Shown in pieces: positions 1 through 64,000 of a stretch of DNA of 64,000 nucleotides. This stretch comes from Pseudomonas sp. LB-090624 (GTDB taxonomy: Bacteria; Pseudomonadota; Gammaproteobacteria; Pseudomonadales; Pseudomonadaceae). Numbering within the stretch: the stretch's first letter is position 1; every line of letters starts with the position of its first letter. Under the pieces are notes generated by a model that was not told the DNA's origin, did no database searches, and saw nothing but the letters and a program-made list of their open reading frames with translations. Both the position numbers and the translations under genes were made by a program. Location of the stretch: assembly GCF_003205205.1 (NCBI RefSeq), contig NZ_QJRL01000001.1:1-64000 (forward strand), in the 5' to 3' direction.

Positions 1-715
1 CCCCCGCCCCGCCGGCGACCATGCGAAGCACCCCGTCAAACCCCTCTGCCCGCACACGTACCCGCAGGCGTTGGCCCTCGCGCAGGGCCTGTTCTTCCAG
101 ATACAACGCCAGTGCACTGCCAGCCCCCAGGCCGACATGGCCATGGCTCAGGCTGTCGATGAAGCTGGGGGCCACCACACTGGCCAGCGGGTGGCCCAGC
201 GGCGTCACCAGCACCAGCGGGTCGTCGCGAAACGGCCGGGTCTGCAGGTGATCACTGGGGGCTGCGGTCGACACGATGCCAAGGTCAGCCATGCCTTGGG
301 TGATCGCTTGCACGATGCGCAAGCTCGGCAGCTCTTGCACATCCACGCTGACCCCGGGGTTGGCCGCCAGGTAGCTGGCCAGCAGTTCGGGCAGGTACTC
401 GGTAAGCGCGGCGGTGTTGCACAGCAGGCGCACCTGGCCCTGCTGCCCTTGCGCGTACTGGCCCAGGTCGAATTGCAGGCGTTCGACTTGCTGCGCTATC
501 AGCCGTGCATGCTGCAACAGGGCCTGGCCGGCCGGCGTCGGCTGGACGCCACGGCGATTACGCTCCAGCAAAGGGATACCCAGCGAAGCTTCCATGGCAC
601 GAATGCGCGCACTCGCCGCCGGCAGTGACAGGTGGGTGCGACTGGCACCGGCGGTGATATTGCCGCACTCCAGGGTGTGCTGAAAAAGCTTCAGGTCGAT
701 CAGGTCGAAATGCAT
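1..715 (-). CDS. LysR-family transcriptional regulator (partial)
   Basis: The reading frame begins at an ATG at 713-715 (MHFDLIDLKLFQ) and runs leftward off the window edge, so about 238 N-terminal residues are visible and the C-terminus is missing. Residues 1-60 form the typical LysR winged helix-turn-helix (GNITAGASRTHLSLPAASARI, RAMEASLGIPLLERNRRG). A periplasmic-binding-like effector domain follows (VRLLCNTAALTEYLPELL, VDVQELPSLRIVQAITQGMADLGIVS). The gene is divergent from the TSUP exporter that starts at 793, which is the usual arrangement for a LysR protein and its target. Control of that exporter is inferred, and the effector is unknown. Confidence 0.9.
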   Translation of the reverse strand, partial: MHFDLIDLKLFQHTLECGNITAGASRTHLSLPAASARIRAMEASLGIPLLERNRRGVQPTPAGQALLQHARLIAQQVERLQFDLGQYAQGQQGQVRLLCNTAALTEYLPELLASYLAANPGVSVDVQELPSLRIVQAITQGMADLGIVSTAAPSDHLQTRPFRDDPLVLVTPLGHPLASVVAPSFIDSLSHGHVGLGAGSALALYLEEQALREGQRLRVRVRAEGFDGVLRMVAGGAG

Positions 716-792
716 GTGGCTCTACCTAGGCAAGAGTCTGGGTGAATATAAGGCAGATTTTCATTCCACCCGGCAATCAGCATCATCGGCCC

Positions 793-1557
793 ATGAATAC
801 CTTGCTCGCTTTCTACCAGAACATAGGCCCAGCACTCACATTGCTGGTGGTACTGACCTTTGTGCTGGCAGGGGCGGTGAAGGGGGTGATTGGCCTCGGT
901 CTGCCGACCATTGCCATGGGCCTGCTGGGCCTGGCTCTGCAACCGGCGCAGGCAGCAGCATTACTGATCGTTCCTTCAACCCTCACCAACCTGTGGCAGC
1001 TGGCCAGCGGTGGGCAGCTGCGGGGTTTGCTGGTACGCCTGGGGCCGATGCTGGCGCTGATCTTTGTCGGCACCTTGCTGGGTAGCGCCTGGTTGGGGAT
1101 CAACAGTGGTCCATGGGCCGTACACGCGCTGGGGGCAGCCTTGCTGGTGTATGCGCTGTATGGGCTGATGGGCTCGGGCTTGCACCTGCAGGTGCGGCAT
1201 GAGCGCTGGCTGGGACCGCTTTGCGGGCTGATCACCGGCGTGGTCACCGCAGCGACCGGGGTGTTCGTGATGCCGGCTGTGCCCTACCTGCAGAGCCTGG
1301 GCCTGAGCCGGGAGCAGTTGATCCAGGCCCTGGGGCTGGCGTTCACCGTCTCGACCCTGGCCTTGGCCGTCGGCCTGGCCGGGCAGGATGCCCTGGGCGG
1401 GCAGGCGCTGGGTGCGTCTCTGCTGATGCTGGCGCCAGCCCTGCTCGGCATGCTGGCCGGCCAGTGGCTGCGTCAGCGCATCAGCGCGCTGTTGTTCAAG
1501 CGTTGCTTCTTCATTGGCTTGGCCATACTTGGCGGCCATCTGCTGATCAACGGCTAG
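793..1557 (+). CDS. TSUP family (TauE/SafE) membrane exporter
   Basis: This 254-residue, very hydrophobic protein has about eight predicted membrane helices and the TSUP-type repeat with glycine-rich segments (VLAGAVKGVIGLGLPTIAMG near the N-terminus and the matching CGLITGVVTAATGVFVMPAV in the second half). The family exports sulfonates, sulfite or other small organic anions across the inner membrane. The ATG at 793 gives a normal start just before the first helix. An in-frame GTG at 742 would add 17 polar residues and seems less likely. The divergent LysR gene is its probable regulator. The stop overlaps the convergent ABM gene by 11 bp. The substrate cannot be told from sequence. Confidence 0.85.
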   Translation: MNTLLAFYQNIGPALTLLVVLTFVLAGAVKGVIGLGLPTIAMGLLGLALQPAQAAALLIVPSTLTNLWQLASGGQLRGLLVRLGPMLALIFVGTLLGSAWLGINSGPWAVHALGAALLVYALYGLMGSGLHLQVRHERWLGPLCGLITGVVTAATGVFVMPAVPYLQSLGLSREQLIQALGLAFTVSTLALAVGLAGQDALGGQALGASLLMLAPALLGMLAGQWLRQRISALLFKRCFFIGLAILGGHLLING

Positions 1558-1861
1558 CGGACGAGGCGCTGAGCATGTCGACACGCTGGATATCGAAATC
1601 GCGCTCCAGATAGTCCATGCGCTTTTCGAAGAACGCGGTCATGTGTGGCAACGCCGAGTGCACATCCAGCGCGGCCTGGTCGGCCCACACTTCGAAAAAC
1701 ACAAACAGGCTCGGGTCCTGCTGGTCACGCAGCATGTGGTACTCGATGCAGCCCGGTTCCTGGCGGCTTGGCTCGACGTAAGGGCGGAACAGGGTTTCGA
1801 AGGCATCAGCCATTTCCGGGCGGGTCTTGGCTTTGAGGATGAAGGCGAACTGCTCACTCAT
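1547..1861 (-). CDS. antibiotic biosynthesis monooxygenase (ABM) domain protein, putative quinol monooxygenase
   Basis: This 104-residue protein consists of one ABM dimeric alpha/beta-barrel domain: an N-terminal strand (FAFILKAKTRPEMADAFE), the family segment around residue 37 (EPGCIEYHMLRDQQDP), a strand FVFFEVWADQAALDVH, and a terminal HMTAFFEKR helix. Family members such as YgiN are cofactor-free oxygenases acting on quinols or similar reduced aromatics in the cytosol. The reaction here is inferred from the family only. The gene converges on the TSUP exporter with an 11-bp overlap. It is divergent from the MdaB-type quinone reductase at 2024, which recalls the YgiN/MdaB quinone-cycle pairing known in E. 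coli. Confidence 0.85.
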   Translation of the reverse strand: MSEQFAFILKAKTRPEMADAFETLFRPYVEPSRQEPGCIEYHMLRDQQDPSLFVFFEVWADQAALDVHSALPHMTAFFEKRMDYLERDFDIQRVDMLSASSASR

Positions 1862-2023
1862 GGGACGCTACTCATTGATGGAAGGTGAACAGATTCTACG
1901 GCAATAATCTGTGCGGTATTCGTGACTTCAGGTCAATTGTATTTTGCTCTACAGAGGCTGTATCGCCCGCCTGCGAGCCTCTAACCTGCCGGCCTGAATT
2001 TCTGGAACGGCCCGGAGGCCAGC

Positions 2024-2614
2024 ATGAAAAAGATTCTTCTGCTCAACGGTGGCAAGCAGTTCGCCCATTCCGATGGTCGCCTCAACACAACGTTGCACCA
2101 GGCTGCGGTGGCTCACCTGGACCGGGCCGGTTTCGATGTGCGTGAAACGTTCATCGATGGTGGCTACGACGCCCAGCAAGAGGTAGAGAAATTCCTCTGG
2201 GCCGATGTGGTGATCTACCAGATGCCCGGCTGGTGGATGGGCGCGCCGTGGACAGTGAAAAAGTACGTCGATGATGTGTTCACCGCTGGCCACGGCAGCC
2301 TGTATGCCAACGACGGCCGTACCCGGTCGGACCACACGCAGAAGTACGGCAGCGGTGGTTTGGTGCACGGCAAGCAGTATATGTTGTCGCTGACCTGGAA
2401 CGCGCCGCAGCAGGCCTTCGATGACCCGAGCGACTTCTTCGAGGGCCGGGGTGTGGACGCGGTGTATTTCCCGTTCCACAAGGCTAACCAGTTCCTTGGC
2501 ATGACTGGCCTGCCGACTTTCCTGGCGACGGATGTGATGAAGCGCCCGGATGTGCCGGCGGCCTTGGCGGCCTATGAAGCGCATCTGGACAAGGTGTTTG
2601 GCAAGGCGCAGTAA
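2024..2614 (+). CDS. mdaB: NAD(P)H-dependent quinone reductase, MdaB/flavodoxin-like fold
   Basis: The 196-residue product matches the length and pattern of MdaB (NADPH:quinone reductase, FAD-binding, cytosolic). It starts with a beta-strand and glycine loop (ILLLNGGKQFAHSDGRLN), and has the conserved MPGWWMGAPWTVKKYVDDVF segment near residues 66-85 that lines the flavin site and the LTWNAPQQAF region. MdaB performs two-electron reduction of quinones and so limits semiquinone formation. The AGGCCAGC stretch before the ATG supplies a weak ribosome site. The divergent ABM gene suggests a shared quinone-stress role. The substrate is inferred. Confidence 0.88.
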   Translation: MKKILLLNGGKQFAHSDGRLNTTLHQAAVAHLDRAGFDVRETFIDGGYDAQQEVEKFLWADVVIYQMPGWWMGAPWTVKKYVDDVFTAGHGSLYANDGRTRSDHTQKYGSGGLVHGKQYMLSLTWNAPQQAFDDPSDFFEGRGVDAVYFPFHKANQFLGMTGLPTFLATDVMKRPDVPAALAAYEAHLDKVFGKAQ

Positions 2615-2709
2615 TGTGTTGCCCGCGAAGAGGCCGGTACAGGCGCCGCTGGACTTGGCCTCGGCAAGCGGCTATCTAATCTTTGCAGACTCCAATCACA
2701 GGCCCAGAT

Positions 2710-3606
2710 GTGAAAACCCGCTCCGAAGAACTCCAGGTATTTGTCGCCGTCATCGACTGCGGCTCGATCTCTGCCGCTGCCGAGCAGATGGGCCAGACCC
2801 CATCTGCCGTCAGCCGCACCCTGTCCCGCCTGGAGGGCAAGCTAGGTACCACCTTGGTGAACCGCACTACCCGGCGCATGGACCTCACCGAGGAAGGCCG
2901 TTTCTTCGTCGAGCGTGCGCGCTTGATTTTGCAGCAGATGGACGACATGGAAGAGCGCCTGTCGATGAACCGCCAGACCGCCACCGGGCGTCTGCGTATC
3001 AACGCCGCTGCGCCATTCATGCTGCATGCCATCCTGCCGTGGATCGGCGAGTTCCGCCGCCAGTACCCGGGCATCGAGCTGGAGCTGAACACCGACGACC
3101 TGATCATCGACCTGCTGGAACAGAGCACCGATGTGGCAATACGCATTGGTGAACTGGCCGATTCCAGCCTGCACGCACGTAACCTGGGTTGCAGCCCGGT
3201 GCAGGTGCTGGCCAGCCCGGCCTATCTGGAACAGCACGGCACGCCACAGCGCGTCGAGGACCTGGCCAACCATTGCCTGCTTGGCTTCAGCCAACCCGAG
3301 TCGCTCAACCACTGGCCGCTACGGCATGCCCAGGGCGATCGCTGGAGCATCCGCCCGGCGCTTATCGCCTCCAGCGGGGAGACCTTGCGCCAGCTGGCAC
3401 TGGCTGGCGAAGGCATCGTCAGCCTGTCGCACTTCATGACCCACGAAGACATCCGGGCCGGGCGCCTGCAGGTGCTGCTGAGCGAGGCCAACAACGGCTA
3501 CCGCCAGCCGATCCACGCGGTGTACTACCGTAACACCCAGTTGGCGCTGCGCATCCAGTGCTTTCTCGATTTCATCCAGCGCAAGCTTGCGATGTACGCC
3601 TGCTGA
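2710..3606 (+). CDS. LysR-family transcriptional regulator
   Basis: This 298-residue LysR protein has a helix-turn-helix at about residues 15-50 (CGSISAAAEQMGQTPSAVSR, TLSRLEGKLGTTLVNRTTRR) and an effector domain whose conserved ADSSLHARNLG and GIVSLSHFM segments resemble CrgA/DsdC-like members. I chose the GTG at 2710 because it gives the usual short lead into KTRSEELQVF. A TTG at 2683 in the same frame would add nine residues without a better ribosome site. It lies 95 bp after mdaB in the same direction and could be co-transcribed, though a REP-like fragment (2625-2660) separates them. The target is unknown; mdaB is a candidate. Confidence 0.88.
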   Translation: MKTRSEELQVFVAVIDCGSISAAAEQMGQTPSAVSRTLSRLEGKLGTTLVNRTTRRMDLTEEGRFFVERARLILQQMDDMEERLSMNRQTATGRLRINAAAPFMLHAILPWIGEFRRQYPGIELELNTDDLIIDLLEQSTDVAIRIGELADSSLHARNLGCSPVQVLASPAYLEQHGTPQRVEDLANHCLLGFSQPESLNHWPLRHAQGDRWSIRPALIASSGETLRQLALAGEGIVSLSHFMTHEDIRAGRLQVLLSEANNGYRQPIHAVYYRNTQLALRIQCFLDFIQRKLAMYAC

Positions 3607-3723
3607 GTTGCCTGAACGCGACAGATCCTGTCCACAGGCGGCGAAACTTCCTTCGGTTGATTGCACAGTCGCAGCGCTTCGGCCTTACTGACTGCTCAAC
3701 AAAAACAACACCAAGGAAGTGTC

Positions 3724-5391
3724 ATGCGTATTGTTCCGTTCCAGTACCTGGCTCTCGCAGCCGCGATCCTGAGCTGTTCCTCGGTTTACGCCGCCAATCT
3801 GGAGGGCGGCGCGGTGGCTGCACCCGATCAATATGGTGCACAGGTAGCCGCCGATATCCTGAAAAAGGGCGGCAACGCGGTAGATGCTGCAGTGGCCACG
3901 GCATTCACCCTGGCGGTGACGTACCCCGAGGCCGGTAATATCGGCGGTGGTGGCTTCATGACCCTCTTCGTTGACGGCAAGCCGTACTTCCTCGACTACC
4001 GCGAGGTTGCGCCCAAGGCTGCCACGCGCAACATGTACCTGGACGACAAGGGCGAGGTGATCGAGAACCTTAGCCTGGTCGGTGTACGCGCCGCTGGCGT
4101 GCCCGGCACAGTGATGGGCCTGTGGGAGGCGCACAAGAAGTTCGGCAAGCTGCCCTGGGGCGAGCTGCTGACCCCGGCCATCGGCTATGCGAAAAACGGC
4201 TTCAAGGTGGCGGAAAAGCAATACCAGTACCGCAACGATGCCCAAGGCATGTTCAAGACCGCGACCAACTTCAACGACTACTTTGGCAACATGAAGGTCG
4301 GCGAGTTGTTCAAGCAGCCGGAAATGGCACAGACCCTGGAGCGTATCGCCGACAGGGGCGTAAGCGAGTTCTACCAGGGCAAGACCGCCGACTTGCTGGT
4401 GGCCCAGATGCAGGCCGACAAGGGCCTGATCACCAAGGAAGACCTGAAGGACTACAAGGCCGTATGGCGTGAGCCCATGGCCGTGAGCTGGCGTGGCAAC
4501 GTGGTCTACACCGCGCCACCGCCAAGCTCCGGCGGTGTTGCCCTGGCCCAGCTGCTGGGCATCAAGGAAGACCGCGCTGCGGACTTCAAGGGGGTGGCGC
4601 ACAATTCGGCGCAGTACATTCATTTGCTGGCCGAGATCGAGAAGCGGGTGTTCGCCGACCGGGCGGATTACCTCGGCGACCCGGCTTTCACAAAAGTGCC
4701 TGTGGACAAGCTGGTGGCCAAGGATTATCTGGCCAAGCGCGCTGCGCAGGTCAACCCGAAGGCCATTTCCGACACCGACAAGGTCAAGCCGGGCCTGGAG
4801 CCGCACCAGACTACGCATTTCTCGATCGTCGACAAACAGGGCAACGCGGTCAGCAACACGTACACCCTCAACCTCGACTACGGCAGTGGCGTGGTGGTGA
4901 AGGGGGCGGGCTTCCTGCTGAACGACGAGATGGATGACTTCAGCGCCAAGCCGGGGGCGGCGAATGCCTTTGGTGTGGTCGGTGGCGATGCCAACGCCAT
5001 CGAACCGGGCAAGCGCATGCTGTCGTCCATGAGCCCCAGCCTGATGACCCGTGACGGCAAGGTCGAGCTGGTGATCGGCACCCCGGGCGGGTCGCGGATC
5101 TTCACCTCGATCTTCCAGGTGATGAATAACCTGTATGACTACGGCATGCCGCTGGACAAGGCCGTGGCGGCGCAGCGCGTGCATCACCAGTTGCTGCCCA
5201 AGGACACCATCTACTTTGACAGCTATGCCCCGCTGACCGGGCCGGTGGCTGATGAGTTGAAGACGATGGGCTACGTGCTGGAAGACCAGGGTTGGGAGAT
5301 GGGCGATATCCAGGCGATCCGGGTGGAGGGTGCGAAGCTGGAGACCGCTTCCGATCCACGTGGGCGTGGGGTGGGGATGATCGTCAAGTAA
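3724..5391 (+). CDS. ggt: gamma-glutamyltransferase, periplasmic
   Basis: This 555-residue precursor of a self-processing Ntn hydrolase cleaves the gamma-glutamyl bond of glutathione and gamma-glutamyl amines, or transfers it. A Sec signal peptide is clear (MRIVPFQYLALAAAILSCSS, cleavage near VYA-AN). The autoprocessing/catalytic threonine is Thr363, the first of TTHFSIVD. Further family motifs are NIGGGGFM, the PPPSSGG loop, MDDFSAKPG and SSMSPS. The ATG at 3724 has a good AAGGAAG ribosome site; an upstream in-frame start would bury the signal peptide. It sits alone between a LysR gene and the chemoreceptor. P. putida carries more than one ggt-like gene, so this one's exact role is inferred. 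Confidence 0.93.
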   Translation: MRIVPFQYLALAAAILSCSSVYAANLEGGAVAAPDQYGAQVAADILKKGGNAVDAAVATAFTLAVTYPEAGNIGGGGFMTLFVDGKPYFLDYREVAPKAATRNMYLDDKGEVIENLSLVGVRAAGVPGTVMGLWEAHKKFGKLPWGELLTPAIGYAKNGFKVAEKQYQYRNDAQGMFKTATNFNDYFGNMKVGELFKQPEMAQTLERIADRGVSEFYQGKTADLLVAQMQADKGLITKEDLKDYKAVWREPMAVSWRGNVVYTAPPPSSGGVALAQLLGIKEDRAADFKGVAHNSAQYIHLLAEIEKRVFADRADYLGDPAFTKVPVDKLVAKDYLAKRAAQVNPKAISDTDKVKPGLEPHQTTHFSIVDKQGNAVSNTYTLNLDYGSGVVVKGAGFLLNDEMDDFSAKPGAANAFGVVGGDANAIEPGKRMLSSMSPSLMTRDGKVELVIGTPGGSRIFTSIFQVMNNLYDYGMPLDKAVAAQRVHHQLLPKDTIYFDSYAPLTGPVADELKTMGYVLEDQGWEMGDIQAIRVEGAKLETASDPRGRGVGMIVK

Positions 5392-5509
5392 TACCTGTCA
5401 GCACGCCGGGAGGGCCTTGCCTTCCTGGCGCGACACAAGGGCGCTTCCCCAAAGACCGGCGTACGTGGATCGATGGGGTAGCGGACTTGTGTCGGGACAG
5501 CGCCGAAGG

Positions 5510-7429
5510 TCAGACGCGGAACTGACTGACCAGCATCTGCAACTGCCCACCCAACCGTGCCAGCTCGACACTCGATGCTGCTGTCTCATCGCTGGCCGCT
5601 GCGGTCTGCTCCGACACATCCCGCACATTCAGGATGCTGCGGCTGATTTCTTCAGCCACCGCACTCTGCTGCTCCGCCGCCGCAGCAATCTGCTGGTTCA
5701 TCGACTGGATGCCCGAAACCGTACTGGTGATGTTTTCCAACGAGGCGCCGGCCTTGCGTGCCAACTCGACGCTGCTGTCGGTCAAGGTACGGCTGCCCTG
5801 CATGGCGTTCGCCACTTGCTGAGTACCCTGCTGCAGGCTGGCAATCAGCTCTTCGATCTCTTCGGTGGACTTCTGCGTGCGCTGGGCCAGGCCACGCACT
5901 TCGTCGGCGACCACGGCAAATCCACGCCCGGCCTCGCCAGCACGTGCCGCCTCGATCGCCGCATTGAGCGCCAGCAGGTTGGTCTGTTCGGCTACCGACT
6001 TGATCACGTCCATCACGCTGCCGATTTTCTGGCTTTCCTGCTGCAGCAGGTTCATGGCCTCGGTGGAGCGATGCATGTCCTCGGCCAGGCGTTCGATCTG
6101 GCCAATCGCTTCACCCACTACGCGGTCGCCAGCGCGGGCTTCGTCGTCGGCATTGGTGGCGGCATGTGAGGCCTGCTCGGCGTTGCGCGCGACCTCCTGA
6201 ACGGTGGCCGCCATTTCGTGCATGGCGGTGGCCACCTGGTCGGTCTCAACCTTCTGGCTGTTGGCGCCGGCGCTGGTCTGTTCGGTGACTGCCGACAGCT
6301 CTTCGGCGGCGCTGGCGATCTGCGTGACGCCATCACGGATGCCACTGATCAGCTCGCGCAGGGTCGTGCCCATGCGCGCGATGCCCTGTTGCAGCACACC
6401 CAGTTCATCGCGGCGGGTGACGCGCAGGTGCTGGGTGAGGTCGCCGCTGGCGATCTTCTCCACCGCCACCAGGGTGTCGTGCAGCGGGCGGGTGATCTGA
6501 CGGGTAATCAGCACCGCTGCCAGCACGCCGACCAGCAGCGCCAGTAGCGTGGCGATGGCCTGCAGGCTGCGAGCCTGGCTGCTCTCGATGTCGCGGCGCT
6601 CCAGCTGGATCTTGTACAGCGCATCGCTGCGCTTGACGATATCGGCACCCTGCACGGTCATTTCGGCGCGTGAGGTGGTGATGTTGGCGACCGCGTCGCG
6701 GAACTGGCTCACGGCGTTGCGGTAGGCCAGCACCGCGCTTTCGAACTGTTGCAGGCGAGCTTCTTCGGTAGGCAGCTGGCGCTTGAGGTTGTCGACATCG
6801 GCCAGTGCGGCGTCCAGCTGGCGCAGAGCGGCTTGCTCGTTGGCGGCACTGTTGTCGGCAATATAGCCACGCACGTCGATGCGCACCTGCAGCAGTTGCT
6901 GGCGGGCCTTGCTGATCAGCTGGTACTGGGCCAGGCGCGTGCTGTCGGCTTCTGGGCGCGCCATTACTTCCTGACTGAGCACGTCCATGGCCTGGTCGGC
7001 GCGGGAGGCTGAGCTGTCCATGGCTGTACGTGCGGAGCGGGTAGCGTCGTAGCCTTGGCGCATCTTGTTCAGCGACAACTTGTAGGCGCTGATGGTCTCG
7101 CCCAGTTCACCCAGCAGCTTGACGTTTTCCGGGCTCTTGAAGGTGCTGGACAGGTAGGCCTGTTGCTTGCTGAAGGCGTCCAACTTGGCCTGGGTGTTGG
7201 CGGCTGCGGCATCGTCGCCGTTGGCGATCATGTACTGCAGGCGCGCGATGCGCAGGTCGGTGAGGTCCTTGTTCAGCTGGCCAATGTCACCCATCCAGTT
7301 GCTGCGATCGATCAGGCTGCCGAGGCTGGTCCAGCCGGTCAGAGCCAGCAGGCCGGTAAGGACCAGCACCAGGCCGAAGCCCAGGCCGAGTTTGAGGTTG
7401 ACGCTGATGTTGGCGAACCAGCTGTTCAT
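5510..7429 (-). CDS. mcpS: methyl-accepting chemotaxis protein with helical bimodular (HBM) sensor, McpS type
   Basis: The 639-residue chemoreceptor has TM1 at about residues 12-32 and a long all-helical periplasmic sensor of about 250 residues, the size of an HBM domain. TM2 (about 285-305, [16 protein letters not shown]) is followed by a HAMP domain and a cytoplasmic signalling domain whose tip ([19 protein letters not shown]) lies near residue 500. Length, sensor type and position two genes from pcaHG fit McpS of P. putida KT2440, which mediates taxis to TCA intermediates such as malate, succinate and citrate. The identity rests on remembered sequence. The ATG at 7427-7429 starts just before TM1; the upstream extension of the frame has no membrane or family features. 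No methylesterase-binding pentapeptide is present at the C-terminus. Confidence 0.85.
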
Positions 7430-7700
7430 GCACGCTCTCCAGAAGTAGTTTTCGCTCGCTTGATCTTCGATCGCCAGGCGTTGTTGTTCTGGGTGCCCGC
7501 TGACTCGTGCAGGGGTTATCGGCAATGAATGCGGAAGCTGAAACGCTTTTTCAGCAAAATATGAGCAAGCGCTCTGGCGCGGGCGCTGTGGGAGCGGGTT
7601 CACCCGCGAAGCAGGCGACGCGGTAGATGGCACCAGCTTTGCCGGTGTTCGCGGCTACCGCCGTTCCTGAAGCGACCGCGTCAGCCTGTCGGGCCGGGTA

Positions 7701-8594
7701 TCAGAGGTTGCGCGAACTGAAAGTATCGCAGCTGTTCACCTCACCTTGGGCAAACCCGGCCTTGAACCAACGCACCCGCTGCGCCGAGGTGCCATGGGTG
7801 AACGAGTCCGGTACCACGCGGCCACGGCCTTGCTGTTGCAGGCGGTCATCGCCAATGGCATTGGCTGCGTTGAGTGCCTCCTCGACATCACCCGGTTCCA
7901 GCCAGTTCAGGCGCTTCTGTGCCTGGTAGGCCCATACCCCGGCCAGGCAGTCGGCCTGCAGTTCCTGGCGCACCAGCAACCCGTTGTCACCCTCCATGCG
8001 CTGACCGCTGCGGCGGGCGGCATCGACCTTGGCCGAAACACCCAACAAGGTCTGCACATGGTGGCCGATTTCGTGGGCGATCACATAAGCCTGGGCGAAG
8101 TCACCAGCTGCCGCGAAGCGGGTTTCCATTTCGCGGAAGAACGACATGTCGAGGTAAACCCGCTGGTCCGCCGGGCAGTAGAACGGTCCCACCGCCGCCG
8201 ATGCAAAGCCACAGGCTGAATTGACCTGGCCACTGAACAGTACCAGTTTAGGGTCGCGGTATTGCTTGCCGGCTTCAGCGAACAGCGCTTTCCAGGTGTC
8301 CTCGGTATCGCCCAGGACCGAGGCAACGAACTCGGCTTGCTGGTCATTTGCCGGTGGCGCCTTGCCGCCCGCCCCACTGGGCGCCGTCTGCTGTTGTTGC
8401 TGCTCCATCTGGCCGGTGAGCTGGCCAAGAATCTGCAACGGGTCCTGCCCGGTGAGCCAGCCGATGCCGACAATCAGCAGGATTGCCCCAAGGCCTAGCC
8501 CCTTGCCGCCGCCGAAACGCATGCCGCCGCCACCGCCACCTTCGCCTCGGGCATCGACCACATTGTCGCTGCGTCGGCCTTTTCGCCATTCCAT
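7701..8594 (-). CDS. neutral zinc metallopeptidase, YpfJ family
   Basis: This 297-residue membrane-anchored peptidase belongs to the YpfJ/zinc-metallopeptidase family. It has an N-terminal cytoplasmic lead rich in glycine (MEWRKGRRSDNVVDARGEGG), one membrane helix at about residues 32-50 (LGLGAILLIVGIGWLTG), a Q-rich linker, and the zinc motif HEIGHH near residue 175. The downstream QELQADCLAGVWAY supplies the third ligand and core. The substrate is unknown for the family. The ATG at 8592-8594 is preceded on its strand by a GGAGAG ribosome site. It is divergent from pcaHG and shares that intergenic region. Confidence 0.9.
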   Translation of the reverse strand: MEWRKGRRSDNVVDARGEGGGGGGMRFGGGKGLGLGAILLIVGIGWLTGQDPLQILGQLTGQMEQQQQQTAPSGAGGKAPPANDQQAEFVASVLGDTEDTWKALFAEAGKQYRDPKLVLFSGQVNSACGFASAAVGPFYCPADQRVYLDMSFFREMETRFAAAGDFAQAYVIAHEIGHHVQTLLGVSAKVDAARRSGQRMEGDNGLLVRQELQADCLAGVWAYQAQKRLNWLEPGDVEEALNAANAIGDDRLQQQGRGRVVPDSFTHGTSAQRVRWFKAGFAQGEVNSCDTFSSRNL

Positions 8595-8671
8595 GAATGC
8601 TCTCCGGAGCGTGAAACAAGTAGACAAGATTAGTCCACGACTGCGCCTGGTGTCAGACCAAGCTGTTAACC

Positions 8672-8689
8672 CATAACCAAATGGTTATG
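8672..8689 (+). promoter_or_regulatory. PcaQ-type palindrome upstream of pcaHG
   Basis: An 18-bp palindrome, CATAACCA-AA-TGGTTATG, lies 104 bp before the pcaH start. Its core, ATAACC-N4-GGTTAT, matches the PcaQ (LysR) site described in Sinorhizobium and Agrobacterium (ATAACC-N4-GGTTAA) at all but the last base. It is also 77 bp from the start of the divergent peptidase. That a PcaQ-like protein acts here is inference; no LysR gene adjoins. Confidence 0.6.
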
Positions 8690-8793
8690 TTGCAAGCAGC
8701 TCAATTCAATATTCATCGCGCGCGACATGCTCGAAACTGCAAGTCCGCCTGCCACGCCCAGGCGTTCTCATAATTCCAAGAGAGGAAACCGGC

Positions 8794-9513
8794 ATGCCCG
8801 CCCAGGACAACAGCCGCTTCGTGATCCGTGATCGCAACTGGCACCCTAAAGCCCTTACGCCTGACTACAAGACGTCCATTGCCCGCTCGCCGCGCCAGGC
8901 ACTGGTCAGCATTCCACAGTCGATCAGTGAAACCACTGGTCCGGACTTTTCCCACCTGGGCTTCGGCGCCCACGACCATGACTTGCTGCTGAACTTCAAC
9001 AACGGTGGCCTGCCGATCGGTGAGCGCATCATCGTTGCCGGCCGCGTCGTCGACCAGTACGGCAAGCCTGTGCCGAATACCCTGGTAGAGATGTGGCAAG
9101 CCAACGCCGGCGGCCGCTATCGCCACAAGAACGACCGCTACCTGGCACCGCTGGACCCGAACTTCGGTGGCGTCGGCCGCTGCTTGACCGACCGTGATGG
9201 CTACTACAGCTTCCGCACCATCAAGCCGGGCCCGTACCCATGGCGCAACGGCCCGAACGATTGGCGTCCGGCGCACATCCACTTCGCCATCAGCGGCCCG
9301 TCGATTGCCACCAAGCTGATCACCCAGCTGTATTTCGAAGGTGACCCCCTCATCCCGATGTGCCCGATCGTCAAGTCGATCGCCAACCCTGAAGCCGTGC
9401 AGCAGTTGATCGCCAAGCTCGACATGAGCAACGCCAACCCGATGGACTGCCTGGCCTACCGCTTCGACATCGTGCTGCGCGGCCAGCGCAAGACCCACTT
9501 CGAAAACTGCTGA
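8794..9513 (+). CDS. pcaH: protocatechuate 3,4-dioxygenase beta subunit
   Basis: The 239-residue beta subunit carries the catalytic non-haem Fe(III). All four ligands are visible: Tyr109 (in GGRYRHKN), Tyr148 ([10 protein letters not shown]), His161 and His163 (RPAHIHF), equal to Y108/Y147/H160/H162 of the mature P. putida enzyme. With PcaG it forms the intradiol dioxygenase that opens protocatechuate to beta-carboxy-cis,cis-muconate, the entry of the beta-ketoadipate pathway. AGAGGAAA before the ATG is a good ribosome site. pcaG follows after 10 bp. A PcaQ-type palindrome lies upstream. Confidence 0.98.
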
Positions 9514-9523
9514 GGACCCCGCC

Positions 9524-10129
9524 ATGCCAATCGAACTGCTGCCGGAAACCCCTTCGCAGACCGCCGGCCCCTACGTGCACATCGGCCTGGCCCTGGAAGC
9601 GGCCGGCAACCCAACCCGCGATCAGGAAATCTGGAACCGCCTGGCCAAGCCGGACGCGCCGGGCGAACATATTCTGCTGCTCGGCCAGGTATACGACGGT
9701 AACGGCCACCTGGTGCGCGACTCGTTCCTGGAAGTGTGGCAAGCCGATGCCAATGGCGAGTACCAGGATGCCTACAACCTGGAAAACGCCTTCAACAGCT
9801 TTGGCCGCACCGCCACCACCTTCGATGCCGGCGAGTGGACCCTGCACACGGTCAAGCCGGGTGTGGTGAACAACGCTGCTGGCGTGCCGATGGCGCCGCA
9901 CATCAACATCAGCTTGTTCGCGCGGGGGATCAACATCCACCTGCACACGCGCCTGTATTTCGATGATGAGGCCCAGGCCAATGCCAAGTGCCCGGTGCTC
10001 AACCTGATCGAGCAGCCGCAGCGCCGCGAGACGCTGATTGCCAAGCGTTGCGAAGTGGACGGGAAGACGGCGTATCGCTTCGATATCCGTATTCAGGGGG
10101 AAGGGGAGACGGTGTTCTTCGACTTCTGA
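9524..10129 (+). CDS. pcaG: protocatechuate 3,4-dioxygenase alpha subunit
   Basis: The 201-residue alpha subunit is the non-catalytic partner of PcaH. It has the shared intradiol fold (GPYVHIGLALEA, GQVYDGNGHLVRDSFLEVWQADANG) but lacks the iron-binding tyrosine/histidine set. It contributes residues near the active-site entrance in the known (alpha-beta-Fe)12 complex. The start lies 10 bp after pcaH with GAGGA as ribosome site, so both subunits come from one transcript. A GC-rich hairpin (10138-10160) follows and separates it from the convergent trmA. Confidence 0.98.
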   Translation: MPIELLPETPSQTAGPYVHIGLALEAAGNPTRDQEIWNRLAKPDAPGEHILLLGQVYDGNGHLVRDSFLEVWQADANGEYQDAYNLENAFNSFGRTATTFDAGEWTLHTVKPGVVNNAAGVPMAPHINISLFARGINIHLHTRLYFDDEAQANAKCPVLNLIEQPQRRETLIAKRCEVDGKTAYRFDIRIQGEGETVFFDF

Positions 10130-10137
10130 ATCAATGC

Positions 10138-10160
10138 CTGGGGCTGCAACGCAGCCCCAG
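10138..10160. terminator. hairpin between convergent pcaG and trmA
   Basis: A perfect 10-bp stem, CTGGGGCTGC-AAC-GCAGCCCCAG, stands 8 bp after the pcaG stop and 11 bp after the trmA stop. There is no U-run on either side, so it may be an inefficient terminator or a 3'-end stabiliser. Confidence 0.6.
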
Positions 10161-10171
10161 CGATCCGACGA

Positions 10172-11257
10172 TCAGCGCCGAACCAGCAGCACCCCACTCT
10201 CCATATGATGGGTATACGGGAACTGGTCAAACAACGCGCAACGCTCGATGCGGTGGGTATCCTGCAACTGGGCAATGTTCGCCGCCAGTGTTTCGGGGTT
10301 GCACGAGATGTACAGGATCCGCTCGAACCGCCGGGTCAGCTCACAGGTATCCGGATCCATCCCGGCCCGCGGTGGGTCGACGAACACGGTACCGAACTGA
10401 TAGCGCTTCAGGTCGATGCCTTCCAGGCGACGGAACGGTCGCACCTCATTCAGCGCCTGGGTCAGCTCCTCTGCCGACAAACGCACCAGCCGCACGTTAT
10501 CCACAGCGTTCTCGTCGAGGTTGCTCAGCGCAGCATTGACTGACGTCTTGCTGATCTCGGTCGCCAGCACCTGACGCACGCGAGTGGCCAGTGGCAGGGT
10601 GAAGTTGCCGTTGCCGCAATACAGCTCCAGCAGGTCATCCTCACGCTCGCCCATCGCCTCGAAGGCCCAGCTGAGCATCTTCTGGTTCACCGCACCGTTG
10701 GGCTGGGTGAATGCGCCTTCCGGCTGGCGATAGCTGAACACACGGCCGGCCACGTCGAGTTTTTCCATCGCATAGTCTCGGCCGATCACCAGGCGCTTGC
10801 CCTTGGAGCGGCCAATGATGCTCACGCCCAGGTCCTCGGCCAATTGCCGCGCCGCCACTTCCCAGGCCTCGTCCAGCGGGCGGTGGTAGCACAGGGTGAC
10901 CATGGCATCGCCAGCCAGGGTGGTAAGGAACTCCACCTGGAACAGGCGGTTGCCCAGCGCTTCGCTAGCCTGCCAGGCCGCCTTCAGGCGTGGCATCAAC
11001 TCATTGATGCGCTGGCTGGCGATTGGGAAATCTTCGATCAGGATTGCCTTGTGCTTCTCGCCCGGGGCAAACATGGCGTAGTGGCGTTGGCCGTCCTCGC
11101 GCCACAGGCGGAACTCGGCACGCAGGCGGTAGTGCTCGCGCGGCGAGTCGAAAACAGCCGGCTCCGGCGCGCCAAACGGCGCCAGCAGCTCGCGCAGCCG
11201 GGCCACCTTGGCGTCCAGCTGGGTGGCGTAGGAGGAGGGGTCGAAAGCAGCACTCAT
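10172..11257 (-). CDS. trmA: tRNA (uracil-5-)-methyltransferase
   Basis: The 361-residue SAM enzyme makes m5U54 (ribothymidine) in the T-loop of tRNA. Motifs are the SAM pocket [13 protein letters not shown] near residues 210-225, [11 protein letters not shown], the nucleophile Cys near residue 320 in [12 protein letters not shown], and the catalytic-base region HMESGVLL at the end. There is no N-terminal TRAM domain, which fits TrmA rather than RlmD or RlmC. Its ATG overlaps the stop of the upstream purine permease by 4 bp, indicating translational coupling to an unrelated gene. Confidence 0.96.
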
Positions 11258-12549
11258 GCGTTGAACCAGCCCAGCTTGATGACGAACAGGATGGAAAGGA
11301 TCACCAGCGCCGGGTTCAGGTCGCGGTGGCGGCCCGAAATCAGCTTGACGGCAGTCCAGGAGATGAAGCCGAAGGCGATGCCGTTGGCGATCGAGTAGGT
11401 CAGCGGCATGGCCAGGGCAGTCACTACAACCGGCGCGGCTTCGGTCACGTCGTCCCAGTTTATTTCTGCCAGGCCCGAGGCCATCAGCACTGCGACGAAC
11501 AGCAGCGCCGGGGCAGTGGCGAAGGCAGGTACGCTACCGGCCAGCGGGGCGAAGAACAGCGCCAGCAGGAACAGCACGGCGACGACGATGGCGGTCAGGC
11601 CAGTGCGGCCGCCGGCGCTCACGCCAGCAGCAGACTCGATGTAGCTGGTGGTGGTCGAAGTACCCAGCAGCGAACCGGCCATGGCGGCGGTGCTGTCGGC
11701 GATCAGGGCACGGCCCATCTTCGGCATGTGGCCATCCTTGCCCATCAGCCCTGCGCGCTTGGCCACGCCGATCAGGGTGCCGGAGTTGTCGAACAGGTCG
11801 ACGAACAGGAAGGCGAAGATCACGCTGACCAAGCCCACGTCCAGCGCGCCAGCGATGTCCAGTTGCAGGAAGGTCGGCGCCAGCGATGGTGGCATGGATA
11901 CGATGCCGCCGAATGGCGTAACGCCCATCACGATCGAAGCGACGGTCACTGCCAGGATGCCGATCAGCACGGCGCCGCGGACCTTCAGCGACTCCAGGCC
12001 GACGATCAGGAAGAAGCCCAGGGTAGCGAGGATCGGAGCCGGTTGCTTGAGGTCACCCAAACCTACCAGCGTAGCCGGGTTATCGACGACGATACCCGCG
12101 TTATGCAGCGCGATCAGCGCCAGGAAAAGGCCGATACCAGCGGCAATTGCCGAGCGCAGCGGCAGCGGGATGCTGTTCACGATCCATTCGCGAATGCGGA
12201 AGATCGACAGCAGGAAGAACATCACCGCCGACAGGAAAACTGCACCCAGCGCCACTTGCCAGGTGTGGCCCATGTGCAGCACCACGGTGTAGGTGAAGAA
12301 CGCGTTCAGCCCCATGCCCGGCGCCAGGGCGATCGGGTAGTTGGCGATCAGGCCCATGGTGGTGGAGCCGATGGCCGCGGCCAGGCAGGTGGCAACGAAG
12401 ATCGCCCCCTTGTCCATGCCGGTCTCGCCGAGAATGCTCGGGTTGACGAACAGGATGTAGGCCATGGCCAGGAAGGTAGTGACGCCCGCGAGAATCTCGG
12501 TGCGCACGTTGGTGTTGTGTGCTCTTAGTTGAAACAGCCTTTCCAGCAT
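11254..12549 (-). CDS. NCS2-family purine permease (AzgA-like)
   Basis: The 431-residue inner-membrane transporter has about 12-14 helices and the AzgA-type N-terminus [22 protein letters not shown], followed by the GLNAFFTY loop and a [11 protein letters not shown] half-helix motif that binds the base. AzgA-like members import adenine, guanine and hypoxanthine with protons. The ATG at 12547-12549 opens [12 protein letters not shown]; longer starts have no support. The stop overlaps the trmA start (ATGA), so both are probably one transcript. The exact base is not predictable. Confidence 0.92.
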
Positions 12550-12747
12550 GCCCGCTCCCCAAGGCGCCCCCGGCGCCATGAATATATCGACCCCATCAGC
12601 AAAGCACAGACCGTACCGGTTGCCGTGGTTTTGTGTGGGGCGGAAAAAAGCCGCGCATCATACCAGCATGCATGGCGGGGGCCTATGGCCGTTGGGGAAT
12701 GGGTTATTGCAGCCTGTGCCGGCGATCGCGCCACAACAGGCAACCCA

Positions 12748-13968
12748 TCAGCCGTTATGCAACCGGTCCCGCTTGGCCAGTGTGGGGAACAGTTTTATCC
12801 AAACCCCAGTCACCACCAACGTGCCCACCCCACCCATCACTACCGCTGGCACTGTGCCAAACCAGTGCGCCGTCACCCCGGATTCGAACTCACCGAGCTG
12901 GTTTGAAGCACCAATGAACAGCCCGTTCACCGCGCTCACGCGCCCGCGCATTTCATCGGGCGTTTCCAGCTGCACGAATGAACTGCGAATGACCATGCTG
13001 ATCATGTCTGCCGCGCCCAGCACCACCAGCACCGCCAGCGAGAACCAGAACGAGGTCGACAGGCCGAAGGCAATGGTTGCCACACCGAAAATGCCTACGG
13101 CGGTGAACATGGTGCGCCCGACGTTGCGCTCGAACGGGAACCGCGCCAGCCACAGTGACATCAGCAACGCGCCCACCGCTGGTGCCGAGCGCAGCAGGCC
13201 GAGGCCCATCGGGCCGGTCAGCAGAATGTCCTTGGCGAATACCGGCAGCAACGCCGTGGCGCCGCCCAGCAGCACGGCGAACAGGTCCAGCGAAATGGCG
13301 CCGAGGATGTCGGGGCGGCTGCGGATGAAGCGGATGCCCGCCAGCAGCGACTCGATGCTGGCACGCCCGCGCTGGGCGACCTGGCCGCGCGCCTGCAGGC
13401 TCAGTGTCAGCACGCAGGCGATGGCGTACAGGGCCACGGTGGGGCCGTATACCCAGATGCTGCCGAAGGCATACAAGAAGCCACCCACCGCTGGCGCGAC
13501 GATGGTCGCCGACTGCGTGGCCGACGCCGACGCCGCCACTGCCCGGGGGAACAGACTGGGCGGCACCACATTGGGCAACAGTGCCTGGGTCGCGGGCATT
13601 TCGAACGAGCGCGTCGCGCCGAGCACGAAGGCCAACGCGAAAATCAGCTCGCGGGTGACGTTGTCGGTGGCGCTGCCCACGGCCAGCGCCAGGGCAATGA
13701 GCCCCTGCAGGCTCTGGCACACGGCGGCGACCTTGCGCCGGTCATAGCGGTCGGCGACATGCCCGGTGTGCAGCATGAACAGCACCCGTGGGGCGAATTC
13801 GACCAGGCCGACCAGGCCCAGGTCCAGCACGTTGCCGGTCAACTGGTAGAGGTGCCAGCCAATGGCCACGGTGAGCATCTGAAAACCGCTGGCGGTGAAC
13901 ACACGGGCCAGCCAGAAAGCCAGGAAAGGGCGGTGGTGACGCAACAACTGCGGTGCGGAATCGGACAT
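12748..13968 (-). CDS. MFS transporter (EntS-like)
   Basis: The 406-residue major facilitator protein has 12 predicted helices. It opens with LLRHHRPFLAFWLARVFTASGFQML and has the loop 2-3 signature FMLHTGHVADRYDRRKV (a D-R-x-x-R-R-K-V variant of motif A). Overall composition is like EntS and other bacterial MFS exporters. The substrate is unknown. It lies 198 bp downstream of the purine permease start, in the same orientation, and is divergent from cioAB, with 346 bp between the starts. Confidence 0.88.
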   Translation of the reverse strand: MSDSAPQLLRHHRPFLAFWLARVFTASGFQMLTVAIGWHLYQLTGNVLDLGLVGLVEFAPRVLFMLHTGHVADRYDRRKVAAVCQSLQGLIALALAVGSATDNVTRELIFALAFVLGATRSFEMPATQALLPNVVPPSLFPRAVAASASATQSATIVAPAVGGFLYAFGSIWVYGPTVALYAIACVLTLSLQARGQVAQRGRASIESLLAGIRFIRSRPDILGAISLDLFAVLLGGATALLPVFAKDILLTGPMGLGLLRSAPAVGALLMSLWLARFPFERNVGRTMFTAVGIFGVATIAFGLSTSFWFSLAVLVVLGAADMISMVIRSSFVQLETPDEMRGRVSAVNGLFIGASNQLGEFESGVTAHWFGTVPAVVMGGVGTLVVTGVWIKLFPTLAKRDRLHNG

Positions 13969-14314
13969 CGGAAACCAGGGGCCTCGGCGCAGTAGAGGAG
14001 GGGGCGCAGCGTACCATCTGTTTGTAACAAACGGTTACTGTTTGCCCAAATCAGCAGCTTTCAACGCCGCATGATAGAGGGTGGGGCAACTGGTCACGCG
14101 GCAATCAACCGCACGGCCCATCTGGCCATTCGGGACTATGCTTCCTAGCAGTCGTTGATCTGGGTCAATCGTTCCAGAGCTAACGAATTGGCCCTATGGG
14201 CCGGAATCCCTGCGATCGAACAGAACAATTCCAATGCGCCGTGCTCGACCAAGTGGGGGCAGTGGGCGACGGGGCCACAAGCCCAGACGCCGGATTATCT
14301 GAAGAGGAAGCACC
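13969..14314. other. 346-bp non-coding region between the MFS gene and cioA
   Basis: No coding frame with family features is seen. On the right side it carries an ANR/FNR-like box at 14155-14168. A TTTGTAACAAACGG stretch near 14021-14034 may be part of the MFS promoter. The 5' leader of cioA is otherwise unremarkable. Confidence 0.6.
14155..14168 (+). promoter_or_regulatory. ANR/FNR box upstream of cioAB
   Basis: TTGAT-CTGG-GTCAA matches the ANR/FNR consensus TTGAT-N4-ATCAA at nine of ten defined positions. It is 147 bp before the cioA start. Anr is known to act on the terminal oxidases of P. putida; direct control here is inferred. Confidence 0.6.
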
Positions 14315-15751
14315 ATGTTCGGAATAGAGGCTCTAGAGCTCGCCCGAATGCAGTTTGCCTTTACCGTGTCGTTCCACATCCTGTTCCCGGCCATCACCAT
14401 TGGTTTGGCCAGCTACCTGGCAGTCCTCGAAGGCCTTTGGCTGCGGACCCACCACCAGGTCTATCGTGACCTCTACCATTTCTGGTCGAAGATCTTCGCC
14501 GTCAACTTCGGCATGGGCGTGGTCTCTGGCTTGGTCATGGCGTATCAATTCGGCACCAACTGGAGCCGCTTCTCCGACTTTGCCGGCGCCGTCACCGGCC
14601 CATTGCTTACCTACGAAGTCCTCACCGCCTTCTTCCTCGAGGCCGGTTTCCTGGGGGTCATGCTGTTCGGCTGGAACCGCGTCGGCCGTGGCCTGCACTT
14701 CTTCTCCACGGTCATGGTGGCACTCGGCACGCTGGTCTCGACGTTCTGGATTCTGGCCTCCAACAGTTGGATGCAAACCCCGCAAGGCCACGAGATCATC
14801 GATGGCCGGGTGGTACCGGTGGACTGGCTGGCAGTGGTGTTCAACCCCTCGTTCCCCTACCGCCTGATGCACATGGCTACGGCTGCGTTCGTTTCGACCG
14901 CGTTCTTCGTCGGTGCCTCGGCGGCCTGGCACCTGCTGCGTGGGCGGGATAACCCGGCAGTGCGCAAGATGCTGTCGATGGCCATGTGGATGGCGCTGAT
15001 CGTCGCCCCTATCCAGGCTGTGATCGGGGATTTCCACGGGCTCAATACGCTCAAGCACCAACCGGTGAAAATTGCGGCGATCGAAGGCCACTGGGAAAAC
15101 GTGCCCGGCGAGCCGACCCCGCTGATCCTGTTCGGCATCCCCGACATGAAGGCCGAGACTACCCGCTTCAAGGTCGAAATTCCGGCGTTGGGCAGCCTGA
15201 TCCTGACCCACAGCCTGGACAAACAGGTACCAGCAATGAAGGAGTTCCCGCCTGAAGATCGGCCCAACTCGACCATTGTGTTCTGGTCGTTCCGGATCAT
15301 GGTCGGCCTCGGCTTCCTGATGATCTTCGTGGGCCTGTGGAGCCTGTGGCTGCGCAAGCGCGGCACGCTCTACAGCTCTCGGCCGTTCCTGCATGTGGCG
15401 CTGTGGATGGGACCCTCCGGGCTGGTCGCGTTGCTGGCCGGCTGGTTCACCACCGAAATCGGCCGCCAGCCGTGGGTGGTGTACGGCCTGATGCGCACCG
15501 CCGACGGTGTGTCCAACCACAGTTACGCCCAGCTCGGTTTTACCCTGGTAGCCTTCGTGGTGGTGTACTTCGCCCTGTTCGGCACTGGCCTTGGTTACAT
15601 GATGCGCCTGGTGCGCAAAGGCCCGCAGACCGGTGAGGGGGACGAGACCAACCCCGGTGGCCCTGGCACCAAACGCACCCCGGCGCGGCCGCTGTCCGCC
15701 GCCGATGATGGCCACGAGGCCAACACCGTCAGCCTGAACAAGGGGAACTGA
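14315..15751 (+). CDS. cioA: cyanide-insensitive ubiquinol oxidase subunit I
   Basis: The 478-residue bd-type oxidase subunit I holds the quinol site and haem ligands. It opens with ARMQFAFTVSFHILFPAITIGLA, where the early His is a haem ligand, and contains GRQPWVVYGLMRTADGVS, the conserved segment after the quinol loop. The Q-loop is short, as in the CIO subgroup rather than E. coli CydA. It oxidises ubiquinol and reduces O2 to water in the inner membrane without proton pumping, and works when cyanide blocks haem-copper oxidases. AGAGGAAG precedes the ATG. cioB follows after 3 bp. Confidence 0.96.
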   Translation: MFGIEALELARMQFAFTVSFHILFPAITIGLASYLAVLEGLWLRTHHQVYRDLYHFWSKIFAVNFGMGVVSGLVMAYQFGTNWSRFSDFAGAVTGPLLTYEVLTAFFLEAGFLGVMLFGWNRVGRGLHFFSTVMVALGTLVSTFWILASNSWMQTPQGHEIIDGRVVPVDWLAVVFNPSFPYRLMHMATAAFVSTAFFVGASAAWHLLRGRDNPAVRKMLSMAMWMALIVAPIQAVIGDFHGLNTLKHQPVKIAAIEGHWENVPGEPTPLILFGIPDMKAETTRFKVEIPALGSLILTHSLDKQVPAMKEFPPEDRPNSTIVFWSFRIMVGLGFLMIFVGLWSLWLRKRGTLYSSRPFLHVALWMGPSGLVALLAGWFTTEIGRQPWVVYGLMRTADGVSNHSYAQLGFTLVAFVVVYFALFGTGLGYMMRLVRKGPQTGEGDETNPGGPGTKRTPARPLSAADDGHEANTVSLNKGN

Positions 15752-15754
15752 GCC

Positions 15755-16762
15755 ATGGGTATCGACCTTCCGCTGATCTGGGCCGTGATCATCATCTTCG
15801 GCGTCATGATGTACGTGGTGATGGATGGTTTCGACCTGGGGATCGGCATGCTCTTCCCGTTCGTCAAGGGCGAGCATGACCGTGATGTGATGATGAACAC
15901 CGTCGCCCCGGTGTGGGACGGCAATGAAACCTGGCTGGTACTGGGTGGGGCGGGGCTGTTCGGGGCGTTTCCGATGGCCTACTCGGTGGTGCTCGAAGCG
16001 CTTTACCTGCCGTTGATCCTGATGCTCATTGGTCTGATTTTCCGCGGCGTGGCCTTCGAGTTCCGCTTCAAGGCCACCGCCGAGAAGCGGCATATCTGGG
16101 ACAAGGCGTTCATCTGGGGTTCGCTGGTTGCCACCTTCTTCCAGGGCGTGGCACTGGGCGCCTTCCTGGAGGGGTTCAAGGTGGTCGACCGGCATTTCGC
16201 TGGTGGCACGCTCGACTGGCTGACCCCGTTCAGCCTGTTCAGCGGGCTGGGGCTGATCGTGGCCTACACCTTGCTGGGTTGCACCTGGCTGATCATGAAA
16301 ACCGAAGGGTCGCTGCAGAAAACGATGCACGACATTGCCCGGCCACTGGCGCTGGTGCTGCTGGCAGTGATTGGTATCGTCAGCCTGTGGACGCCCATTG
16401 CCTACCCGCAGATCGCCGACCGCTGGTTCAGCATGCCCAACCTGCTGTGGTTCATGCCGGTGCCGCTGCTGGTGCTGGTGACCTTCTATGGGTTGCTCAA
16501 GGCGGTGGCGCGCAATGCTCACTACACGCCATTCCTGCTCACCCTGGTGCTGATCTTCCTCGGCTACAGCGGCCTGGGCATCAGCCTGTGGCCGAACATC
16601 ATTCCGCCGTCGATCTCGATCTGGGACGCCGCAGCGCCACCGCAGAGCCAGGGCTTCATGCTAGTGGGCACGTTGTTCATCCTGCCGTTCATCCTCATGT
16701 ATACCTTCTGGAGCTACTACGTGTTCCGCGGCAAGGTGACCCACGAAGACGGCTATCACTAG
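15755..16762 (+). CDS. cioB: cyanide-insensitive ubiquinol oxidase subunit II
   Basis: The 335-residue CydB-type subunit has eight to nine helices. It starts with the conserved LIWAVIIIFGVMMYVVMDGFDLG and the WDGNETWLVLGG loop (residues 50-61), both hallmarks of subunit II. It supports haem assembly and stability of the CioA/CioB complex. It begins 3 bp after the cioA stop and is followed within 10 bp by a small membrane gene, giving a three-gene operon. Confidence 0.97.
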   Translation: MGIDLPLIWAVIIIFGVMMYVVMDGFDLGIGMLFPFVKGEHDRDVMMNTVAPVWDGNETWLVLGGAGLFGAFPMAYSVVLEALYLPLILMLIGLIFRGVAFEFRFKATAEKRHIWDKAFIWGSLVATFFQGVALGAFLEGFKVVDRHFAGGTLDWLTPFSLFSGLGLIVAYTLLGCTWLIMKTEGSLQKTMHDIARPLALVLLAVIGIVSLWTPIAYPQIADRWFSMPNLLWFMPVPLLVLVTFYGLLKAVARNAHYTPFLLTLVLIFLGYSGLGISLWPNIIPPSISIWDAAAPPQSQGFMLVGTLFILPFILMYTFWSYYVFRGKVTHEDGYH

Positions 16763-16771
16763 GAGGTCCGG

Positions 16772-16927
16772 ATGATGACTGGCAAGCATGGCTTGGAAGA
16801 CAAGAAGCCACTGTGGCAGCGGCTGGGTTGGCTAGTGCTGATCTGGGCGATGAGTGTTGCCGCGCTGGGCGTGGCGGCTTGGGTGATGCGCCTGTTCATG
16901 GGGGCTGCTGGCCTTACCACCCATTAA
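16772..16927 (+). CDS. DUF2474-type small membrane protein, putative third subunit of the CIO oxidase
   Basis: This 51-residue protein has one membrane helix (about residues 18-42, RLGWLVLIWAMSVAALGVAA) after a charged N-terminus (HGLEDKKPLWQ). It starts 10 bp after cioB behind a strong AGGAGG ribosome site; a second ATG at 16775 is also usable. DUF2474 proteins occur at the end of cio/cyd operons in proteobacteria, in the place of CydX/CbdX, which stabilise bd oxidases. A matching accessory-subunit role is inferred from position, size and topology, not from sequence similarity to CydX. Confidence 0.85.
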   Translation: MMTGKHGLEDKKPLWQRLGWLVLIWAMSVAALGVAAWVMRLFMGAAGLTTH

Positions 16928-16942
16928 GAAAAGCGGAGTCTT

Positions 16943-17008
16943 TGTGGGAGCGGGCTTGCCGCGCGAACATCGGCGGTGTCCAGTTCGCGGGACAAGCCCG
17001 CTCCCACA
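16943..17008. repeat. REP-type inverted repeat / bidirectional terminator
   Basis: Two perfect 16-bp arms (16943-16958 and 16993-17008, core TGTGGGAGCGGGCTTG) face each other across 34 bp. The GGGAGCGGGCTTG core is the usual P. putida REP sequence. It sits between the convergent cio operon and rlmG and can act as terminator for both. Confidence 0.8.
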
Positions 17009-17025
17009 GCTTGAGCCTATAGCGC

Positions 17026-18150
17026 CTACTTGCGAGCTTTCAGGATGACGAATTTGGGCGTAGCCGCCACCTGCTCGACCCCGCGGAACAACCGCGCCAG
17101 CTTGCTGTGGTAGCCCAGGTGGCGGTTACCCACGATATACAGCGCCCCACCCACCACCAGCGCTTCGCGCGCCTGCTGGAACATGCGCCAGGCAAGAAAA
17201 TCGCCCACTACCTGCTGCTGGTGGAACGGCGGGTTGCACAGCACCACGTCCAGCGACTGCTTCTCGACCCCGGCCAAGCCATCGGCCGCCTCGAAAACCG
17301 CCGGGCGTTCACCCAGTGCAGCTTGCCAGTTTTCCCGCGCCGATTGCACCGCCATGTACGATTCGTCAACCAAGGTATATTCGGCATCGGGGTTCGCCAG
17401 CGCGCTTGCAATCGCCAGCACACCGTTGCCACAGCCCAGGTCGGCTACCCGCGCACGGCCAAGGTCGCGTGGCAGGTGCGGCAGGAACGCCCGGGTACCG
17501 ATATCCAGGCCCTCACGGCAGAACACGTTGGCATGGTTGACCAACTCCAGCGCCGGCGCGTCGAGGCGGTAGCGGCTGGGGTAGGGGGAGCGGGTGGCAG
17601 GGCGTTCGGCCACCGTCGCAGTGAGTAAGCGGGCCTTTTTCTGCGCCAGCGAGGCCTGTACCGGGCCGATGTGCTTTTCCATCAGCTCTCCGGCTGCCCG
17701 AGGCAGGTGCTTGATCATGGCCCCGGCAATCACCTGCGCACCGGGTGCGAGGTGGCCCTGCAGGCGAATCAGTTGCTCTTCGAGCAGGGCCAGGGTCTTG
17801 GGCACACGCACCAGTACGCGGTCGAACGGGCCTTGCCAATGTTCGCTGGCCGTCACGAACGGAACACTGTCGAACGGCAGACCATTGCGCGCCAGGTTCT
17901 TTTCCAGCGCCAGGTGCGCCAGATGCGAATCGCCGCTGCTGACCACGTGCACCTTGCCAGCCAGGCTGGCGGCCAAGGCGCCGAAACTGTCGTTGAGCAC
18001 CAGTACCCGGCAGTTTTCGGCAGGTGCCTGTTCGTGCAACTGCGCAAGCAGGTACTCGTCGGCGGCATCAAAAGCCTGCAGCGGGTCGTTGGCCTGCTCC
18101 GGCTGGCGGATCAGGTCGAGTTCGGCGTAGGGGGTGGTCAGCAGGGGCAT
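17026..18150 (-). CDS. rlmG: 23S rRNA (guanine(1835)-N2)-methyltransferase
   Basis: The 374-residue SAM methyltransferase has duplicated Rossmann domains: a degenerate N-terminal half (CRVLVLNDSFGALAASLAG) and a catalytic C-terminal half with ARVADLGCGNGVLAIASALA near residues 235-255 and the base-methylation motif VVLCNPPFHQQQ near 300. It methylates G1835 N2 in 23S rRNA. RsmC shares the layout, but the overall pattern and the MPLLTTPYAELDLIR start fit RlmG. It converges on the cio operon across the REP repeat. Confidence 0.93.
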   Translation of the reverse strand: MPLLTTPYAELDLIRQPEQANDPLQAFDAADEYLLAQLHEQAPAENCRVLVLNDSFGALAASLAGKVHVVSSGDSHLAHLALEKNLARNGLPFDSVPFVTASEHWQGPFDRVLVRVPKTLALLEEQLIRLQGHLAPGAQVIAGAMIKHLPRAAGELMEKHIGPVQASLAQKKARLLTATVAERPATRSPYPSRYRLDAPALELVNHANVFCREGLDIGTRAFLPHLPRDLGRARVADLGCGNGVLAIASALANPDAEYTLVDESYMAVQSARENWQAALGERPAVFEAADGLAGVEKQSLDVVLCNPPFHQQQVVGDFLAWRMFQQAREALVVGGALYIVGNRHLGYHSKLARLFRGVEQVAATPKFVILKARK

Positions 18151-18246
18151 GGCGTCTGGCTCGGGTATGAAACTGCCCGTTGCGGTTCGCCCCGGGCTTT
18201 GCCGGGCGATTCTACAGGGCTTTGCCCAAGGTCGCAGGTTTGAAGG

Positions 18247-18963
18247 TCAGATCCAGCCACGCAGGGCGGCGATAGCGATGGCGCCGGCCTTGTTGGCGGC
18301 GTTGGTCTTGGTGATGACGCTGCGGATATGGAAGTTCACCGTGCTTTGCGACAACGACAATATGCAGGCGACATCGGCAGCGGTCTTACCGGCGGCCGAC
18401 CATTTCAGCACTTCCAGTTCGCGCTCGCTCATTTTCGGCTGCGGTGGGCACAGCGCGCTCAGGTGGTATTCGCCCAGCACGGAATGCAGGGTGTGGCACA
18501 GCCACTGCACGCTGCCGGCTTTGTCGTAAAGTTCGTTGATGCCGATGTTGCCGACGGGGCGGGCCACGCTGATCTGGCTTTCGTTGTGCTGCAGGTCGTG
18601 CAGTGACTGTGTCCAGCCATGACGCAGGCCATGCCGGCAAGCCGCTTCCCGATAGTGCGGGGCTTCGCGATACAGGTCGTCAGTCCAGAGTACTGGCATG
18701 GTCGAGGTATGGCTGACATTGGCGGCCGGGTCCTGCTTGTAGAACTCGTCGCGCTGGTAACGCTCGATCCATTCATCTGGGTAGTTGCTGTACAGATAGA
18801 CTCTGGGCGTCTGCGTGGCGATCTGGATGCGAATGTTCAACCCGAGGTAGTCCATGCCCAGATCCTGTGCCAGGTGCACTGCGATGTCGAACAGCTTCCG
18901 CGGGCTGCGTTCGCTGACAAACGCATGTAGATGCTCAGGTTTCCAGTGAAGCATCTGAAACAC
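18247..18963 (-). CDS. ppoR: LuxR-type orphan quorum-sensing regulator (PpoR)
   Basis: The 238-residue LuxR-family solo has an autoinducer-binding domain (about 20-170) with all six diagnostic residues: Trp65, Tyr69, Asp78, Pro79, Trp93 and Gly116. The GerE-type helix-turn-helix (about 176-236, SERELEVLKWSAAGKT, STVNFHIRSVITKTNA) follows. No luxI gene adjoins. In P. putida an orphan LuxR called PpoR occurs in this neighbourhood beside fpr and rlmG and is reported to bind 3-oxo-C6-homoserine lactone; the name rests on that memory. An internal ATG three codons later is an alternative start. It is divergent from fpr. Confidence 0.87.
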   Translation of the reverse strand: MFQMLHWKPEHLHAFVSERSPRKLFDIAVHLAQDLGMDYLGLNIRIQIATQTPRVYLYSNYPDEWIERYQRDEFYKQDPAANVSHTSTMPVLWTDDLYREAPHYREAACRHGLRHGWTQSLHDLQHNESQISVARPVGNIGINELYDKAGSVQWLCHTLHSVLGEYHLSALCPPQPKMSERELEVLKWSAAGKTAADVACILSLSQSTVNFHIRSVITKTNAANKAGAIAIAALRGWI

Positions 18964-19168
18964 TCCTTGGGGTTACAGGATCCAATCCGTTTGAGTACCC
19001 GGGTCATTGTAGGAAAAGACCTACCATGGCGTTGGGATTTTTTTGTTATAGCGGTCATGTTTTTCTGCGACTTCGGCACAATCACCCTCGATGTGGCCCT
19101 ACAAAGCGATGGTTTTTATCCGGGCCACTTTAAGCGACACTGTGCACACGCCAAACCTGGAGCCCCCT

Positions 19169-19945
19169 ATGACCGCTAGCGCCGAAAAATTCACCCGCCA
19201 GACCCTGCTCGATGTTCAGCCACTGACGCCGAACCTCTTCAGCCTGCGGGTTACGCGCGATGCCGGGTTCCGCTTCCGTTCCGGCCAGTTTGCCCGCCTG
19301 GGCGTGGCCAAGGCTGATGGCAGTGTGGTGTGGCGCGCCTATTCCATGGTCAGCGCGCCCCATGACGAGCACCTCGACTTCTTCTCCATCGTGGTGCCAG
19401 GCGGTGAGTTCACCAGTGAACTGAGCCGGCTGGGTGCGGGCGATACCTTGCTGATCGACCGCCAGGCCTTCGGCTTTCTAACCCTTGACCGGTTTGTCGG
19501 TGGACGCGACTTGTGGCTGCTGGCTACCGGTACCGGGATTGCCCCGTTCATGTCGATTTTGCAGGACTTCGAGGCGTGGGAGCGCTTCGACAACATCAAG
19601 CTGGTGTATTCGGTGCGTGAAGCCCAGGAACTGGCCTATGTGGAAGAAATCGCCGGGCTTGAGCAGCGCGATTACCTGGCCGAGTTTGCCGGCAAGCTGC
19701 AGTTCATTCCGGTGGTGACCCGCGAGCAGCACCCGGGGGCGTTGAACCAGCGCATAACCACCTTGATCGAGAATGGCGAGCTGGAGAAGGCTGCGGGGCT
19801 GGAATTTTCGCCCGAGCATTCGCGGGTGATGCTCTGCGGCAACCCAGAAATGATCGACGAGACGCGCAAGGTGTTGAAGGCGCGTGACCTTCAACTGAGC
19901 CTGAGCAAGCGACCGGGGCAGGTGGCTGTAGAGAATTACTGGTAA
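19169..19945 (+). CDS. fpr: ferredoxin--NADP(+) reductase
   Basis: The 258-residue FAD enzyme moves electrons between NADPH and ferredoxin or flavodoxin. The FAD motif RAYSMVSAPHDEHLDF is near residues 50-65, the NADPH site LATGTGIAPFMSIL near 112-125, and the C-terminal VAVENYW is the bacterial subclass-I type tail. Length is typical of Pseudomonas FprA. The ATG at 19169 opens MTASAEKFTRQTL; upstream in-frame sequence has no family features. In Pseudomonas, fpr genes are often under oxidative-stress control (FinR or SoxR types), but no such regulator adjoins. A hairpin (19953-19971) follows the stop. Confidence 0.95.
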   Translation: MTASAEKFTRQTLLDVQPLTPNLFSLRVTRDAGFRFRSGQFARLGVAKADGSVVWRAYSMVSAPHDEHLDFFSIVVPGGEFTSELSRLGAGDTLLIDRQAFGFLTLDRFVGGRDLWLLATGTGIAPFMSILQDFEAWERFDNIKLVYSVREAQELAYVEEIAGLEQRDYLAEFAGKLQFIPVVTREQHPGALNQRITTLIENGELEKAAGLEFSPEHSRVMLCGNPEMIDETRKVLKARDLQLSLSKRPGQVAVENYW

Positions 19946-19952
19946 GGCCAGC

Positions 19953-19971
19953 GGGGCTGCCAGGCAGCCCC
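19953..19971. terminator. hairpin between convergent fpr and mscL
   Basis: GGGGCTG-CCAGG-CAGCCCC forms a 7-bp GC stem in the 33-bp gap between the two convergent stops. No U-run follows, so its termination strength is uncertain. Confidence 0.55.
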
Positions 19972-19978
19972 GGCATGC

Positions 19979-20398
19979 TCAAGGCAAGCGGTTCTGGTTC
20001 TGCGTCTTGAGCAAGTCGCGAATTTCGGTCAGCAAGGTTTCTTCGGCAGAAGGCACCGGCGGTGCAGTCGGCGCCACGGCCTCTTCACGTTTCAGGCGGT
20101 TGATCACCTTCACTCCCATGAAGATGGCAAAGGCCACGATCACGAAGTCGATCACGGTCTGGATGAACTTGCCATACGCCAGCACCACCGCCGGCACGTC
20201 ACCTTGGGCTGCCTTGAGGGTAACGGCCAGGTCGCTGAAGTCCACGCCCCCGATCAACAGGCCCAGTGGCGGCATGATCACGTCGCCGACGAAGGACGAG
20301 ACGATCTTGCCGAAGGCCGCGCCGATGATGATACCAACCGCCATGTCGACGACATTGCCTTTGACCGCGAAGGCCTTGAACTCATTGAGCATGCCCAT
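19979..20398 (-). CDS. mscL: large-conductance mechanosensitive channel
   Basis: The 139-residue MscL monomer has TM1 with the gating constriction ([20 protein letters not shown], residues about 11-30), the periplasmic loop, TM2 ([19 protein letters not shown]) and the cytoplasmic helix rich in charge ([26 protein letters not shown]). The homopentamer opens under membrane tension to release solutes in hypo-osmotic shock. The start at 20396-20398 ([11 protein letters not shown]) is the standard family N-terminus. It is divergent from radA. Confidence 0.97.
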
Positions 20399-20574
20399 GT
20401 TTAGATCCTTGTAACAAAAGGTAAGGTTAACGCAGTGTAAGCCACTAAAACGCTTCATGCGCTGTGTACAGGGGTAGTGACTGTAGTTAGAACGAATAGT
20501 TTTGTCGCATCCCGATGCGTTCGAGACACGTCCTGCTCGGCTATGATGGCGGTTTTTTCCAGGAGACCCCACCC

Positions 20575-21945
20575 ATGGCCAAGGCCAAGCGCTTGTATGG
20601 CTGCACCGAGTGCGGCGCGACCTTCCCCAAATGGGCCGGCCAGTGCGGCGAATGCGGGGCCTGGAACACCCTGGTCGAAACCATGATCGAAAGCGGCGGT
20701 GCCGCGGCGCCCAGCAGCGGCCGCGCCGGCTGGACCGGGCAGCAGGCGCAGATCAAGACCCTGGCCGAGGTCAGTGTCGAGGAAATCCCGCGTTTCACCA
20801 CCAGCAGCACCGAGCTGGACCGCGTGCTCGGCGGCGGTCTGGTGGATGGTTCGGTGGTGCTGATCGGCGGCGACCCCGGCATCGGCAAGTCGACCATCCT
20901 GCTGCAGACCTTGTGCAATATCGCGGTGGGCATGCCGGCACTGTATGTCACCGGTGAAGAGTCGCAGCAGCAGGTCGCCATGCGCTCGCGGCGCTTGGGC
21001 CTGCCGCAGGACAAGCTCAAGGTGATGACCGAAACCTGCATCGAGACCATCATTGCCACGGCGCGGGTCGAAAAACCGCGGGTAATGGTGATCGACTCGA
21101 TCCAGACCATTTTCACGGAGCAATTGCAATCGGCCCCCGGCGGCGTGGCCCAGGTGCGCGAAAGCACGGCATTGCTGGTGCGTTACGCGAAACAGAGTGG
21201 TACGGCGATATTCCTCGTCGGCCACGTGACCAAGGAAGGCTCGCTGGCCGGCCCGCGGGTGCTGGAGCACATGGTCGATACCGTGCTGTATTTCGAGGGC
21301 GAGTCTGATGGCCGTCTGCGCCTGCTGCGGGCGGTAAAGAACCGTTTTGGCGCGGTTAACGAACTGGGCGTGTTCGGCATGACCGACCGTGGCCTGAAAG
21401 AGGTGTCCAACCCCTCGGCGATCTTCCTCAACCGTACTCAGGAAGAGGTGCCCGGCAGTGTGGTGATGGCAACGTGGGAGGGCACGCGGCCGATGCTGGT
21501 CGAGGTGCAGGCGCTGGTCGACGACAGCCACCTGGCCAACCCGCGCCGGGTCACCCTGGGCCTGGACCAGAACCGCCTGGCCATGCTGCTGGCGGTGCTG
21601 CACCGCCATGGTGGTATTCCGACCCATGATCAGGACGTATTCCTCAACGTGGTCGGCGGGGTGAAGGTGCTGGAAACAGCTTCGGACCTGGCGCTGCTGG
21701 CCGCGGTGATGTCCAGCTTGCGCAACCGGCCGTTGGCCCATGGCCTGCTGGTATTTGGCGAGATCGGCCTGTCGGGTGAAGTGCGGCCAGTGCCCAGTGG
21801 GCAGGAGCGTTTGAAGGAAGCAGCCAAACATGGCTTCAAGCGGGCGATCGTGCCCAAGGGCAATGCGCCAAAAGAGGCGCCGGCGGGGTTGCAGGTGATA
21901 GCCGTGACACGGCTGGAACAGGCGCTGGATGCATTGTTCGAATAA
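20575..21945 (+). CDS. radA: DNA repair protein RadA
   Basis: The 456-residue RecA-like ATPase drives branch migration in recombination. It has an N-terminal C4 zinc motif ([18 protein letters not shown], residues 10-27), Walker [10 protein letters not shown] near 100, the RadA-specific KNRFG motif ([11 protein letters not shown] near 258) and a C-terminal Lon-protease-like domain ([20 protein letters not shown]). The start at 20575 follows CAGGAGA; an upstream in-frame start at 20515 would add 20 residues before the zinc motif. A strong hairpin follows. Confidence 0.97.
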
Positions 21946-21948
21946 TGT

Positions 21949-21974
21949 GCAGGAGCGAGCGAGCTCGCTCCTGC
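21949..21974. terminator. hairpin terminator between convergent radA and NCS2 permease
   Basis: A perfect 11-bp stem, GCAGGAGCGAG-CGAG-CTCGCTCCTGC, begins 4 bp after the radA stop and ends 7 bp from the permease stop. It can serve both directions. No clear U-run is present. Confidence 0.7.
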
Positions 21975-21980
21975 TGGCGG

Positions 21981-23498
21981 TCAGTGCTCGGCTACCGCCG
22001 TGCGCCTGACCGTTTCATTACCGTGCTCGTCCAGTTCCAGCATCGGCACTTCATTACCTTCGGCATCGAACAGCTTGCCATCCTTGAAGTAGTCGCCATC
22101 TCGCAGCGCGGAAATGTCCGAATACTGGATGGTGCGCTCGTAGGCTGCAGCGAACACCGACTGGTTTTCCGAGTTGCCGGTGGTGAAGTGGTTGAAGATC
22201 AGGTTCAGCAGAATGGCCATGATCGCTGCCGAGCTGATGCCCGAGTGGAAGATGGTCTCGAACCAGTTCGGGAAGTGGTGGTAGAAGGTCGGTGCGGCAA
22301 TCGGGATCATGCCAAAGCCCAGCGAGGCCGCGACGATGATCAGGTTGACGTTGTTCTTGTAGCTGACCTTGGACAGGGTACGGATACCACTGGCCGCTAC
22401 GGTACCGAACAGCACGATGCCGGCGCCGCCCAGCACCGGGGTCGGCACGGCAGCAATCACCCGGCCCATGATCGGCAGCAGGCCGAGCACCACCAGGATG
22501 ACGCCACCGGTGGCCACCACGTAGCGGCTCTTGACGCCGGTCACCGCCACCAGGCCGACGTTCTGGGCGAATGCGCTCTGGGTGAACGAGCCGAAGATCG
22601 GTGCCAGGATGCTCGATGCCATGTCGGCGCGCAGGCCGTTGCCCAGGCGCTTGGAGTCGACCTTGGTATCGATGATTTCACCTACGGCGAGGATGTCGGC
22701 CGAAGTTTCCACCAGGGTCACCATGATCACGATGCACATCGACAGGATCGCGGCGATATGGAATTCCGGCATGCCGAAGTGGAACGGCGTAGGGAAGGCG
22801 AACATCGGGCCTTCGGTGACCTTGCTGAAGTCAGCCATGCCCAGCGCCCAGGCGATCAGCGTGCCGACCACCATGGCCAGCAGGATCGACAGCCGCGAGA
22901 TGGTTGCGCTGCCGAGTTTGCTCAGCAGGAGCACGATGGCGAAGGTCAGTGCCGCCAGGCCGATGTTGGCCACGCTGCCGAACTCGGGCGAAGCGCTGTT
23001 GCCGCCCATCACCCAGCGGGCAGCTACCGGCATCAGGGTCAGGCCGATGGTGGTGATGACAATGCCGGTCACCAGCGGTGGGAAGAACTTGGTGATGCGC
23101 GAGAACACTGGGGTGATCAGGAACCCGATCAGCGATGCCGCCATGACCGCACCGAGCACGCCCGGCAAGCCGCCGCCGCCCTCGCTGCTGAGGATTGCCC
23201 CCATGGTCGCCACACCGGCGAACGATACGCCCTGCACCAGCGGCAACTGGCAACCAAAGAACGGCAGGCCGAGGGTTTGCAGCAAGGTGGCCAAGCCACC
23301 GGCAAACAGCGAGGCGGCGATCAGCATGCCGATTTCAGCGCCGTTCAGGCCAGCGGCCTGGCCCAGGATCAGGGGTACCGCGACGATCCCGCCATACATG
23401 GTCAGCACATGCTGCAGACCATAGGCCAGGTTGGCACCCAACCCGAGGTTTTCGTCCTCGGGGCGCTGGGCGGGAGACGTGCTAGGGGACGTAGTCAT
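21981..23498 (-). CDS. NCS2-family purine (xanthine/urate-type) permease
   Basis: The 505-residue nucleobase:cation symporter has about 14 helices. Diagnostic segments are YGLQHVLTMYGG (the Q-H pair in helix 1, residues 27-38), the PLVQGVSFAGVATM region and the NCS2 signature near TFYHHFPNWFETIF. A polar C-terminal tail of about 70 residues is longer than in E. coli UraA. Within NCS2 the sequence fits the xanthine/uric acid branch better than UraA; the exact substrate is inferred. A GntR-type palindrome sits 68 bp upstream. Confidence 0.9.
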   Translation of the reverse strand: MTTSPSTSPAQRPEDENLGLGANLAYGLQHVLTMYGGIVAVPLILGQAAGLNGAEIGMLIAASLFAGGLATLLQTLGLPFFGCQLPLVQGVSFAGVATMGAILSSEGGGGLPGVLGAVMAASLIGFLITPVFSRITKFFPPLVTGIVITTIGLTLMPVAARWVMGGNSASPEFGSVANIGLAALTFAIVLLLSKLGSATISRLSILLAMVVGTLIAWALGMADFSKVTEGPMFAFPTPFHFGMPEFHIAAILSMCIVIMVTLVETSADILAVGEIIDTKVDSKRLGNGLRADMASSILAPIFGSFTQSAFAQNVGLVAVTGVKSRYVVATGGVILVVLGLLPIMGRVIAAVPTPVLGGAGIVLFGTVAASGIRTLSKVSYKNNVNLIIVAASLGFGMIPIAAPTFYHHFPNWFETIFHSGISSAAIMAILLNLIFNHFTTGNSENQSVFAAAYERTIQYSDISALRDGDYFKDGKLFDAEGNEVPMLELDEHGNETVRRTAVAEH

Positions 23499-23565
23499 GG
23501 AGCAGGCTCTCTGTTTATTGTTGTGCCGCTACTGTAGACACTTCCTACAAATCATTGCTACAAAA

Positions 23566-23577
23566 ATTGTATACAAT
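23566..23577. promoter_or_regulatory. GntR-type palindrome upstream of the NCS2 permease
   Basis: ATTGTATACAAT is a perfect 12-bp palindrome in an AT-rich patch 68 bp before the permease start. TTGTATACAA-like sites are typical of several GntR-family regulators. No GntR gene is in the window, so the protein that binds is unknown. Confidence 0.5.
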
Positions 23578-23686
23578 ATTTTGATTGGAGCGCGCACAGA
23601 AACGCTTGCACGGGGTGCGAAAACCCAATGCAGAAGCCGTACCAACTCGTCATAAGCTGTATTAAAGGGGTGTGTACAAAGTTCTG

Positions 23687-23714
23687 CTACCCAGCCTTAA
23701 AGCTGTCTGGGTAG
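23687..23714. other. hairpin with a competing alternative stem
   Basis: CTACCCAG and CTGGGTAG can pair across 12 nt. Inside the second arm, TGTCT-GGGT-AGACA can form instead, so the two stems exclude each other. It lies between the NCS2 permease and the PilZ gene, upstream of the permease and downstream of the PilZ stop. The role is unknown. Confidence 0.35.
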
Positions 23715-23761
23715 ACAGGAAACACCCGGTGGAGAAGCTATTAGCTAGCTAAGAGATTTCA

Positions 23762-24124
23762 TTATTCGATGAGTTGACGCAGTTCACGCATCATTTCGGT
23801 GCTGTCGGCCACGTTCAATTCCACAAGACGGTGCAAATGGCACATCGATTCGATGTCGATGTACAGGCAAATGAAACCCAGCCGGTCTTCTTCTTCGTGG
23901 CGCAGTTCGACTTGCATTTTCACCTGGGTGTGCGAGTCCAGATGGATGATCGCGTCGAAGTCCTGAGTCAGGTCGGCGTCCCATTTCTCCGGGCGCTCTA
24001 CCAGCAAGCCCTTGAGTGACAAGTCGAGCAACTTGGCAGGCCAGCGTTTGACACCTTGACGGAGTTCGGTAGGGGCGTCGAAGTCGATTCGCTGGAAACG
24101 GCGGCGTTCGTCGTGATCGCTCAT
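23762..24124 (-). CDS. PilZ domain protein
   Basis: The 120-residue single-domain protein has the c-di-GMP-binding pattern: RRRFQR at residues 7-12 (RxxxR motif) and DLSLKGLL at about 34-41 (D-x-S-x-x-G). Strands end in LGFICLYIDIESMCHLHRLVELN. Stand-alone PilZ proteins bind c-di-GMP and pass the signal to partners. The partner cannot be guessed from the neighbours. It is divergent from cstA, with 166 bp between the starts. Confidence 0.9.
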   Translation of the reverse strand: MSDHDERRRFQRIDFDAPTELRQGVKRWPAKLLDLSLKGLLVERPEKWDADLTQDFDAIIHLDSHTQVKMQVELRHEEEDRLGFICLYIDIESMCHLHRLVELNVADSTEMMRELRQLIE

Positions 24125-24290
24125 GGCGTAGGGCCCTCGGGTGACATCCTGACTATAGTTAGATGGGTATGTGCATCAGGTACTGCAATCTGGCCGCAGA
24201 GGCTCTAGACCAAAGCAAGTATGGCAATGCCGCTTGACTGGCCCTAGACTCGGTGGGCGGTCTTTCCAATCCACCAGCTGGAAGCTAACC

Positions 24291-26357
24291 ATGAACAACA
24301 ATAATAGCCTGCTACGCCACATTCCGTGGCTGGCGCTGGCAGTCATAGGCGCATGCGCGTTGGGTGTGGTTGCCCTGCGTCGCGGCGAGGCGATCAACGC
24401 CTTGTGGATCGTGGTCGCGGCAGTGGCCATCTACCTGGTCGCCTATCGCTACTACAGCCTGTTCATCGCCACCAAAGTGATGCAACTCGACCCGCGCCGG
24501 GCCACCCCGGCGGTGCTCAACAATGATGGCCTGGACTACGTCCCGACCAACAAACACATTCTTTTCGGTCACCACTTCGCCGCCATCGCTGGCGCTGGTC
24601 CCCTGGTGGGCCCGGTGCTCGCCGCGCAAATGGGCTACCTGCCCGGCACGCTGTGGCTGATCGCCGGCGTGGTGCTGGCCGGTGCGGTACAGGACTTCAT
24701 GGTCCTGTTCCTGTCTACCCGCCGCAATGGCCGCTCGCTGGGCGACATGGTGCGCGAAGAGATGGGCCGCATTCCGGGCACCATCGCCCTGTTCGGCTGC
24801 TTCCTGATCATGATCATCATCCTGGCGGTGTTGGCGTTGATCGTGGTCAAGGCTCTCGCCGAAAGCCCATGGGGCATGTTCACGGTGATGGCGACCATCC
24901 CGATCGCGATGTTCATGGGCGTCTACATGCGCTACATCCGCCCAGGCCGCATCGGCGAGATCTCGATCATCGGCGTGGTGCTGCTGCTGGCTTCGATCTG
25001 GCTGGGGGGCCAGATTGCTGCAGATCCGGTGTGGGGCCCGGCGTTCACCTTCACGGGTGTGCAGATCACCTGGATGCTGGTCGGCTACGGTTTCGTCGCT
25101 GCAGTGTTGCCGGTATGGCTGGTACTTGCGCCGCGTGACTACCTGTCGACCTTCCTCAAGATCGGCACCATCATCGCCCTTGCCATCGGCATCCTGGTGA
25201 CCATGCCCGAGCTGAAAATGCCGGCGCTGACCCAGTTCACCGACGGCACCGGCCCGGTGTGGAAGGGTACTCTGTTCCCGTTCCTGTTCATCACCATTGC
25301 CTGTGGTGCGGTATCCGGCTTCCACGCGCTGATTTCCTCGGGCACCACGCCCAAGTTGCTGGATAACGAAACCAACGCCCGCTACATCGGCTATGGCGGC
25401 ATGCTGATGGAATCGTTCGTCGCCATCATGGCCATGGTTGCGGCCTCGGTGATCGAGCCGGGTGTGTATTTCGCCATGAACAGCCCGGCGGCCGTGGTTG
25501 GCGCCGACGTTGCGTCGGTGGCTCAGACGGTAAGCAGTTGGGGCTTCCTGATCACCCCCGAGCAACTGGAGGCGGTCGCCCGCGACATCGGCGAGCACAC
25601 CATTCTGGCCCGTGCCGGTGGTGCACCGACCCTGGCGGTAGGTATTGCGCAGATCCTGCACCAGGTGCTGCCGGGTGAAAACACCATGGCATTCTGGTAT
25701 CACTTCGCGATCCTGTTCGAGGCGCTGTTCATCCTCACAGCGGTAGACGCCGGTACCCGTGCCGGGCGCTTCATGCTGCAGGACCTGCTGGGCAGCTTCG
25801 TGCCGGCCCTGAAACGCACCGAATCGTGGGGTGCCAACCTGCTGGCCACCGGCGGTTGCGTGGCGCTGTGGGGTTACCTGCTGTACCAAGGCGTGATCGA
25901 CCCGCTGGGTGGCATCAACACCTTGTGGCCGCTGTTCGGTATCTCCAACCAGATGCTGGCGGGTATTGCCCTGATGCTGGGCACCGTGGTCCTGATCAAG
26001 ATGAAGCGCGAGCGCTACATCTGGGTCACCCTGCTGCCGGCAGCCTGGCTGCTGATCTGCACCACGGCGGCGGGCCTGATCAAGCTGTTCGACCCGAACC
26101 CGGCTGTTGGTTTCCTGGCGTTGGCCAAGAAATACAGCACCGCTCTGGACGCCGGTCAGGTATTGGCCCCGGCCAAGGATATCGGGCAGATGCAGCACGT
26201 TATCTTCAACGCCTACACCAATGCTGGCCTGACCATCCTGTTCCTGCTGGTGGTGTTCAGCGTGCTGTTCTTTGCCCTCAAGGTCGGCTACGCCGCCCTG
26301 GGCCGCAAGGAGCGCAGCGACAAGGAAACCCCGTTCCAGGCACTGCCTGACGCTTGA
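24291..26357 (+). CDS. cstA: CstA-family pyruvate/peptide transporter (carbon starvation protein)
   Basis: The 688-residue, highly hydrophobic membrane protein has 16-18 helices. CstA signatures are visible: [21 protein letters not shown] (about 82-102), [18 protein letters not shown] (about 137-155) and [16 protein letters not shown] late in the protein. Family members import pyruvate (CstA/BtsT of E. coli) or peptides. The start at 24291 ([18 protein letters not shown]) is the normal N-terminus. ybdD follows after 13 bp and a CobW-type GTPase further on, the usual cstA-yjiX-yjiA arrangement. Confidence 0.95.
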
Positions 26358-26370
26358 GAGGACTGCAGCG

Positions 26371-26568
26371 ATGTTCAACGACCTGGGTCGACTGGGTAAA
26401 TACCTGGGGCAGGCAGCCCGCCTGATGGTCGGCATGCCCGACTACGACAACTACGTCGAGCACATGCAGAAGACGCACCCGGACAAGCCGGTCATGACGT
26501 ACGAGGAGTTTTTCCGCGAACGTCAGGAGGCGCGATACGGTGGCAAGTCCGGGCCGAAGTGCTGCTGA
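26371..26568 (+). CDS. ybdD: YbdD/YjiX family small protein
   Basis: The 65-residue DUF466 protein shows the family pattern [20 protein letters not shown] and [19 protein letters not shown], and ends in KCC. In E. coli the homologues YbdD and YjiX lie directly after cstA and btsT and are needed for, or assist, pyruvate uptake. Here the start is 13 bp after cstA with GAGAGGA upstream, so the two are co-transcribed. A long hairpin with a T-run follows. Confidence 0.92.
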
Positions 26569-26590
26569 GCCTTAAGCGTTAACCTGTACC

Positions 26591-26697
26591 GGCCTCATCG
26601 CCAGTAAACCAGCTCCCCGCAGGCACCCACGAACCGCAAGGTTCGTGCAGTACCTGCGGGGAGCTGGCTTGCCGGCGATGAGGCCCGTGTTTTTTCC
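26591..26697 (+). terminator. long composite hairpin (REP-like) terminating cstA-ybdD
   Basis: Between 26591 and 26685 the sequence folds on itself in three nested stems: GGCCTCATCGCC with GGCGATGAGGCC, CCAGCTCCCCGCAGG with CCTGCGGGGAGCTGG, and GAACC-GCAA-GGTTC at the tip. A T-run (26688-26696) follows on the + strand, as in an intrinsic terminator. It ends only a few bases before the ribosome site of the next gene. Confidence 0.8.
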
Positions 26698-26715
26698 GCA
26701 CAGGAGATGTTCTGC

Positions 26716-27693
26716 GTGCAGACGCCTATTCCCGTAACCGTACTCACAGGCTTCCTTGGCGCTGGCAAGACCACCTTGCTCAAGCACATGCTCAAGGCCG
26801 AGCACGGCCTGAAACTGGCCGTGATCGAAAACGAATTCAGCGAAGCCGGCATCGACAGCCAGCTGCTGGGTGACCAGCCGGTGCAGGTAATGACTCTGGC
26901 CAACGGCTGCGTGTGCTGCAGCATCCACGGTGACCTGACCCGCGCCCTGTACCTGCTGCTCGAGCGCCTGGATGCTGGTGAAATCGCCTTCGACCGCCTG
27001 GTGATCGAATGCACTGGGCTGGCCGACCCGGCGCCGGTGGCACAAACCTTTTTCATCGACGAGGAGCTGCGTGATCGCTATATCCTCGATGGCATCATCA
27101 CGTTGGTCGATGCCATGCATGCCGAGTTGCACCTGACCCAAACCATTGCCCAGGCCCAGGTCGGCTTTGCTGACCGCCTGCTGCTGAGCAAGACCGACCT
27201 GGTCGAGCCGGCTGCTGTCGAGGCCCTGCGCGAACGCTTGGCCCGCATCAATGGCCGGGCGGCTATCCGTGTCGTTGAACACGGCTGCATCGATCTGGCA
27301 GAACTACTGGATGTGCGCGGTTTCAACCTCAACCCGGATCTGGGCGCAAACCTGAAACCCCAGCTGCGCCCGGTGCTCAAGCCCGCGACCCCGGACCGTA
27401 TCGGCACCATGGTGCTGCGCACGGAAACCGCCCTGGACATCGACCGCCTCAGCAGCTTCATGAACGAGCTGCTGGAAACCCACGGCAAACAGCTGCTGCG
27501 CTACAAGGGTGTGCTGAACATTGCCGGCGAGGAGCGCAAGCTGGTGTTCCAGGGGGTGCTCAAGCTCTACGGTTTTGACTGGGACGCCGAGTGGGCCGAA
27601 GGTGAAACCCGCGAAAGCGTGATGGTATTCATTGCCGATGACCTGCCCGAGGCTAAGATTCAGGCTGGGTTCGAGGCGCTGGCTGCGGACTGA
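26716..27693 (+). CDS. yjiA: CobW/COG0523-family zinc-binding GTPase (YjiA)
   Basis: The 325-residue P-loop GTPase has Walker A GFLGAGKTTLLKHML (residues about 12-26), the metal-binding CxCC motif in NGCVCCSIHGDL (about 66-77), ECTGLADPAP, and a C-terminal CobW_C domain (LLRYKGVLNIAGEERKLVFQGV). The family delivers zinc or other metals to client proteins. The GTG at 26716 is chosen because CAGGAGA lies 8 bp before it, whereas the ATG at 26707 overlaps the ribosome site. It is linked to cstA-ybdD, as in E. coli yjiY-yjiX-yjiA, but a strong terminator intervenes. Its 3' end overlaps the convergent metF-like gene by 41 bp. Confidence 0.92.
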   Translation: MQTPIPVTVLTGFLGAGKTTLLKHMLKAEHGLKLAVIENEFSEAGIDSQLLGDQPVQVMTLANGCVCCSIHGDLTRALYLLLERLDAGEIAFDRLVIECTGLADPAPVAQTFFIDEELRDRYILDGIITLVDAMHAELHLTQTIAQAQVGFADRLLLSKTDLVEPAAVEALRERLARINGRAAIRVVEHGCIDLAELLDVRGFNLNPDLGANLKPQLRPVLKPATPDRIGTMVLRTETALDIDRLSSFMNELLETHGKQLLRYKGVLNIAGEERKLVFQGVLKLYGFDWDAEWAEGETRESVMVFIADDLPEAKIQAGFEALAAD

Positions 27694-29140
27694 CCCGGCG
27701 CGGGGTTTGCGCGGCGAACCATTGCGGCCATGAGCTGCGGTGGCGGGTCTCCACCTCGATGCACGGGATCAGCCGCTCGGTCAGGACGGCGGTTTGCCCC
27801 ACGGCCTTGGCGGTGCGGTACTTGATGCTGTGGATGCACTCGCGGTCGCCAAACTCGCAGCGGTTCAGCGCGGTACCTCCGCAAGGGCCATTGGCCAGGC
27901 CCTTGGGGCAGGTTTCCGGGCAGATATACAGGGTGTCTTCCAGGCGGCAGTGGCCGCAGGTATCACACCCTGCCAACGGGCGCTTCACGCTGCGCTCCAG
28001 TGTGTGCAGCACGTGTGCGCCAACCCGGGTAGCCCACACTGGCTGGCGCACCGCCCAGCCGAACGCCTTGCTCAGGCTGTTGCGGCGGCTGAACAGCAGT
28101 GCATGCATGCCATGCATCAGGTGATAACGGGTTTTCTCCTTGAAGGAGGCATCGACCCGTGATTCGCCGTCGCGCCAGTTCGCCTGGGGCGGATGGAAGG
28201 TTACCGCCGGCAGGCCGGGCATCTGCCAGCTGGCATGCCAGGCGGGTGCCCATTGTTCCAGCGTGTGAACCTGCGCTTGCCAGTGCTCAAGCCGCTCCTC
28301 CAGGGCAAGCAGTTGTTGCAGCCCGTGGATACCTGACAGGTGCACACCGGCGTAGCCCATCAGTTTCGTGCCAATGATCTGCAAGGCCAGGCGGTCAACG
28401 CTGCGCGCCAGGGCAAAGGCCTTGGACTGCGCCGTTTCTGCTTCGAGCATTTCGCGCATGGAGGGTGTCACGGTAACGCCAGCCACGTGGTCGAGCATTG
28501 CCGCTCGGCCGTGGGTCAGGCTCATGAGGCAGGCCAGCATGGGCCTGGGCGCGGCCTGGCGGCGCATCCAGTGCATGGCTTCCTGGTGCTTTGCAGCGTC
28601 GAAGCCCAGTTGCAGGGTGAGGAAGTCAGCCCCTGCAGCCAGCTTTTTCTCGGCCTTGAAGTATTGCGCGCCGCCTTCTTCCTCGTGGTACTTGAACGGG
28701 TTCAGCGCCGCGCCCAGCAACCAGTGTGGGCAGGCCTGGCGGGCAATCTGCAGGGCCGCCACCGACTCCAGATAGCGCACGGGGCGCTGGCCAGGCTCAT
28801 GCCCTGGCAGGCGATCGCCGGTCAGCAGCAACAACTGGTCGAGGCCGGCGGCGTCCATGTGTTGCAGTTGCGCGAGCAAGTGATGGCGTTCGCGGTCCTT
28901 GCCGGAAAAATGCGGCAGCGCAGGCACGGGGGTGTCGAACGAGGCGAGGGCGTCCAGCGGCGACATGTCCAGCGGGCTACCGACGCGGTCGCCGATGGCC
29001 ACGGTCATTGGCCAGCCGCACAGGTGCCCGCGGGCCATGATCGCTTGCATGGCGGTGAAGCGTTCTGCGGAGGCTTTGGGGACGAACTCCATGACACAGA
29101 CGAAGTTCTGTTCGCGCAGCGCGGTTTTCAGCAGGCTCAT
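27653..29140 (-). CDS. methylenetetrahydrofolate reductase fused to MTHFR_C cysteine-rich domain
   Basis: This 495-residue protein has an N-terminal MetF-like TIM barrel (about 1-300; VCVMEFVPKASAERF, LLLLTGDRLPG, AGADFLTLQLGFD) and a C-terminal cysteine cluster of the MTHFR_C type: CDTCGHCRLEDTLYICPETC, then CPKG, NGPCGG and a Cys in NRCEFGD. It could reduce methylene-THF to methyl-THF or run the reverse reaction; the cluster probably binds zinc or an Fe-S centre. Plain MetF is about 280-300 residues, so this is a distinct paralogue. The ATG at 29140 has AGGTG upstream; a GTG at 29152 is possible. It is divergent from a MetE-like gene across a tandem operator-like element. Confidence 0.88.
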   Translation of the reverse strand: MSLLKTALREQNFVCVMEFVPKASAERFTAMQAIMARGHLCGWPMTVAIGDRVGSPLDMSPLDALASFDTPVPALPHFSGKDRERHHLLAQLQHMDAAGLDQLLLLTGDRLPGHEPGQRPVRYLESVAALQIARQACPHWLLGAALNPFKYHEEEGGAQYFKAEKKLAAGADFLTLQLGFDAAKHQEAMHWMRRQAAPRPMLACLMSLTHGRAAMLDHVAGVTVTPSMREMLEAETAQSKAFALARSVDRLALQIIGTKLMGYAGVHLSGIHGLQQLLALEERLEHWQAQVHTLEQWAPAWHASWQMPGLPAVTFHPPQANWRDGESRVDASFKEKTRYHLMHGMHALLFSRRNSLSKAFGWAVRQPVWATRVGAHVLHTLERSVKRPLAGCDTCGHCRLEDTLYICPETCPKGLANGPCGGTALNRCEFGDRECIHSIKYRTAKAVGQTAVLTERLIPCIEVETRHRSSWPQWFAAQTPRRVSPQPAPRTQPES

Positions 29141-29319
29141 GAGGCCGGGCACCTGGTTTGGTCAGGGTGGCATTGTGCGGCAGATGGCGGGCGAGGTCAT
29201 GTCCCGATGCGCAGGGTGTTGCTCTGAACGAGACATCGGTTGTGCCGTGCTCGGGCAGGCGTCGAACCGCCACGAGTGGCCGGTACAGCCCATGCAGATC
29301 CTTGATCATGAGATTTTCT

Positions 29320-29352
29320 TGAGTTCATCTCAAATTTTATGAGTTTGTCTCA
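29320..29352. promoter_or_regulatory. tandem TGAG-N5-CTCA palindromes between metF-like and metE-like genes
   Basis: Two copies of TGAG-N5-CTCA occur at 29320-29332 (TTCAT centre) and 29340-29352 (TTTGT centre), 20 bp apart, so nearly two helical turns on the same face. A further half-site TGAG is at 29309. The layout resembles the MetR (LysR) site TGAA-N5-TTCA with G/C in place of A/T. It is 58 bp before the MetE-like start and 180 bp before the MetF-like start. MetR binding is inference. Confidence 0.55.
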
Positions 29353-29409
29353 ATCCCTCATCAGCCGGACAATCCTTTCATTATTTCGAGCATGCTGAAG
29401 GGACAAGAC

Positions 29410-30234
29410 ATGGCACTGGCACATAACCTGGGCTTTCCACGTATTAGCGGTGACCGCGAGCTGCGGGCCCGCCACTGGCAAGTGCAGAAAGACGCCGGTA
29501 TCCATTTGCTGCCAGTTGGCGACTTCGCCCAGAACGACCACGTGCTGATTACAGGCGACCAGCCGTTCGCCCTGGACTGGGAGCCATTGTTCGAAGAAGT
29601 GGAACACGCCAAGGCCCTGGGCCATGCGGTCAAGCCGGTGATTATCGGCCCATTGACCTACCTGTGGCAGGCCCAGGCCCTGGGCGGTGACTTCGACAGG
29701 CTGGAGCTGCTCGAGCGCCTTTTGCCGTTATATGACGAGGTCCTCAATCGCCTGGCTGCCCAGGGCGTTGAATGGGTGCAGATCGACGAACCGATCCTCG
29801 CCCGGGAGCTGCCGCAAGACTGGAAGAATGCCTTTGAGCGCGTCTACAACATCCTTCAGCGCGCACCGTTGAAGAAGCTGATCGCGACCTATTCGGGTGG
29901 CCTCGATGGCAACCTGGGCCTGGCCGCCAACCTACCGGTCGATGGCCTTCACATTGATCTGGTGCAGGCACCTGAGCAGTATCAGAGCATTCTCGACCGT
30001 TTGCCTGCTTACAAGGTGCTGTCGCTGGGCCTGGTCGACGGCCGCGATGCCTCGCCGTGCGACCTGGACAAGATGCTGGGGCTGTTGCATGAGGCCGACG
30101 AGCGCCTGGGTGAGCGGCTGTGGTTGGCGCCGGCCTGTTCGTTGCTGGAAAGCCCGCTGGACCTCGCTGTGCAGAAGTGCCAGGAAGTGGTGATGCTGGC
30201 CGCTTCGCTCGGGCAGTACCGCGCTGCGGCTTGA
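29410..30234 (+). CDS. MetE N-terminal-domain-like protein, internally shortened
   Basis: The 274-residue protein aligns only with the N-terminal half of cobalamin-independent methionine synthase. Against E. coli MetE from memory, three in-frame gaps are apparent: about 27 residues after LGFPRI (joined to RELRARHW), about 60 after DHVLITG, and about 17 between SPLDLAV and QKCQE. Conserved blocks remain (LLPVGDF, WVQIDEP, GLHIDLV, CSLLESP). The whole C-terminal catalytic half with the zinc ligands is missing, so it cannot be a complete MetE. Gaps in frame and intact codon usage argue for a maintained gene of unknown role rather than decay. The ATG at 29410 has AAGGGA upstream; 29392 is an alternative. 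Confidence 0.8.
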   Translation: MALAHNLGFPRISGDRELRARHWQVQKDAGIHLLPVGDFAQNDHVLITGDQPFALDWEPLFEEVEHAKALGHAVKPVIIGPLTYLWQAQALGGDFDRLELLERLLPLYDEVLNRLAAQGVEWVQIDEPILARELPQDWKNAFERVYNILQRAPLKKLIATYSGGLDGNLGLAANLPVDGLHIDLVQAPEQYQSILDRLPAYKVLSLGLVDGRDASPCDLDKMLGLLHEADERLGERLWLAPACSLLESPLDLAVQKCQEVVMLAASLGQYRAAA

Positions 30235-30259
30235 TCCTGTGTTGGCTGTGCCGGCGCAC

Positions 30260-30295
30260 TTCGCGGGGCCCGCGGGAGCGGGTTCACCCCGCGAA
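30260..30295. repeat. REP-like inverted repeat between metE-like and thiolase genes
   Basis: Arms TTCGCGGGG (30260-30268) and CCCCGCGAA (30287-30295) flank a GGGAGCGGGTTCA core typical of P. putida REP sequences. It lies between the convergent stops and may terminate both transcripts. Confidence 0.65.
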
Positions 30296-30318
30296 GGTGC
30301 TGGGTGTGCTGAACTACA

Positions 30319-31497
30319 TCAGCGCTCGATGGCCAACGCCACACCTTGCCCACCGCCGATGCACAAGGTCGCCAGGCCTTTTTTGGCATCGCGCTTGATC
30401 ATCTCGTGCAGCAACGTCACCAATACCCGGCACCCGGAAGCGCCAATCGGGTGGCCCAAGGCAATCGCCCCACCATTCACGTTGACCCGTGCCGCATCCC
30501 ATTCCAACGCCTTGCCCACCGCCAGGGCCTGCGCGGCAAAGGCCTCGTTGGCTTCGATCAGGTCCAGGTCACTCAACTGCCAGCCGGCCTTGTCCAGGCA
30601 GCGCTGGGTCGCCGAAACCGGGCCGATGCCCATGATCGCCGGGTCTACCCCGGCGCTGGCATAGGCGGCGATCTTCGCCAGCACCGGAAGGCCCAGGGCC
30701 TTGGCCTTGGCGGCGCTCATCAGTAGCACGGCGGCAGCGCCGTCGTTCAGGCTGGAGGCGTTGCCAGCGGTAACGCTGCCGTCCTTCTTGAACGCCGGGC
30801 GCAGCTTGCCCAGCGATTCGGCGGTGGTATCCGGGCGCGGCTGCTCGTCCCGGTCGAAGACTTTTGGCTCACCCTTTTTCTGTGGCAACACGATAGGGGT
30901 GATTTCCGCATCGAAGCGGCCAGCCTCGATCGCTGCCACCGCCTTGCGTTGCGACTCGGCGGCGAAGGCGTCCTGCTGTTCACGGTCAAGGCCGTACTGG
31001 TCCACCAGGTTTTCGGCAGTGATGCCCATGTGGTAATCGTTGAAGGCATCCCACAGGCCATCGGTGATCATGCTGTCGATCAGCTGGCCATGGCCCATGC
31101 GCTGGCCGGTACGGGCCGAGGGCATCACGTAGGGGGCCAGGCTCATATTCTCCTGGCCACCGGCAATCACCACTTCGGCGTCACCGCAGCGGATGGCCTG
31201 GGCTGCCAGGTGCAGGGCCTTGAGGCCCGAACCGCAGACTTTGTTCAACGTCAGGGCAGGGACGCTGAAGGGCAGGCCGGCCTTGATCGCGGCCTGGCGG
31301 GCCGGATTCTGCCCGGCGCCGGCGGTAAGCACCTGGCCGAGGATGACTTCGTCGACCTGCGCCGGGTCCAGCCCGGTCTGCTCCAGCAGGCGCTTGATCA
31401 CAGCGGCGCCGAGGTCGACCGCAGGCACAGTGGCCAGGGCGCCCTGGAAGCTGCCGATGGCGGTACGGGTTGCGGCGACGATGACCACGTCGTTCAT
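30319..31497 (-). CDS. atoB: acetyl-CoA C-acetyltransferase (thiolase)
   Basis: The 392-residue thiolase has the nucleophilic Cys in [10 protein letters not shown] (near residue 88), the His base in [12 protein letters not shown] (near 348) and the second Cys in LCIGGGQG (near 378). It condenses two acetyl-CoA to acetoacetyl-CoA or splits the product, in the cytosol. The length and [12 protein letters not shown] segment fit the biosynthetic/AtoB branch. The ATG at 31495-31497 follows GGAGAACAAC on its strand. It stands as a single gene divergent from fabV. Confidence 0.94.
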
Positions 31498-31831
31498 GTT
31501 GTTGTTCTCCGGGCAATGGGCGTAGTGCGCCAAGCATCGGCGGCTTTGGCTTATTTGTTAAGTTTGTTTTTCTTTGCGATTGATGTGAAAAGCAAATGAA
31601 TGCGCGCGGTTCGGCCCAGGGGATCATGCTGCGAAATCTTGACGGGTTGTATGCGGCGGTTGGCGCGGGCTCGACCGCCGACAGGCCAGCGCAGGCACGC
31701 CACAGTTTTGCATCCCCATGATCACCCCGTAATATGTGTCGGATAACCTGCGGGGGTAGTCTCACCCTCTGATCAACAGGAATCGCCCTCGAGCGGCGCT
31801 TCCCCGGCATAAACCTGACGAGGTACAGACA
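31498..31831. other. 334-bp non-coding region between atoB and fabV
   Basis: The region is the shared upstream of two divergent genes. It has a T-rich tract near 31552-31573 on the atoB side and then GC-rich DNA. I see no convincing gene, hairpin terminator or recognised operator, so the fabV leader is simply long. Confidence 0.5.
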
Positions 31832-33043
31832 TTGGCCATCATTCATCCTAAGGTTCGCGGTTTCATCTGCACCACGACTCACCCGAAGGGCTGCGAGCTC
31901 AACGTCCGTGACCAGATCGAAGCCACCCGCAAGCTGGGCGTGCGCGAGGATGGCCCGAAGAAGGTCCTGGTCATCGGTGCTTCCAGCGGCTACGGCCTGG
32001 CAGCCCGCATCACCGCAGCGTTCGGCTTCAAGGCCGATACCCTGGGCGTGTTCTTCGAAAAGCCAGGCACCGAGACCAAGGCCGGCACCGCTGGCTGGTA
32101 CAACGCTGCGGCCTTCGACAAGTTTGCCAAGGCCGAAGGCCTGTACAGCAAGTCGATCAACGGCGACGCGTTCTCCGACGAGGCCCGCGCCAAGGTCATC
32201 GAGCTGATCAAGAACGAAATGGGCGGCAAGGTCGACCTGGTCATCTACTCGCTGGCCTCGCCAGTGCGTAAGCTGCCGCAGACCGGTGAAGTGATCCGCT
32301 CGGCACTGAAGCCGATCGGCCAGCCGTACAAGTCGACCGCCATCGACACCAACAAGGACACCATCATCGAGGCCAGCATCGAGCCGGCCACCGAACAGGA
32401 AATCGCCGATACCGTCACCGTGATGGGTGGCCAGGACTGGCAGCTGTGGATCGACGCCCTGGCCGGCGCCAACGTGCTGGCCGAAGGCGCCCGTACCGTG
32501 GCGTTCAGCTACATCGGCAGCGATATCACCTGGCCGATCTACTGGCACGGTGCACTGGGCCAGGCCAAGCAGGACCTGGACGAAACCGCCCTGCGTCTGA
32601 ACCAGAAGCTGGCCGGTGAAGTGAAAGGCGGCGCCAATGTGGCGGTGCTCAAGTCGGTGGTTACCCAGGCCAGCTCGGCCATTCCGGTGATGCCACTGTA
32701 CCTGTCGATGGTCTTCAAGATCATGCAGGAGAAAGGTGTTCACGAAGGCACCCAGGACCAGCTCGACCGCATGTACCGCGACCGTATGTACCGTACCGAC
32801 GGTGCGCCGGCAGAGGTCGACGAGAAGGGGCGCCTGCGCCTGGACGACTGGGAACTGCGCGACGACGTGCAGAATGCCTGCAAGGCCCTGTGGCCACAGG
32901 TGACCACCGAGAACCTGTTCGAGCTGACCGACTACGCCGGCTACAAGAAGCAGTTCCTCAACCTGTTCGGTTTCGAGCGCGCTGACGTCAACTACGACGA
33001 AGACGTGGCTACCGATGTGAAGTTCGACTGCGTCGAGCTGTAA
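31832..33043 (+). CDS. fabV: trans-2-enoyl-CoA / enoyl-ACP reductase, FabV type
   Basis: The 403-residue NADH-dependent enoyl reductase performs the last step of fatty-acid elongation. The family N-terminus [18 protein letters not shown], the NAD-binding [16 protein letters not shown] (about 49-64) and the catalytic Y-x8-K (Tyr237 to Lys246) are all present. FabV enzymes are naturally insensitive to triclosan. The start is a TTG at 31832, the only start that keeps the family N-terminus, with GAGG 8 bp upstream. Confidence 0.95.
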
Positions 33044-33052
33044 TCGGGTAAG

Positions 33053-33142
33053 CCTGTACCGGCCTCTTCGCGGGCAAGCCCGCGCCCACAGGTTCTGCAA
33101 CGCCTGTAGGCGCGGGCTCACCCGTGAAGAGACCGGTACAGG
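33053..33142. repeat. REP doublet (inverted) between fabV and hydrolase
   Basis: Outer arms CCTGTACCGG and CCGGTACAGG enclose two inner REP cores with GCGGGCAAGCCCGCGCC and its partner GGCGCGGGCTCACCC. It begins 9 bp after fabV and can act as terminator. Confidence 0.75.
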
Positions 33143-33189
33143 CGACAAAATCTTTGCTAGTTTTGGCGCACAACGACAGGAAATGCGCC

Positions 33190-34098
33190 ATGAGTAGCCT
33201 CACCCAACCCGCTACCCCATTTCGCCACCCTGCGGCCGACGGTTACAGCCTCGGTGGCTTCGTCTGGCGCCATGCCCAACCTGACCCCCAGCGCCCGCTG
33301 GTGATCATCAACGCTGCCACTTCGGTACGCTGCCGCTACTACTCCCGTTTTGCCGACTACTTGTTCGCCCACGGCTGCGATGTGCTGACCTACGACTACC
33401 GTGGTATCGGTGAGTCCCGACCGGCTTCGCTGCGCGGCTTCCAGGCCTCGTGGAGCGACTGGGGCCGGCTCGATTTCGAAGCGATGCTGGCGCACGCGGC
33501 TGAGCACTTCCCTGGGCAGCCGGTGGATGTGGTGGGGCACAGTTTTGGAGGTTGCGCGGTTGGCCTGGCACCGTCGGCCGGCCAGGTGCGGCGTGTGGTG
33601 ATGGTAGGCGCGCAGTTTGCCTACTGGCGCGATTACGCACCCGACCAGCGCTGGCGGCTATTTGGCAAATGGCATGTGGTGATGCCGCTGCTGAGCTGGG
33701 TGTTTGGCTACTTCCCCGGCAAGCGCCTGGGTTGGCTGGAAGACACGCCATCCGGCGTGGTACGTGACTGGACCACCCGTACACCGCGTTATGAACAGCG
33801 TCCCAGCGGTCGCGCGCTGGCAGTACTCCCGTTCGCCCAGGTACGGGCGGCGACGCTGGCCATCAGCCTGACCGACGACCCCTTTGGCACGGTGGAAGCG
33901 ACCGAGCGTTTGCTGGGTTATCTACAGGGGACCGAGCGGCGTCACCTGCGGATTGCACCTGTGGATATCTCGGTTGGTGAAATTGGCCATTTCGCGTTCT
34001 TCCATGACCGGTTTCGCGAGAGTTTGTGGCCGGTGACGTTGCAGTGGTTGCAGCGTGGCCGGTTGCAAGGCGGGGGGCCGGGAACCTTCCTGGAGTGA
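33190..34098 (+). CDS. alpha/beta hydrolase (serine aminopeptidase-like)
   Basis: The 302-residue hydrolase has the oxyanion region LVIINAATSVRCRYY, the nucleophile elbow VVGHSFGG (Ser near residue 119), a probable acid Asp in SLTDDPFG and the His in EIGHFAFFHDR near the end. The YDYRGIGESRP block fits the hydrolase_4 / YheT-like branch. Esterase or acyl-hydrolase activity is likely; the substrate is unknown. The ATG at 33190 follows AGGAAATG. A hairpin at 34117-34135 ends the unit. Confidence 0.85.
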   Translation: MSSLTQPATPFRHPAADGYSLGGFVWRHAQPDPQRPLVIINAATSVRCRYYSRFADYLFAHGCDVLTYDYRGIGESRPASLRGFQASWSDWGRLDFEAMLAHAAEHFPGQPVDVVGHSFGGCAVGLAPSAGQVRRVVMVGAQFAYWRDYAPDQRWRLFGKWHVVMPLLSWVFGYFPGKRLGWLEDTPSGVVRDWTTRTPRYEQRPSGRALAVLPFAQVRAATLAISLTDDPFGTVEATERLLGYLQGTERRHLRIAPVDISVGEIGHFAFFHDRFRESLWPVTLQWLQRGRLQGGGPGTFLE

Positions 34099-34116
34099 TG
34101 CTGGGTTCGATAGTGC

Positions 34117-34135
34117 GGGGCCGCAAGGCGGCCCC
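34117..34135. terminator. hairpin between convergent hydrolase and hopJ
   Basis: GGGGCCGC-AAG-GCGGCCCC forms a perfect 8-bp stem in the 44-bp gap between the two stops. No U-run is present. Confidence 0.55.
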
Positions 34136-34142
34136 GGCCATC

Positions 34143-34484
34143 TCAAGCCTTGCGCGAAAGCGGCTGCGCGGTGAACTTCACACCGGCCAGCCCATGCTTG
34201 ATCAGCGCACGGATATTGCCATGGTCACTGCCCTCAGGCGTGGCCAGCACATCACGGTAATGCTCGCCAAAAGCCAGCAGCGCTTCCTGGTCGCTTAGCC
34301 CCTCCAGCAACGCCAGGCCCAGGGTCTTGCACGACCCTTCGTTCTGCCCGGCCGCATTTTCCACGCCGCCATTGTTGAAGGCTTGCGGCTGGTAGCTGTA
34401 GTGGTCGGCAATGAACGCCAAGGTGTCGGCGAATGCATGTTGGCCGCTGGCCAGGCTGGCGCGCAGGGTGTTCAGATCAGTCAC
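34143..34484 (-). CDS. HopJ type III effector family protein
   Basis: The 113-residue protein matches the HopJ family along its length: TLRASLASGQHAFADTLAFI, the core FNNGGVENAAGQNEGSCK (about residues 39-56) and YRDVLATPEGSDHGNIRALI. Despite the name, most family members are in non-pathogens and no type III secretion gene is near, so a housekeeping role is more likely. The start is a GTG at 34482-34484 with AAGGA upstream, inside the end of the DUF1244 gene (8-bp overlap), so translation is coupled. It is last of the folM-DUF1244-hopJ unit. Confidence 0.88.
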   Translation of the reverse strand: MTDLNTLRASLASGQHAFADTLAFIADHYSYQPQAFNNGGVENAAGQNEGSCKTLGLALLEGLSDQEALLAFGEHYRDVLATPEGSDHGNIRALIKHGLAGVKFTAQPLSRKA

Positions 34485-34773
34485 GAGGTTTTCCTTTTTC
34501 GAACGCCGCTTGCTGCTCGGCGCTGGCTTCTTTCTGGTATTGGGCTTTCCACTCGGCGTAAGGCATGCCGTACACCGCTTCACGGGCGTCATCCAGGCTC
34601 AGGTCGAGCTGGCGCTCGTCAGCCGCTGCCTTGTACCACTTGGACAGGCAGTTGCGGCAGAAACCGGACAGGTTCATCAGGTCGATGTTCTGTACGTCGG
34701 TGCGCTTTTGCAGGTGGTCGACCAGGCGCCGGAACGCGGCGGCCTCGAGTTCGAGTTGTTGCTGTGGCGTCAT
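34477..34773 (-). CDS. DUF1244 family protein
   Basis: The 98-residue protein has the DUF1244 core: FRRLVDHLQKRTDVQNIDLMN, the two-cysteine motif GFCRNCLSKWY (about 37-47) and EAVYGMPYAEWKAQYQ. The structure of one homologue is known but the function is not. It starts 9 bp after the folM stop and overlaps hopJ by 8 bp. The CxxC suggests metal binding or redox use, which is inference. Confidence 0.9.
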   Translation of the reverse strand: MTPQQQLELEAAAFRRLVDHLQKRTDVQNIDLMNLSGFCRNCLSKWYKAAADERQLDLSLDDAREAVYGMPYAEWKAQYQKEASAEQQAAFEKGKPRD

Positions 34774-34782
34774 GGGGTTCTC

Positions 34783-35475
34783 TCAAGTCATGCGGTTCTT
34801 CAGGTGGCGGCCACCGTTGATGACCACCTGGCTGCCGGTGCTGTATTGGCTGGCGAGCAGGTATTTGACCGTCTCGATCAGCGGACCGGCGCCGGGTTCG
34901 AACTCCAGCAGGGCCTTTTTCAGGGTTTGCTGGCGGTAGGCTTCGTCACCCCCTTCCTTGAGGATTAGCAGCCCAGGCAGGATACCGTTCACATGCACCG
35001 TGGGCGCATATTTTTCGGCAAATGACAGCACCATGTTCTGCAACGCCGCCTTGGTGGCGGCATAGCCAATGTGGCTCTTGCTGCCGCGTGAAGAGGTTTC
35101 GTCGCAGATGTGGATGATGTCGGCCTTTTCCACCTTGGTCAGCAGGTCGCCGAGTGCCAGGTTGAGGTGGTAGGGCGCTTCGACGTGTAGCCGGAACATG
35201 GTTTCGAGGTTGTCGAGGCCGTCGTCGAGCCACAGTGAGGCGTTGTGGATGATCGCGCGCAGGCCATCGTAATGGCTATGCAAGTGATCGATCAGCGCCT
35301 GGCGGTCGGCCGCCAGGCACAGGTCTGCCTGGAACTGCACGATGTTGGGGTGGGCCGCCTGTGGCTGGACGCTGCGGCTGGCACTGACCACCGTATGGCC
35401 GGCCTGCGCCAGTTCAAGGGCCAGGGCCAGCCCGACGCGCTGGCTGGCTCCGGTAACGAGAATGGGGCTGTTCAT
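34783..35475 (-). CDS. folM: dihydromonapterin reductase
   Basis: The 230-residue short-chain dehydrogenase has an N-terminal NADPH motif (PILVTGASQRVGLALALELA) and the catalytic Ser/Tyr/Lys region (ETSSRGSKSHIGYAATKAAL; Tyr-x3-Lys near 148-152). FolM reduces dihydromonapterin to tetrahydromonapterin, the cofactor of phenylalanine hydroxylase in Pseudomonas, and has weak dihydrofolate reductase activity. The ATG at 35473-35475 gives the normal N-terminus. It leads the operon with DUF1244 and hopJ, and phenylalanine/tyrosine breakdown continues with hmg genes 8 kb away. Confidence 0.9.
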   Translation of the reverse strand: MNSPILVTGASQRVGLALALELAQAGHTVVSASRSVQPQAAHPNIVQFQADLCLAADRQALIDHLHSHYDGLRAIIHNASLWLDDGLDNLETMFRLHVEAPYHLNLALGDLLTKVEKADIIHICDETSSRGSKSHIGYAATKAALQNMVLSFAEKYAPTVHVNGILPGLLILKEGGDEAYRQQTLKKALLEFEPGAGPLIETVKYLLASQYSTGSQVVINGGRHLKNRMT

Positions 35476-35704
35476 GTTCGGGCGGTCAACTTTGTCTGTC
35501 CTTTGGTTGCTGCCCAGCATACCCGAACTGTTTGCCTGTTGTATGGCCTGGCCTCAGTGGCTGCGCCTGTCCCCTGTCATGTTCGGGGAAGCCTGTAGAC
35601 AACCGGCTGGCAAGCGGGTGGACAGGTAGATTGTCAGCGGTGTCTGGCCTGGTGCACTCAGCCGGCAAACGATTGCATCCTGCGCCCGGCGCTGTCGTAG
35701 TAGA

Positions 35705-35729
35705 CTGTGTGTTCAACTTCCGCACACAG
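35705..35729. promoter_or_regulatory. inverted repeat upstream of the MerR/B12-fold regulator
   Basis: CTGTGTG (35705-35711) and CACACAG (35723-35729) are perfect inverted arms separated by 11 bp, ending 14 bp before the regulator's ATG. The position suits an autoregulatory operator. Binding by this MerR-type protein is inferred only. Confidence 0.4.
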
Positions 35730-35743
35730 GGTAGGCCGTGCAG

Positions 35744-36679
35744 ATGAACGAACAGGGACGTAAGCCGTTGATTGATGCGAGCTTCACGCAGCAGGTACTG
35801 TTTCCGATTCGTGAAGTTTCCCGCCTGACCGGCGTCAACGCGGTGACCCTCCGCGCCTGGGAACGTCGTTATGGACTGATCCAGCCAATCCGTACCGACA
35901 GTGGCCACCGCCTGTATTCCCAAGCCGATATCGACGATATCCGCAGTATCCTCGGCTGGCTGGAGCGCGGCGTTTCCGTCAGCAAGGTGGGCAGCATTCT
36001 TGCTCGTAGCCATGCCATTGCCGGGCATACCAGTGGCGCATCGGATGCCTGGCTGCGCTGGCAGCACCAGATTCGCCTGGCGGTGCAATGCTTCGACCTC
36101 GTAGGGCTGGGCCGCCTTTACGAGGAGGTATTTGCCGCCTGCACGCTGGATCAGGTTTTTGCCGAAGTCTTCATGCCTGTTTGGCATGACATGGCCGTGC
36201 GCCGCGGCGGGTATGGGCAGGCCAGCGAATGGCTGTTTCTGGACCAGTTCTTGCGAAGTCGGGTGTTCGCCCGTTTGCAGCTTGCCCATGGGCCGCGTAG
36301 CCGCACCGTGCTGCTTTCGCCGTTACCGGGGCAGTGCCATGAGCTTGAACTGCTGGTCACCAGCCTGATCCTGGGCAGTGACGAAACAGGCGTGACCCCA
36401 TTGGTCTGCGGGCAGCCGTTGCAAGAGCTGGCGCTGGTCTGTGAGCGTTTGAAGCCGGACGCCCTGGTGCTGTTTTCCCATCAGCCGCCCACCGCAGAAC
36501 TCACCCGGCAGCTGACGCGCCTGGCGGCAGTGCTGGATTGCCCGTTGTTGCTGGCCGGGGAAGCGGCAGAAATCGCGCACGACAGCCTGGCTGGCAGCCC
36601 TGTTGCCTGTCTGGGAGCACAAGGTGATGTGATGCGTCAGCGCTTGAGGCAGTTTCTGGCAGGTCAGCTGGATACTTGA
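35744..36679 (+). CDS. MerR-family regulator with degenerate cobalamin-binding fold (class II LitR/CarH-like)
   Basis: The 311-residue protein has an N-terminal MerR domain (FPIREVSRLTGVNAVTLRAW, ERRYGLIQPIRTDSGHRLYS) and a C-terminal CarH-like B12 fold. Compared with CarH from memory, the Trp (Trp147) and Glu (Glu162) appear kept and the loop His of the base-off motif is present (His199 in PGQCHELELL), but the upper-face His next to Glu is Trp163, so B12 photochemistry is doubtful. Class II LitR proteins of P. putida work with a separate LOV photoreceptor, and a LOV gene lies one gene away. The start ATG at 35744 has GTAGG upstream; GTG 35738 is an alternative. Confidence 0.85.
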   Translation: MNEQGRKPLIDASFTQQVLFPIREVSRLTGVNAVTLRAWERRYGLIQPIRTDSGHRLYSQADIDDIRSILGWLERGVSVSKVGSILARSHAIAGHTSGASDAWLRWQHQIRLAVQCFDLVGLGRLYEEVFAACTLDQVFAEVFMPVWHDMAVRRGGYGQASEWLFLDQFLRSRVFARLQLAHGPRSRTVLLSPLPGQCHELELLVTSLILGSDETGVTPLVCGQPLQELALVCERLKPDALVLFSHQPPTAELTRQLTRLAAVLDCPLLLAGEAAEIAHDSLAGSPVACLGAQGDVMRQRLRQFLAGQLDT

Positions 36680-37317
36680 GCGTGCAGCTCGGGGTGGGCG
36701 CGGCGATGAGCCTGAAGAATGTAGTCGCGCAGGCGTTCGATTTCTTCAGCCGGGCTCTGGCTGAGATCGTAGGCTGCCAGGTCCGGGCCGATGCGCCGGC
36801 CCAGAACACCATGCAATTCGATCGGGGGGATGCCGCCAGGGGCGAATCGAAGCTCGAAGCGGGCGGGTGCCGATGGCAGCTCACGCAACTCCAGCAGTAC
36901 GCCCTTGAAGGAAATATCGCGCACCCACAGGCCGCTTGCGTGGTCGTGGTCATCGAGCAACGGGCTCGGCTGGTCCATCGACAGGCGCCAAGGGCGCAGC
37001 ATGGGGCCGTCTTCGTAGATTTCCGGTGAGCCCACTTGCAGGTGAAGGGCGTGGAACTCGTCTTCCACCAGTTGCAAAGGGAAGCTGATCTGCTGGTTGT
37101 TGAACTGGGCCTGCAAGGTCACCTGCTCGTTGGCCACCAGCTGGGTAAGCAGACTCTGGATGCGGCGGTCACCATTGACCAGCAGGCTCGACATGGAATC
37201 GGCCAGGTTCAATTGCGGCGAGTGCTGCATGTTCTGTATGAAATCCAGCTCGGCCTGGGTCAGGAGTGCATCTGCTTGCATGATCGAACTCGGTAGTAGC
37301 GATTTCTTCAACGTCAT
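36664..37317 (-). CDS. PilZ-like domain protein
   Basis: The 217-residue protein has a helical N-terminal part with glutamine-rich segments (residues 1-90) and a C-terminal PilZ-like part: WRLSMDQPSP, then VRDISFKGVLLEL (D-x-S-x-x-G motif, about 132-144), ELHGVLGRRIGPDLAAYDLS and a terminal EEIERLRDYILQAHRR helix. The first arginine motif of PilZ is weak, so c-di-GMP binding is uncertain. It starts 23 bp after the LOV gene stop and is probably co-transcribed with it. A second ATG at 37279-37281 is possible. The 3' end overlaps the MerR gene by 16 bp. Confidence 0.75.
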   Translation of the reverse strand: MTLKKSLLPSSIMQADALLTQAELDFIQNMQHSPQLNLADSMSSLLVNGDRRIQSLLTQLVANEQVTLQAQFNNQQISFPLQLVEDEFHALHLQVGSPEIYEDGPMLRPWRLSMDQPSPLLDDHDHASGLWVRDISFKGVLLELRELPSAPARFELRFAPGGIPPIELHGVLGRRIGPDLAAYDLSQSPAEEIERLRDYILQAHRRAHPELHAQVSS

Positions 37318-37340
37318 TGACCGTGCAGGGCGCGCTTGGT

Positions 37341-37769
37341 TCAGGCGCGTTCGTCGGGTTTCGGATGAGCGCGCAGTTCGGCCAGTTCCCGCTCCAGTTC
37401 GACCTGGCGGCTGACGTCCTTCTGGATACCGATGAAATAGGTGCGTTGGTCGGCATCGCGCTTTACCGGGGTGATCGACAGCTCGTTCCAGAAAGCGCTG
37501 CCATCCTTGCGGTAGTTGCGCAGCACTTCGCGGCACGGGCGGCCTTCAGCCAGCGCCCTGCGAATGCGTGCGCGGCCCAGTTGGTCACGGTCGTCGCCCT
37601 GCAGGAAACGGCAATCCTGATAGAGGATTTCGTCACGGCTGTAGCCGGTCAGGCGTTCGAAGGCGGCATTCACGTAGATCAGGATGGTGTCGTCGCCTTC
37701 CTGTTCGGCAACCACGATCCCGTCATTGGACGCATCGACCATCGATTGCAATAACTGCGCATTGATCAT
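37341..37769 (-). CDS. short LOV blue-light photoreceptor (PpSB1-LOV type)
   Basis: The 142-residue protein is a single PAS/LOV core with the flavin-binding loop YQDCRFLQGDDRDQ; Cys53 is the adduct-forming cysteine (the usual N of NCRFLQ is D here). RNYRKDGSAFWNELSITPV and YFIGIQKDVSRQ provide the other FMN contacts, and a C-terminal J-alpha helix (ELERELAELRA) serves dimerisation. It matches from memory the P. putida KT2440 short LOV protein PpSB1-LOV in length and nearly in sequence; that protein has very slow dark recovery. No output domain is attached, so it must act through partners. Confidence 0.93.
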   Translation of the reverse strand: MINAQLLQSMVDASNDGIVVAEQEGDDTILIYVNAAFERLTGYSRDEILYQDCRFLQGDDRDQLGRARIRRALAEGRPCREVLRNYRKDGSAFWNELSITPVKRDADQRTYFIGIQKDVSRQVELERELAELRAHPKPDERA

Positions 37770-37895
37770 GTTCTGGCCACTGGGCGACAAGGGGCGAAGC
37801 GGGGCTGAGGATGGCGACTTTGGTAGAGGCGGCCTTTTGCCAGCGCTGGATGCTAGTATCCTACGTTTTCACTCAGTTTCGGAATCCTCTACCCG

Positions 37896-38354
37896 ATGAA
37901 AGTCGCCATTATTTCCGGATCGGTCTATGGCACCGCCGATGAAGTCGCCCGTCACGCAGAAGCACTGCTCAAGGCAGCAGGCCTGGAGGCTTGGCATGCG
38001 GCGCGTGCAACTTTGCAGGACCTTGAAGGTTTTGCCCCGGAAGCCCTGCTGGCCGTGACCTCGACTACTGGCATGGGTGAGCTGCCAGACAACCTCATGC
38101 CGCTGTACAGCAGCATCCGTGACCTGCTACCTGCAGCTTGGCGTGGCTTGCCGGGCGCAGTGATTGCGCTGGGCGATTCCAGCTATGGCGATACCTATTG
38201 CGGCGGTGGCGAGCAGATGCGCGAGCTGTTTGCCGAACTGGGCGTGCGCGAAGTGCAGTCGATGCTGCGCCTGGATGCCAGCGAGACGGTGACCCCCGAG
38301 GCGGATGCAGAGCCATGGTTGGCTGAGTTGATCACAGCATTGAAAGCGTCCTGA
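37896..38354 (+). CDS. flavodoxin (MioC-like)
   Basis: The 152-residue flavodoxin has the FMN phosphate loop SGSVYGTADEVARH (about 8-21), the loop TSTTGMGELPDNL (about 56-68) and the aromatic loop ALGDSSYGDTYCGGGEQM (about 92-109). Such proteins carry electrons in the cytosol, for example from Fpr to radical-SAM or other enzymes. The N-terminus MKVAIISGSVYGT follows the LOV promoter region divergently. The redox partner is not evident; fpr lies 18 kb away. Confidence 0.9.
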   Translation: MKVAIISGSVYGTADEVARHAEALLKAAGLEAWHAARATLQDLEGFAPEALLAVTSTTGMGELPDNLMPLYSSIRDLLPAAWRGLPGAVIALGDSSYGDTYCGGGEQMRELFAELGVREVQSMLRLDASETVTPEADAEPWLAELITALKAS

Positions 38355-38429
38355 CCCCAGGCCTGCTCGGTCTCTGGGTGCCGGCTTGGCGGCGAGAGGG
38401 GCAGGGCAGGCTGCCCCCTGAAAAGCCGG

Positions 38430-39311
38430 TCAGCGGTGATGTTCGCGTAGCAGCGCCAACCACGCCTGTGCCGCCCGCGACAGGTACCCCCCGCGCCGCC
38501 AGATAAAGGCAATGTCCCATCGCAAATCCCCCGGCGAACGCAGCGGCAAGCGCACCACCCCGGGGCGCTCGAGTGCCTTTGCCACCACGCGGGGCAGCAA
38601 CACCACGCCCTGGCCCGCCGCTACCAATGCCACCAAAAAGTCCGCCTGGCCACTGCGCCCGCCTTCCTTGGGGGTAAACCCCTGCTGCTGGCACGCTTTC
38701 AGCAGCCGGTCATTGAGCACGAAGCTGCGCTGGTACAGCAGGAACGGCGTACCGGCCAGCTGCCCCAGGTCCACCTCGGTCAGCTCCGCCAACCCATGGC
38801 CCGCCGGCAACAGGGCATCCAGCGGTTCGTTGCAGAACGGCTGGTACTCGAACGACTCGTCAGTGGGCGTAAGGCTGCCGCCCAGCTCCAGTTCTCCACT
38901 CTTGACTGCCTGTTCGACGCTTCGGCTGCCACCTTCGAGCAACTGGATGGTGATGTTCGGGTGGCGCCGCCGGTATTCGGCGAACAAGCCTGCGAACAGT
39001 GCATCACTGCCCAGCATCGGCAAGCCCAGGCGCAGTTCACCGCGCTCCATCTGGCCAAGGTCGTCCAGTTCGTTCAGCAGCGCCTGACGCTGGCGCAGCA
39101 GGGCCTCGCCCCGCTCCAGCACGATGCGTCCCGCAGCTGTCAGGTGTAGCTGCGAGGCTTGGCGCTCCAGCAGCGGCTGGCCCACATCTTGCTCCAATTG
39201 GGCCACCTGCTTGCTCACGGCCGACTGGCTGATGTACAGGGTCTGTGCGGCCTGGGTAAAGCCGCCGCGGTGGACCACTTCAATGAAGCTGCGCAGTTGT
39301 TTGAATTCCAT
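38430..39311 (-). CDS. LysR-family regulator of the cidA-lrgB locus
   Basis: The 293-residue LysR protein has a standard helix-turn-helix (FIEVVHRGGFTQAAQTLYIS, QSAVSKQVAQLEQDVGQPLL) and an effector domain (MLGSDALFAGLFAEYRRRHP, GQGVVLLPRVVAKAL). It is divergent from cidA with 96 bp between starts, where a LysR-like palindrome lies at 39318-39332. This copies the cidR-cidAB layout of other bacteria, where LysR-type CidR responds to acetate. The effector here is not known. Confidence 0.9.
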   Translation of the reverse strand: MEFKQLRSFIEVVHRGGFTQAAQTLYISQSAVSKQVAQLEQDVGQPLLERQASQLHLTAAGRIVLERGEALLRQRQALLNELDDLGQMERGELRLGLPMLGSDALFAGLFAEYRRRHPNITIQLLEGGSRSVEQAVKSGELELGGSLTPTDESFEYQPFCNEPLDALLPAGHGLAELTEVDLGQLAGTPFLLYQRSFVLNDRLLKACQQQGFTPKEGGRSGQADFLVALVAAGQGVVLLPRVVAKALERPGVVRLPLRSPGDLRWDIAFIWRRGGYLSRAAQAWLALLREHHR

Positions 39312-39317
39312 GTCCGG

Positions 39318-39332
39318 ATTCCATTATGGAAT
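39318..39332. promoter_or_regulatory. LysR-type palindrome between cidR-like gene and cidA
   Basis: ATTCCAT-T-ATGGAAT is a perfect 15-bp palindrome just 7 bp upstream of the LysR gene start and 76 bp before cidA. It fits the LysR T-N11-A pattern and suits both autorepression and activation of cidA. Confidence 0.55.
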
Positions 39333-39407
39333 GGCGATCAGTCTAACAATTCGCTTCTGGCCTGGGCAGGCGAATCTTAAAATAAGGGCTTGTCGAGGAA
39401 CCCCGCC

Positions 39408-39794
39408 ATGAAACCCGCGTTAATCAAAAATGCCCTGCGCCTGCTGGTCGAGCTGGCGATTCTGTGTGCCCTGTTCCTGCTTGGCGGCCAGCTTGCCCGT
39501 TGGCTGGGCTGGCCGATTCCTGGCGGGGTGATGGGCCTGGCGCTGTTGTTGATACTCTTTGCGTCCGGTGTGCTCAAGCCGGCGATGCTGCAACTGGGCG
39601 CGGGCTGGTTGATGGCCGAGATGCTGCTGTTCTTCATCCCGGCGCTGATGAGCCTGCTCGACTACGGCGCGCTGATCCGTGATGAGGGCTGGCGCATCCT
39701 GCTGGTGATCGCCGTGAGTACGCTGATGGTGATGGTGGTGACCGCCCTGACCGTGGAGCTGGTGTGCCGCTGGAGCTTGCGTCATGAGCCTTGA
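39408..39794 (+). CDS. CidA/LrgA family holin-like protein
   Basis: The 128-residue membrane protein has four predicted helices and the CidA/LrgA core: CALFLLGGQLARWLGWPIPGGVMGLALL (residues about 18-45) and FFIPALMSLLDYG. Family members form holin-like pores linked to programmed lysis, or carry small metabolites such as pyruvate or acetate. The ATG at 39408 has AGGAA upstream. It overlaps the next gene by 11 bp, so both are translated together. Confidence 0.92.
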   Translation: MKPALIKNALRLLVELAILCALFLLGGQLARWLGWPIPGGVMGLALLLILFASGVLKPAMLQLGAGWLMAEMLLFFIPALMSLLDYGALIRDEGWRILLVIAVSTLMVMVVTALTVELVCRWSLRHEP

Positions 39795-40470
39795 GCCCAT
39801 GCCGCTGTTTTGGCTGGCGCTGACTTTGCTGGCCTATCTGGGCAGCCGCTGGCTGTATCGGCGCAGCAAGCGTTACCTCTTTTCGCCATTGATCCTGGTA
39901 CCGGTATTACTGTTGGCGGTCGCTGTGCCGCTGCATACCGCCTATGCCGAGTATGCACGCAACACCCATTGGTTGATGAGCGTGCTCGGCCCGGTGACTG
40001 TGGCCTTTGCCGTGCCGATCTGGCAGCAGCGGGCCATGCTGGCGCGGCATTGGCCGGCACTGATGGTCGGCATGGTGGCTGGCAGCAGTGCTTCGATCGC
40101 CAGCTCGTGGGGGCTGGCGCACCTGTTGGCGTTGGACAGCGCAACCAGCCTGTCGCTGGTGCCGCGCTCCATCACCACGCCATTCGCCATGCCCTTGGCG
40201 CATGACCTGGGGGGCGTGCCAGAGCTGACCGCCGTGTTCGTGATGTTCACAGGTGTGCTCGGCGCCATGTTCGGCGGTGTACTGCTGCGCTGGTTGCCGC
40301 TACGCACGCCGCTGGCGCGGGGGGCACTGTTCGGCGTTGGCGCGCATGGCGCCGGGGTGAGCCGGGCGCAGGAAGTGGGGCGTGAGGAAGGCTCGGTGGC
40401 CGGGCTGGTGATGGTCCTGACCGGGCTGCTGAACCTGTTTGCGGCGCCGCTGCTGGCCATGCTGCTCTGA
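39784..40470 (+). CDS. LrgB/CidB family membrane protein
   Basis: The 228-residue protein has about seven helices and LrgB hallmarks: LALDSATSLSLVPRSITTPFA (about 116-136), a conserved PRSITT motif, and GALFGVGAHGAGVSRAQE near the C-terminus. With the CidA-like partner it forms a two-component antiholin/holin or pyruvate-carrier system. The start is inside cidA (11-bp overlap). No terminator is obvious after it. Confidence 0.92.
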   Translation: MSLEPMPLFWLALTLLAYLGSRWLYRRSKRYLFSPLILVPVLLLAVAVPLHTAYAEYARNTHWLMSVLGPVTVAFAVPIWQQRAMLARHWPALMVGMVAGSSASIASSWGLAHLLALDSATSLSLVPRSITTPFAMPLAHDLGGVPELTAVFVMFTGVLGAMFGGVLLRWLPLRTPLARGALFGVGAHGAGVSRAQEVGREEGSVAGLVMVLTGLLNLFAAPLLAMLL

Positions 40471-40643
40471 CCGTTCGTGCCACTGACTCGCTCAGTCATC
40501 AAGCTGGCTGGCAACGCAAGTTTCAGCCCATGGGCTGCTGGCTAGACTCAGCCTCGACATAGAGAGCACATGTAAGTGCCGAGGTGACTTGCAATGACCG
40601 CAGCCTTGCCCTATTCCGCCAACACCTACCCGGGACCGATCTG

Positions 40644-41549
40644 ATGCCTTTGGCCGAAATTCCATTGTGCGTCTGGCGAACCCGGGGTCAAAGCTTCACA
40701 TTCCGGGGCCAGAGCATCCGCTACTGGACCGCAGGGCAAGGAGAGCCTCTGCTTTTGTTACACGGCTTCCCCACCGCCAGTTGGGACTGGCATTACTTGT
40801 GGGGGCCCTTGACCCAACGCTTCAGGGTGATTGCGTGCGACATGCTCGGCTTTGGCGATTCGGCCAAACCGGTCGATCACGCGTACAGCCTGATGGAACA
40901 GGCAGACCTGCAACAGGCCCTGCTAGCCCACCTGCACGTCGACCAGCCGGTGCACCTGCTGGCCCACGACTATGGCGGCAGCGTGGCCCAGGAGCTGCTG
41001 ACGCGGCATCATGAGCAGCGTGCCGAGGTTGCCAGCTGCGTGTTCCTCAACAGTGGGCTGTTCGCCGAAAGCTGCCGCACGCTGCTCATCCAGAAGCTGC
41101 TGCTGAGCCGCTTCGGCTGGCTGGTCGGGCGCTCGTTCGGGCGTGACGACCTGGTGCGCAATGTCAGCCAGATCTACGGTCCCTGCACCCACCCCAGCGA
41201 AAGCGCGTTGGATGACTTCTGGAGCCTGATCGCCGCCAACCGTGGCACGCGCATCCTGCACAAGCTGGTGGGCTACATGCCCGAGCGCAGTTTGTACCGC
41301 GATCGCTGGGTCGAGGCGATGCAGCGCAAGGGCGTGCCCCTGCGCTTGATCAACGGGATGGTCGACCCCTTGTCCGGCGCGCACATGCTCGAGCGTTATC
41401 GGCAACTGGTGCCGGAGCCTGACACCGTGCAGTTGCAGGGCATTGGCCACTACCCCCACACCGAAGCGCCGGTGCAGGTGCTGCGGCATTACCTGGCCTT
41501 TCGTGAACAGCCGCTGAACTACCCCCAGCCGAAAATGGCGTGGTCCTGA
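40644..41549 (+). CDS. alpha/beta hydrolase with Asp nucleophile (epoxide hydrolase/haloalkane dehalogenase-like)
   Basis: The 301-residue hydrolase has the oxyanion motif LLLLHGFPTASWDW, the nucleophile elbow HLLAHDYGGSVAQ with Asp in the nucleophile place (near residue 109), an acid Asp in INGMVDPLSG and the His in GIGHYPHTEAP. Asp rather than Ser points to epoxide hydrolases or haloalkane dehalogenases. The residues needed for halide binding cannot be assigned with confidence. The ATG at 40644 is chosen; a GTG at 40584 would add 20 residues without homology. An SDR gene follows 114 bp downstream. Confidence 0.85.
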   Translation: MPLAEIPLCVWRTRGQSFTFRGQSIRYWTAGQGEPLLLLHGFPTASWDWHYLWGPLTQRFRVIACDMLGFGDSAKPVDHAYSLMEQADLQQALLAHLHVDQPVHLLAHDYGGSVAQELLTRHHEQRAEVASCVFLNSGLFAESCRTLLIQKLLLSRFGWLVGRSFGRDDLVRNVSQIYGPCTHPSESALDDFWSLIAANRGTRILHKLVGYMPERSLYRDRWVEAMQRKGVPLRLINGMVDPLSGAHMLERYRQLVPEPDTVQLQGIGHYPHTEAPVQVLRHYLAFREQPLNYPQPKMAWS

Positions 41550-41663
41550 CGGGGCCTCATCGCCCTGCGTTATTGCCAGGCATTCAGCCTGCACGAGCTT
41601 GATTGTCCGCCCACCGCTGGGGGCGGACACTCGGCTGACCTGAACCTGCCTGGAGCCTTGAGC

Positions 41664-42578
41664 ATGAGCGAGCCTGTCCGTCTGCAAGATCGCGTGGTAA
41701 TCGTTACCGGTGCAGGAGGTGGCCTGGGCCGTGCCCACGCGCTGCTGTTCGCTGCGCGGGGTGCCAAGGTCGTGGTCAACGACCTCGGCGGCTCTACCTA
41801 CGGTGAAGGTGCCAGCGCCTCGGCTGCCGACCGGGTGGTGGAGGAGATCCGCGCCGCCGGGGGCTGCGCGGTTGCCAACCATGACTCGGTCAGCCACGGC
41901 GCGCGCATTGTCGAGCAGGCCCTGGACAGCTTTGGCCGGGTCGATGTGCTGGTGAACAATGCCGGGATCCTGCGTGACAAAACCTTCCACAAGATGGATG
42001 ACAGCGACTGGGAGCAGGTTTACCAGGTGCATGTCGAGGGCGCCTACAAAGTCACCCGCGCGGCCTGGCCACACCTGCGTGAGCAGAACTGGGGCCGGGT
42101 GATCTTTACCGCCTCCACCTCCGGCATCTACGGCAACTTCGGCCAGGCCAACTACGGCATGGCCAAGCTGGGCCTGTACGGGCTCACCCGCACCTTGGCG
42201 ATCGAGGGGCGCAAGCACAACATCCTGGTCAATGCCATCGCCCCCACAGGTGGAACACGAATGACCGAAGGGCTGATCCCGCCGCAGGTGTTCGAGCGGC
42301 TCAAGCCCGAACTGGTCAGCCCGCTGGTGGTGTACCTGGGCAGTGAGCAGTGCCAGGGCAGCGGCGAGCTGTTCGAGGTGGGCGGTGGTTGGGTCGGCAA
42401 GGTGCGTTGGGAGCGTAGCCTAGGTGTGGGCTTTGACCCGCGCGAAGGTTTTACCCCCGAGCAGGTGGCGCAGAACTGGGCGCGCATTGGTGATTTCGAC
42501 GGCGCGGTGCACCCGCAGGACAGTTTGCAGGCGCTGCAGCAGATGATGGAAAACCTGCAGAAGTACCCGCTAGGGTGA
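41664..42578 (+). CDS. short-chain dehydrogenase (HSD17B4/MFE-2 dehydrogenase-like)
   Basis: The 304-residue SDR has the NAD(P) motif VVIVTGAGGGLGRAHALLFA (about 12-31), NNAGILRD, the catalytic Ser in IFTASTSGIYG and Tyr-x3-Lys in NYGMAKLGL. The WGRVIFTASTSGIYGNFGQAN block and the C-terminal extension of about 50 residues resemble the (3R)-hydroxyacyl-CoA dehydrogenase domain of peroxisomal multifunctional enzyme type 2 and bacterial equivalents. It probably oxidises a hydroxyacyl-CoA or steroid-like alcohol; the substrate is unknown. The ATG at 41664 lies downstream of CTGGAGCC. Confidence 0.87.
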   Translation: MSEPVRLQDRVVIVTGAGGGLGRAHALLFAARGAKVVVNDLGGSTYGEGASASAADRVVEEIRAAGGCAVANHDSVSHGARIVEQALDSFGRVDVLVNNAGILRDKTFHKMDDSDWEQVYQVHVEGAYKVTRAAWPHLREQNWGRVIFTASTSGIYGNFGQANYGMAKLGLYGLTRTLAIEGRKHNILVNAIAPTGGTRMTEGLIPPQVFERLKPELVSPLVVYLGSEQCQGSGELFEVGGGWVGKVRWERSLGVGFDPREGFTPEQVAQNWARIGDFDGAVHPQDSLQALQQMMENLQKYPLG

Positions 42579-42640
42579 AATGGGCAATGACTGCGCAGGC
42601 CTTTGCCGGCTAGCGCAGAAGGGCACTTTATCCAGGCCAT

Positions 42641-42669
42641 AAAAAAGGCCGCTGCAAGCCGCAGCGGCC
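42641..42669 (-). terminator. intrinsic terminator for leftward transcription (hmgR or a small RNA)
   Basis: On the minus strand a perfect 9-bp stem, GGCCGCTGC-GGCTT-GCAGCGGCC, is followed directly by TTTTTT. This is one of the clearest intrinsic terminators in the window. It is 180 bp beyond the hmgR stop, leaving room for an untranslated RNA. Confidence 0.85.
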
Positions 42670-42848
42670 AATCGAGACGTTAGATCAAGGAGCTTCAAAA
42701 TCTACGTCGGTGAACCTCGCAGGCCTGAAAGGCGGGGGGAGAGCCCTTCATGCCGGCCAGTGAGTGAAGAATAAGCGCTTGATCCCGTGGGAAAAATAGC
42801 CCCTTATGACATTCACCTTTACGTTTCGGGCAACAGTGACGCTGCTGC

Positions 42849-43649
42849 TCAGGCGGCGGGCGAATAGCCCATGCGCCAGCTGGTCTCGCGCGCGGCCGCC
42901 AGCAACCGCAGTGCTGCGGGGCCGTGTTCGTCGGCATGGAAGATCGACGTCGGCCCGACCACGGTCATCACCGCTGCAACCTGGCCCATGGCATTGAAAA
43001 CCGGTGCCGACAGCGCGTCCACGCCGGGCATCAACAGGCCGTGCACATGATGCAGGCCACGCTCGCGAATGCCTGCCAGCAGCGCCTGGTAATGGTCGGC
43101 ATCGTGCCCCAGGGCAGCCAGCTCGCGGTCACGCAACTCCACGGTCTCGCGCTCGGGCAGGTAGGCAGCGAACACCAGCCCGGTAGACGAGCTAAGCAGT
43201 GGCAGCACCGAGCCGATTTGCGTTACCACCGTGACTGCACGTACCGCCGGTTCGATGCTGACCACGGTCGCCCCCTGGTTACCCCACACGGCAATGAAGC
43301 AGCTCTCATTCAGTTCGTCGCGCAGTTGCGACAGCGGCAGCGCGGCAATTTTCAGCACGTCGATGCTGCCAAGCGCCGCCAGCCCCACCCGCAGTGCCTC
43401 ACGCCCCAGGCCGTAATGGTTGGTGGCGGCATCCTGCTCGGCAAAGCCGCTGGCGATCAACGCCTGCAGGTAACGGTGCACCTTGCTTGCCGGCATCTGC
43501 ACATGCTCTGCCAGGCGTGACAGCGAGGTGGACGGGGACAGCTCGGCAAGGGCTTTGAGGATGTCGGTGCCGACCTCCGCCGAGCGGACTTTCTGCTTGC
43601 CGTTATCGGCGGGGGAGCTGGCTTTGGTCATGGACATCTTCTTCTGCAT
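42849..43649 (-). CDS. hmgR: IclR-family repressor of the homogentisate pathway
   Basis: The 266-residue IclR protein has an N-terminal winged helix (VGTDILKALAELSPSTSLSRL, HVQMPASKVHRYLQALIASG) and a C-terminal effector domain (AVWGNQGATVVSIEPAVR, LPLLSSSTGLVFAAYLP). HmgR represses hmgABC and is released by homogentisate in P. putida. It is divergent from hmgA and a 17-bp palindrome (43694-43710) lies between. The ATG at 43649 or at 43637 (MSMTKASS) could be used. Confidence 0.93.
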   Translation of the reverse strand: MQKKMSMTKASSPADNGKQKVRSAEVGTDILKALAELSPSTSLSRLAEHVQMPASKVHRYLQALIASGFAEQDAATNHYGLGREALRVGLAALGSIDVLKIAALPLSQLRDELNESCFIAVWGNQGATVVSIEPAVRAVTVVTQIGSVLPLLSSSTGLVFAAYLPERETVELRDRELAALGHDADHYQALLAGIRERGLHHVHGLLMPGVDALSAPVFNAMGQVAAVMTVVGPTSIFHADEHGPAALRLLAAARETSWRMGYSPAA

Positions 43650-43693
43650 TTTTCAAGTCGGGCCTTTATAGCTTGACGCCATGCGCGTAGCAA

Positions 43694-43710
43694 ATTACGT
43701 TATTCGTAAT
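43694..43710. promoter_or_regulatory. HmgR operator
   Basis: ATTACG-TTATT-CGTAAT is a perfect inverted repeat with a total of 17 bp, the size reported for the HmgR operator of P. putida. A third half-site ATTACG follows at 43714-43719. It sits 96 bp before hmgA and 45 bp before hmgR. Confidence 0.8.
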
Positions 43711-43805
43711 CTGATTACGATAAAAACAATGCAGACGCGCTGCCACCCCACCTCGGGGCAACAGCCAGCTGCCCGCAACGGCTCGGCCAGAGCCCGGAGG
43801 CACCG

Positions 43806-45107
43806 ATGAATCGCGACCCCTCACCCGACCTTCACTACCTCAGCGGCTTCGGCAACGAGTTTGCCAGCGAAGCCCTGCCAGGGGCCTTGCCGGTCGGGCA
43901 GAACTCGCCGCAGAAGGCGCCCTACGGGTTGTATGCCGAACTGCTTTCGGGCACTGCGTTCACCATGGCCCGCAACGAGCTGCGCCGTACCTGGCTGTAC
44001 CGTATTCGCCCCTCAGCATTGCACCCGCGTTTCGAGCGCCTGGCGCGCCAGCCGCTGAGTGGGCCGTTAGGGGGCATCAACCCCAACCGCCTGCGCTGGA
44101 GCCCACAGCCGATTCCCGGCGAGCCGACCGACTTCATCGAGGGCTGGCTGCCGATGGTGGCCAACGCGGCGGCAGAAAAGCCGGCTGGTGTCAGTATCTA
44201 TATCTACCGCGCCAACCGCTCCATGGAGAGGGTGTTCTTCAACGCCGACGGTGAACTGTTGCTGGTGCCGGAACTGGGCCGCCTGCGCATCGCTACCGAA
44301 CTGGGGGTGATGGAGGTCGAGCCACTGGAAATTGCAGTGATCCCGCGCGGCATGAAGTTCCGTGTCGAACTGCTCGATGGCCAGGCCCGTGGCTACATCG
44401 CCGAAAACCATGGGGCACCACTGCGTCTCCCGGACCTGGGCCCGATCGGCAGCAACGGCCTGGCCAACCCGCGCGACTTCCTTACCCCGGTAGCGCACTA
44501 CGAAGAGGCCGCAGGGCCGGTGCAACTGGTGCAGAAGTTCCTGGGCGAGCACTGGGCCTGCGAGCTGCAGCACTCGCCGCTGGACGTGGTCGCCTGGCAC
44601 GGCAGCAACGTGCCGTACAAGTACGACCTGCGCCGCTTCAACACCATTGGCACGGTCAGCTTCGACCACCCGGACCCGTCGATCTTCACCGTGCTGACCT
44701 CGCCGACCAGCGTGCATGGCCTGGCCAACATGGACTTCGTGATCTTCCCGCCACGCTGGATGGTGGCCGAGAACACATTCCGTCCACCTTGGTTCCACCG
44801 CAACCTGATGAACGAATTCATGGGCCTGATCAATGGCGCCTACGATGCCAAGGCCGAGGGCTTCGTGCCGGGCGGTGCGTCGCTGCACGGGGTGATGAGC
44901 GCCCATGGTCCCGACGCTGAAACCTGCGAAAAAGCCATTGCCGCCGACCTGGCGCCGCACAAGATCGACAACACCATGGCCTTCATGTTCGAGACCAGCC
45001 AGGTGCTGCGCCCGAGCCTGCAAGCCCTTGAATGCCCGCAATTGCAGGCTGACTACGATAGTTGCTGGGCGACCTTGCCGAGCACCTTCAACCCGAACCG
45101 GAGATAA
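43806..45107 (+). CDS. hmgA: homogentisate 1,2-dioxygenase
   Basis: The 433-residue Fe(II) extradiol-type dioxygenase converts homogentisate to maleylacetoacetate in phenylalanine/tyrosine breakdown. The iron ligands His331 (WFHRN), Glu337 (MNEFMG) and His367 (SAHGPD) fall at the positions known for the P. putida enzyme. The N-terminal [19 protein letters not shown] is the family start. GGAGGC precedes the ATG. hmgB follows after 3 bp. Confidence 0.98.
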
Positions 45108-45110
45108 CCC

Positions 45111-46403
45111 ATGAACCACACTGCCAATGCCCGTAGCTGGGTCGAGCACGCCAACGGGCACAGCGACTTCCCGCTGCAGAACCTGCCCATGGGCATCTTC
45201 AGCCGGCCGGGTGAAGCCAGGCGCTGTGGCGTGGCCATCGGCGACGCAATCCTCGACCTGGAAGCGGCGCTGGCCGCCGGCCTGTTCGACGGCGCCGCCA
45301 AGGCCGCCGTCGAGGCTACCCGGGGCGGGGCGCTGAACGCATTCTTCGCTCTGGGCCGCAGCGCGCGCATCGCTCTGCGCGAGCGCCTGCAGGTATTGCT
45401 GGGCGAACACAGCGAACACCAGGCGGCGCTGAAGCCGCTGCTGTATCTGGCCAGCGACTGCCAGTTGCATGTACCGGCGCAGATCGGTGACTACACCGAC
45501 TTCTACGTGGGCATCGAGCACGCCAAGAACGTGGGCAAGCTGTTCCGCCCCGACAACCCGCTGCTGCCTAATTACAAGTACGTCCCGATCGGTTACCACG
45601 GCCGTGCTTCGACCATTCGCCCATCGGGCACCGATGTGCGTCGGCCAAAAGGCCAGACCCTGCCGGCCGGGCACACTGAGCCGAGCTTCGGCCCCTGTGC
45701 GCGGCTGGACTACGAGCTGGAGCTGGGCATCTGGATCGGCCAGGGCAACGAGATGGGCCAGGCCATTCCCGTAGGCGATGCCGCCGAGCACGTAGCCGGC
45801 CTGTGCCTGCTCAATGACTGGTCGGCGCGCGACATCCAGGCCTGGGAATACCAGCCATTGGGGCCGTTCCTGTCCAAGAGCTTCATTACCACGATCTCGC
45901 CATGGGTGGTCACTGCCGAAGCGCTGGAGCCGTTCCGCTGCGCCCAGCCTGCCCGTCCGGAAGGCGACCCGCAGCCACTGTCCTACCTGCTGGACAAACG
46001 CGACCAGGCCGCGGGTGCATTTGACATCGAACTGGAAGTACTGCTGCTGACCGAGCGCATGCGCGAGCAGGGTGTTGCCCCACACCGCCTGACCCTGAGC
46101 AACACCCGCAGCATGTACTGGACCGTGGCGCAGCTGGTGGCGCACCACAGCGTCAATGGCTGCCAGCTGCAGCCGGGCGACCTGTTCGGATCTGGCACGC
46201 TGTCGGGCGCCACGCCAGGTTCGTTCGGCAGCCTGCTGGAGATCACCGAAGGCGGCAAGCTGCCGGTGGAGCTGGCCAGTGGCGAGGTGCGCAAGTTCCT
46301 CGAGGACGGTGACGAGATCATCCTGCGGGCGCGCTGCGCGCGTGACGGTGTGGCCAGCATCGGTTTCGGCGAATGCCGTGGCACGGTTGTCGCGGCCAAC
46401 TGA
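45111..46403 (+). CDS. hmgB: fumarylacetoacetase
   Basis: The 430-residue enzyme splits fumarylacetoacetate to fumarate and acetoacetate, the last hmg step. It has the N-terminal SH3-like domain (FPLQNLPMGIFSRPGEARRC) and the catalytic fold with DYTDFYVGIEHAKNVGKLFRP (about 124-144), the metal-binding region YELELGIWIGQGNEM and DWSARDIQAWEYQPLGPFLSK. It begins 3 bp after hmgA and lies 12 bp before hmgC. Confidence 0.97.
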   Translation: MNHTANARSWVEHANGHSDFPLQNLPMGIFSRPGEARRCGVAIGDAILDLEAALAAGLFDGAAKAAVEATRGGALNAFFALGRSARIALRERLQVLLGEHSEHQAALKPLLYLASDCQLHVPAQIGDYTDFYVGIEHAKNVGKLFRPDNPLLPNYKYVPIGYHGRASTIRPSGTDVRRPKGQTLPAGHTEPSFGPCARLDYELELGIWIGQGNEMGQAIPVGDAAEHVAGLCLLNDWSARDIQAWEYQPLGPFLSKSFITTISPWVVTAEALEPFRCAQPARPEGDPQPLSYLLDKRDQAAGAFDIELEVLLLTERMREQGVAPHRLTLSNTRSMYWTVAQLVAHHSVNGCQLQPGDLFGSGTLSGATPGSFGSLLEITEGGKLPVELASGEVRKFLEDGDEIILRARCARDGVASIGFGECRGTVVAAN

Positions 46404-46415
46404 GGAGGCTAGGGC

Positions 46416-47048
46416 ATGGAGCTGTACACCTACTACCGTTCCACCTCGTCCTACCGGGTGCGCATTGCCCTGGCACTGAAGGGGCTGGCTTACCAGTCCC
46501 TGCCGGTCAACCTGCTGCAAGGCGGGCAGCGAGATGCGGCCTATGTTGCCGTCAACCCGCAGGGGCGGGTGCCGGCATTGCGCACCGATGGCGGTGATTT
46601 GCTGGTGCAGTCACCTGCGATCATCGAATACCTGGAAGAGGTTTATCCACAGCCTGCGTTGCTGCCGGTCATGGCCGAGGTGCGTGCCAAGGCGCGAGGC
46701 GTGGCAGCGATCATCGGCTGCGACATTCACCCGCTGCACAATGTCAGCGTGCTCAACCGGCTGCGCGAGGCAGGCCATGACGAGGGACAGGTCAGCGACT
46801 GGATCGATCACTGGATCAGCCAAGGGCTGGCGGCAGTGGAACAACTGATTGGCGATGAAGGCTTCTGCTTTGGCGATACGCCAGGGTTGGCGGATGTGTA
46901 CCTGATCCCGCAGCTGTACGCCGCCGAGCGCTTCAATGTCGACCTCGGCGGCTTCCCGCGTATTCGGCGGGTTGCCGCACTGGCAGCCGTTCACCCGGCC
47001 TTCGCCAGTGCCCATCCCGCCCGGCAGCCGGACAGCCCGGCTCAGTGA
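46416..47048 (+). CDS. hmgC: maleylacetoacetate isomerase (zeta-class GST)
   Basis: The 210-residue glutathione transferase isomerises maleylacetoacetate to fumarylacetoacetate. The zeta-class N-terminal motif appears as RSTSSYRVRIALALKGL (residues 6-22; the classic SSCSWRVR is SSYRVR here), followed by VNPQGRVPAL and QSPAIIEYLEE, and NVSVLNRL in the helical domain. It is the third gene of the hmgABC operon. The end overlaps the convergent SirB1 gene by 7 bp. The gene is also called maiA. Confidence 0.96.
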   Translation: MELYTYYRSTSSYRVRIALALKGLAYQSLPVNLLQGGQRDAAYVAVNPQGRVPALRTDGGDLLVQSPAIIEYLEEVYPQPALLPVMAEVRAKARGVAAIIGCDIHPLHNVSVLNRLREAGHDEGQVSDWIDHWISQGLAAVEQLIGDEGFCFGDTPGLADVYLIPQLYAAERFNVDLGGFPRIRRVAALAAVHPAFASAHPARQPDSPAQ

Positions 47049-47848
47049 AGTGAACGGTTAGCGGCCGGGAGCTTGCCGATACGCTCGGACAGCTTCAGGC
47101 GCTGGACCGGGTCTTCGGTCAGCAATAACGCATGCTCCAGGTCGAAACGCTCGGCCTGTGGGCAATCCAGGTGTTGGTAGAGCGAGGCGCGGGTCATGTA
47201 GTCGCCCACCTGCACCGGGCCCAGTTGCATCACCCGCTCGGCATCGATCAGCGCCGCCAGGTGGTTGTCGTTACTGATGTGCAACTGGCGCAGGTTACGT
47301 GACAGGCGTTGCAGCATCTGCAAAGGGCTGGCGCCGCGCATATGCTCTGCTGTCAGCGCCACGTGCGGGCCGAACTGGCGCGCCAGCAACTCGCGGCAAT
47401 CGCTGGGGTACAAGCGTCGGCCGCCACAGGGGTCCAGCAGGTGGTCGGCCCCCGGTACGCGGAGCAGGAAATGCCCAGGGAAACCCACGCCTTCCAGCGG
47501 GATGGACAGGCGCCGCGCCAGCTCCAGAGCAAGGATCGCCAGCGTCAGCGGTTGGCCACGGCGGCGCTGCAGCACCTTGTCCATCATCGCTGCGTGCGGA
47601 CGCAAGGGGTGGTATTCATCCTGCTGGAAACCCAGTGCGTTAAGCTGGCGCAGCAGCGGCTGGGCCAGTTCGCCCAGCGGCAGCATGGGCAGACTGGTGC
47701 TGATCTCGCGCTGCAATTCGTGCACGTGGGCAAGGCTGGCCGCGGGCTCGACGCTGCGGTCGTGCTCGGCAGCCATCCACAATGCGGCTTCCAGCAGGGC
47801 GACAGGCTCGCGTTCCAGGCAGGCCAGGCAGGCTTGACGTGGGTTCAT
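47042..47848 (-). CDS. SirB1 family protein (transglutaminase-like plus TPR)
   Basis: The 268-residue protein has the SirB1 pattern: YHPLRPHAAMMDKVLQRRRGQPLTLAILALELARR (about 83-117), the FPGHFLLRVPG block (about 126-136) and DPCGGRRL, then a C-terminal tetratricopeptide-like region. The fold is a transglutaminase/protease-like domain whose activity is untested; the Cys of a working transglutaminase is not clearly placed. The ATG at 47848 opens MNPRQACLACLERE. It shares the divergent region with leucine dehydrogenase. Confidence 0.87.
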   Translation of the reverse strand: MNPRQACLACLEREPVALLEAALWMAAEHDRSVEPAASLAHVHELQREISTSLPMLPLGELAQPLLRQLNALGFQQDEYHPLRPHAAMMDKVLQRRRGQPLTLAILALELARRLSIPLEGVGFPGHFLLRVPGADHLLDPCGGRRLYPSDCRELLARQFGPHVALTAEHMRGASPLQMLQRLSRNLRQLHISNDNHLAALIDAERVMQLGPVQVGDYMTRASLYQHLDCPQAERFDLEHALLLTEDPVQRLKLSERIGKLPAANRSLH

Positions 47849-47970
47849 GGGGTTTCTCCACACACGCTTGAGTATTAGCCGTGGCGCGCGGTTTCGTCCA
47901 GTGGTCCGGCGGCGGCACCGGCCCCGGGGCCGTGCCTATACTGGAGTAAGCACCTCGTGGGGGCCTGTCG

Positions 47971-48990
47971 ATGTTCGCACTGATGCAAAGCACCCGTACT
48001 CAGTCACTGCACTTGTTCAACGACCCGGCTACGGGCCTGAAAGCGGTGGTGGCAATCCACAGCGAGCAGTTGGGGCCGGCGATGGGCGGTTGCCGCTACC
48101 TGCCGTATGCCGATGACGAAAGTGCCATGACCGACGCCATCCGCCTGGCCCAGGGCATGAGCTACAAGGCGGCCTTGGCGGGTCTGCCGCTGGGTGGCGG
48201 CAAGGCGGTGATCATGCGCAACCCGCATGTGGAAAACCGCGCCGCGCTGTTCGAAGCCTTTGGCCGCTTCATCGATACCTTGCATGGGCGCTTCATCATT
48301 GCCGTAGACAGCGGCACCTCTACCCTGGACATGGACTGCATCGCCCAGAGCACGCCGCATGTGACCAGTACCACTGCTTCGGGTGACCCTTCACCGCATG
48401 CGGCGATGGGGGTATTCGCCGGTATCAGGGCAACAACCTCATTCCGCCTTGGCAGTGATGATTTGCGCGGCCTGCGGATCGCGATTCAAGGGTTGGGCAA
48501 TGTCGGTTATGCGCTGGCCGAGCAACTGCACGCGGTAGGCGCGGAGTTGCTGGTCAGCGACCTCGACCCGGGGCGTGTGCGGCTGGCGATGGAGCAGTTC
48601 GATGCAAAGCCTGTGACCAACGATGCGTTGCTCAGCACCCCTTGCGATATTTTTGCGCCATGCGGCGTGGGGCCAGTATTGAATGGGCAGAGCGTGATGC
48701 AGCTGCGGTGTGCGGCAGTGGCGGGGGCGGCGAACAACCAGTTGACTACCTTGCAGGTGGCCGACCAGCTGGAGTCGCGCGGGATACTGTATGCGCCTGA
48801 CTATGTCATCAATGCTGGCGGGCTGATCTACGTGGCGCTAACCCATCGTGGCGAAGACCTGGGCACCATCACCGCGCACCTGGCGCGGATACCGACGCGG
48901 CTGACCGAAGTGTTCGGCCATGCGCAGGCGGAGAAGCGCTCGCCGGCGCGAGTGGCGCAGATGCTGGCGGAGCGATTGCTGTACGGGTAA
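47971..48990 (+). CDS. ldh: Leu/Phe/Val dehydrogenase
   Basis: The 339-residue amino-acid dehydrogenase deaminates branched-chain amino acids with NAD. The catalytic lysines are in GGCRYLPYADDESAM and GMSYKAALAGLPLGGGKAVI (second about residues 59-78), and the NAD-binding motif is IAIQGLGNVGYALAEQL (about 170-186). Length is close to Leu-DH (about 345) rather than glutamate dehydrogenase. Supply of branched-chain 2-oxo acids is the inferred role; the exact amino acid preference is open. Confidence 0.9.
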   Translation: MFALMQSTRTQSLHLFNDPATGLKAVVAIHSEQLGPAMGGCRYLPYADDESAMTDAIRLAQGMSYKAALAGLPLGGGKAVIMRNPHVENRAALFEAFGRFIDTLHGRFIIAVDSGTSTLDMDCIAQSTPHVTSTTASGDPSPHAAMGVFAGIRATTSFRLGSDDLRGLRIAIQGLGNVGYALAEQLHAVGAELLVSDLDPGRVRLAMEQFDAKPVTNDALLSTPCDIFAPCGVGPVLNGQSVMQLRCAAVAGAANNQLTTLQVADQLESRGILYAPDYVINAGGLIYVALTHRGEDLGTITAHLARIPTRLTEVFGHAQAEKRSPARVAQMLAERLLYG

Positions 48991-49006
48991 CGAGGCCTGG
49001 GCAGGC

Positions 49007-49270
49007 CTACTCTGCTGCTGGCGCTTCGAGCAACTCGGCCAACGCATCCGGCTGGCTTTTGAACGCCCGGGCGAACACATCGCGGTTCTTGGCCATGTAG
49101 ATACCGGCTTCCTCGACCTGCTGCTCGGTCAGCGACGGCACCGCCTTGTGCAGCACTTCGGCCAAGCGTTCGGCCAGTTCGAGCATTTTGTCGTGACGGT
49201 CTGCTTCGGCCTTATCCATGAACAAGCGCTCCGGGTCGCGGCTGCTGCGGTACACCACTTCGACGGCCAT
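49007..49270 (-). CDS. yebG: YebG family SOS-response protein
   Basis: The 87-residue protein aligns with E. coli YebG (MAVEVVYRSSRDPERLFM, KAEADRHDKMLELAERLAEVL, YMAKNRDVFARAF). YebG is a small LexA-regulated protein of unknown biochemical function. A LexA box at 49312-49327, 42 bp upstream of the start, supports the call strongly. AGAGGTGAT before the ATG is a good ribosome site. It converges on the ldh gene. Confidence 0.93.
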   Translation of the reverse strand: MAVEVVYRSSRDPERLFMDKAEADRHDKMLELAERLAEVLHKAVPSLTEQQVEEAGIYMAKNRDVFARAFKSQPDALAELLEAPAAE

Positions 49271-49311
49271 TCATCACCTCTATGCCTTTTTGCTGGTTGT
49301 GTTGCGATTTA

Positions 49312-49327
49312 CTGTATCGATATACAG
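49312..49327 (-). promoter_or_regulatory. LexA box upstream of yebG
   Basis: CTGT-ATCGATAT-ACAG is an exact match to the CTGT-N8-ACAG SOS box, with matching flanks (TA before, TA after). It overlaps the expected yebG promoter 42 bp before the start codon. Confidence 0.93.
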
Positions 49328-49561
49328 TAATGGCAATACGGGTTGGTTCGCAAGCAGAAATTGTAGCCCGGCATAGACTGAGCGCTGCGCGCGCGCCTTT
49401 GCCTGTCAAAGCCGGTCGCTTCTTTGCAACCCGTCATGCCTCAAGGTGCCTTGCGGCAATCGGTCGCCTTCCAAGACAGGGGCCTGGCCCTTTAACTGCA
49501 TGGCACAAGCGTCACATCAGCGACGCATCATCCTTAAAGACGTATCGGGGAATGGAACATC

Positions 49562-50032
49562 GTGAACATCAAATGGGCAGAAAAGCTGCGCAAGGGCCTG
49601 CACGGCTCGGCTGACTCGCTGGGTAACCTGTGCGTCGAGGCCTTCCATTACCTGGCGCTGTTCGGCATTGGCGCGATCACTGCCTATGCGGCGGTGGTCA
49701 CCTTCCTGGACATGCTCGGCAAGGGCGGGATCAGCGTCGATGACATCCTGCTGCTGTTCATCTACCTCGAACTGGGGGCGATGGTCGGCATCTACTTCAA
49801 GACCAACCACATGCCGATCCGCTTTCTGTTGTATGTGGCGATCACCGCGCTCACCCGCCTGCTGATCGGCGATGTTTCGCACCACAAGGCACCGGACGAG
49901 GGGCTGCTGTACCTGTGCGGGGGCATCCTGCTGCTGGCGTTCTCGATCCTGGTGGTGCGCTATGCCTCGTATCGCTACCCCTCGACCAAGGTGCTGGATG
50001 CCAACGGCAAGGACGTAGGGGAGGGCAAGTAG
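49562..50032 (+). CDS. psiE: PsiE-family phosphate-starvation-inducible membrane protein
   Basis: The 156-residue membrane protein has four helices and the PsiE pattern: ALFGIGAITAYAAVVTFLDML, ILLLFIYLELGAMVGIYFKTNHMPIRFLLYVAITALTRLLI (the most conserved part, about 68-108), and LAFSILVVRYASYRYPS. The start is a GTG at 49562. E. coli psiE is controlled by PhoB and CRP; I saw no convincing Pho box in the 290-bp upstream region, so phosphate control here is open. The function is unknown. Confidence 0.88.
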   Translation: MNIKWAEKLRKGLHGSADSLGNLCVEAFHYLALFGIGAITAYAAVVTFLDMLGKGGISVDDILLLFIYLELGAMVGIYFKTNHMPIRFLLYVAITALTRLLIGDVSHHKAPDEGLLYLCGGILLLAFSILVVRYASYRYPSTKVLDANGKDVGEGK

Positions 50033-50035
50033 GCT

Positions 50036-50326
50036 TCAGTTGGCCATGAATGGGCGCTGGCCGTGACCGGCGTCACGGGTCAGCGCTGCGAGTACCTGCA
50101 TAGGGTTCTGCCCCAGTTCGATGGCCAGGCCCAGGCGGATGCTGTCGATCACCCGCTGCAGGCGCACTGGGTCGTTGCGTTGGGCCTGGGTGATGAGGCG
50201 CTTGGCCACCACGCCGGCGTCGTCGGACAGGGTCAGCATGATGCTGCCGTCGAGGTTCGCAATGCTCAGGTTCACCCGATATTCGGGAGCGAATGCTGCA
50301 CTGATTCGTTCGAATGGGTTGTTCAT
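50036..50326 (-). CDS. DUF3509 domain protein
   Basis: The 96-residue protein fits the Pseudomonas-restricted DUF3509 family: start MNNPFERISAAFAPEYRVNL, LDGSIMLTLSDDAGVVAKRLIT and LQRVIDSIRLGLAIELG. There are no membrane helices, cysteines or known catalytic motifs. P. putida has several copies; function is unknown. The stop is 4 bp from the convergent psiE stop. The HPF/RaiA gene terminator lies upstream, so it is a separate transcript. Confidence 0.8.
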   Translation of the reverse strand: MNNPFERISAAFAPEYRVNLSIANLDGSIMLTLSDDAGVVAKRLITQAQRNDPVRLQRVIDSIRLGLAIELGQNPMQVLAALTRDAGHGQRPFMAN

Positions 50327-50409
50327 GGTCTTGCTTCTGCGGTGAGTGAGTGCAGAGGTTGACCGGGATGTTCGCACGTTGGTTCAGTGCCATTGATCGG
50401 CACAAACGA

Positions 50410-50436
50410 AAACGCCCGGCTCAAGGCCGGGCGTTT
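50410..50436 (-). terminator. intrinsic terminator of the HPF/RaiA gene
   Basis: On the minus strand, AAACGCCCGGC and GCCGGGCGTTT form an 11-bp stem with a 5-nt loop, followed by TTCGTTTG. It starts 12 bp beyond the gene's stop. Confidence 0.85.
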
Positions 50437-50447
50437 GGCATTGTCGA

Positions 50448-50795
50448 TCAGGCGTCGGGGTCACTCAGTTCCAGGGCGCCGCGCTTGCTGCGCAGCTTGC
50501 CGTAGAAGTGTTCCAGCGCATGGTTCAGTTTGGTGGCTGCACCGTCGACTGCCTGGTCCAGCGAAGTGGCGGTGTGGGTCACGGAAATCGGCTGGTGGCC
50601 TTTGGGGCGAGCCTCCATCTGGCAGCGTTTGTCATGCGGTCCGGGCTTGGCGCCGTTCTCGTCGCGCAGGTGCACCTCGATGCGGGTGAGGTCGTCCTCG
50701 TAGCGCTCAAGTGAGCTTTCCAGTGTACTGCGGACCCACTGGTCGAGCCGGGCGTTACCTTCGAAATGGTTGCTGCTGTTAACCTGGATTTGCAT
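50448..50795 (-). CDS. HPF/RaiA-family ribosome-associated protein
   Basis: The 115-residue protein has the S30AE/HPF fold: MQIQVNSSNHFEGNARLDQWV, LERYEDDLTRIEVHLRDENG, ISVTHTATSLDQAVDGAATKLNHALE. Members bind the 30S decoding region and hibernate or protect ribosomes in stationary phase. It is distinct from the hpf gene usually found beside rpoN, which is not here, and lacks the long-HPF C-terminal domain. It could act on other RNP targets. Confidence 0.87.
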   Translation of the reverse strand: MQIQVNSSNHFEGNARLDQWVRSTLESSLERYEDDLTRIEVHLRDENGAKPGPHDKRCQMEARPKGHQPISVTHTATSLDQAVDGAATKLNHALEHFYGKLRSKRGALELSDPDA

Positions 50796-50990
50796 GATTC
50801 AATCCTTATTCAGCTTGCTCGCATGGAGGCGCTGCCAGGTCCTTGAGACCCTTGGAATTTCTGCGCCTCTTGACTCTAAGGTCAGGCAACCGCGCAACGA
50901 ATTCAAGCCCTTTTTGAAAATAAATTTCTTGTTGCACATCCCCCTTGCAAGACCCACTGGCGTGCACCCCTACGATGTAGCTTTGCTTAT

Positions 50991-51009
50991 GAGAATTGAA
51001 ATCATTAGT
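50991..51009 (+). promoter_or_regulatory. Fur box upstream of the DUF3649-PepSY-DUF3325-sigma-FecR operon
   Basis: GAGAATTGAAATCATTAGT agrees with the 19-bp Fur consensus (GATAATGATAATCATTATC) at 13 positions by my count. It lies 33 bp before the first gene, where repressor would block the promoter. Confidence 0.7.
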
Positions 51010-51041
51010 ATTGCAACCCCGAACACGCCCGGACCTTCGCC

Positions 51042-51347
51042 ATGACGCGCAACACTGCCGGCCTTCCGCTCAGCTACCGCCTGGCCGTGGCCTCACGCAG
51101 CCTGGCTGCGCTGCTGGGTGGCTACCTGTTGGCGTCCATGGCCAGCGTCTGCATCGCCCTTGTCGCACCGTTGCCCAAGGTCGATGCCACGCTCACTGGC
51201 CTGTTGCTTTCGTTCGTCTTCTACCTGCTGGCATTCATCTGGTGCTTTGCCTGCCGCAGCGCCTGGCGGGCCTGGCTTGGCGTGCTGGCGCCAAGCCTGT
51301 TGCTGGGCATGATCAGCGCCGTTGCCTACTGGATGAAAACGCCATGA
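51042..51347 (+). CDS. DUF3649 iron-uptake-associated membrane protein
   Basis: The 101-residue protein has three predicted helices (SLAALLGGYLLASMASVCIAL, LLSFVFYLLAFIWCFACRSA, WLGVLAPSLLLGMISAVAY). DUF3649 proteins accompany PepSY reductases and DUF3325 proteins in siderophore loci; their action is unknown. It overlaps the next gene by 4 bp (ATGA), and a Fur box lies just upstream. Iron-repressed expression is inferred from that site. Confidence 0.88.
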   Translation: MTRNTAGLPLSYRLAVASRSLAALLGGYLLASMASVCIALVAPLPKVDATLTGLLLSFVFYLLAFIWCFACRSAWRAWLGVLAPSLLLGMISAVAYWMKTP

Positions 51348-52921
51348 AAGAAGGCTTCCGCCAGGCCATGGCCTGGCTGCACACCTGGACCGGCCTGATC
51401 TTCGGTTGGCTGCTGTTCGCCATTTTCCTCACCGGCACGCTGTCGTACTTCAAGGAGGAGATTACCCAATGGTCTCACCCCGAGGTTCGCAGCCACGCGC
51501 TGGACCCGGCCCGTAGCCTGGGGATGGCCCAGCGTTACCTGGAGCAAAATGCCGGGCACTCCGGTAACTGGTTCATCCGCCTGCCCAACGAGCGCGAGGC
51601 CGCGTTGACCGTGGGTTACCGTGACCCGAATGGCGGGCGGCGCGGCTTCGCCAGCAAGACCCTCGATACCCAGACCGGCCAGCCGGTGGAGGCACGCGAC
51701 AGCAGGGGGGGCGAGTTCTTCTACCGCTTCCATTTCCAGTTACAGATGCCGTACCCGTTCGGTCGCTGGCTGTCGACTTTCTGCGCGTTCATCATGCTGC
51801 TGGGGCTGGTCACCGGCATCATCACCCACAAGAAGATCTTCAAGGAGTTCTTCACCTTCCGGCCCGGCAAGGGCCAGCGCTCCTGGCTGGATGGGCACAA
51901 CGCCATAGGTGTGCTGGTGCTGCCGTTCCACCTGATGATCAGCTACAGCAGCCTGGTGTTGTTCATGTACATGGTGATGCCAGCGGGCATCATGGCCAGC
52001 TATGGCAATGCCACTGACAAATACTTCAACGACCTGTTCGGCCGTGACGATGCGCCCAAGGCAGCCCAGGTAGCCACGCCGCTGGTGGCGCTGCCAAGCC
52101 TGTACGCCAAGGTGCAGGAACTGCAGCCAGGCGCGCGGATCGGTAGCATCCAGGTGCAGAACCCGGGCGACAGCAATGCCCGCGTCACCTTCAGCCAGTC
52201 GGCCGCCGACCACGTGGCCTACCGGCGCAGCGCCAACTGGACCTTCGACGGCGCCAACGGCGCGCTGCTCAGCCAGGGCAAGCCGGAGAGCGGGGCGATG
52301 ATGACTGCCTTCAGCTTCGCCGGGCTGCACATGGGCAACTTCGCCGGGCCCTGGCTGCGCTGGCTGTACTTTTTCTTTGGTGTTTCCGGTACTGCGGTGA
52401 TCGGCACCGGCCTGGTAATGTGGCTGGGCAAGCGCCAGCTCAAGCATGCCAAAAGCGCGCACATGCCAGGCGAGCTACGCCTGGTCGAGGTGCTCAATAT
52501 CGCCAGCATGAGTGGCCTGCTGCTGGCTGTGGCGGGCTTCTTCTGGGCCAACCGGCTAATCCCGACCGGCGTTGAAGGCCGCGCCGACTGGGAGGTCAAT
52601 GTCTTCTTCATGGCCTGGGGCCTGTCACTGGTGCATGCCGTGCTGCGCAGCGGGCGCCGAGCCTGGGGCGAGCAACTGGCACTGGGCGCGTTCGCCTTTA
52701 CCTTGCTGCCGCTGCTCAATGGCCTGACCACCGGCCGCGGCCTGAATCAGTCGCTGCCTGCGGGGGATTGGTCCATGGCCGGTTTTGACCTGACGGCGCT
52801 GGGCACCGGGCTGTTCCTGGCCTGGCTGGCCGGCAAGATGCTACGCAGCCCCAAGCCTATGGCCAGGCGCGCGCCGCGTGCGGCAGAAAAAACGGCGGCT
52901 GAACCGGTGCAGGCAAGCTGA
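51344..52921 (+). CDS. PepSY-domain membrane protein, putative ferric-siderophore reductase
   Basis: The 525-residue protein has PepSY-associated membrane helices: MAWLHTWTGLIFGWLLFAIF near the N-terminus with its His (haem-type) and GTLSYFKEEI, a periplasmic PepSY segment, and further helices with HNAIGVLVLPFHLMISYSSL and AFSFAGLHMGNFAGPWLRWL. Several conserved His residues may bind haem. Relatives such as FoxB or PiuB reduce iron from ferric siderophores at the inner membrane. The start overlaps DUF3649 (ATGA) and the end overlaps DUF3325, so the module is tightly coupled. Confidence 0.88.
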   Translation: MKEGFRQAMAWLHTWTGLIFGWLLFAIFLTGTLSYFKEEITQWSHPEVRSHALDPARSLGMAQRYLEQNAGHSGNWFIRLPNEREAALTVGYRDPNGGRRGFASKTLDTQTGQPVEARDSRGGEFFYRFHFQLQMPYPFGRWLSTFCAFIMLLGLVTGIITHKKIFKEFFTFRPGKGQRSWLDGHNAIGVLVLPFHLMISYSSLVLFMYMVMPAGIMASYGNATDKYFNDLFGRDDAPKAAQVATPLVALPSLYAKVQELQPGARIGSIQVQNPGDSNARVTFSQSAADHVAYRRSANWTFDGANGALLSQGKPESGAMMTAFSFAGLHMGNFAGPWLRWLYFFFGVSGTAVIGTGLVMWLGKRQLKHAKSAHMPGELRLVEVLNIASMSGLLLAVAGFFWANRLIPTGVEGRADWEVNVFFMAWGLSLVHAVLRSGRRAWGEQLALGAFAFTLLPLLNGLTTGRGLNQSLPAGDWSMAGFDLTALGTGLFLAWLAGKMLRSPKPMARRAPRAAEKTAAEPVQAS

Positions 52922-53247
52922 TGCTGGGTAACGCACTGATCGCCTTTGCAGGTTTCGTCGCCCTGTGCCTGGCCATGGAAAAGCACTTCAAAGACCTGCT
53001 CGGGCGCAAGCCGCGGCCCAGGCAGTTGCGCCTGTTACGCGTGACCGGTTGGTTGCTGCTGGCGCTATCGCTGGTCCTTAGCGTGCACCTGCGGGGCTGG
53101 GCCCATGGCCTGGTGGAGTGGGCCGCGGTCATCATGGCCGGGGTGACCCTGTGGGTGTTCGGCCTGCCGTATCAGCCGCGCCTGCTGCTGGGCCTGGCCG
53201 CCGCCAGCGCGGTGCTGGGCCCGCTGCTGGCTGCGTTCGCTGTGTGA
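52921..53247 (+). CDS. DUF3325 small membrane protein
   Basis: The 108-residue protein has three helices (NALIAFAGFVALCLAMEKHF, LLRVTGWLLLALSLVLSVHL, VEWAAVIMAGVTLWVFG). DUF3325 proteins sit beside PepSY siderophore reductases. The start shares its first base with the last base of the upstream stop, and the sigma-factor gene begins 3 bp later. The function is unknown and possibly a reductase subunit. Confidence 0.87.
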   Translation: MLGNALIAFAGFVALCLAMEKHFKDLLGRKPRPRQLRLLRVTGWLLLALSLVLSVHLRGWAHGLVEWAAVIMAGVTLWVFGLPYQPRLLLGLAAASAVLGPLLAAFAV

Positions 53248-53250
53248 CCC

Positions 53251-53826
53251 GTGAGCGACCAGGGGGACATCATCGAGCCCGACGCCGACAATGCTGGCGG
53301 GCGTGCCCGTTTCGTCCAGGTATTCCAGGCCCAGCGTGCGCGCATGGAAGCGCTGGTCAGCCGCCGGGTTGGCTGTCGCGCCACGGCATCGGACCTGGTC
53401 CAGGAGCTGTTCCTGCGTTTCTGGCGCCGCCCCGAGGTCCAGGTCGAGGCGCTGGATACCTACCTGCTGCGTTGTGCCGGCAACCTGGCCATTGATCACC
53501 TGCGCAGCCAGGGCAGCCGCGAGCGCGTGGCCGAAGCGGCGTTGCCGGTGGATGAAGCGGCCATGGCCCTCGCCCCGGATCAGGCCGTGGAGGTTGACCA
53601 TGACTTGCAGCGTATCGAGGCCGCCTTGCGTGCCTTGCCCGAGCGTACTCGGCAGATCTTCCTGCTGAACCGGGTCCACGGCTGCAAGTACGGCGAGATA
53701 GCCAAGGCCATGCAACTGTCCCAGAGCGCAGTGGAAAAGCATATGATGCGCGCGCTCGAAGCGTGCAAGGCGAGTATCGCCGAGCCCCCGTCCACCCCAC
53801 GCCGGCCAGGGAGTGCCCATCGATGA
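53251..53826 (+). CDS. ECF-type RNA polymerase sigma factor (FecI-like)
   Basis: The 191-residue iron-starvation sigma has region 2 (ASDLVQELFLRFWRRPE, LDTYLLRCAGNLAIDHLRSQ) and region 4 (ALRALPERTRQIFLLNRVHGCKYGEIAKAM, LSQSAVEKHMMRALEA). It would direct RNA polymerase to the TonB receptor promoter when the siderophore is bound. The start is a GTG at 53251. The FecR gene overlaps its end by 4 bp, and it is downstream of uptake genes under the Fur box. Confidence 0.93.
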   Translation: MSDQGDIIEPDADNAGGRARFVQVFQAQRARMEALVSRRVGCRATASDLVQELFLRFWRRPEVQVEALDTYLLRCAGNLAIDHLRSQGSRERVAEAALPVDEAAMALAPDQAVEVDHDLQRIEAALRALPERTRQIFLLNRVHGCKYGEIAKAMQLSQSAVEKHMMRALEACKASIAEPPSTPRRPGSAHR

Positions 53827-54806
53827 GCCGTTTACCGCCGATCACCGAGGCGCAGTCGCAGGCGGCCCTGCACTGGCTCAGCCGCATCAACGAGCAGCCT
53901 GGGCAAGCCGAGGGCGCGGCGTTCAAGCGCTGGCTGCTGGCCGACCCTGGCCACCGTGCTGCCTATGACCAGGCCCAGGCGCTATGGCAGCAGAGTGTTG
54001 CTCCGGCGGCACGCTTGGCTGATGAAGAACATGAAACCCTGCAACGCTACCTTGATGCCATGGCCAGACCAGCAGCCAGGCGCCCATGGCGGCAACGGGT
54101 GGCGGCGCTGGCTGTGGCGGCCTGCCTGGTACTGGCTGTGAGCGTTGCGGGTGGCTGGCACCCCGCTTACTGGCTGCAGGACTTGCAGGCCGACTACACC
54201 ACAGGCGGGCAGATTCGCCAGGTGACCCTCGCCGACCAGTCGCAGGTGACGCTGGATGCGGACAGCGCGATAGCGATCGATTTCGCACACGGCGAGCGCC
54301 GCGTGCGGCTGTTGCATGGCGCCGCGTTTTTCCAGGTAAGCCATACCGGTGAGCCGTTCCTGGTCGAATCTGGCGGGGGCAAGGTGCGGGTGCTGGGTAC
54401 CCAATTCGAGGTGCGTGAGCAAAGCGCGGGGGCCCAGGTGACGGTGCGCAGCGGGCGTGTGGCGGTCAGCCCGATGGCGGGCGCGGTGGCGCGCGAGCTG
54501 ACGGCTAACCAGCAGGTGGCTTATGCCGCGGGAAAACTGGGCGACACCCAGCAAGTGGACAGCGACAACCGCCTGGCCTGGCGCCAGGGTTGGTTGAATT
54601 ACTACCAGGTACCGTTGGCGCAGGTGGTCGAGGACCTGGGGCGTTATTACCCGGGGCGCATCCTGCTGCTGGATGATGAATTGGCCAAGCGCAAGGTCAG
54701 CGGCAGTTTCCCGGTGGCCGAGCCACTGCTGGCGCTGGATTCACTGGGCAAGGTGATGGGGTTTTCGCGGCAGACGGTGCTGGGGCGGTTGACCTTGGTT
54801 CAGTGA
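53823..54806 (+). CDS. FecR-type anti-sigma / signal-transducing protein
   Basis: The 327-residue protein has the cytoplasmic sigma-binding domain (AALHWLSRINEQPGQAEGAA, FKRWLLADPGHRAAYDQAQ), one membrane helix at about 92-109 (AALAVAACLVLAVSVAGG), a FecR domain (GGQIRQVTLADQSQVTLDADSA, GRVAVSP) and a C-terminal STN-like part (NYYQVPLAQVVEDLGRYYPG). It receives the signal of the loaded receptor in the periplasm and controls the sigma factor. It starts 4 bp inside the sigma gene (ATGA). Confidence 0.93.
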   Translation: MSRLPPITEAQSQAALHWLSRINEQPGQAEGAAFKRWLLADPGHRAAYDQAQALWQQSVAPAARLADEEHETLQRYLDAMARPAARRPWRQRVAALAVAACLVLAVSVAGGWHPAYWLQDLQADYTTGGQIRQVTLADQSQVTLDADSAIAIDFAHGERRVRLLHGAAFFQVSHTGEPFLVESGGGKVRVLGTQFEVREQSAGAQVTVRSGRVAVSPMAGAVARELTANQQVAYAAGKLGDTQQVDSDNRLAWRQGWLNYYQVPLAQVVEDLGRYYPGRILLLDDELAKRKVSGSFPVAEPLLALDSLGKVMGFSRQTVLGRLTLVQ

Positions 54807-54968
54807 TTACCAGTGTGGTGGCCCTTCAGGAGCATCACGCTGCTCCTGCAGAGGCGGGCCCAGAAAAAATATTTTCAGATAACGGGTGAGGTAACAGGAC
54901 GTGGCATCCGTGTAATGAGTGGAAGTGCGATTCATTCGCAGTCATAACCCTCTCACAGGTCAGCGTCC

Positions 54969-57359
54969 ATGAAGTTCTCCCCGCGTTGCGTCCCCCTCTG
55001 GTTCGGCCTTGCCATGCTCCCGGCCATCGCCATCGCTCCTTTGGCGAGCGCTGTCGAGCAACAGCAGGCCTACGCATTCGCCCAGCCGGCCCAGCCACTG
55101 GCCCAGGCCCTCAGTGCCTTCAGCCGCAGCGTGGGCCAAAGCGTGGTCTACACCGTCGAATTGCCCGCTGTGCAGGCCCCGGCGCTGAACGGCAGCTACA
55201 GCGCCGAACAAGCGCTGCAACAACTGCTGGTCGGCAGTGGGCTGGCTTGGCGTCGCCTGGACGCGCGCACCCTGACCCTGGAGGCGGTGGATACCTCTGG
55301 CGCCCTCAATCTGCAGGCCACCACCGTTACCTCGCAGCTGGACATCGACAGCTACCAACCTCCGGCAACGGCCTCGATCATGCGCGGCCAGGGCCTGAAC
55401 CAGGACATCCCCCAGGCAATCAACGTGGTCCCGGCCCAGGTCATTCGCGACCAGGCCCCGCGCAACCTCGATGACGCCCTGGCCAACGTCAGCGGCATCA
55501 CCCAGGGCAACAACTTCGGCGGCACGTCCGATACCGTGATGAAGCGCGGCTTTGGCGACAACCGCGACGGCTCGATCATGCGTGACGGGATGCCCATCGT
55601 GCAGGGCCGCAGCCTCAATGCCAGTACCGAACGGGTCGAAGTGCTCAAGGGGCCGGCCTCCCTGCTGTACGGCATCCAGGACCCGGGCGGGGTCATCAAC
55701 GTGGTCAGCAAGCGCCCGCAACTTGAGCAATACAACGCCCTGACCGTGCGGGGTTCGACCTACGGCAGTGGCAAGAACGGCAGTGGCGGCGGGTTCGACA
55801 GTACGGGCGCGCTGGGCGACAGCAACTTCGCCTACCGGCTTATCGTCGACCATGAAGACGAGGATTACTGGCGCAACTACGGGGTGCACCGCGAATCGCT
55901 GGTGGCGCCGTCTCTGGCCTGGCTGGGCGAGGATACCCAGGTTGTTCTGGCCTACGAGCACCGTGAATTCCTATACCCGTTTGACCGCGGCACGGCGTTC
56001 GGCGCAAACGGCCATCCGCTGGACATCCCAGCCACGCGGCGCCTGGACGAGCCTTTCAACGACATGGAAGGGCGCTCCGACCTGTACCGCCTGGAGGTCG
56101 ACCACCCGTTGGCCGATGACTGGAAGCTGCACTTCGGCTACAGCTTCAACCGCGAGACTTACGATGCCAGCCAGGTTCGCGTGACCGGCGTCAACGAAAC
56201 CCAAGGCACGCTGACACGCAGCATCGACGGCACCCACAACGCCATGAGCCGTGACCAGTTCGTGACCCTGAGTCTCAATGGTAATGTCGAGCTGGCGGGG
56301 ATGCAGCATGACCTGCTGTTCGGCATCGACCATGAAGACCGCAAGATCTTTCGCGGTGACCTGATTCGCCAGACACCACAGTCCACGTTCAGTTATCTGG
56401 ACCCGGTCTACGGACAGGAAGTGGAGGGCTCCAACGTACGAGCCAGCGACAGCGACCAGACCGACAAGCTGCGCACCGATGCGCTGTTCGTGCAGGACGC
56501 GCTGCACCTCGATGAGCACTGGATCCTTGTAGCAGGTGCGCGTTTCCAGCAGTACGACCAGTACGCTGGCCGCGGTCGCCCGTTCAAGGCCAATACCGAC
56601 ATCAGTGGCCAGGCCTGGGTACCCCACGCCGGTATCGTTTACAAAGTCGACGACCAGCTCTCGTTCTATGGCAGCTACAGCGAGTCGTTCAAGCCCAACT
56701 CGACCATCGCGCCGCTGACCGGCAATGTCGTGCTCGACTCCTCGGTGGCACCTGAGGAGGGCAAGTCGTGGGAGCTGGGCGCCAAGTTCGACATGCCAGG
56801 CCGTATCACAGGCACCCTGGCCTTGTTCGATATCACCAAGCGCAATGTACTGGTCTCGAACTTTGACGCCATCACCCGCGAGACGGTCTACAGCAATGCG
56901 GGTGAAGTCAGTTCACGCGGTGTCGAACTCGACGTGACCGGCCAGCTCAGCGAGCGCTGGAGCCTGATCGGCAGCTATGCACTTACCGATGCCAAGGTAA
57001 CCAAGGATCCTGATCTTGAGGGCAATCGCCTGCAGAACGTGGCCCGGCACAGCGGCTCGCTGTCGGCAGTGTATGACTTTGGCAGCCTGTTCGGGGGTGA
57101 CCGGCTGCGCTTCGGTGCCGGCGCCCGCTATGTGGGCGAGCGTTCGGGTAACGCGACCAACACCTTCGACCTGCCGAGCTATACCGTTGCCGATGCATTT
57201 GCCACCTACGAGACCCAACTCGACGAACATAACGTGCGCCTGCAACTGAACGTGAAGAACCTGTTCGACAAGGTGTATTACAGCTCGGCGGTGAACCAGT
57301 ACTTTGTGGCGATTGGCGATGCGCGGCAGGTCAGTTTGTCGAGCACCTTCGAGTTCTAG
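54969..57359 (+). CDS. TonB-dependent siderophore receptor with signalling (STN) domain
   Basis: The 796-residue outer-membrane receptor starts with a signal peptide (cleaved near LASA-VEQ), then an STN signalling domain (about residues 35-105), a plug domain (about 120-250; DIPQAINVVPAQVIRDQAPRN, ERVEVLKGPASLLYGIQDPGG) and a 22-strand barrel ending in the aromatic EF required by BAM. It resembles hydroxamate receptors of the FoxA/FhuA/FiuA group more than citrate receptors; the siderophore is not certain. FecR, sigma and this order form a cell-surface signalling circuit. Confidence 0.93.
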   Translation: MKFSPRCVPLWFGLAMLPAIAIAPLASAVEQQQAYAFAQPAQPLAQALSAFSRSVGQSVVYTVELPAVQAPALNGSYSAEQALQQLLVGSGLAWRRLDARTLTLEAVDTSGALNLQATTVTSQLDIDSYQPPATASIMRGQGLNQDIPQAINVVPAQVIRDQAPRNLDDALANVSGITQGNNFGGTSDTVMKRGFGDNRDGSIMRDGMPIVQGRSLNASTERVEVLKGPASLLYGIQDPGGVINVVSKRPQLEQYNALTVRGSTYGSGKNGSGGGFDSTGALGDSNFAYRLIVDHEDEDYWRNYGVHRESLVAPSLAWLGEDTQVVLAYEHREFLYPFDRGTAFGANGHPLDIPATRRLDEPFNDMEGRSDLYRLEVDHPLADDWKLHFGYSFNRETYDASQVRVTGVNETQGTLTRSIDGTHNAMSRDQFVTLSLNGNVELAGMQHDLLFGIDHEDRKIFRGDLIRQTPQSTFSYLDPVYGQEVEGSNVRASDSDQTDKLRTDALFVQDALHLDEHWILVAGARFQQYDQYAGRGRPFKANTDISGQAWVPHAGIVYKVDDQLSFYGSYSESFKPNSTIAPLTGNVVLDSSVAPEEGKSWELGAKFDMPGRITGTLALFDITKRNVLVSNFDAITRETVYSNAGEVSSRGVELDVTGQLSERWSLIGSYALTDAKVTKDPDLEGNRLQNVARHSGSLSAVYDFGSLFGGDRLRFGAGARYVGERSGNATNTFDLPSYTVADAFATYETQLDEHNVRLQLNVKNLFDKVYYSSAVNQYFVAIGDARQVSLSSTFEF

Positions 57360-57365
57360 GTCAAT

Positions 57366-57384
57366 GGGGTCGCCGAGCGGCCCC
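57366..57384. terminator. hairpin between convergent receptor and AraC genes
   Basis: GGGGTCGC-CGA-GCGGCCCC forms an 8-bp stem with one G-T pair in the 29-bp gap. It may end both transcripts; there is no long U-run. Confidence 0.55.
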
Positions 57385-57388
57385 GGTT

Positions 57389-58264
57389 TCAGCTGAAAAA
57401 GGCCTTGCGGTATTCGCCAGGTGTGGCCCCCAGGGCTTGGCGAAACCGGTTGCTGAAATGGCTGGCACTGGCAAACCCGCACAACAGGGCAATTTCCCCC
57501 AGCGGCATCACCCCCAGTCGCAACAGCTGGCAAGCGCGGTGCAGCCGCCGGGCCAGCAGGTACTGGTGCGGCGGCAGCCCGAAGCTTGCGCGGAACATGC
57601 GCGCAAAATGGTATTCGGACAAGTTGCATCGCAACGCCAGCTCGCCCAGGGTAACGGGTTGGTCCAGGTGCGCTTCGATGTAGTCGACCAGTTGCCGGCG
57701 CAGGTTAGGCGCCAGCCCGCCTTTCAGGCGCAGGCCGTGGCGCAGCCCCACTTGGCTGAGCAGCGCATGGTCAACGATTTCGTGCGCCAGGGTGCTGGCC
57801 AGCAGGCGCTCGCCGGGCTCGTCCCAGTCCAGGCCGATCAGCTGGCGAAAGCGCCCGGCCTGCTGTGGGTCATCGAGAAAGGTCGCTTCCTGTAGCTGCA
57901 GTTCACGCGGTTCACGGTCGAGCAGGCGCACGCAGCCCAGGGCAAATTGCGCCTCGCTGACGTACAGGTGGGCCAGGCGAATGGCGCCGTTCACCACCCA
58001 GTTCGACTCATGGCCGGCCGGCATGATGCACAGCTTGTCGGGTGCGCCTTTGTCGGCTGGCCGCTGGCGCCGGAAAGTGCCGGTGCCGTCGGCGATGTAG
58101 CACGACAAGGTGTGATGGCTAGGCGCCTGATAGTCGCGGGCATCGTCGCGGTTGTTCCACAACGCCGCCGCCAGCCCGTCGCCCAGCTGCGCGCTCAGTT
58201 CCAGGCGGGCATGGGGCGAGGCATGCATGGCGTTGAACACTTGCAACTGAGTGAAAGGGGTCAT
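57389..58264 (-). CDS. AraC-family transcriptional regulator
   Basis: The 291-residue protein has an N-terminal cupin-like domain with CYIADGTGTFRRQRP and a C-terminal two-helix-turn-helix AraC domain (VTLGELALRCNLSEYHFARM, FRASFGLPPHQYLLARRLHRA, IALLCGFASASHFSNRFRQA). It is divergent from the EamA transporter (starts 160 bp apart), which it likely regulates. The ATG at 58262-58264 follows AGAGGAACTG; upstream starts are weaker. The effector is unknown. Confidence 0.9.
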   Translation of the reverse strand: MTPFTQLQVFNAMHASPHARLELSAQLGDGLAAALWNNRDDARDYQAPSHHTLSCYIADGTGTFRRQRPADKGAPDKLCIMPAGHESNWVVNGAIRLAHLYVSEAQFALGCVRLLDREPRELQLQEATFLDDPQQAGRFRQLIGLDWDEPGERLLASTLAHEIVDHALLSQVGLRHGLRLKGGLAPNLRRQLVDYIEAHLDQPVTLGELALRCNLSEYHFARMFRASFGLPPHQYLLARRLHRACQLLRLGVMPLGEIALLCGFASASHFSNRFRQALGATPGEYRKAFFS

Positions 58265-58423
58265 GGGCAGTTCCTCTGAGGGCCATCCTACTGCGCCTTG
58301 GGCTGGCGCACAGCCACCCGGGGGACAAATGCGCAAGTTTGTGCAAGCGCAAGGTGTCGGGCAGGGCGAACACTGATTGCACTGGCGAGGGCCGTACCCT
58401 CGATCGCCTGAGGATCCGCACCG

Positions 58424-59326
58424 ATGAACCTGTCACTCTATTTGCTCACCGTTTTGATCTGGGGCACCACCTGGATCGCCCTGAAGCTCCAACTGGGGGT
58501 GGTCGCCATTCCCGTTTCGATCGTCTACCGCTTCGCTCTGGCCGGCCTGATCCTGTTCGCCTTCCTGCTGCTCACCCGCCGCCTGCAGCCAATGACCAAG
58601 CGCGGCCACCAGATCTGCCTGGCCCAGGGCCTGTGCCTGTTCTGCGTCAATTTCATCTGCTTCCTCAGCGCCAGCCAGTGGATCGCCAGCGGGCTGATTG
58701 CCGTAGTGTTCTCTACCGCCACCCTGTGGAACGCCCTGAACGCGCGGATATTCTTTGGCCAGAAGATCGCTGGCAATGTGCTGGGGGGTGGCGCCCTGGG
58801 GTTGCTCGGCTTGGGCCTATTGTTCTGGCCCGAACTGTCACACCACGCAGCAAGCCGTGAGACGTTGTACGGCCTTGGTTTGGCCCTGCTCGGCACGCTG
58901 TGCTTCTCGGCCGGCAACATGCTGTCGAGCATGCAGCAGAAGGCCGGGCTCAGGCCCATGACCACCAACGCCTGGGGCATGGTCTACGGGGCGCTCATGC
59001 TAGGGCTGTTCTGCGTAGTCAGCGGCGTGCCGTTCAGCATGGAGTGGAATGCGCGGTATATCGGCTCGCTGTTGTATCTGGTGGTGCCAGGGTCGGTGAT
59101 TGCCTTCACCGCCTACCTGACCCTGGTCGGGCGCATGGGGCCAGAGCGGGCAGCGTACTGCACCGTGCTGTTCCCGTTGGTGGCGTTGAACGTGTCCGCG
59201 GTGGCCGAGGGGTATCAGTGGACGGCACCGGCCTTGCTCGGGCTGGTGGCGGTGATGGCGGGGAATGTGTTGGTGTTTCGCAAGCCCCGGGCTAGGGTGA
59301 CCGAGGGTGTTGTGGTAGCCAAGTAG
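58424..59326 (+). CDS. EamA/DMT-family exporter
   Basis: The 300-residue transporter has ten helices in two EamA repeats, each with the family layout (TVLIWGTTWIALKLQLGVV, LFSTATLWNA-like segment, GALMLGLFCVVSGVP, GSVIAFTAYLTLVGRMG and PLVALNVSAVAEG). DMT/RhaT-type proteins export amino acids and other metabolites. The substrate is unknown; the divergent AraC protein is the likely control. A REP hairpin at 59341-59372 follows. Confidence 0.9.
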   Translation: MNLSLYLLTVLIWGTTWIALKLQLGVVAIPVSIVYRFALAGLILFAFLLLTRRLQPMTKRGHQICLAQGLCLFCVNFICFLSASQWIASGLIAVVFSTATLWNALNARIFFGQKIAGNVLGGGALGLLGLGLLFWPELSHHAASRETLYGLGLALLGTLCFSAGNMLSSMQQKAGLRPMTTNAWGMVYGALMLGLFCVVSGVPFSMEWNARYIGSLLYLVVPGSVIAFTAYLTLVGRMGPERAAYCTVLFPLVALNVSAVAEGYQWTAPALLGLVAVMAGNVLVFRKPRARVTEGVVVAK

Positions 59327-59340
59327 GTGAGGATTGCGTC

Positions 59341-59372
59341 GGCCCCTTTCGCGGGTTTACCCGCGAAGAGGC
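59341..59372. repeat. REP-type hairpin between convergent eamA and ghrB genes
   Basis: TTCGCGGGT-TTA-CCCGCGAA flanked by GGCC on both sides forms a compact hairpin typical of P. putida intergenic REP units. It ends near the ghrB stop. Confidence 0.7.
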
Positions 59373-59394
59373 CAGCACAGGAACTCCAATACGG

Positions 59395-60369
59395 TCAGCC
59401 CTTCCACACCTGCGGGTTCACCAAGTCCCGCGGCCGCTCCCCCAGCAACGCTGCACGCAGGTTCTCCATCGCCCGGTTGCCCATGGCCGCTCGGGTTTCG
59501 GCAGTGGCCGAACCAATGTGTGGCAAGGTCAAGGCATTGGGCAGCTTGAACAGCGGCGATTCGGTGAGCGGTTCTTTCTCGTACACGTCCAGGCCTGCTC
59601 CGCGAATGGTGCCGTTCTGCAACGCTTCGATCAGCGCAGCTTCATCCACCACCGGCCCACGGGCGATGTTGATCAGGAACGCGCTCGGCTTCATCAGCTT
59701 CAACTCGCGAGTGCTGATCAGCTTGCGGGTGGCATCGGACAACGGCACCACGATGACCACGAAGTCGGCTTCGGCCAGCAGTTGCTCCAGGCTGCGGAAC
59801 TGCGCGCCCAGCTCTTGCTCCAGCGCGGGCTTGCGGTTGTTGCCGCTGTACAGGATCGGCATGTTGAAGCCGAAGCGCCCACGGCGTGCCACGGCTGCAC
59901 CAATATTGCCCATGCCGACGATGCCCAGGGTCTTGCCATGCACGTCGCTGCCGAAGTGGGCCGGGGCCACGGTGGCCTGCCAGTTGCCGGCCTTGGTCCA
60001 GGCATCCAGCTCGGCGGTGCGGCGGGCGCAGCCCATGACCAGCGAGAAGCCCAGGTCGGCCGTGCTTTCGGTGAGCACGTCCGGCGTGTTGGTCAGGGCT
60101 ATGCCGCGCTCGTTGAAGTAATCCAGGTCGTAGTTGTCATAGCCGACCGACACGCTGGACACCACCTCCAGCTTGGCAGCGCCCTCGAGCTGGGCGCGGC
60201 CCAGCTTGCGGCCAACGCCGATCAGGCCGTGGGCTTCAGGCAGGGCCTCATTGAACTGGGCGTTGATGTCGCCCAGCTTGGGGTTGGGCATGATCACGTT
60301 GAAGTCTTGCTGCAGGCGCTCGGCCATGGCCGGGGTGATACGGCTGAAGGCCAGGACGGTCTTTTTCAT
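59395..60369 (-). CDS. ghrB: D-2-hydroxyacid dehydrogenase (glyoxylate/hydroxypyruvate reductase GhrB-like)
   Basis: The 324-residue oxidoreductase has an NAD(P) motif GKTLGIVGMGNIGAAVARRG (about 145-164), catalytic Arg in NIARGPVVDEAAL, Glu in DVYEKEPL and His in LTLPHIGSAT. It reduces hydroxypyruvate, glyoxylate or 2-ketogluconate to the D-hydroxyacid. The length and GhrB-like C-terminus suggest the GhrB/TkrA branch. The ATG at 60367-60369 begins MKKTVLAFSRITPAM. A REP repeat lies upstream. Confidence 0.9.
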   Translation of the reverse strand: MKKTVLAFSRITPAMAERLQQDFNVIMPNPKLGDINAQFNEALPEAHGLIGVGRKLGRAQLEGAAKLEVVSSVSVGYDNYDLDYFNERGIALTNTPDVLTESTADLGFSLVMGCARRTAELDAWTKAGNWQATVAPAHFGSDVHGKTLGIVGMGNIGAAVARRGRFGFNMPILYSGNNRKPALEQELGAQFRSLEQLLAEADFVVIVVPLSDATRKLISTRELKLMKPSAFLINIARGPVVDEAALIEALQNGTIRGAGLDVYEKEPLTESPLFKLPNALTLPHIGSATAETRAAMGNRAMENLRAALLGERPRDLVNPQVWKG

Positions 60370-60410
60370 CGGGCAACTTCTCTGCAAGGCGGTGGGACAA
60401 GGGTGGATTC

Positions 60411-60492
60411 TTCGCAGGTAAACCCGCACCCACAGGTTTGGTGCAGGCCTTGAGGGCAGCGCTGTACCTGTGGGCGCGGGGAGGCCCGCGAA
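60411..60492. repeat. REP doublet between ghrB and the downstream LysR gene
   Basis: Paired arms TTCGC...ACCCACAGGT and ACCTGTGGG...GCGAA give a composite inverted repeat of about 82 bp with the GGTAAACCCGC core. It separates the ghrB start (to the left) from the LysR stop at 60549. Confidence 0.65.
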
Positions 60493-60548
60493 TGGGCCGA
60501 CAATGGTTAGCAACCTACCATTGTCCAGCCCCACAATGCAGCAGCTTT

Positions 60549-61496
60549 TTAGTTGGCGATCATCACCTGATGGGTTTTCAGGTCCGCCTCATGCGCGGCA
60601 AGAATCTCCGGCAGCGAGTTGCGCAGGTACTCGACCCAGGTCTTGATCTTGGCATCCAGGTACTGCCGCGACGGGTAGATGGCGTACAGGTTCAGCTCTT
60701 GCAGGCGGTATTCGGGCAGCACCCGCACCAGGCTGCCGTCACGCAGGCCCTCGATGGCCGAATAGATCGGCAGTACGCCCACGCCCATGCCACTGCGGAT
60801 CGCGGTCTTCATGGCGTCGGCGGTGTTGACCATGAACGGCGAGCTGGTGATGTTGACCATCTCCTGGCCTTCCGGGCCGTCGAACAGCCACTTCTCCAGC
60901 GGAATCACCGGGCTGACCATGCGCAGGCAGGCATGTTTCAGCAGGTCTGCAGGCTTGTGCGCCACCCCGTGGCGGGCAATGTAGGCCGGTGATGCGCAGA
61001 CGATGCTGTAGGTAATGCCCAGGCGCTGCGAAACGAACCCCGAATCGGGCAGTTCGGTGGCCAGCACGATCGACACGTCATAGCCCTCGTCGAGCAGGTC
61101 GGGCACACGGTTGGCCATGGTCAGGTCGAAGGTGACGTCAGGGTGAGATTCGCGGTAGCGGGCGATGGCATCGACCACGAAGTGCTGGCCGACCCCGGTC
61201 ATCGAATGCACCTTCAACTGCCCGGCCGGACGCGCATGGGCGTCGCTGGCCTCGGCTTCGGCTTCTTCGACATAGGTCAGAATCTGTTCGCAACGCATCA
61301 GGTAGCGCTTGCCGGCCTCGGTCAGCGCAATGCGGCGGGTGGTACGGTTGAGCAGCCTTGTTTGCAGATGGGCTTCCAGGTTGGATACCGCCCGCGACAC
61401 GTTCGCGGTGGTCGTATCCAGTTGCGCCGCCGCGGCGGTAAAGCTGCCTAATTGGGCTACGCAACTGAAAGCACGCATGTTTTGCAGGGTGTCCAT
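60549..61496 (-). CDS. LysR-family regulator of an efflux operon
   Basis: The 315-residue LysR protein has a helix-turn-helix at about residues 16-40 (GSFTAAAAQLDTTTANVSRA, VSNLEAHLQTRLLNRTTRRI) and an effector domain (LKVHSMTGVGQHFVVDAIAR, LPDSGFVSQRLG). It is divergent from an OMF-FUSC efflux operon, which it probably controls, as AaeR does for aaeXAB. The ligand is likely an aromatic acid by analogy only. Confidence 0.88.
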   Translation of the reverse strand: MDTLQNMRAFSCVAQLGSFTAAAAQLDTTTANVSRAVSNLEAHLQTRLLNRTTRRIALTEAGKRYLMRCEQILTYVEEAEAEASDAHARPAGQLKVHSMTGVGQHFVVDAIARYRESHPDVTFDLTMANRVPDLLDEGYDVSIVLATELPDSGFVSQRLGITYSIVCASPAYIARHGVAHKPADLLKHACLRMVSPVIPLEKWLFDGPEGQEMVNITSSPFMVNTADAMKTAIRSGMGVGVLPIYSAIEGLRDGSLVRVLPEYRLQELNLYAIYPSRQYLDAKIKTWVEYLRNSLPEILAAHEADLKTHQVMIAN

Positions 61497-61687
61497 GGGT
61501 CACTCTCGATGTAGAGGACAAAATTGTGTCACGAAGTAACGTAAAAAAGATGAAAAGTTGTCTTCGACCAAAGGCGGATTATCGCTGTTTTGGTAACAAA
61601 GATTCGCAGGAATCTGCGCTTATCGCCAGTGCTGCTGCCCCCTAGAATTGCCCGGCCCCTTTACCTCATCCTCGGGAAATCGCAGCT

Positions 61688-63217
61688 GTGCCGCGTCGCA
61701 TCATCAGAACGTTCAATACGTTCAGTGCCTGTGCCCTTGCCCTCACCTTGAGCGGCTGTATCGGAACCTGGGGCATTGCCCCGCAAAGCAAGACGCTGCA
61801 AGCCAATACCTTGTCCACAGACGCGGCCATTCGCGAAGCCGCCACCGACGCCCACTGGCCTGAGCAGCAGTGGTGGCACGCCTATGGCGACCCGCAGCTG
61901 GACCGCTGGATTACCTTGGCCGTGGCCGGCAGCCCGAGCCTGGCCATGGCTGCGGCGCGGGTGCGCGAAGCCAAGGCCATGGCCGGTGTGGTCGAGTCGG
62001 CGGAAAAGCTCCAGGGCAACGGCAAGGCCACGCTCAAGCGCCACAACTGGCCGGAAGACCCGTTCTATGGCCCTGGCGCGCTGTCCGGTGCCAACACCTG
62101 GGACAACAATGCTGCCATCGGCTTCAGCTACGCCCTCGACTTGTGGGGCCGTGAACGCAATGCCAGCGAGCAGGCCGTGGACCAGGCGCACATGAGCGTG
62201 GCCGAAGCCCGCCAGGCGCAACTGGAACTGCAGAACAATGTGGTGCGTGCCTACATCCAGTTGAGTCTGCATTTTGCCCAGCGCGATATCGTCACAGCCG
62301 AGCTGGAGCAGCAGGAACAGATCCTGGCCTTGGCCAAGCGCCGGCTGGATGCCGGCATCGGCACCCACTTCGAAGTCAGCCAGGCCGAAGCGCCGCTGCC
62401 GGAAACCCACCGCCAGCTCGATAGCCTGAACGAAGAGATTGCCCTGACCCGCAACCAGCTGGCGGCACTGGCGGGCAAGGGCCCGGGCGAAGGCGCCCAG
62501 TTGCAGCGCCCGACCTTGGCCCTGGCTGCGCCGCTGAACCTGCCGTCGAACCTGCCAGCCGAGTTGGTTGGCCAGCGCCCCGACGTGGTTGCCAGCCGCT
62601 GGCAGGTGGCCGCGCAGGCGCGGGGTATCGACGTCGCCCACGCCGGCTTTTTCCCCAACGTGGACCTGGTCGGCAGCCTGGGCTTCATGGCCACCGGCGG
62701 TGGGCCGCTGGAGTTCCTCACCGGGCGCAAGTTCAACTACAACGTCGGCCCGGCCATCAGCCTGCCGGTCTTCGACGGTGGCCGTCTGCGCTCGCAGCTG
62801 GGCGTGGCCTCCGCCGGCTATGACGTGGCCGTGGCGCGCTACAACCAGACTGTGGTCGGTGCGCTGAAAGACATCTCCGACCAGTTGATCCGCCGCGAGT
62901 CGATGAAAGAGCAGTCGCACTTTGCCGCCGAGTCGGTCGCCGCTGCGCAGAAAACCTACGACATCGCGATGATCGCCTTCCAGCGCGGCCTTACCGACTA
63001 CCTCAACGTGCTCAACGCGCAAACCTTGTTGTTCCGCCAGCAGCAGGTGCAACAGCAGGTGCAGGCCGCCCGCCTGGTCGCCCATGCCGAGTTGGTCACC
63101 GCCCTGGGCGGGGGCCTGCAGGCGGGCCTGGATGTGCCCGATGAACAGCGCCAGGCTGCGCCGAAAACCCCGGCGACCCTGGCCATTTTCGACAAGAAGC
63201 CGGATAACGCCGAATGA
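61688..63217 (+). CDS. outer-membrane efflux lipoprotein (NodT/OprM-like family)
   Basis: The 509-residue protein has a lipoprotein signal with lipobox LSGC at about residues 21-24 and two OEP repeats typical of RND/FUSC outer-membrane factors (QWWHAYGDPQLDRWITLAVA, LDLWGRERNASEQAVDQA, RPDVVASRWQVAAQARGIDV, PVFDGGRLRSQLGVASAGYD). It would form the TolC-like trimeric channel. The start is a GTG at 61688. The FUSC gene overlaps its end by 4 bp. Confidence 0.9.
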   Translation: MPRRIIRTFNTFSACALALTLSGCIGTWGIAPQSKTLQANTLSTDAAIREAATDAHWPEQQWWHAYGDPQLDRWITLAVAGSPSLAMAAARVREAKAMAGVVESAEKLQGNGKATLKRHNWPEDPFYGPGALSGANTWDNNAAIGFSYALDLWGRERNASEQAVDQAHMSVAEARQAQLELQNNVVRAYIQLSLHFAQRDIVTAELEQQEQILALAKRRLDAGIGTHFEVSQAEAPLPETHRQLDSLNEEIALTRNQLAALAGKGPGEGAQLQRPTLALAAPLNLPSNLPAELVGQRPDVVASRWQVAAQARGIDVAHAGFFPNVDLVGSLGFMATGGGPLEFLTGRKFNYNVGPAISLPVFDGGRLRSQLGVASAGYDVAVARYNQTVVGALKDISDQLIRRESMKEQSHFAAESVAAAQKTYDIAMIAFQRGLTDYLNVLNAQTLLFRQQQVQQQVQAARLVAHAELVTALGGGLQAGLDVPDEQRQAAPKTPATLAIFDKKPDNAE

Positions 63218-64000
63218 GTACTTCCAGTCTGCCCGTGCGCTGGCTGCGAAGCCTGGAATGGCGTCGGGGCTTTTTTGCCTGGGCGCGCACCGACGGCGTG
63301 ACCTGGGTCTACATCTTCAAGGTCCTGGCCGCCGCGTTCATCACCCTGTGGCTGGCCATGCGGCTTGAGTTGCCGCAACCGCGCACGGCGATGATCACCG
63401 TGTTCATCGTGATGCAGCCGCAAAGCGGGCACGTGTTCGCCAAGAGCTTCTATCGGGTGCTCGGCACGCTGGCCGGCTCGGCGATGATGGTGGCGCTGAT
63501 CGCCATCTTTCCGCAGAACACTGAGCTGTTCCTGCCCAGCCTGGCGCTGTGGGTAGGGTTGTGCTCGGCCGGTGCCATGCGCTACCGCACTTTCCGCGCC
63601 TATGGCTTCGTGCTGGCCGGCTACACCGCGGCGATGATCGGCCTGCCGGTGTTGCAGCACCCTGACCAGGCGTTCATGGCCGCGGTATGGCGGGTGCTGG
63701 AAATTGCCCTGGGCATCCTGGTGTCGACCTTCGTCAGCGCCGCGATTCTGCCGCAGTCGGCCAGTGCTGCCATGCGCAACGCCCTTTACCAGCGCTTTGG
63801 CGTATTTGCCGGGGTGGTGGTGGAGGCCCTGCGTGGCGACAGTCAAAAGGACCGCTTCGAGAGCAGCAACGTGCGCTTCGTGGCAGAAGCCGTGGGCCTT
63901 GAGAGCCTGCGCAACGTCACCGCTTTCGAAGACCCGCACATGCGCCGTCGCAGTGGCCGGCTGGTGCGCATGAACAGCGAGTTCATGGCCATCACCACCC
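63214..64000 (+). CDS. FUSC family inner-membrane efflux protein, AaeB-like (partial)
   Basis: The gene begins with ATG at 63214 (ATGA overlap with the OMF gene) and runs off the window end; about 262 residues are visible. The AaeB-type N-terminal half has several helices (VYIFKVLAAAFITLWLAMRL, PRTAMITVFIVMQPQSG, VLGTLAGSAMMVALIAIF). Family members export aromatic carboxylic acids with a small DUF1656 and an HlyD partner that should follow to the right. The C-terminal half is missing because of the window edge, not a mutation. Confidence 0.88.
   Translation, partial: MSTSSLPVRWLRSLEWRRGFFAWARTDGVTWVYIFKVLAAAFITLWLAMRLELPQPRTAMITVFIVMQPQSGHVFAKSFYRVLGTLAGSAMMVALIAIFPQNTELFLPSLALWVGLCSAGAMRYRTFRAYGFVLAGYTAAMIGLPVLQHPDQAFMAAVWRVLEIALGILVSTFVSAAILPQSASAAMRNALYQRFGVFAGVVVEALRGDSQKDRFESSNVRFVAEAVGLESLRNVTAFEDPHMRRRSGRLVRMNSEFMAITT

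Follow-up and report, generated by a model that had tools for sequence, protein, structure and literature searches.

The window, a 64,000-nucleotide stretch of the Pseudomonas sp. LB-090624 genome, encodes a protein that retains only the N-terminal half of MetE. Our preferred reading, held with modest confidence, is that this N-only protein is a non-catalytic MetE remnant under purifying selection, which by prediction folds into a bare TIM barrel and probably serves as a binding protein induced by MetR. The gene and its divergent neighbor are as follows.

29410..30234, plus strand: N-only MetE remnant of 274 aa with a Meth_synt_1 domain, characterized by its ORF, profile scores, omega of 0.23, and AlphaFold model
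27653..29134, minus strand: MetF-like protein (weak MTHFR match with a DUF5981 tail), a divergent neighbor and not an obligate partner

Truncation of MetE to its N-terminal barrel

The product scores 191.9 bits against Pfam Meth_synt_1 (PF08267; cutoff 27), which places it in that domain family, and falls far below the cutoffs of full-length MetE models (TIGR01371, 179.8 against 929.95 bits; NF003556, 212.7 against 541 bits). The product thus matches the N-barrel, and PF01717 gives only 30.5 bits; the ORF ends at 30234, and the catalytic C-half, with the zinc and homocysteine barrel, is missing. Nor does the ORF contain the catalytic barrel with zinc ligands that marks the core methionine synthases (MesA–MesD). 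The start at 29410 (MALAHNLGFPR) is common to relatives, an alternative in-frame ATG at 29392 would give a 280-aa product, and in L166, L167, L171, and L172 the open frame extends farther in the 5' direction and offers other in-frame start codons. Genome searches found no second MetE N-half in the window genome and, elsewhere in it, MesD as the only catalytic-domain protein. The genes after the N-only ORF, named by reading their frames, encode a thiolase and FabV, with no adjacent catalytic subunit. Several short N-only proteins have been deposited as homocysteine methyltransferases, an activity that would not be expected of them and a label that would mislead metabolic models.

The original prediction described a MetE N-half with three in-frame gaps of about 27, 60, and 17 residues and no catalytic half. 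Alignment of the product with a full-length Pseudomonas MetE (L045) and E. coli MetE (L245) bears out this architecture, and the gaps, measured against L045, are slightly shorter, at 24, 59, and 16 residues.

29460..29461, plus strand: junction of deletion 1 (24 aa, after residue 17), in the strand 1–helix 1 connection
29550..29551, plus strand: junction of deletion 2 (59 aa, after residue 47), in the long strand 2–helix 2 hairpin with the folate-contacting Lys
30165..30166, plus strand: junction of deletion 3 (16 aa, after residue 252), in the strand 8–helix 8 connection

The exact point of deletion 1 is ambiguous, since it falls between two R-E-L repeats, a position that suggests slippage or short-repeat recombination as its origin. 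This gap had been predicted to remove an Arg/Lys-rich segment near the folate site; the Lys of an R-E-L-K motif is indeed gone, but the Arg is kept, and the clearer loss from the folate site comes with the second gap (E. coli K117, T. maritima Lys104). K117 is described in the consulted part of the MetE structure paper as a folate contact supplied by the N-barrel (PMC539065), and this pterin-contacting Lys is gone from all 21 N-only forms at MetF-like loci. An AlphaFold model of the 274-aa product (pLDDT 83.8, pTM 0.84) predicts an intact (beta-alpha)8 bare TIM barrel with eight strands and eight helices, in which residues 40–52 are the sole stretch with pLDDT under 50 and the three gaps map to extended loops on the face that would meet the catalytic barrel. 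The model of a minimal form (L229, 223 aa) was only fair (pLDDT 70.1, pTM 0.68, six strands), and we draw no conclusion from it. In two N-only forms (L186 and L218) a Cys occupies the site at which MetE N-barrels carry a Tyr in place of a former zinc ligand; with Cys in just 2 of 21 forms and no pattern, we rejected revival of a zinc site.

Relatives share the gene order CstA, CobW, MetF-like (minus strand), MetE (plus strand), and, where the contig reaches, thiolase. Because some of them (L007, L009, L011, and L045) hold a full-length MetE of ∼760 to 770 aa at the position of the N-only gene, the latter is, judged from this shared locus, a truncated descendant of full-length MetE. The MetF-like gene occurs in 63 of 398 genus genomes, and at these loci, the window included, MetE is full-length at 26, N-only at 21 (266–380 aa), and not found at 16, one of which (L211) is a contig edge. 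Two of the 26 full-length copies (L173 and L215) have a broken frame; together with L071 they carry a full-length metE with a frameshift or stop, possibly early steps toward loss. The same shortened form, which the original prediction had proposed seeking in other Pseudomonas genomes, was found in the seven nearest genomes fetched (L166–L172), with gaps at the same places and, in four of the seven, a few more residues deleted; this recurrence argues against a chance truncation in the window.

Nine more N-only genes came from genomes that lack the MetF-like gene. Seven of these are divergent from a LysR-type gene, for which MetR was the best family in L229 (304.7 bits, below the equivalog cutoff of 382), and the LysR-type genes at the other six loci are 92–98% identical to this neighbor; metR and metE are arranged likewise in E. 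coli. The most reduced forms (L228–L233, 223–253 aa) have lost much of the pre-core part and the tail, and lengths among all 30 fetched N-only proteins range from 223 to 384 aa.

Promoter, selection, and genus-wide distribution

Upstream of the N-only gene lies a putative tandem TGAG-N5-CTCA operator that resembles that of metR-metE divergons, a pattern found once in the window and in none of 100 shuffles.

29320..29332, plus strand: first palindrome, TGAGTTCATCTCA, a likely MetR operator kept upstream of both N-only and full-length metE
29340..29352, plus strand: second palindrome, TGAGTTTGTCTCA, 20 bp downstream of the first and also found between metR and N-only metE elsewhere

At 20 of the 21 N-only loci and 25 of the 26 full-length ones, at least one TGA[AG]-N5-[CT]TCA site is found no more than 360 bp from the start of the MetF-like gene, and at the two exceptions the site precedes a displaced metE. 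Among the 16 loci without MetE, the site is absent from 15 and one has a differing match. TGAGTTTGTCTCA is present at all nine N-only genes elsewhere, with one base changed in the L236 copy. Predicted MetR targets listed in the consulted portion of Leyn and others (PMC4239095) include metE, PF08908 (mesX)-metE2, and a metF2 of Pseudomonadaceae. From the conserved operator and the divergent metR genes we infer that MetR regulates the N-only gene. A further palindrome, TGAATCATCTTCA, stands upstream of mesX-mesD in the window's own genome (L003, positions 335–347, contig C22) and is possibly another MetR site.

By the Nei-Gojobori method with a codon bootstrap, which is not a likelihood test, omega across the window clade (eight genomes with gaps at the same places) was 0.23 (95% bootstrap interval 0.18–0.29). 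The core gave 0.15 and the remainder of the gene 0.32, compared with 0.09 for the N-half in eight full-length sisters. Since all eight genomes have gaps at the same places, divergence within this clade most likely followed truncation. Five other N-only sets gave omega of 0.11 to 0.35 (0.11 for L229/L230, 0.20 for L231–L233), and the core was the more constrained part in five of six N-only sets, the exception being the L181/182/184/188 set (0.24 vs 0.20). The N-only genes of L005, L006, L008, L010, L048, L061, L056, and L073, among others, were left out of these estimates. Pairwise omega was 0.15–0.39 in 19 N-only pairs and 0.03–0.09 in nine full-length pairs; in the same N-only pairs, the MetF-like gene gave 0.06–0.22 and CobW, where compared, 0.02–0.08. 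The frame is open across the core in all 30 fetched N-only ORFs. By these measures the N-only gene is under purifying selection and is not a pseudogene. The original prediction, which read the gaps as kept in a coding gene under selection rather than as decay and held that omega near 1 or degraded copies in relatives would speak for a pseudogene, is upheld by the omega of the window clade, the open frames, and the kept promoter, although in several relatives MetE is missing from this locus altogether. A strict pseudogene was rejected on the open frame and an omega whose interval stays at or below 0.29.

Where selection acts was assessed from per-site amino acid diversity over residues 55–249 in 25 full-length and 21 N-only genes at the same locus type, with face classes that depend on the AlphaFold model and permutations that treat sites as independent. 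Overall diversity rose from 0.069 in full-length to 0.254 in N-only genes (3.7-fold). The active-site face rose ninefold, from 0.041 to 0.373, an effect matched in 0 of 5000 permutations; helices went from 0.105 to 0.275 and strands from 0.055 to 0.115. The barrel bottom, the least variable class, rose about as much as the average, from 0.021 to 0.082 (3.9-fold). The smallest rise was found in one contiguous sector.

29815..29886, plus strand: helix 4, the following loop, and strand 5 (residues 136–159)

Here helix 4 changed from 0.06 to 0.09, its loop from 0 to 0.04, and strand 5 from 0.11 to 0.05. The increase at helix 4 and its loop was smaller than at other helices and bottom loops, and as small a rise came up in 41 of 5000 permutations (p 0.008).

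Across the 398 genomes, both MetE halves are present in 305, the N-half only in 50, the C-half only in 3, and neither in 40, where a half was counted at E under 1e-50, both halves were searched in the same genomes, totals were tallied by hand, and "both halves" means both in the genome rather than a single intact gene. The weakest N-half match listed was 4.6e-51. Weaker C-half matches in 59 genomes (1e-20 to 1e-27) were taken for MesD, as confirmed in the window genome only, and the three C-only genomes are assemblies of 330, 880, and 280 contigs. For 30 of the 50 N-only genomes the sequence of the N-only gene was inspected, 21 beside the MetF-like gene and nine others. The window genome encodes MetH (1768.6 bits), MesX, and MesD; because of these, MetE would not be needed and methionine synthesis should be independent of it. 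MesX is present in 29 of the 50 N-only genomes. Among the 305 genomes with both halves it occurs in 24, and among the remaining 43 in 33. MesD/MesX tends to accompany MetE loss; this leaves retention of the N-half unexplained.

Proposed history and competing explanations

On our preferred reading, the catalytic half and three loop extensions disappeared from a full-length MetE; the active-site face of the remaining barrel shows release from selection. MetR would drive expression of what remained, and the constrained helix 4–strand 5 sector and the barrel bottom would form a putative partner surface, although the bottom's 3.9-fold rise is no less than the 3.7-fold average. Our guess is that full-length Pseudomonas MetE already had a second role, and that wherever its catalysis was no longer required because of MetH or MesD/MesX, the N-barrel was kept for this second role. 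We speculate further, and consider it rather unlikely, that the N-barrel has a regulatory binding surface, made up of helix 4 together with the bottom of strands 5–7, that takes part in the homocysteine response and most likely targets MetR or MetH, and that takeover of catalysis by MetH or MesD/MesX whittles MetE to a dedicated regulator. Excerpts of PMC13059711, PMC12478193, and PMC7950407 offered no hint of the N-only role, and the analysis turned up no partner, phenotype, or expression datum.

The main rival is slow erosion, by which a jobless remnant, constrained only against misfolding, is shortened in frame until lost, and which we regard as unlikely but credible. The spread of lengths (223–384 aa among the 30 fetched) fits this account, as does an omega two- to fourfold higher than in full-length MetE. 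The gene is moreover dispensable, with no adjacent MetE at 16 of 63 MetF-like loci (one a contig end), some of them in close relatives, and neither half in 40 of 398 genomes. Selection for mere fold would also spare the barrel bottom and strands and explains part of the diversity pattern; the helix 4 sector, with its smaller rise (p 0.008), fits it less easily. Against erosion also stand omega values of 0.11 to 0.35 at dS of 0.23–1.09 with frames open and promoter conserved, and the excess of N-only over C-only genomes (50 vs 3), and we reason that a useless gene could be silenced free of cost. Retention of the stretch for a DNA or RNA element rather than a protein is highly improbable: the operator and surrounding bases are conserved, but core dS in the window clade (0.52) compares with 0.49 elsewhere while amino acids are kept, and we rejected this reading for want of detectable synonymous constraint in that core.

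An improbable alternative is a split methionine synthase, in which the N-barrel would dock in trans on a catalytic barrel, for example that of MesD, to which it would present methyl-folate. Archaeal split MetE of the PF1268/PF1269 type, as described in the consulted sections of PMC7857596, likewise has a separate Meth_synt_1 protein, and both MesD and MesX are encoded in the window genome, with MesX in 29 of 50 N-only genomes. In split MetE, however, the separate catalytic subunit is almost always adjacent, whereas the N-only gene has no such neighbor, only MesD elsewhere, and its loop extensions are deleted. MesX is missing from 21 of 50 N-only genomes, MesD with MesX is reported to rescue E. 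coli lacking metE or metF with no N-barrel added (PMC7857596), and the folate-contacting Lys is deleted along with the loop extensions while the facing side is unconstrained. On the MesX absences, the rescue, and the unconstrained face, we rejected a split MetE with MesD.

That the N-only protein is a dedicated partner to its divergent MetF-like neighbor seems similarly hard to credit. The two genes are adjacent and divergent at 21 of 63 MetF-like loci, and the available part of PMC4239095 lists metF2 of Pseudomonadaceae, which may not be the same gene, as a predicted MetR target. The MetF-like gene is nevertheless found in only 23 of 50 N-only genomes and absent from 27, 16 of its 63 loci (one a contig end) have no adjacent MetE, and seven of nine N-only genes fetched elsewhere adjoin metR. 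It is free of internal stops in 60 of 63 genomes, often without MetE beside it. PP_4637 and PP_4638 are, we presume, the P. putida pair of N-only and MetF-like genes. A literature search found no fitness clue for PP_4637, the single paper listed for it being unrelated. For PP_4638, the P. putida MetF-like protein, the consulted text of PMC7857596 gives no significant fitness phenotype. The role suggested in the original prediction, for example a folate- or homocysteine-binding partner, is not supported, and such a partner for the MetF-like protein is unlikely: the K117-equivalent Lys is missing from 21 of 21 forms, the half that was lost contained the zinc and homocysteine sites, and most N-only genomes (27 of 50) have no MetF-like gene. 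With this Lys lost and the MetF-like gene missing from 27 of 50 genomes, a folate-binding or MetF-like partner role was rejected as the main reading.

Relation to known systems and number of origins

The N-only protein shares with MetE (TIGR01371) its N-terminal barrel, by direct descent, as well as the locus in relatives and the operator sequence, and differs from it in having no catalytic barrel, zinc ligands, three loop extensions, or folate-contacting Lys. MesA–MesD and core-MetE are likewise single barrels of the MetE superfamily, but they correspond to the catalytic half and the N-only protein to the other. Pseudoenzymes are enzyme-derived proteins kept for binding or regulation. The N-only protein resembles them in that catalysis is gone, the fold is predicted to be kept, and selection continues; it differs in the retention of half a double-barrel enzyme, apparently on several occasions, under the old operator. 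Titles and abstract openings of the literature on truncated MetE contained no description of the N-only family. The consulted part of the MetE structure paper asks why a second barrel was recruited whose own binding sites are mostly disabled (PMC539065). Pseudomonas offers a natural dissection of MetE, in which catalysis was discarded, the second barrel was kept apparently several times, and the side facing the catalytic barrel was released from selection. If the N-barrel has a job, MetE in Pseudomonas carries a hidden function.

On the MetF-like tree, the N-only label requires at least seven changes. Well supported branches of a 47-row MetE tree force at least two, and those of an 82-row tree that includes N-only genes from elsewhere force at least three, this being a quick tree with SH-aLRT support only and every third extra full-length row, in which long N-only branches meet. 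These trees imply at least three origins of the truncation, provided that a lost half is not regained. The MetE and MetF-like trees disagree on the L196/202/218/219/222 group, and since long branches also meet, the number of origins may be obscured by horizontal transfer or artefact. One N-only MetE of 370 aa (L236) clusters with full-length MetE of another branch in the 82-row tree and adjoins genes that, by eye, resemble cystathionine beta-synthase and gamma-lyase.
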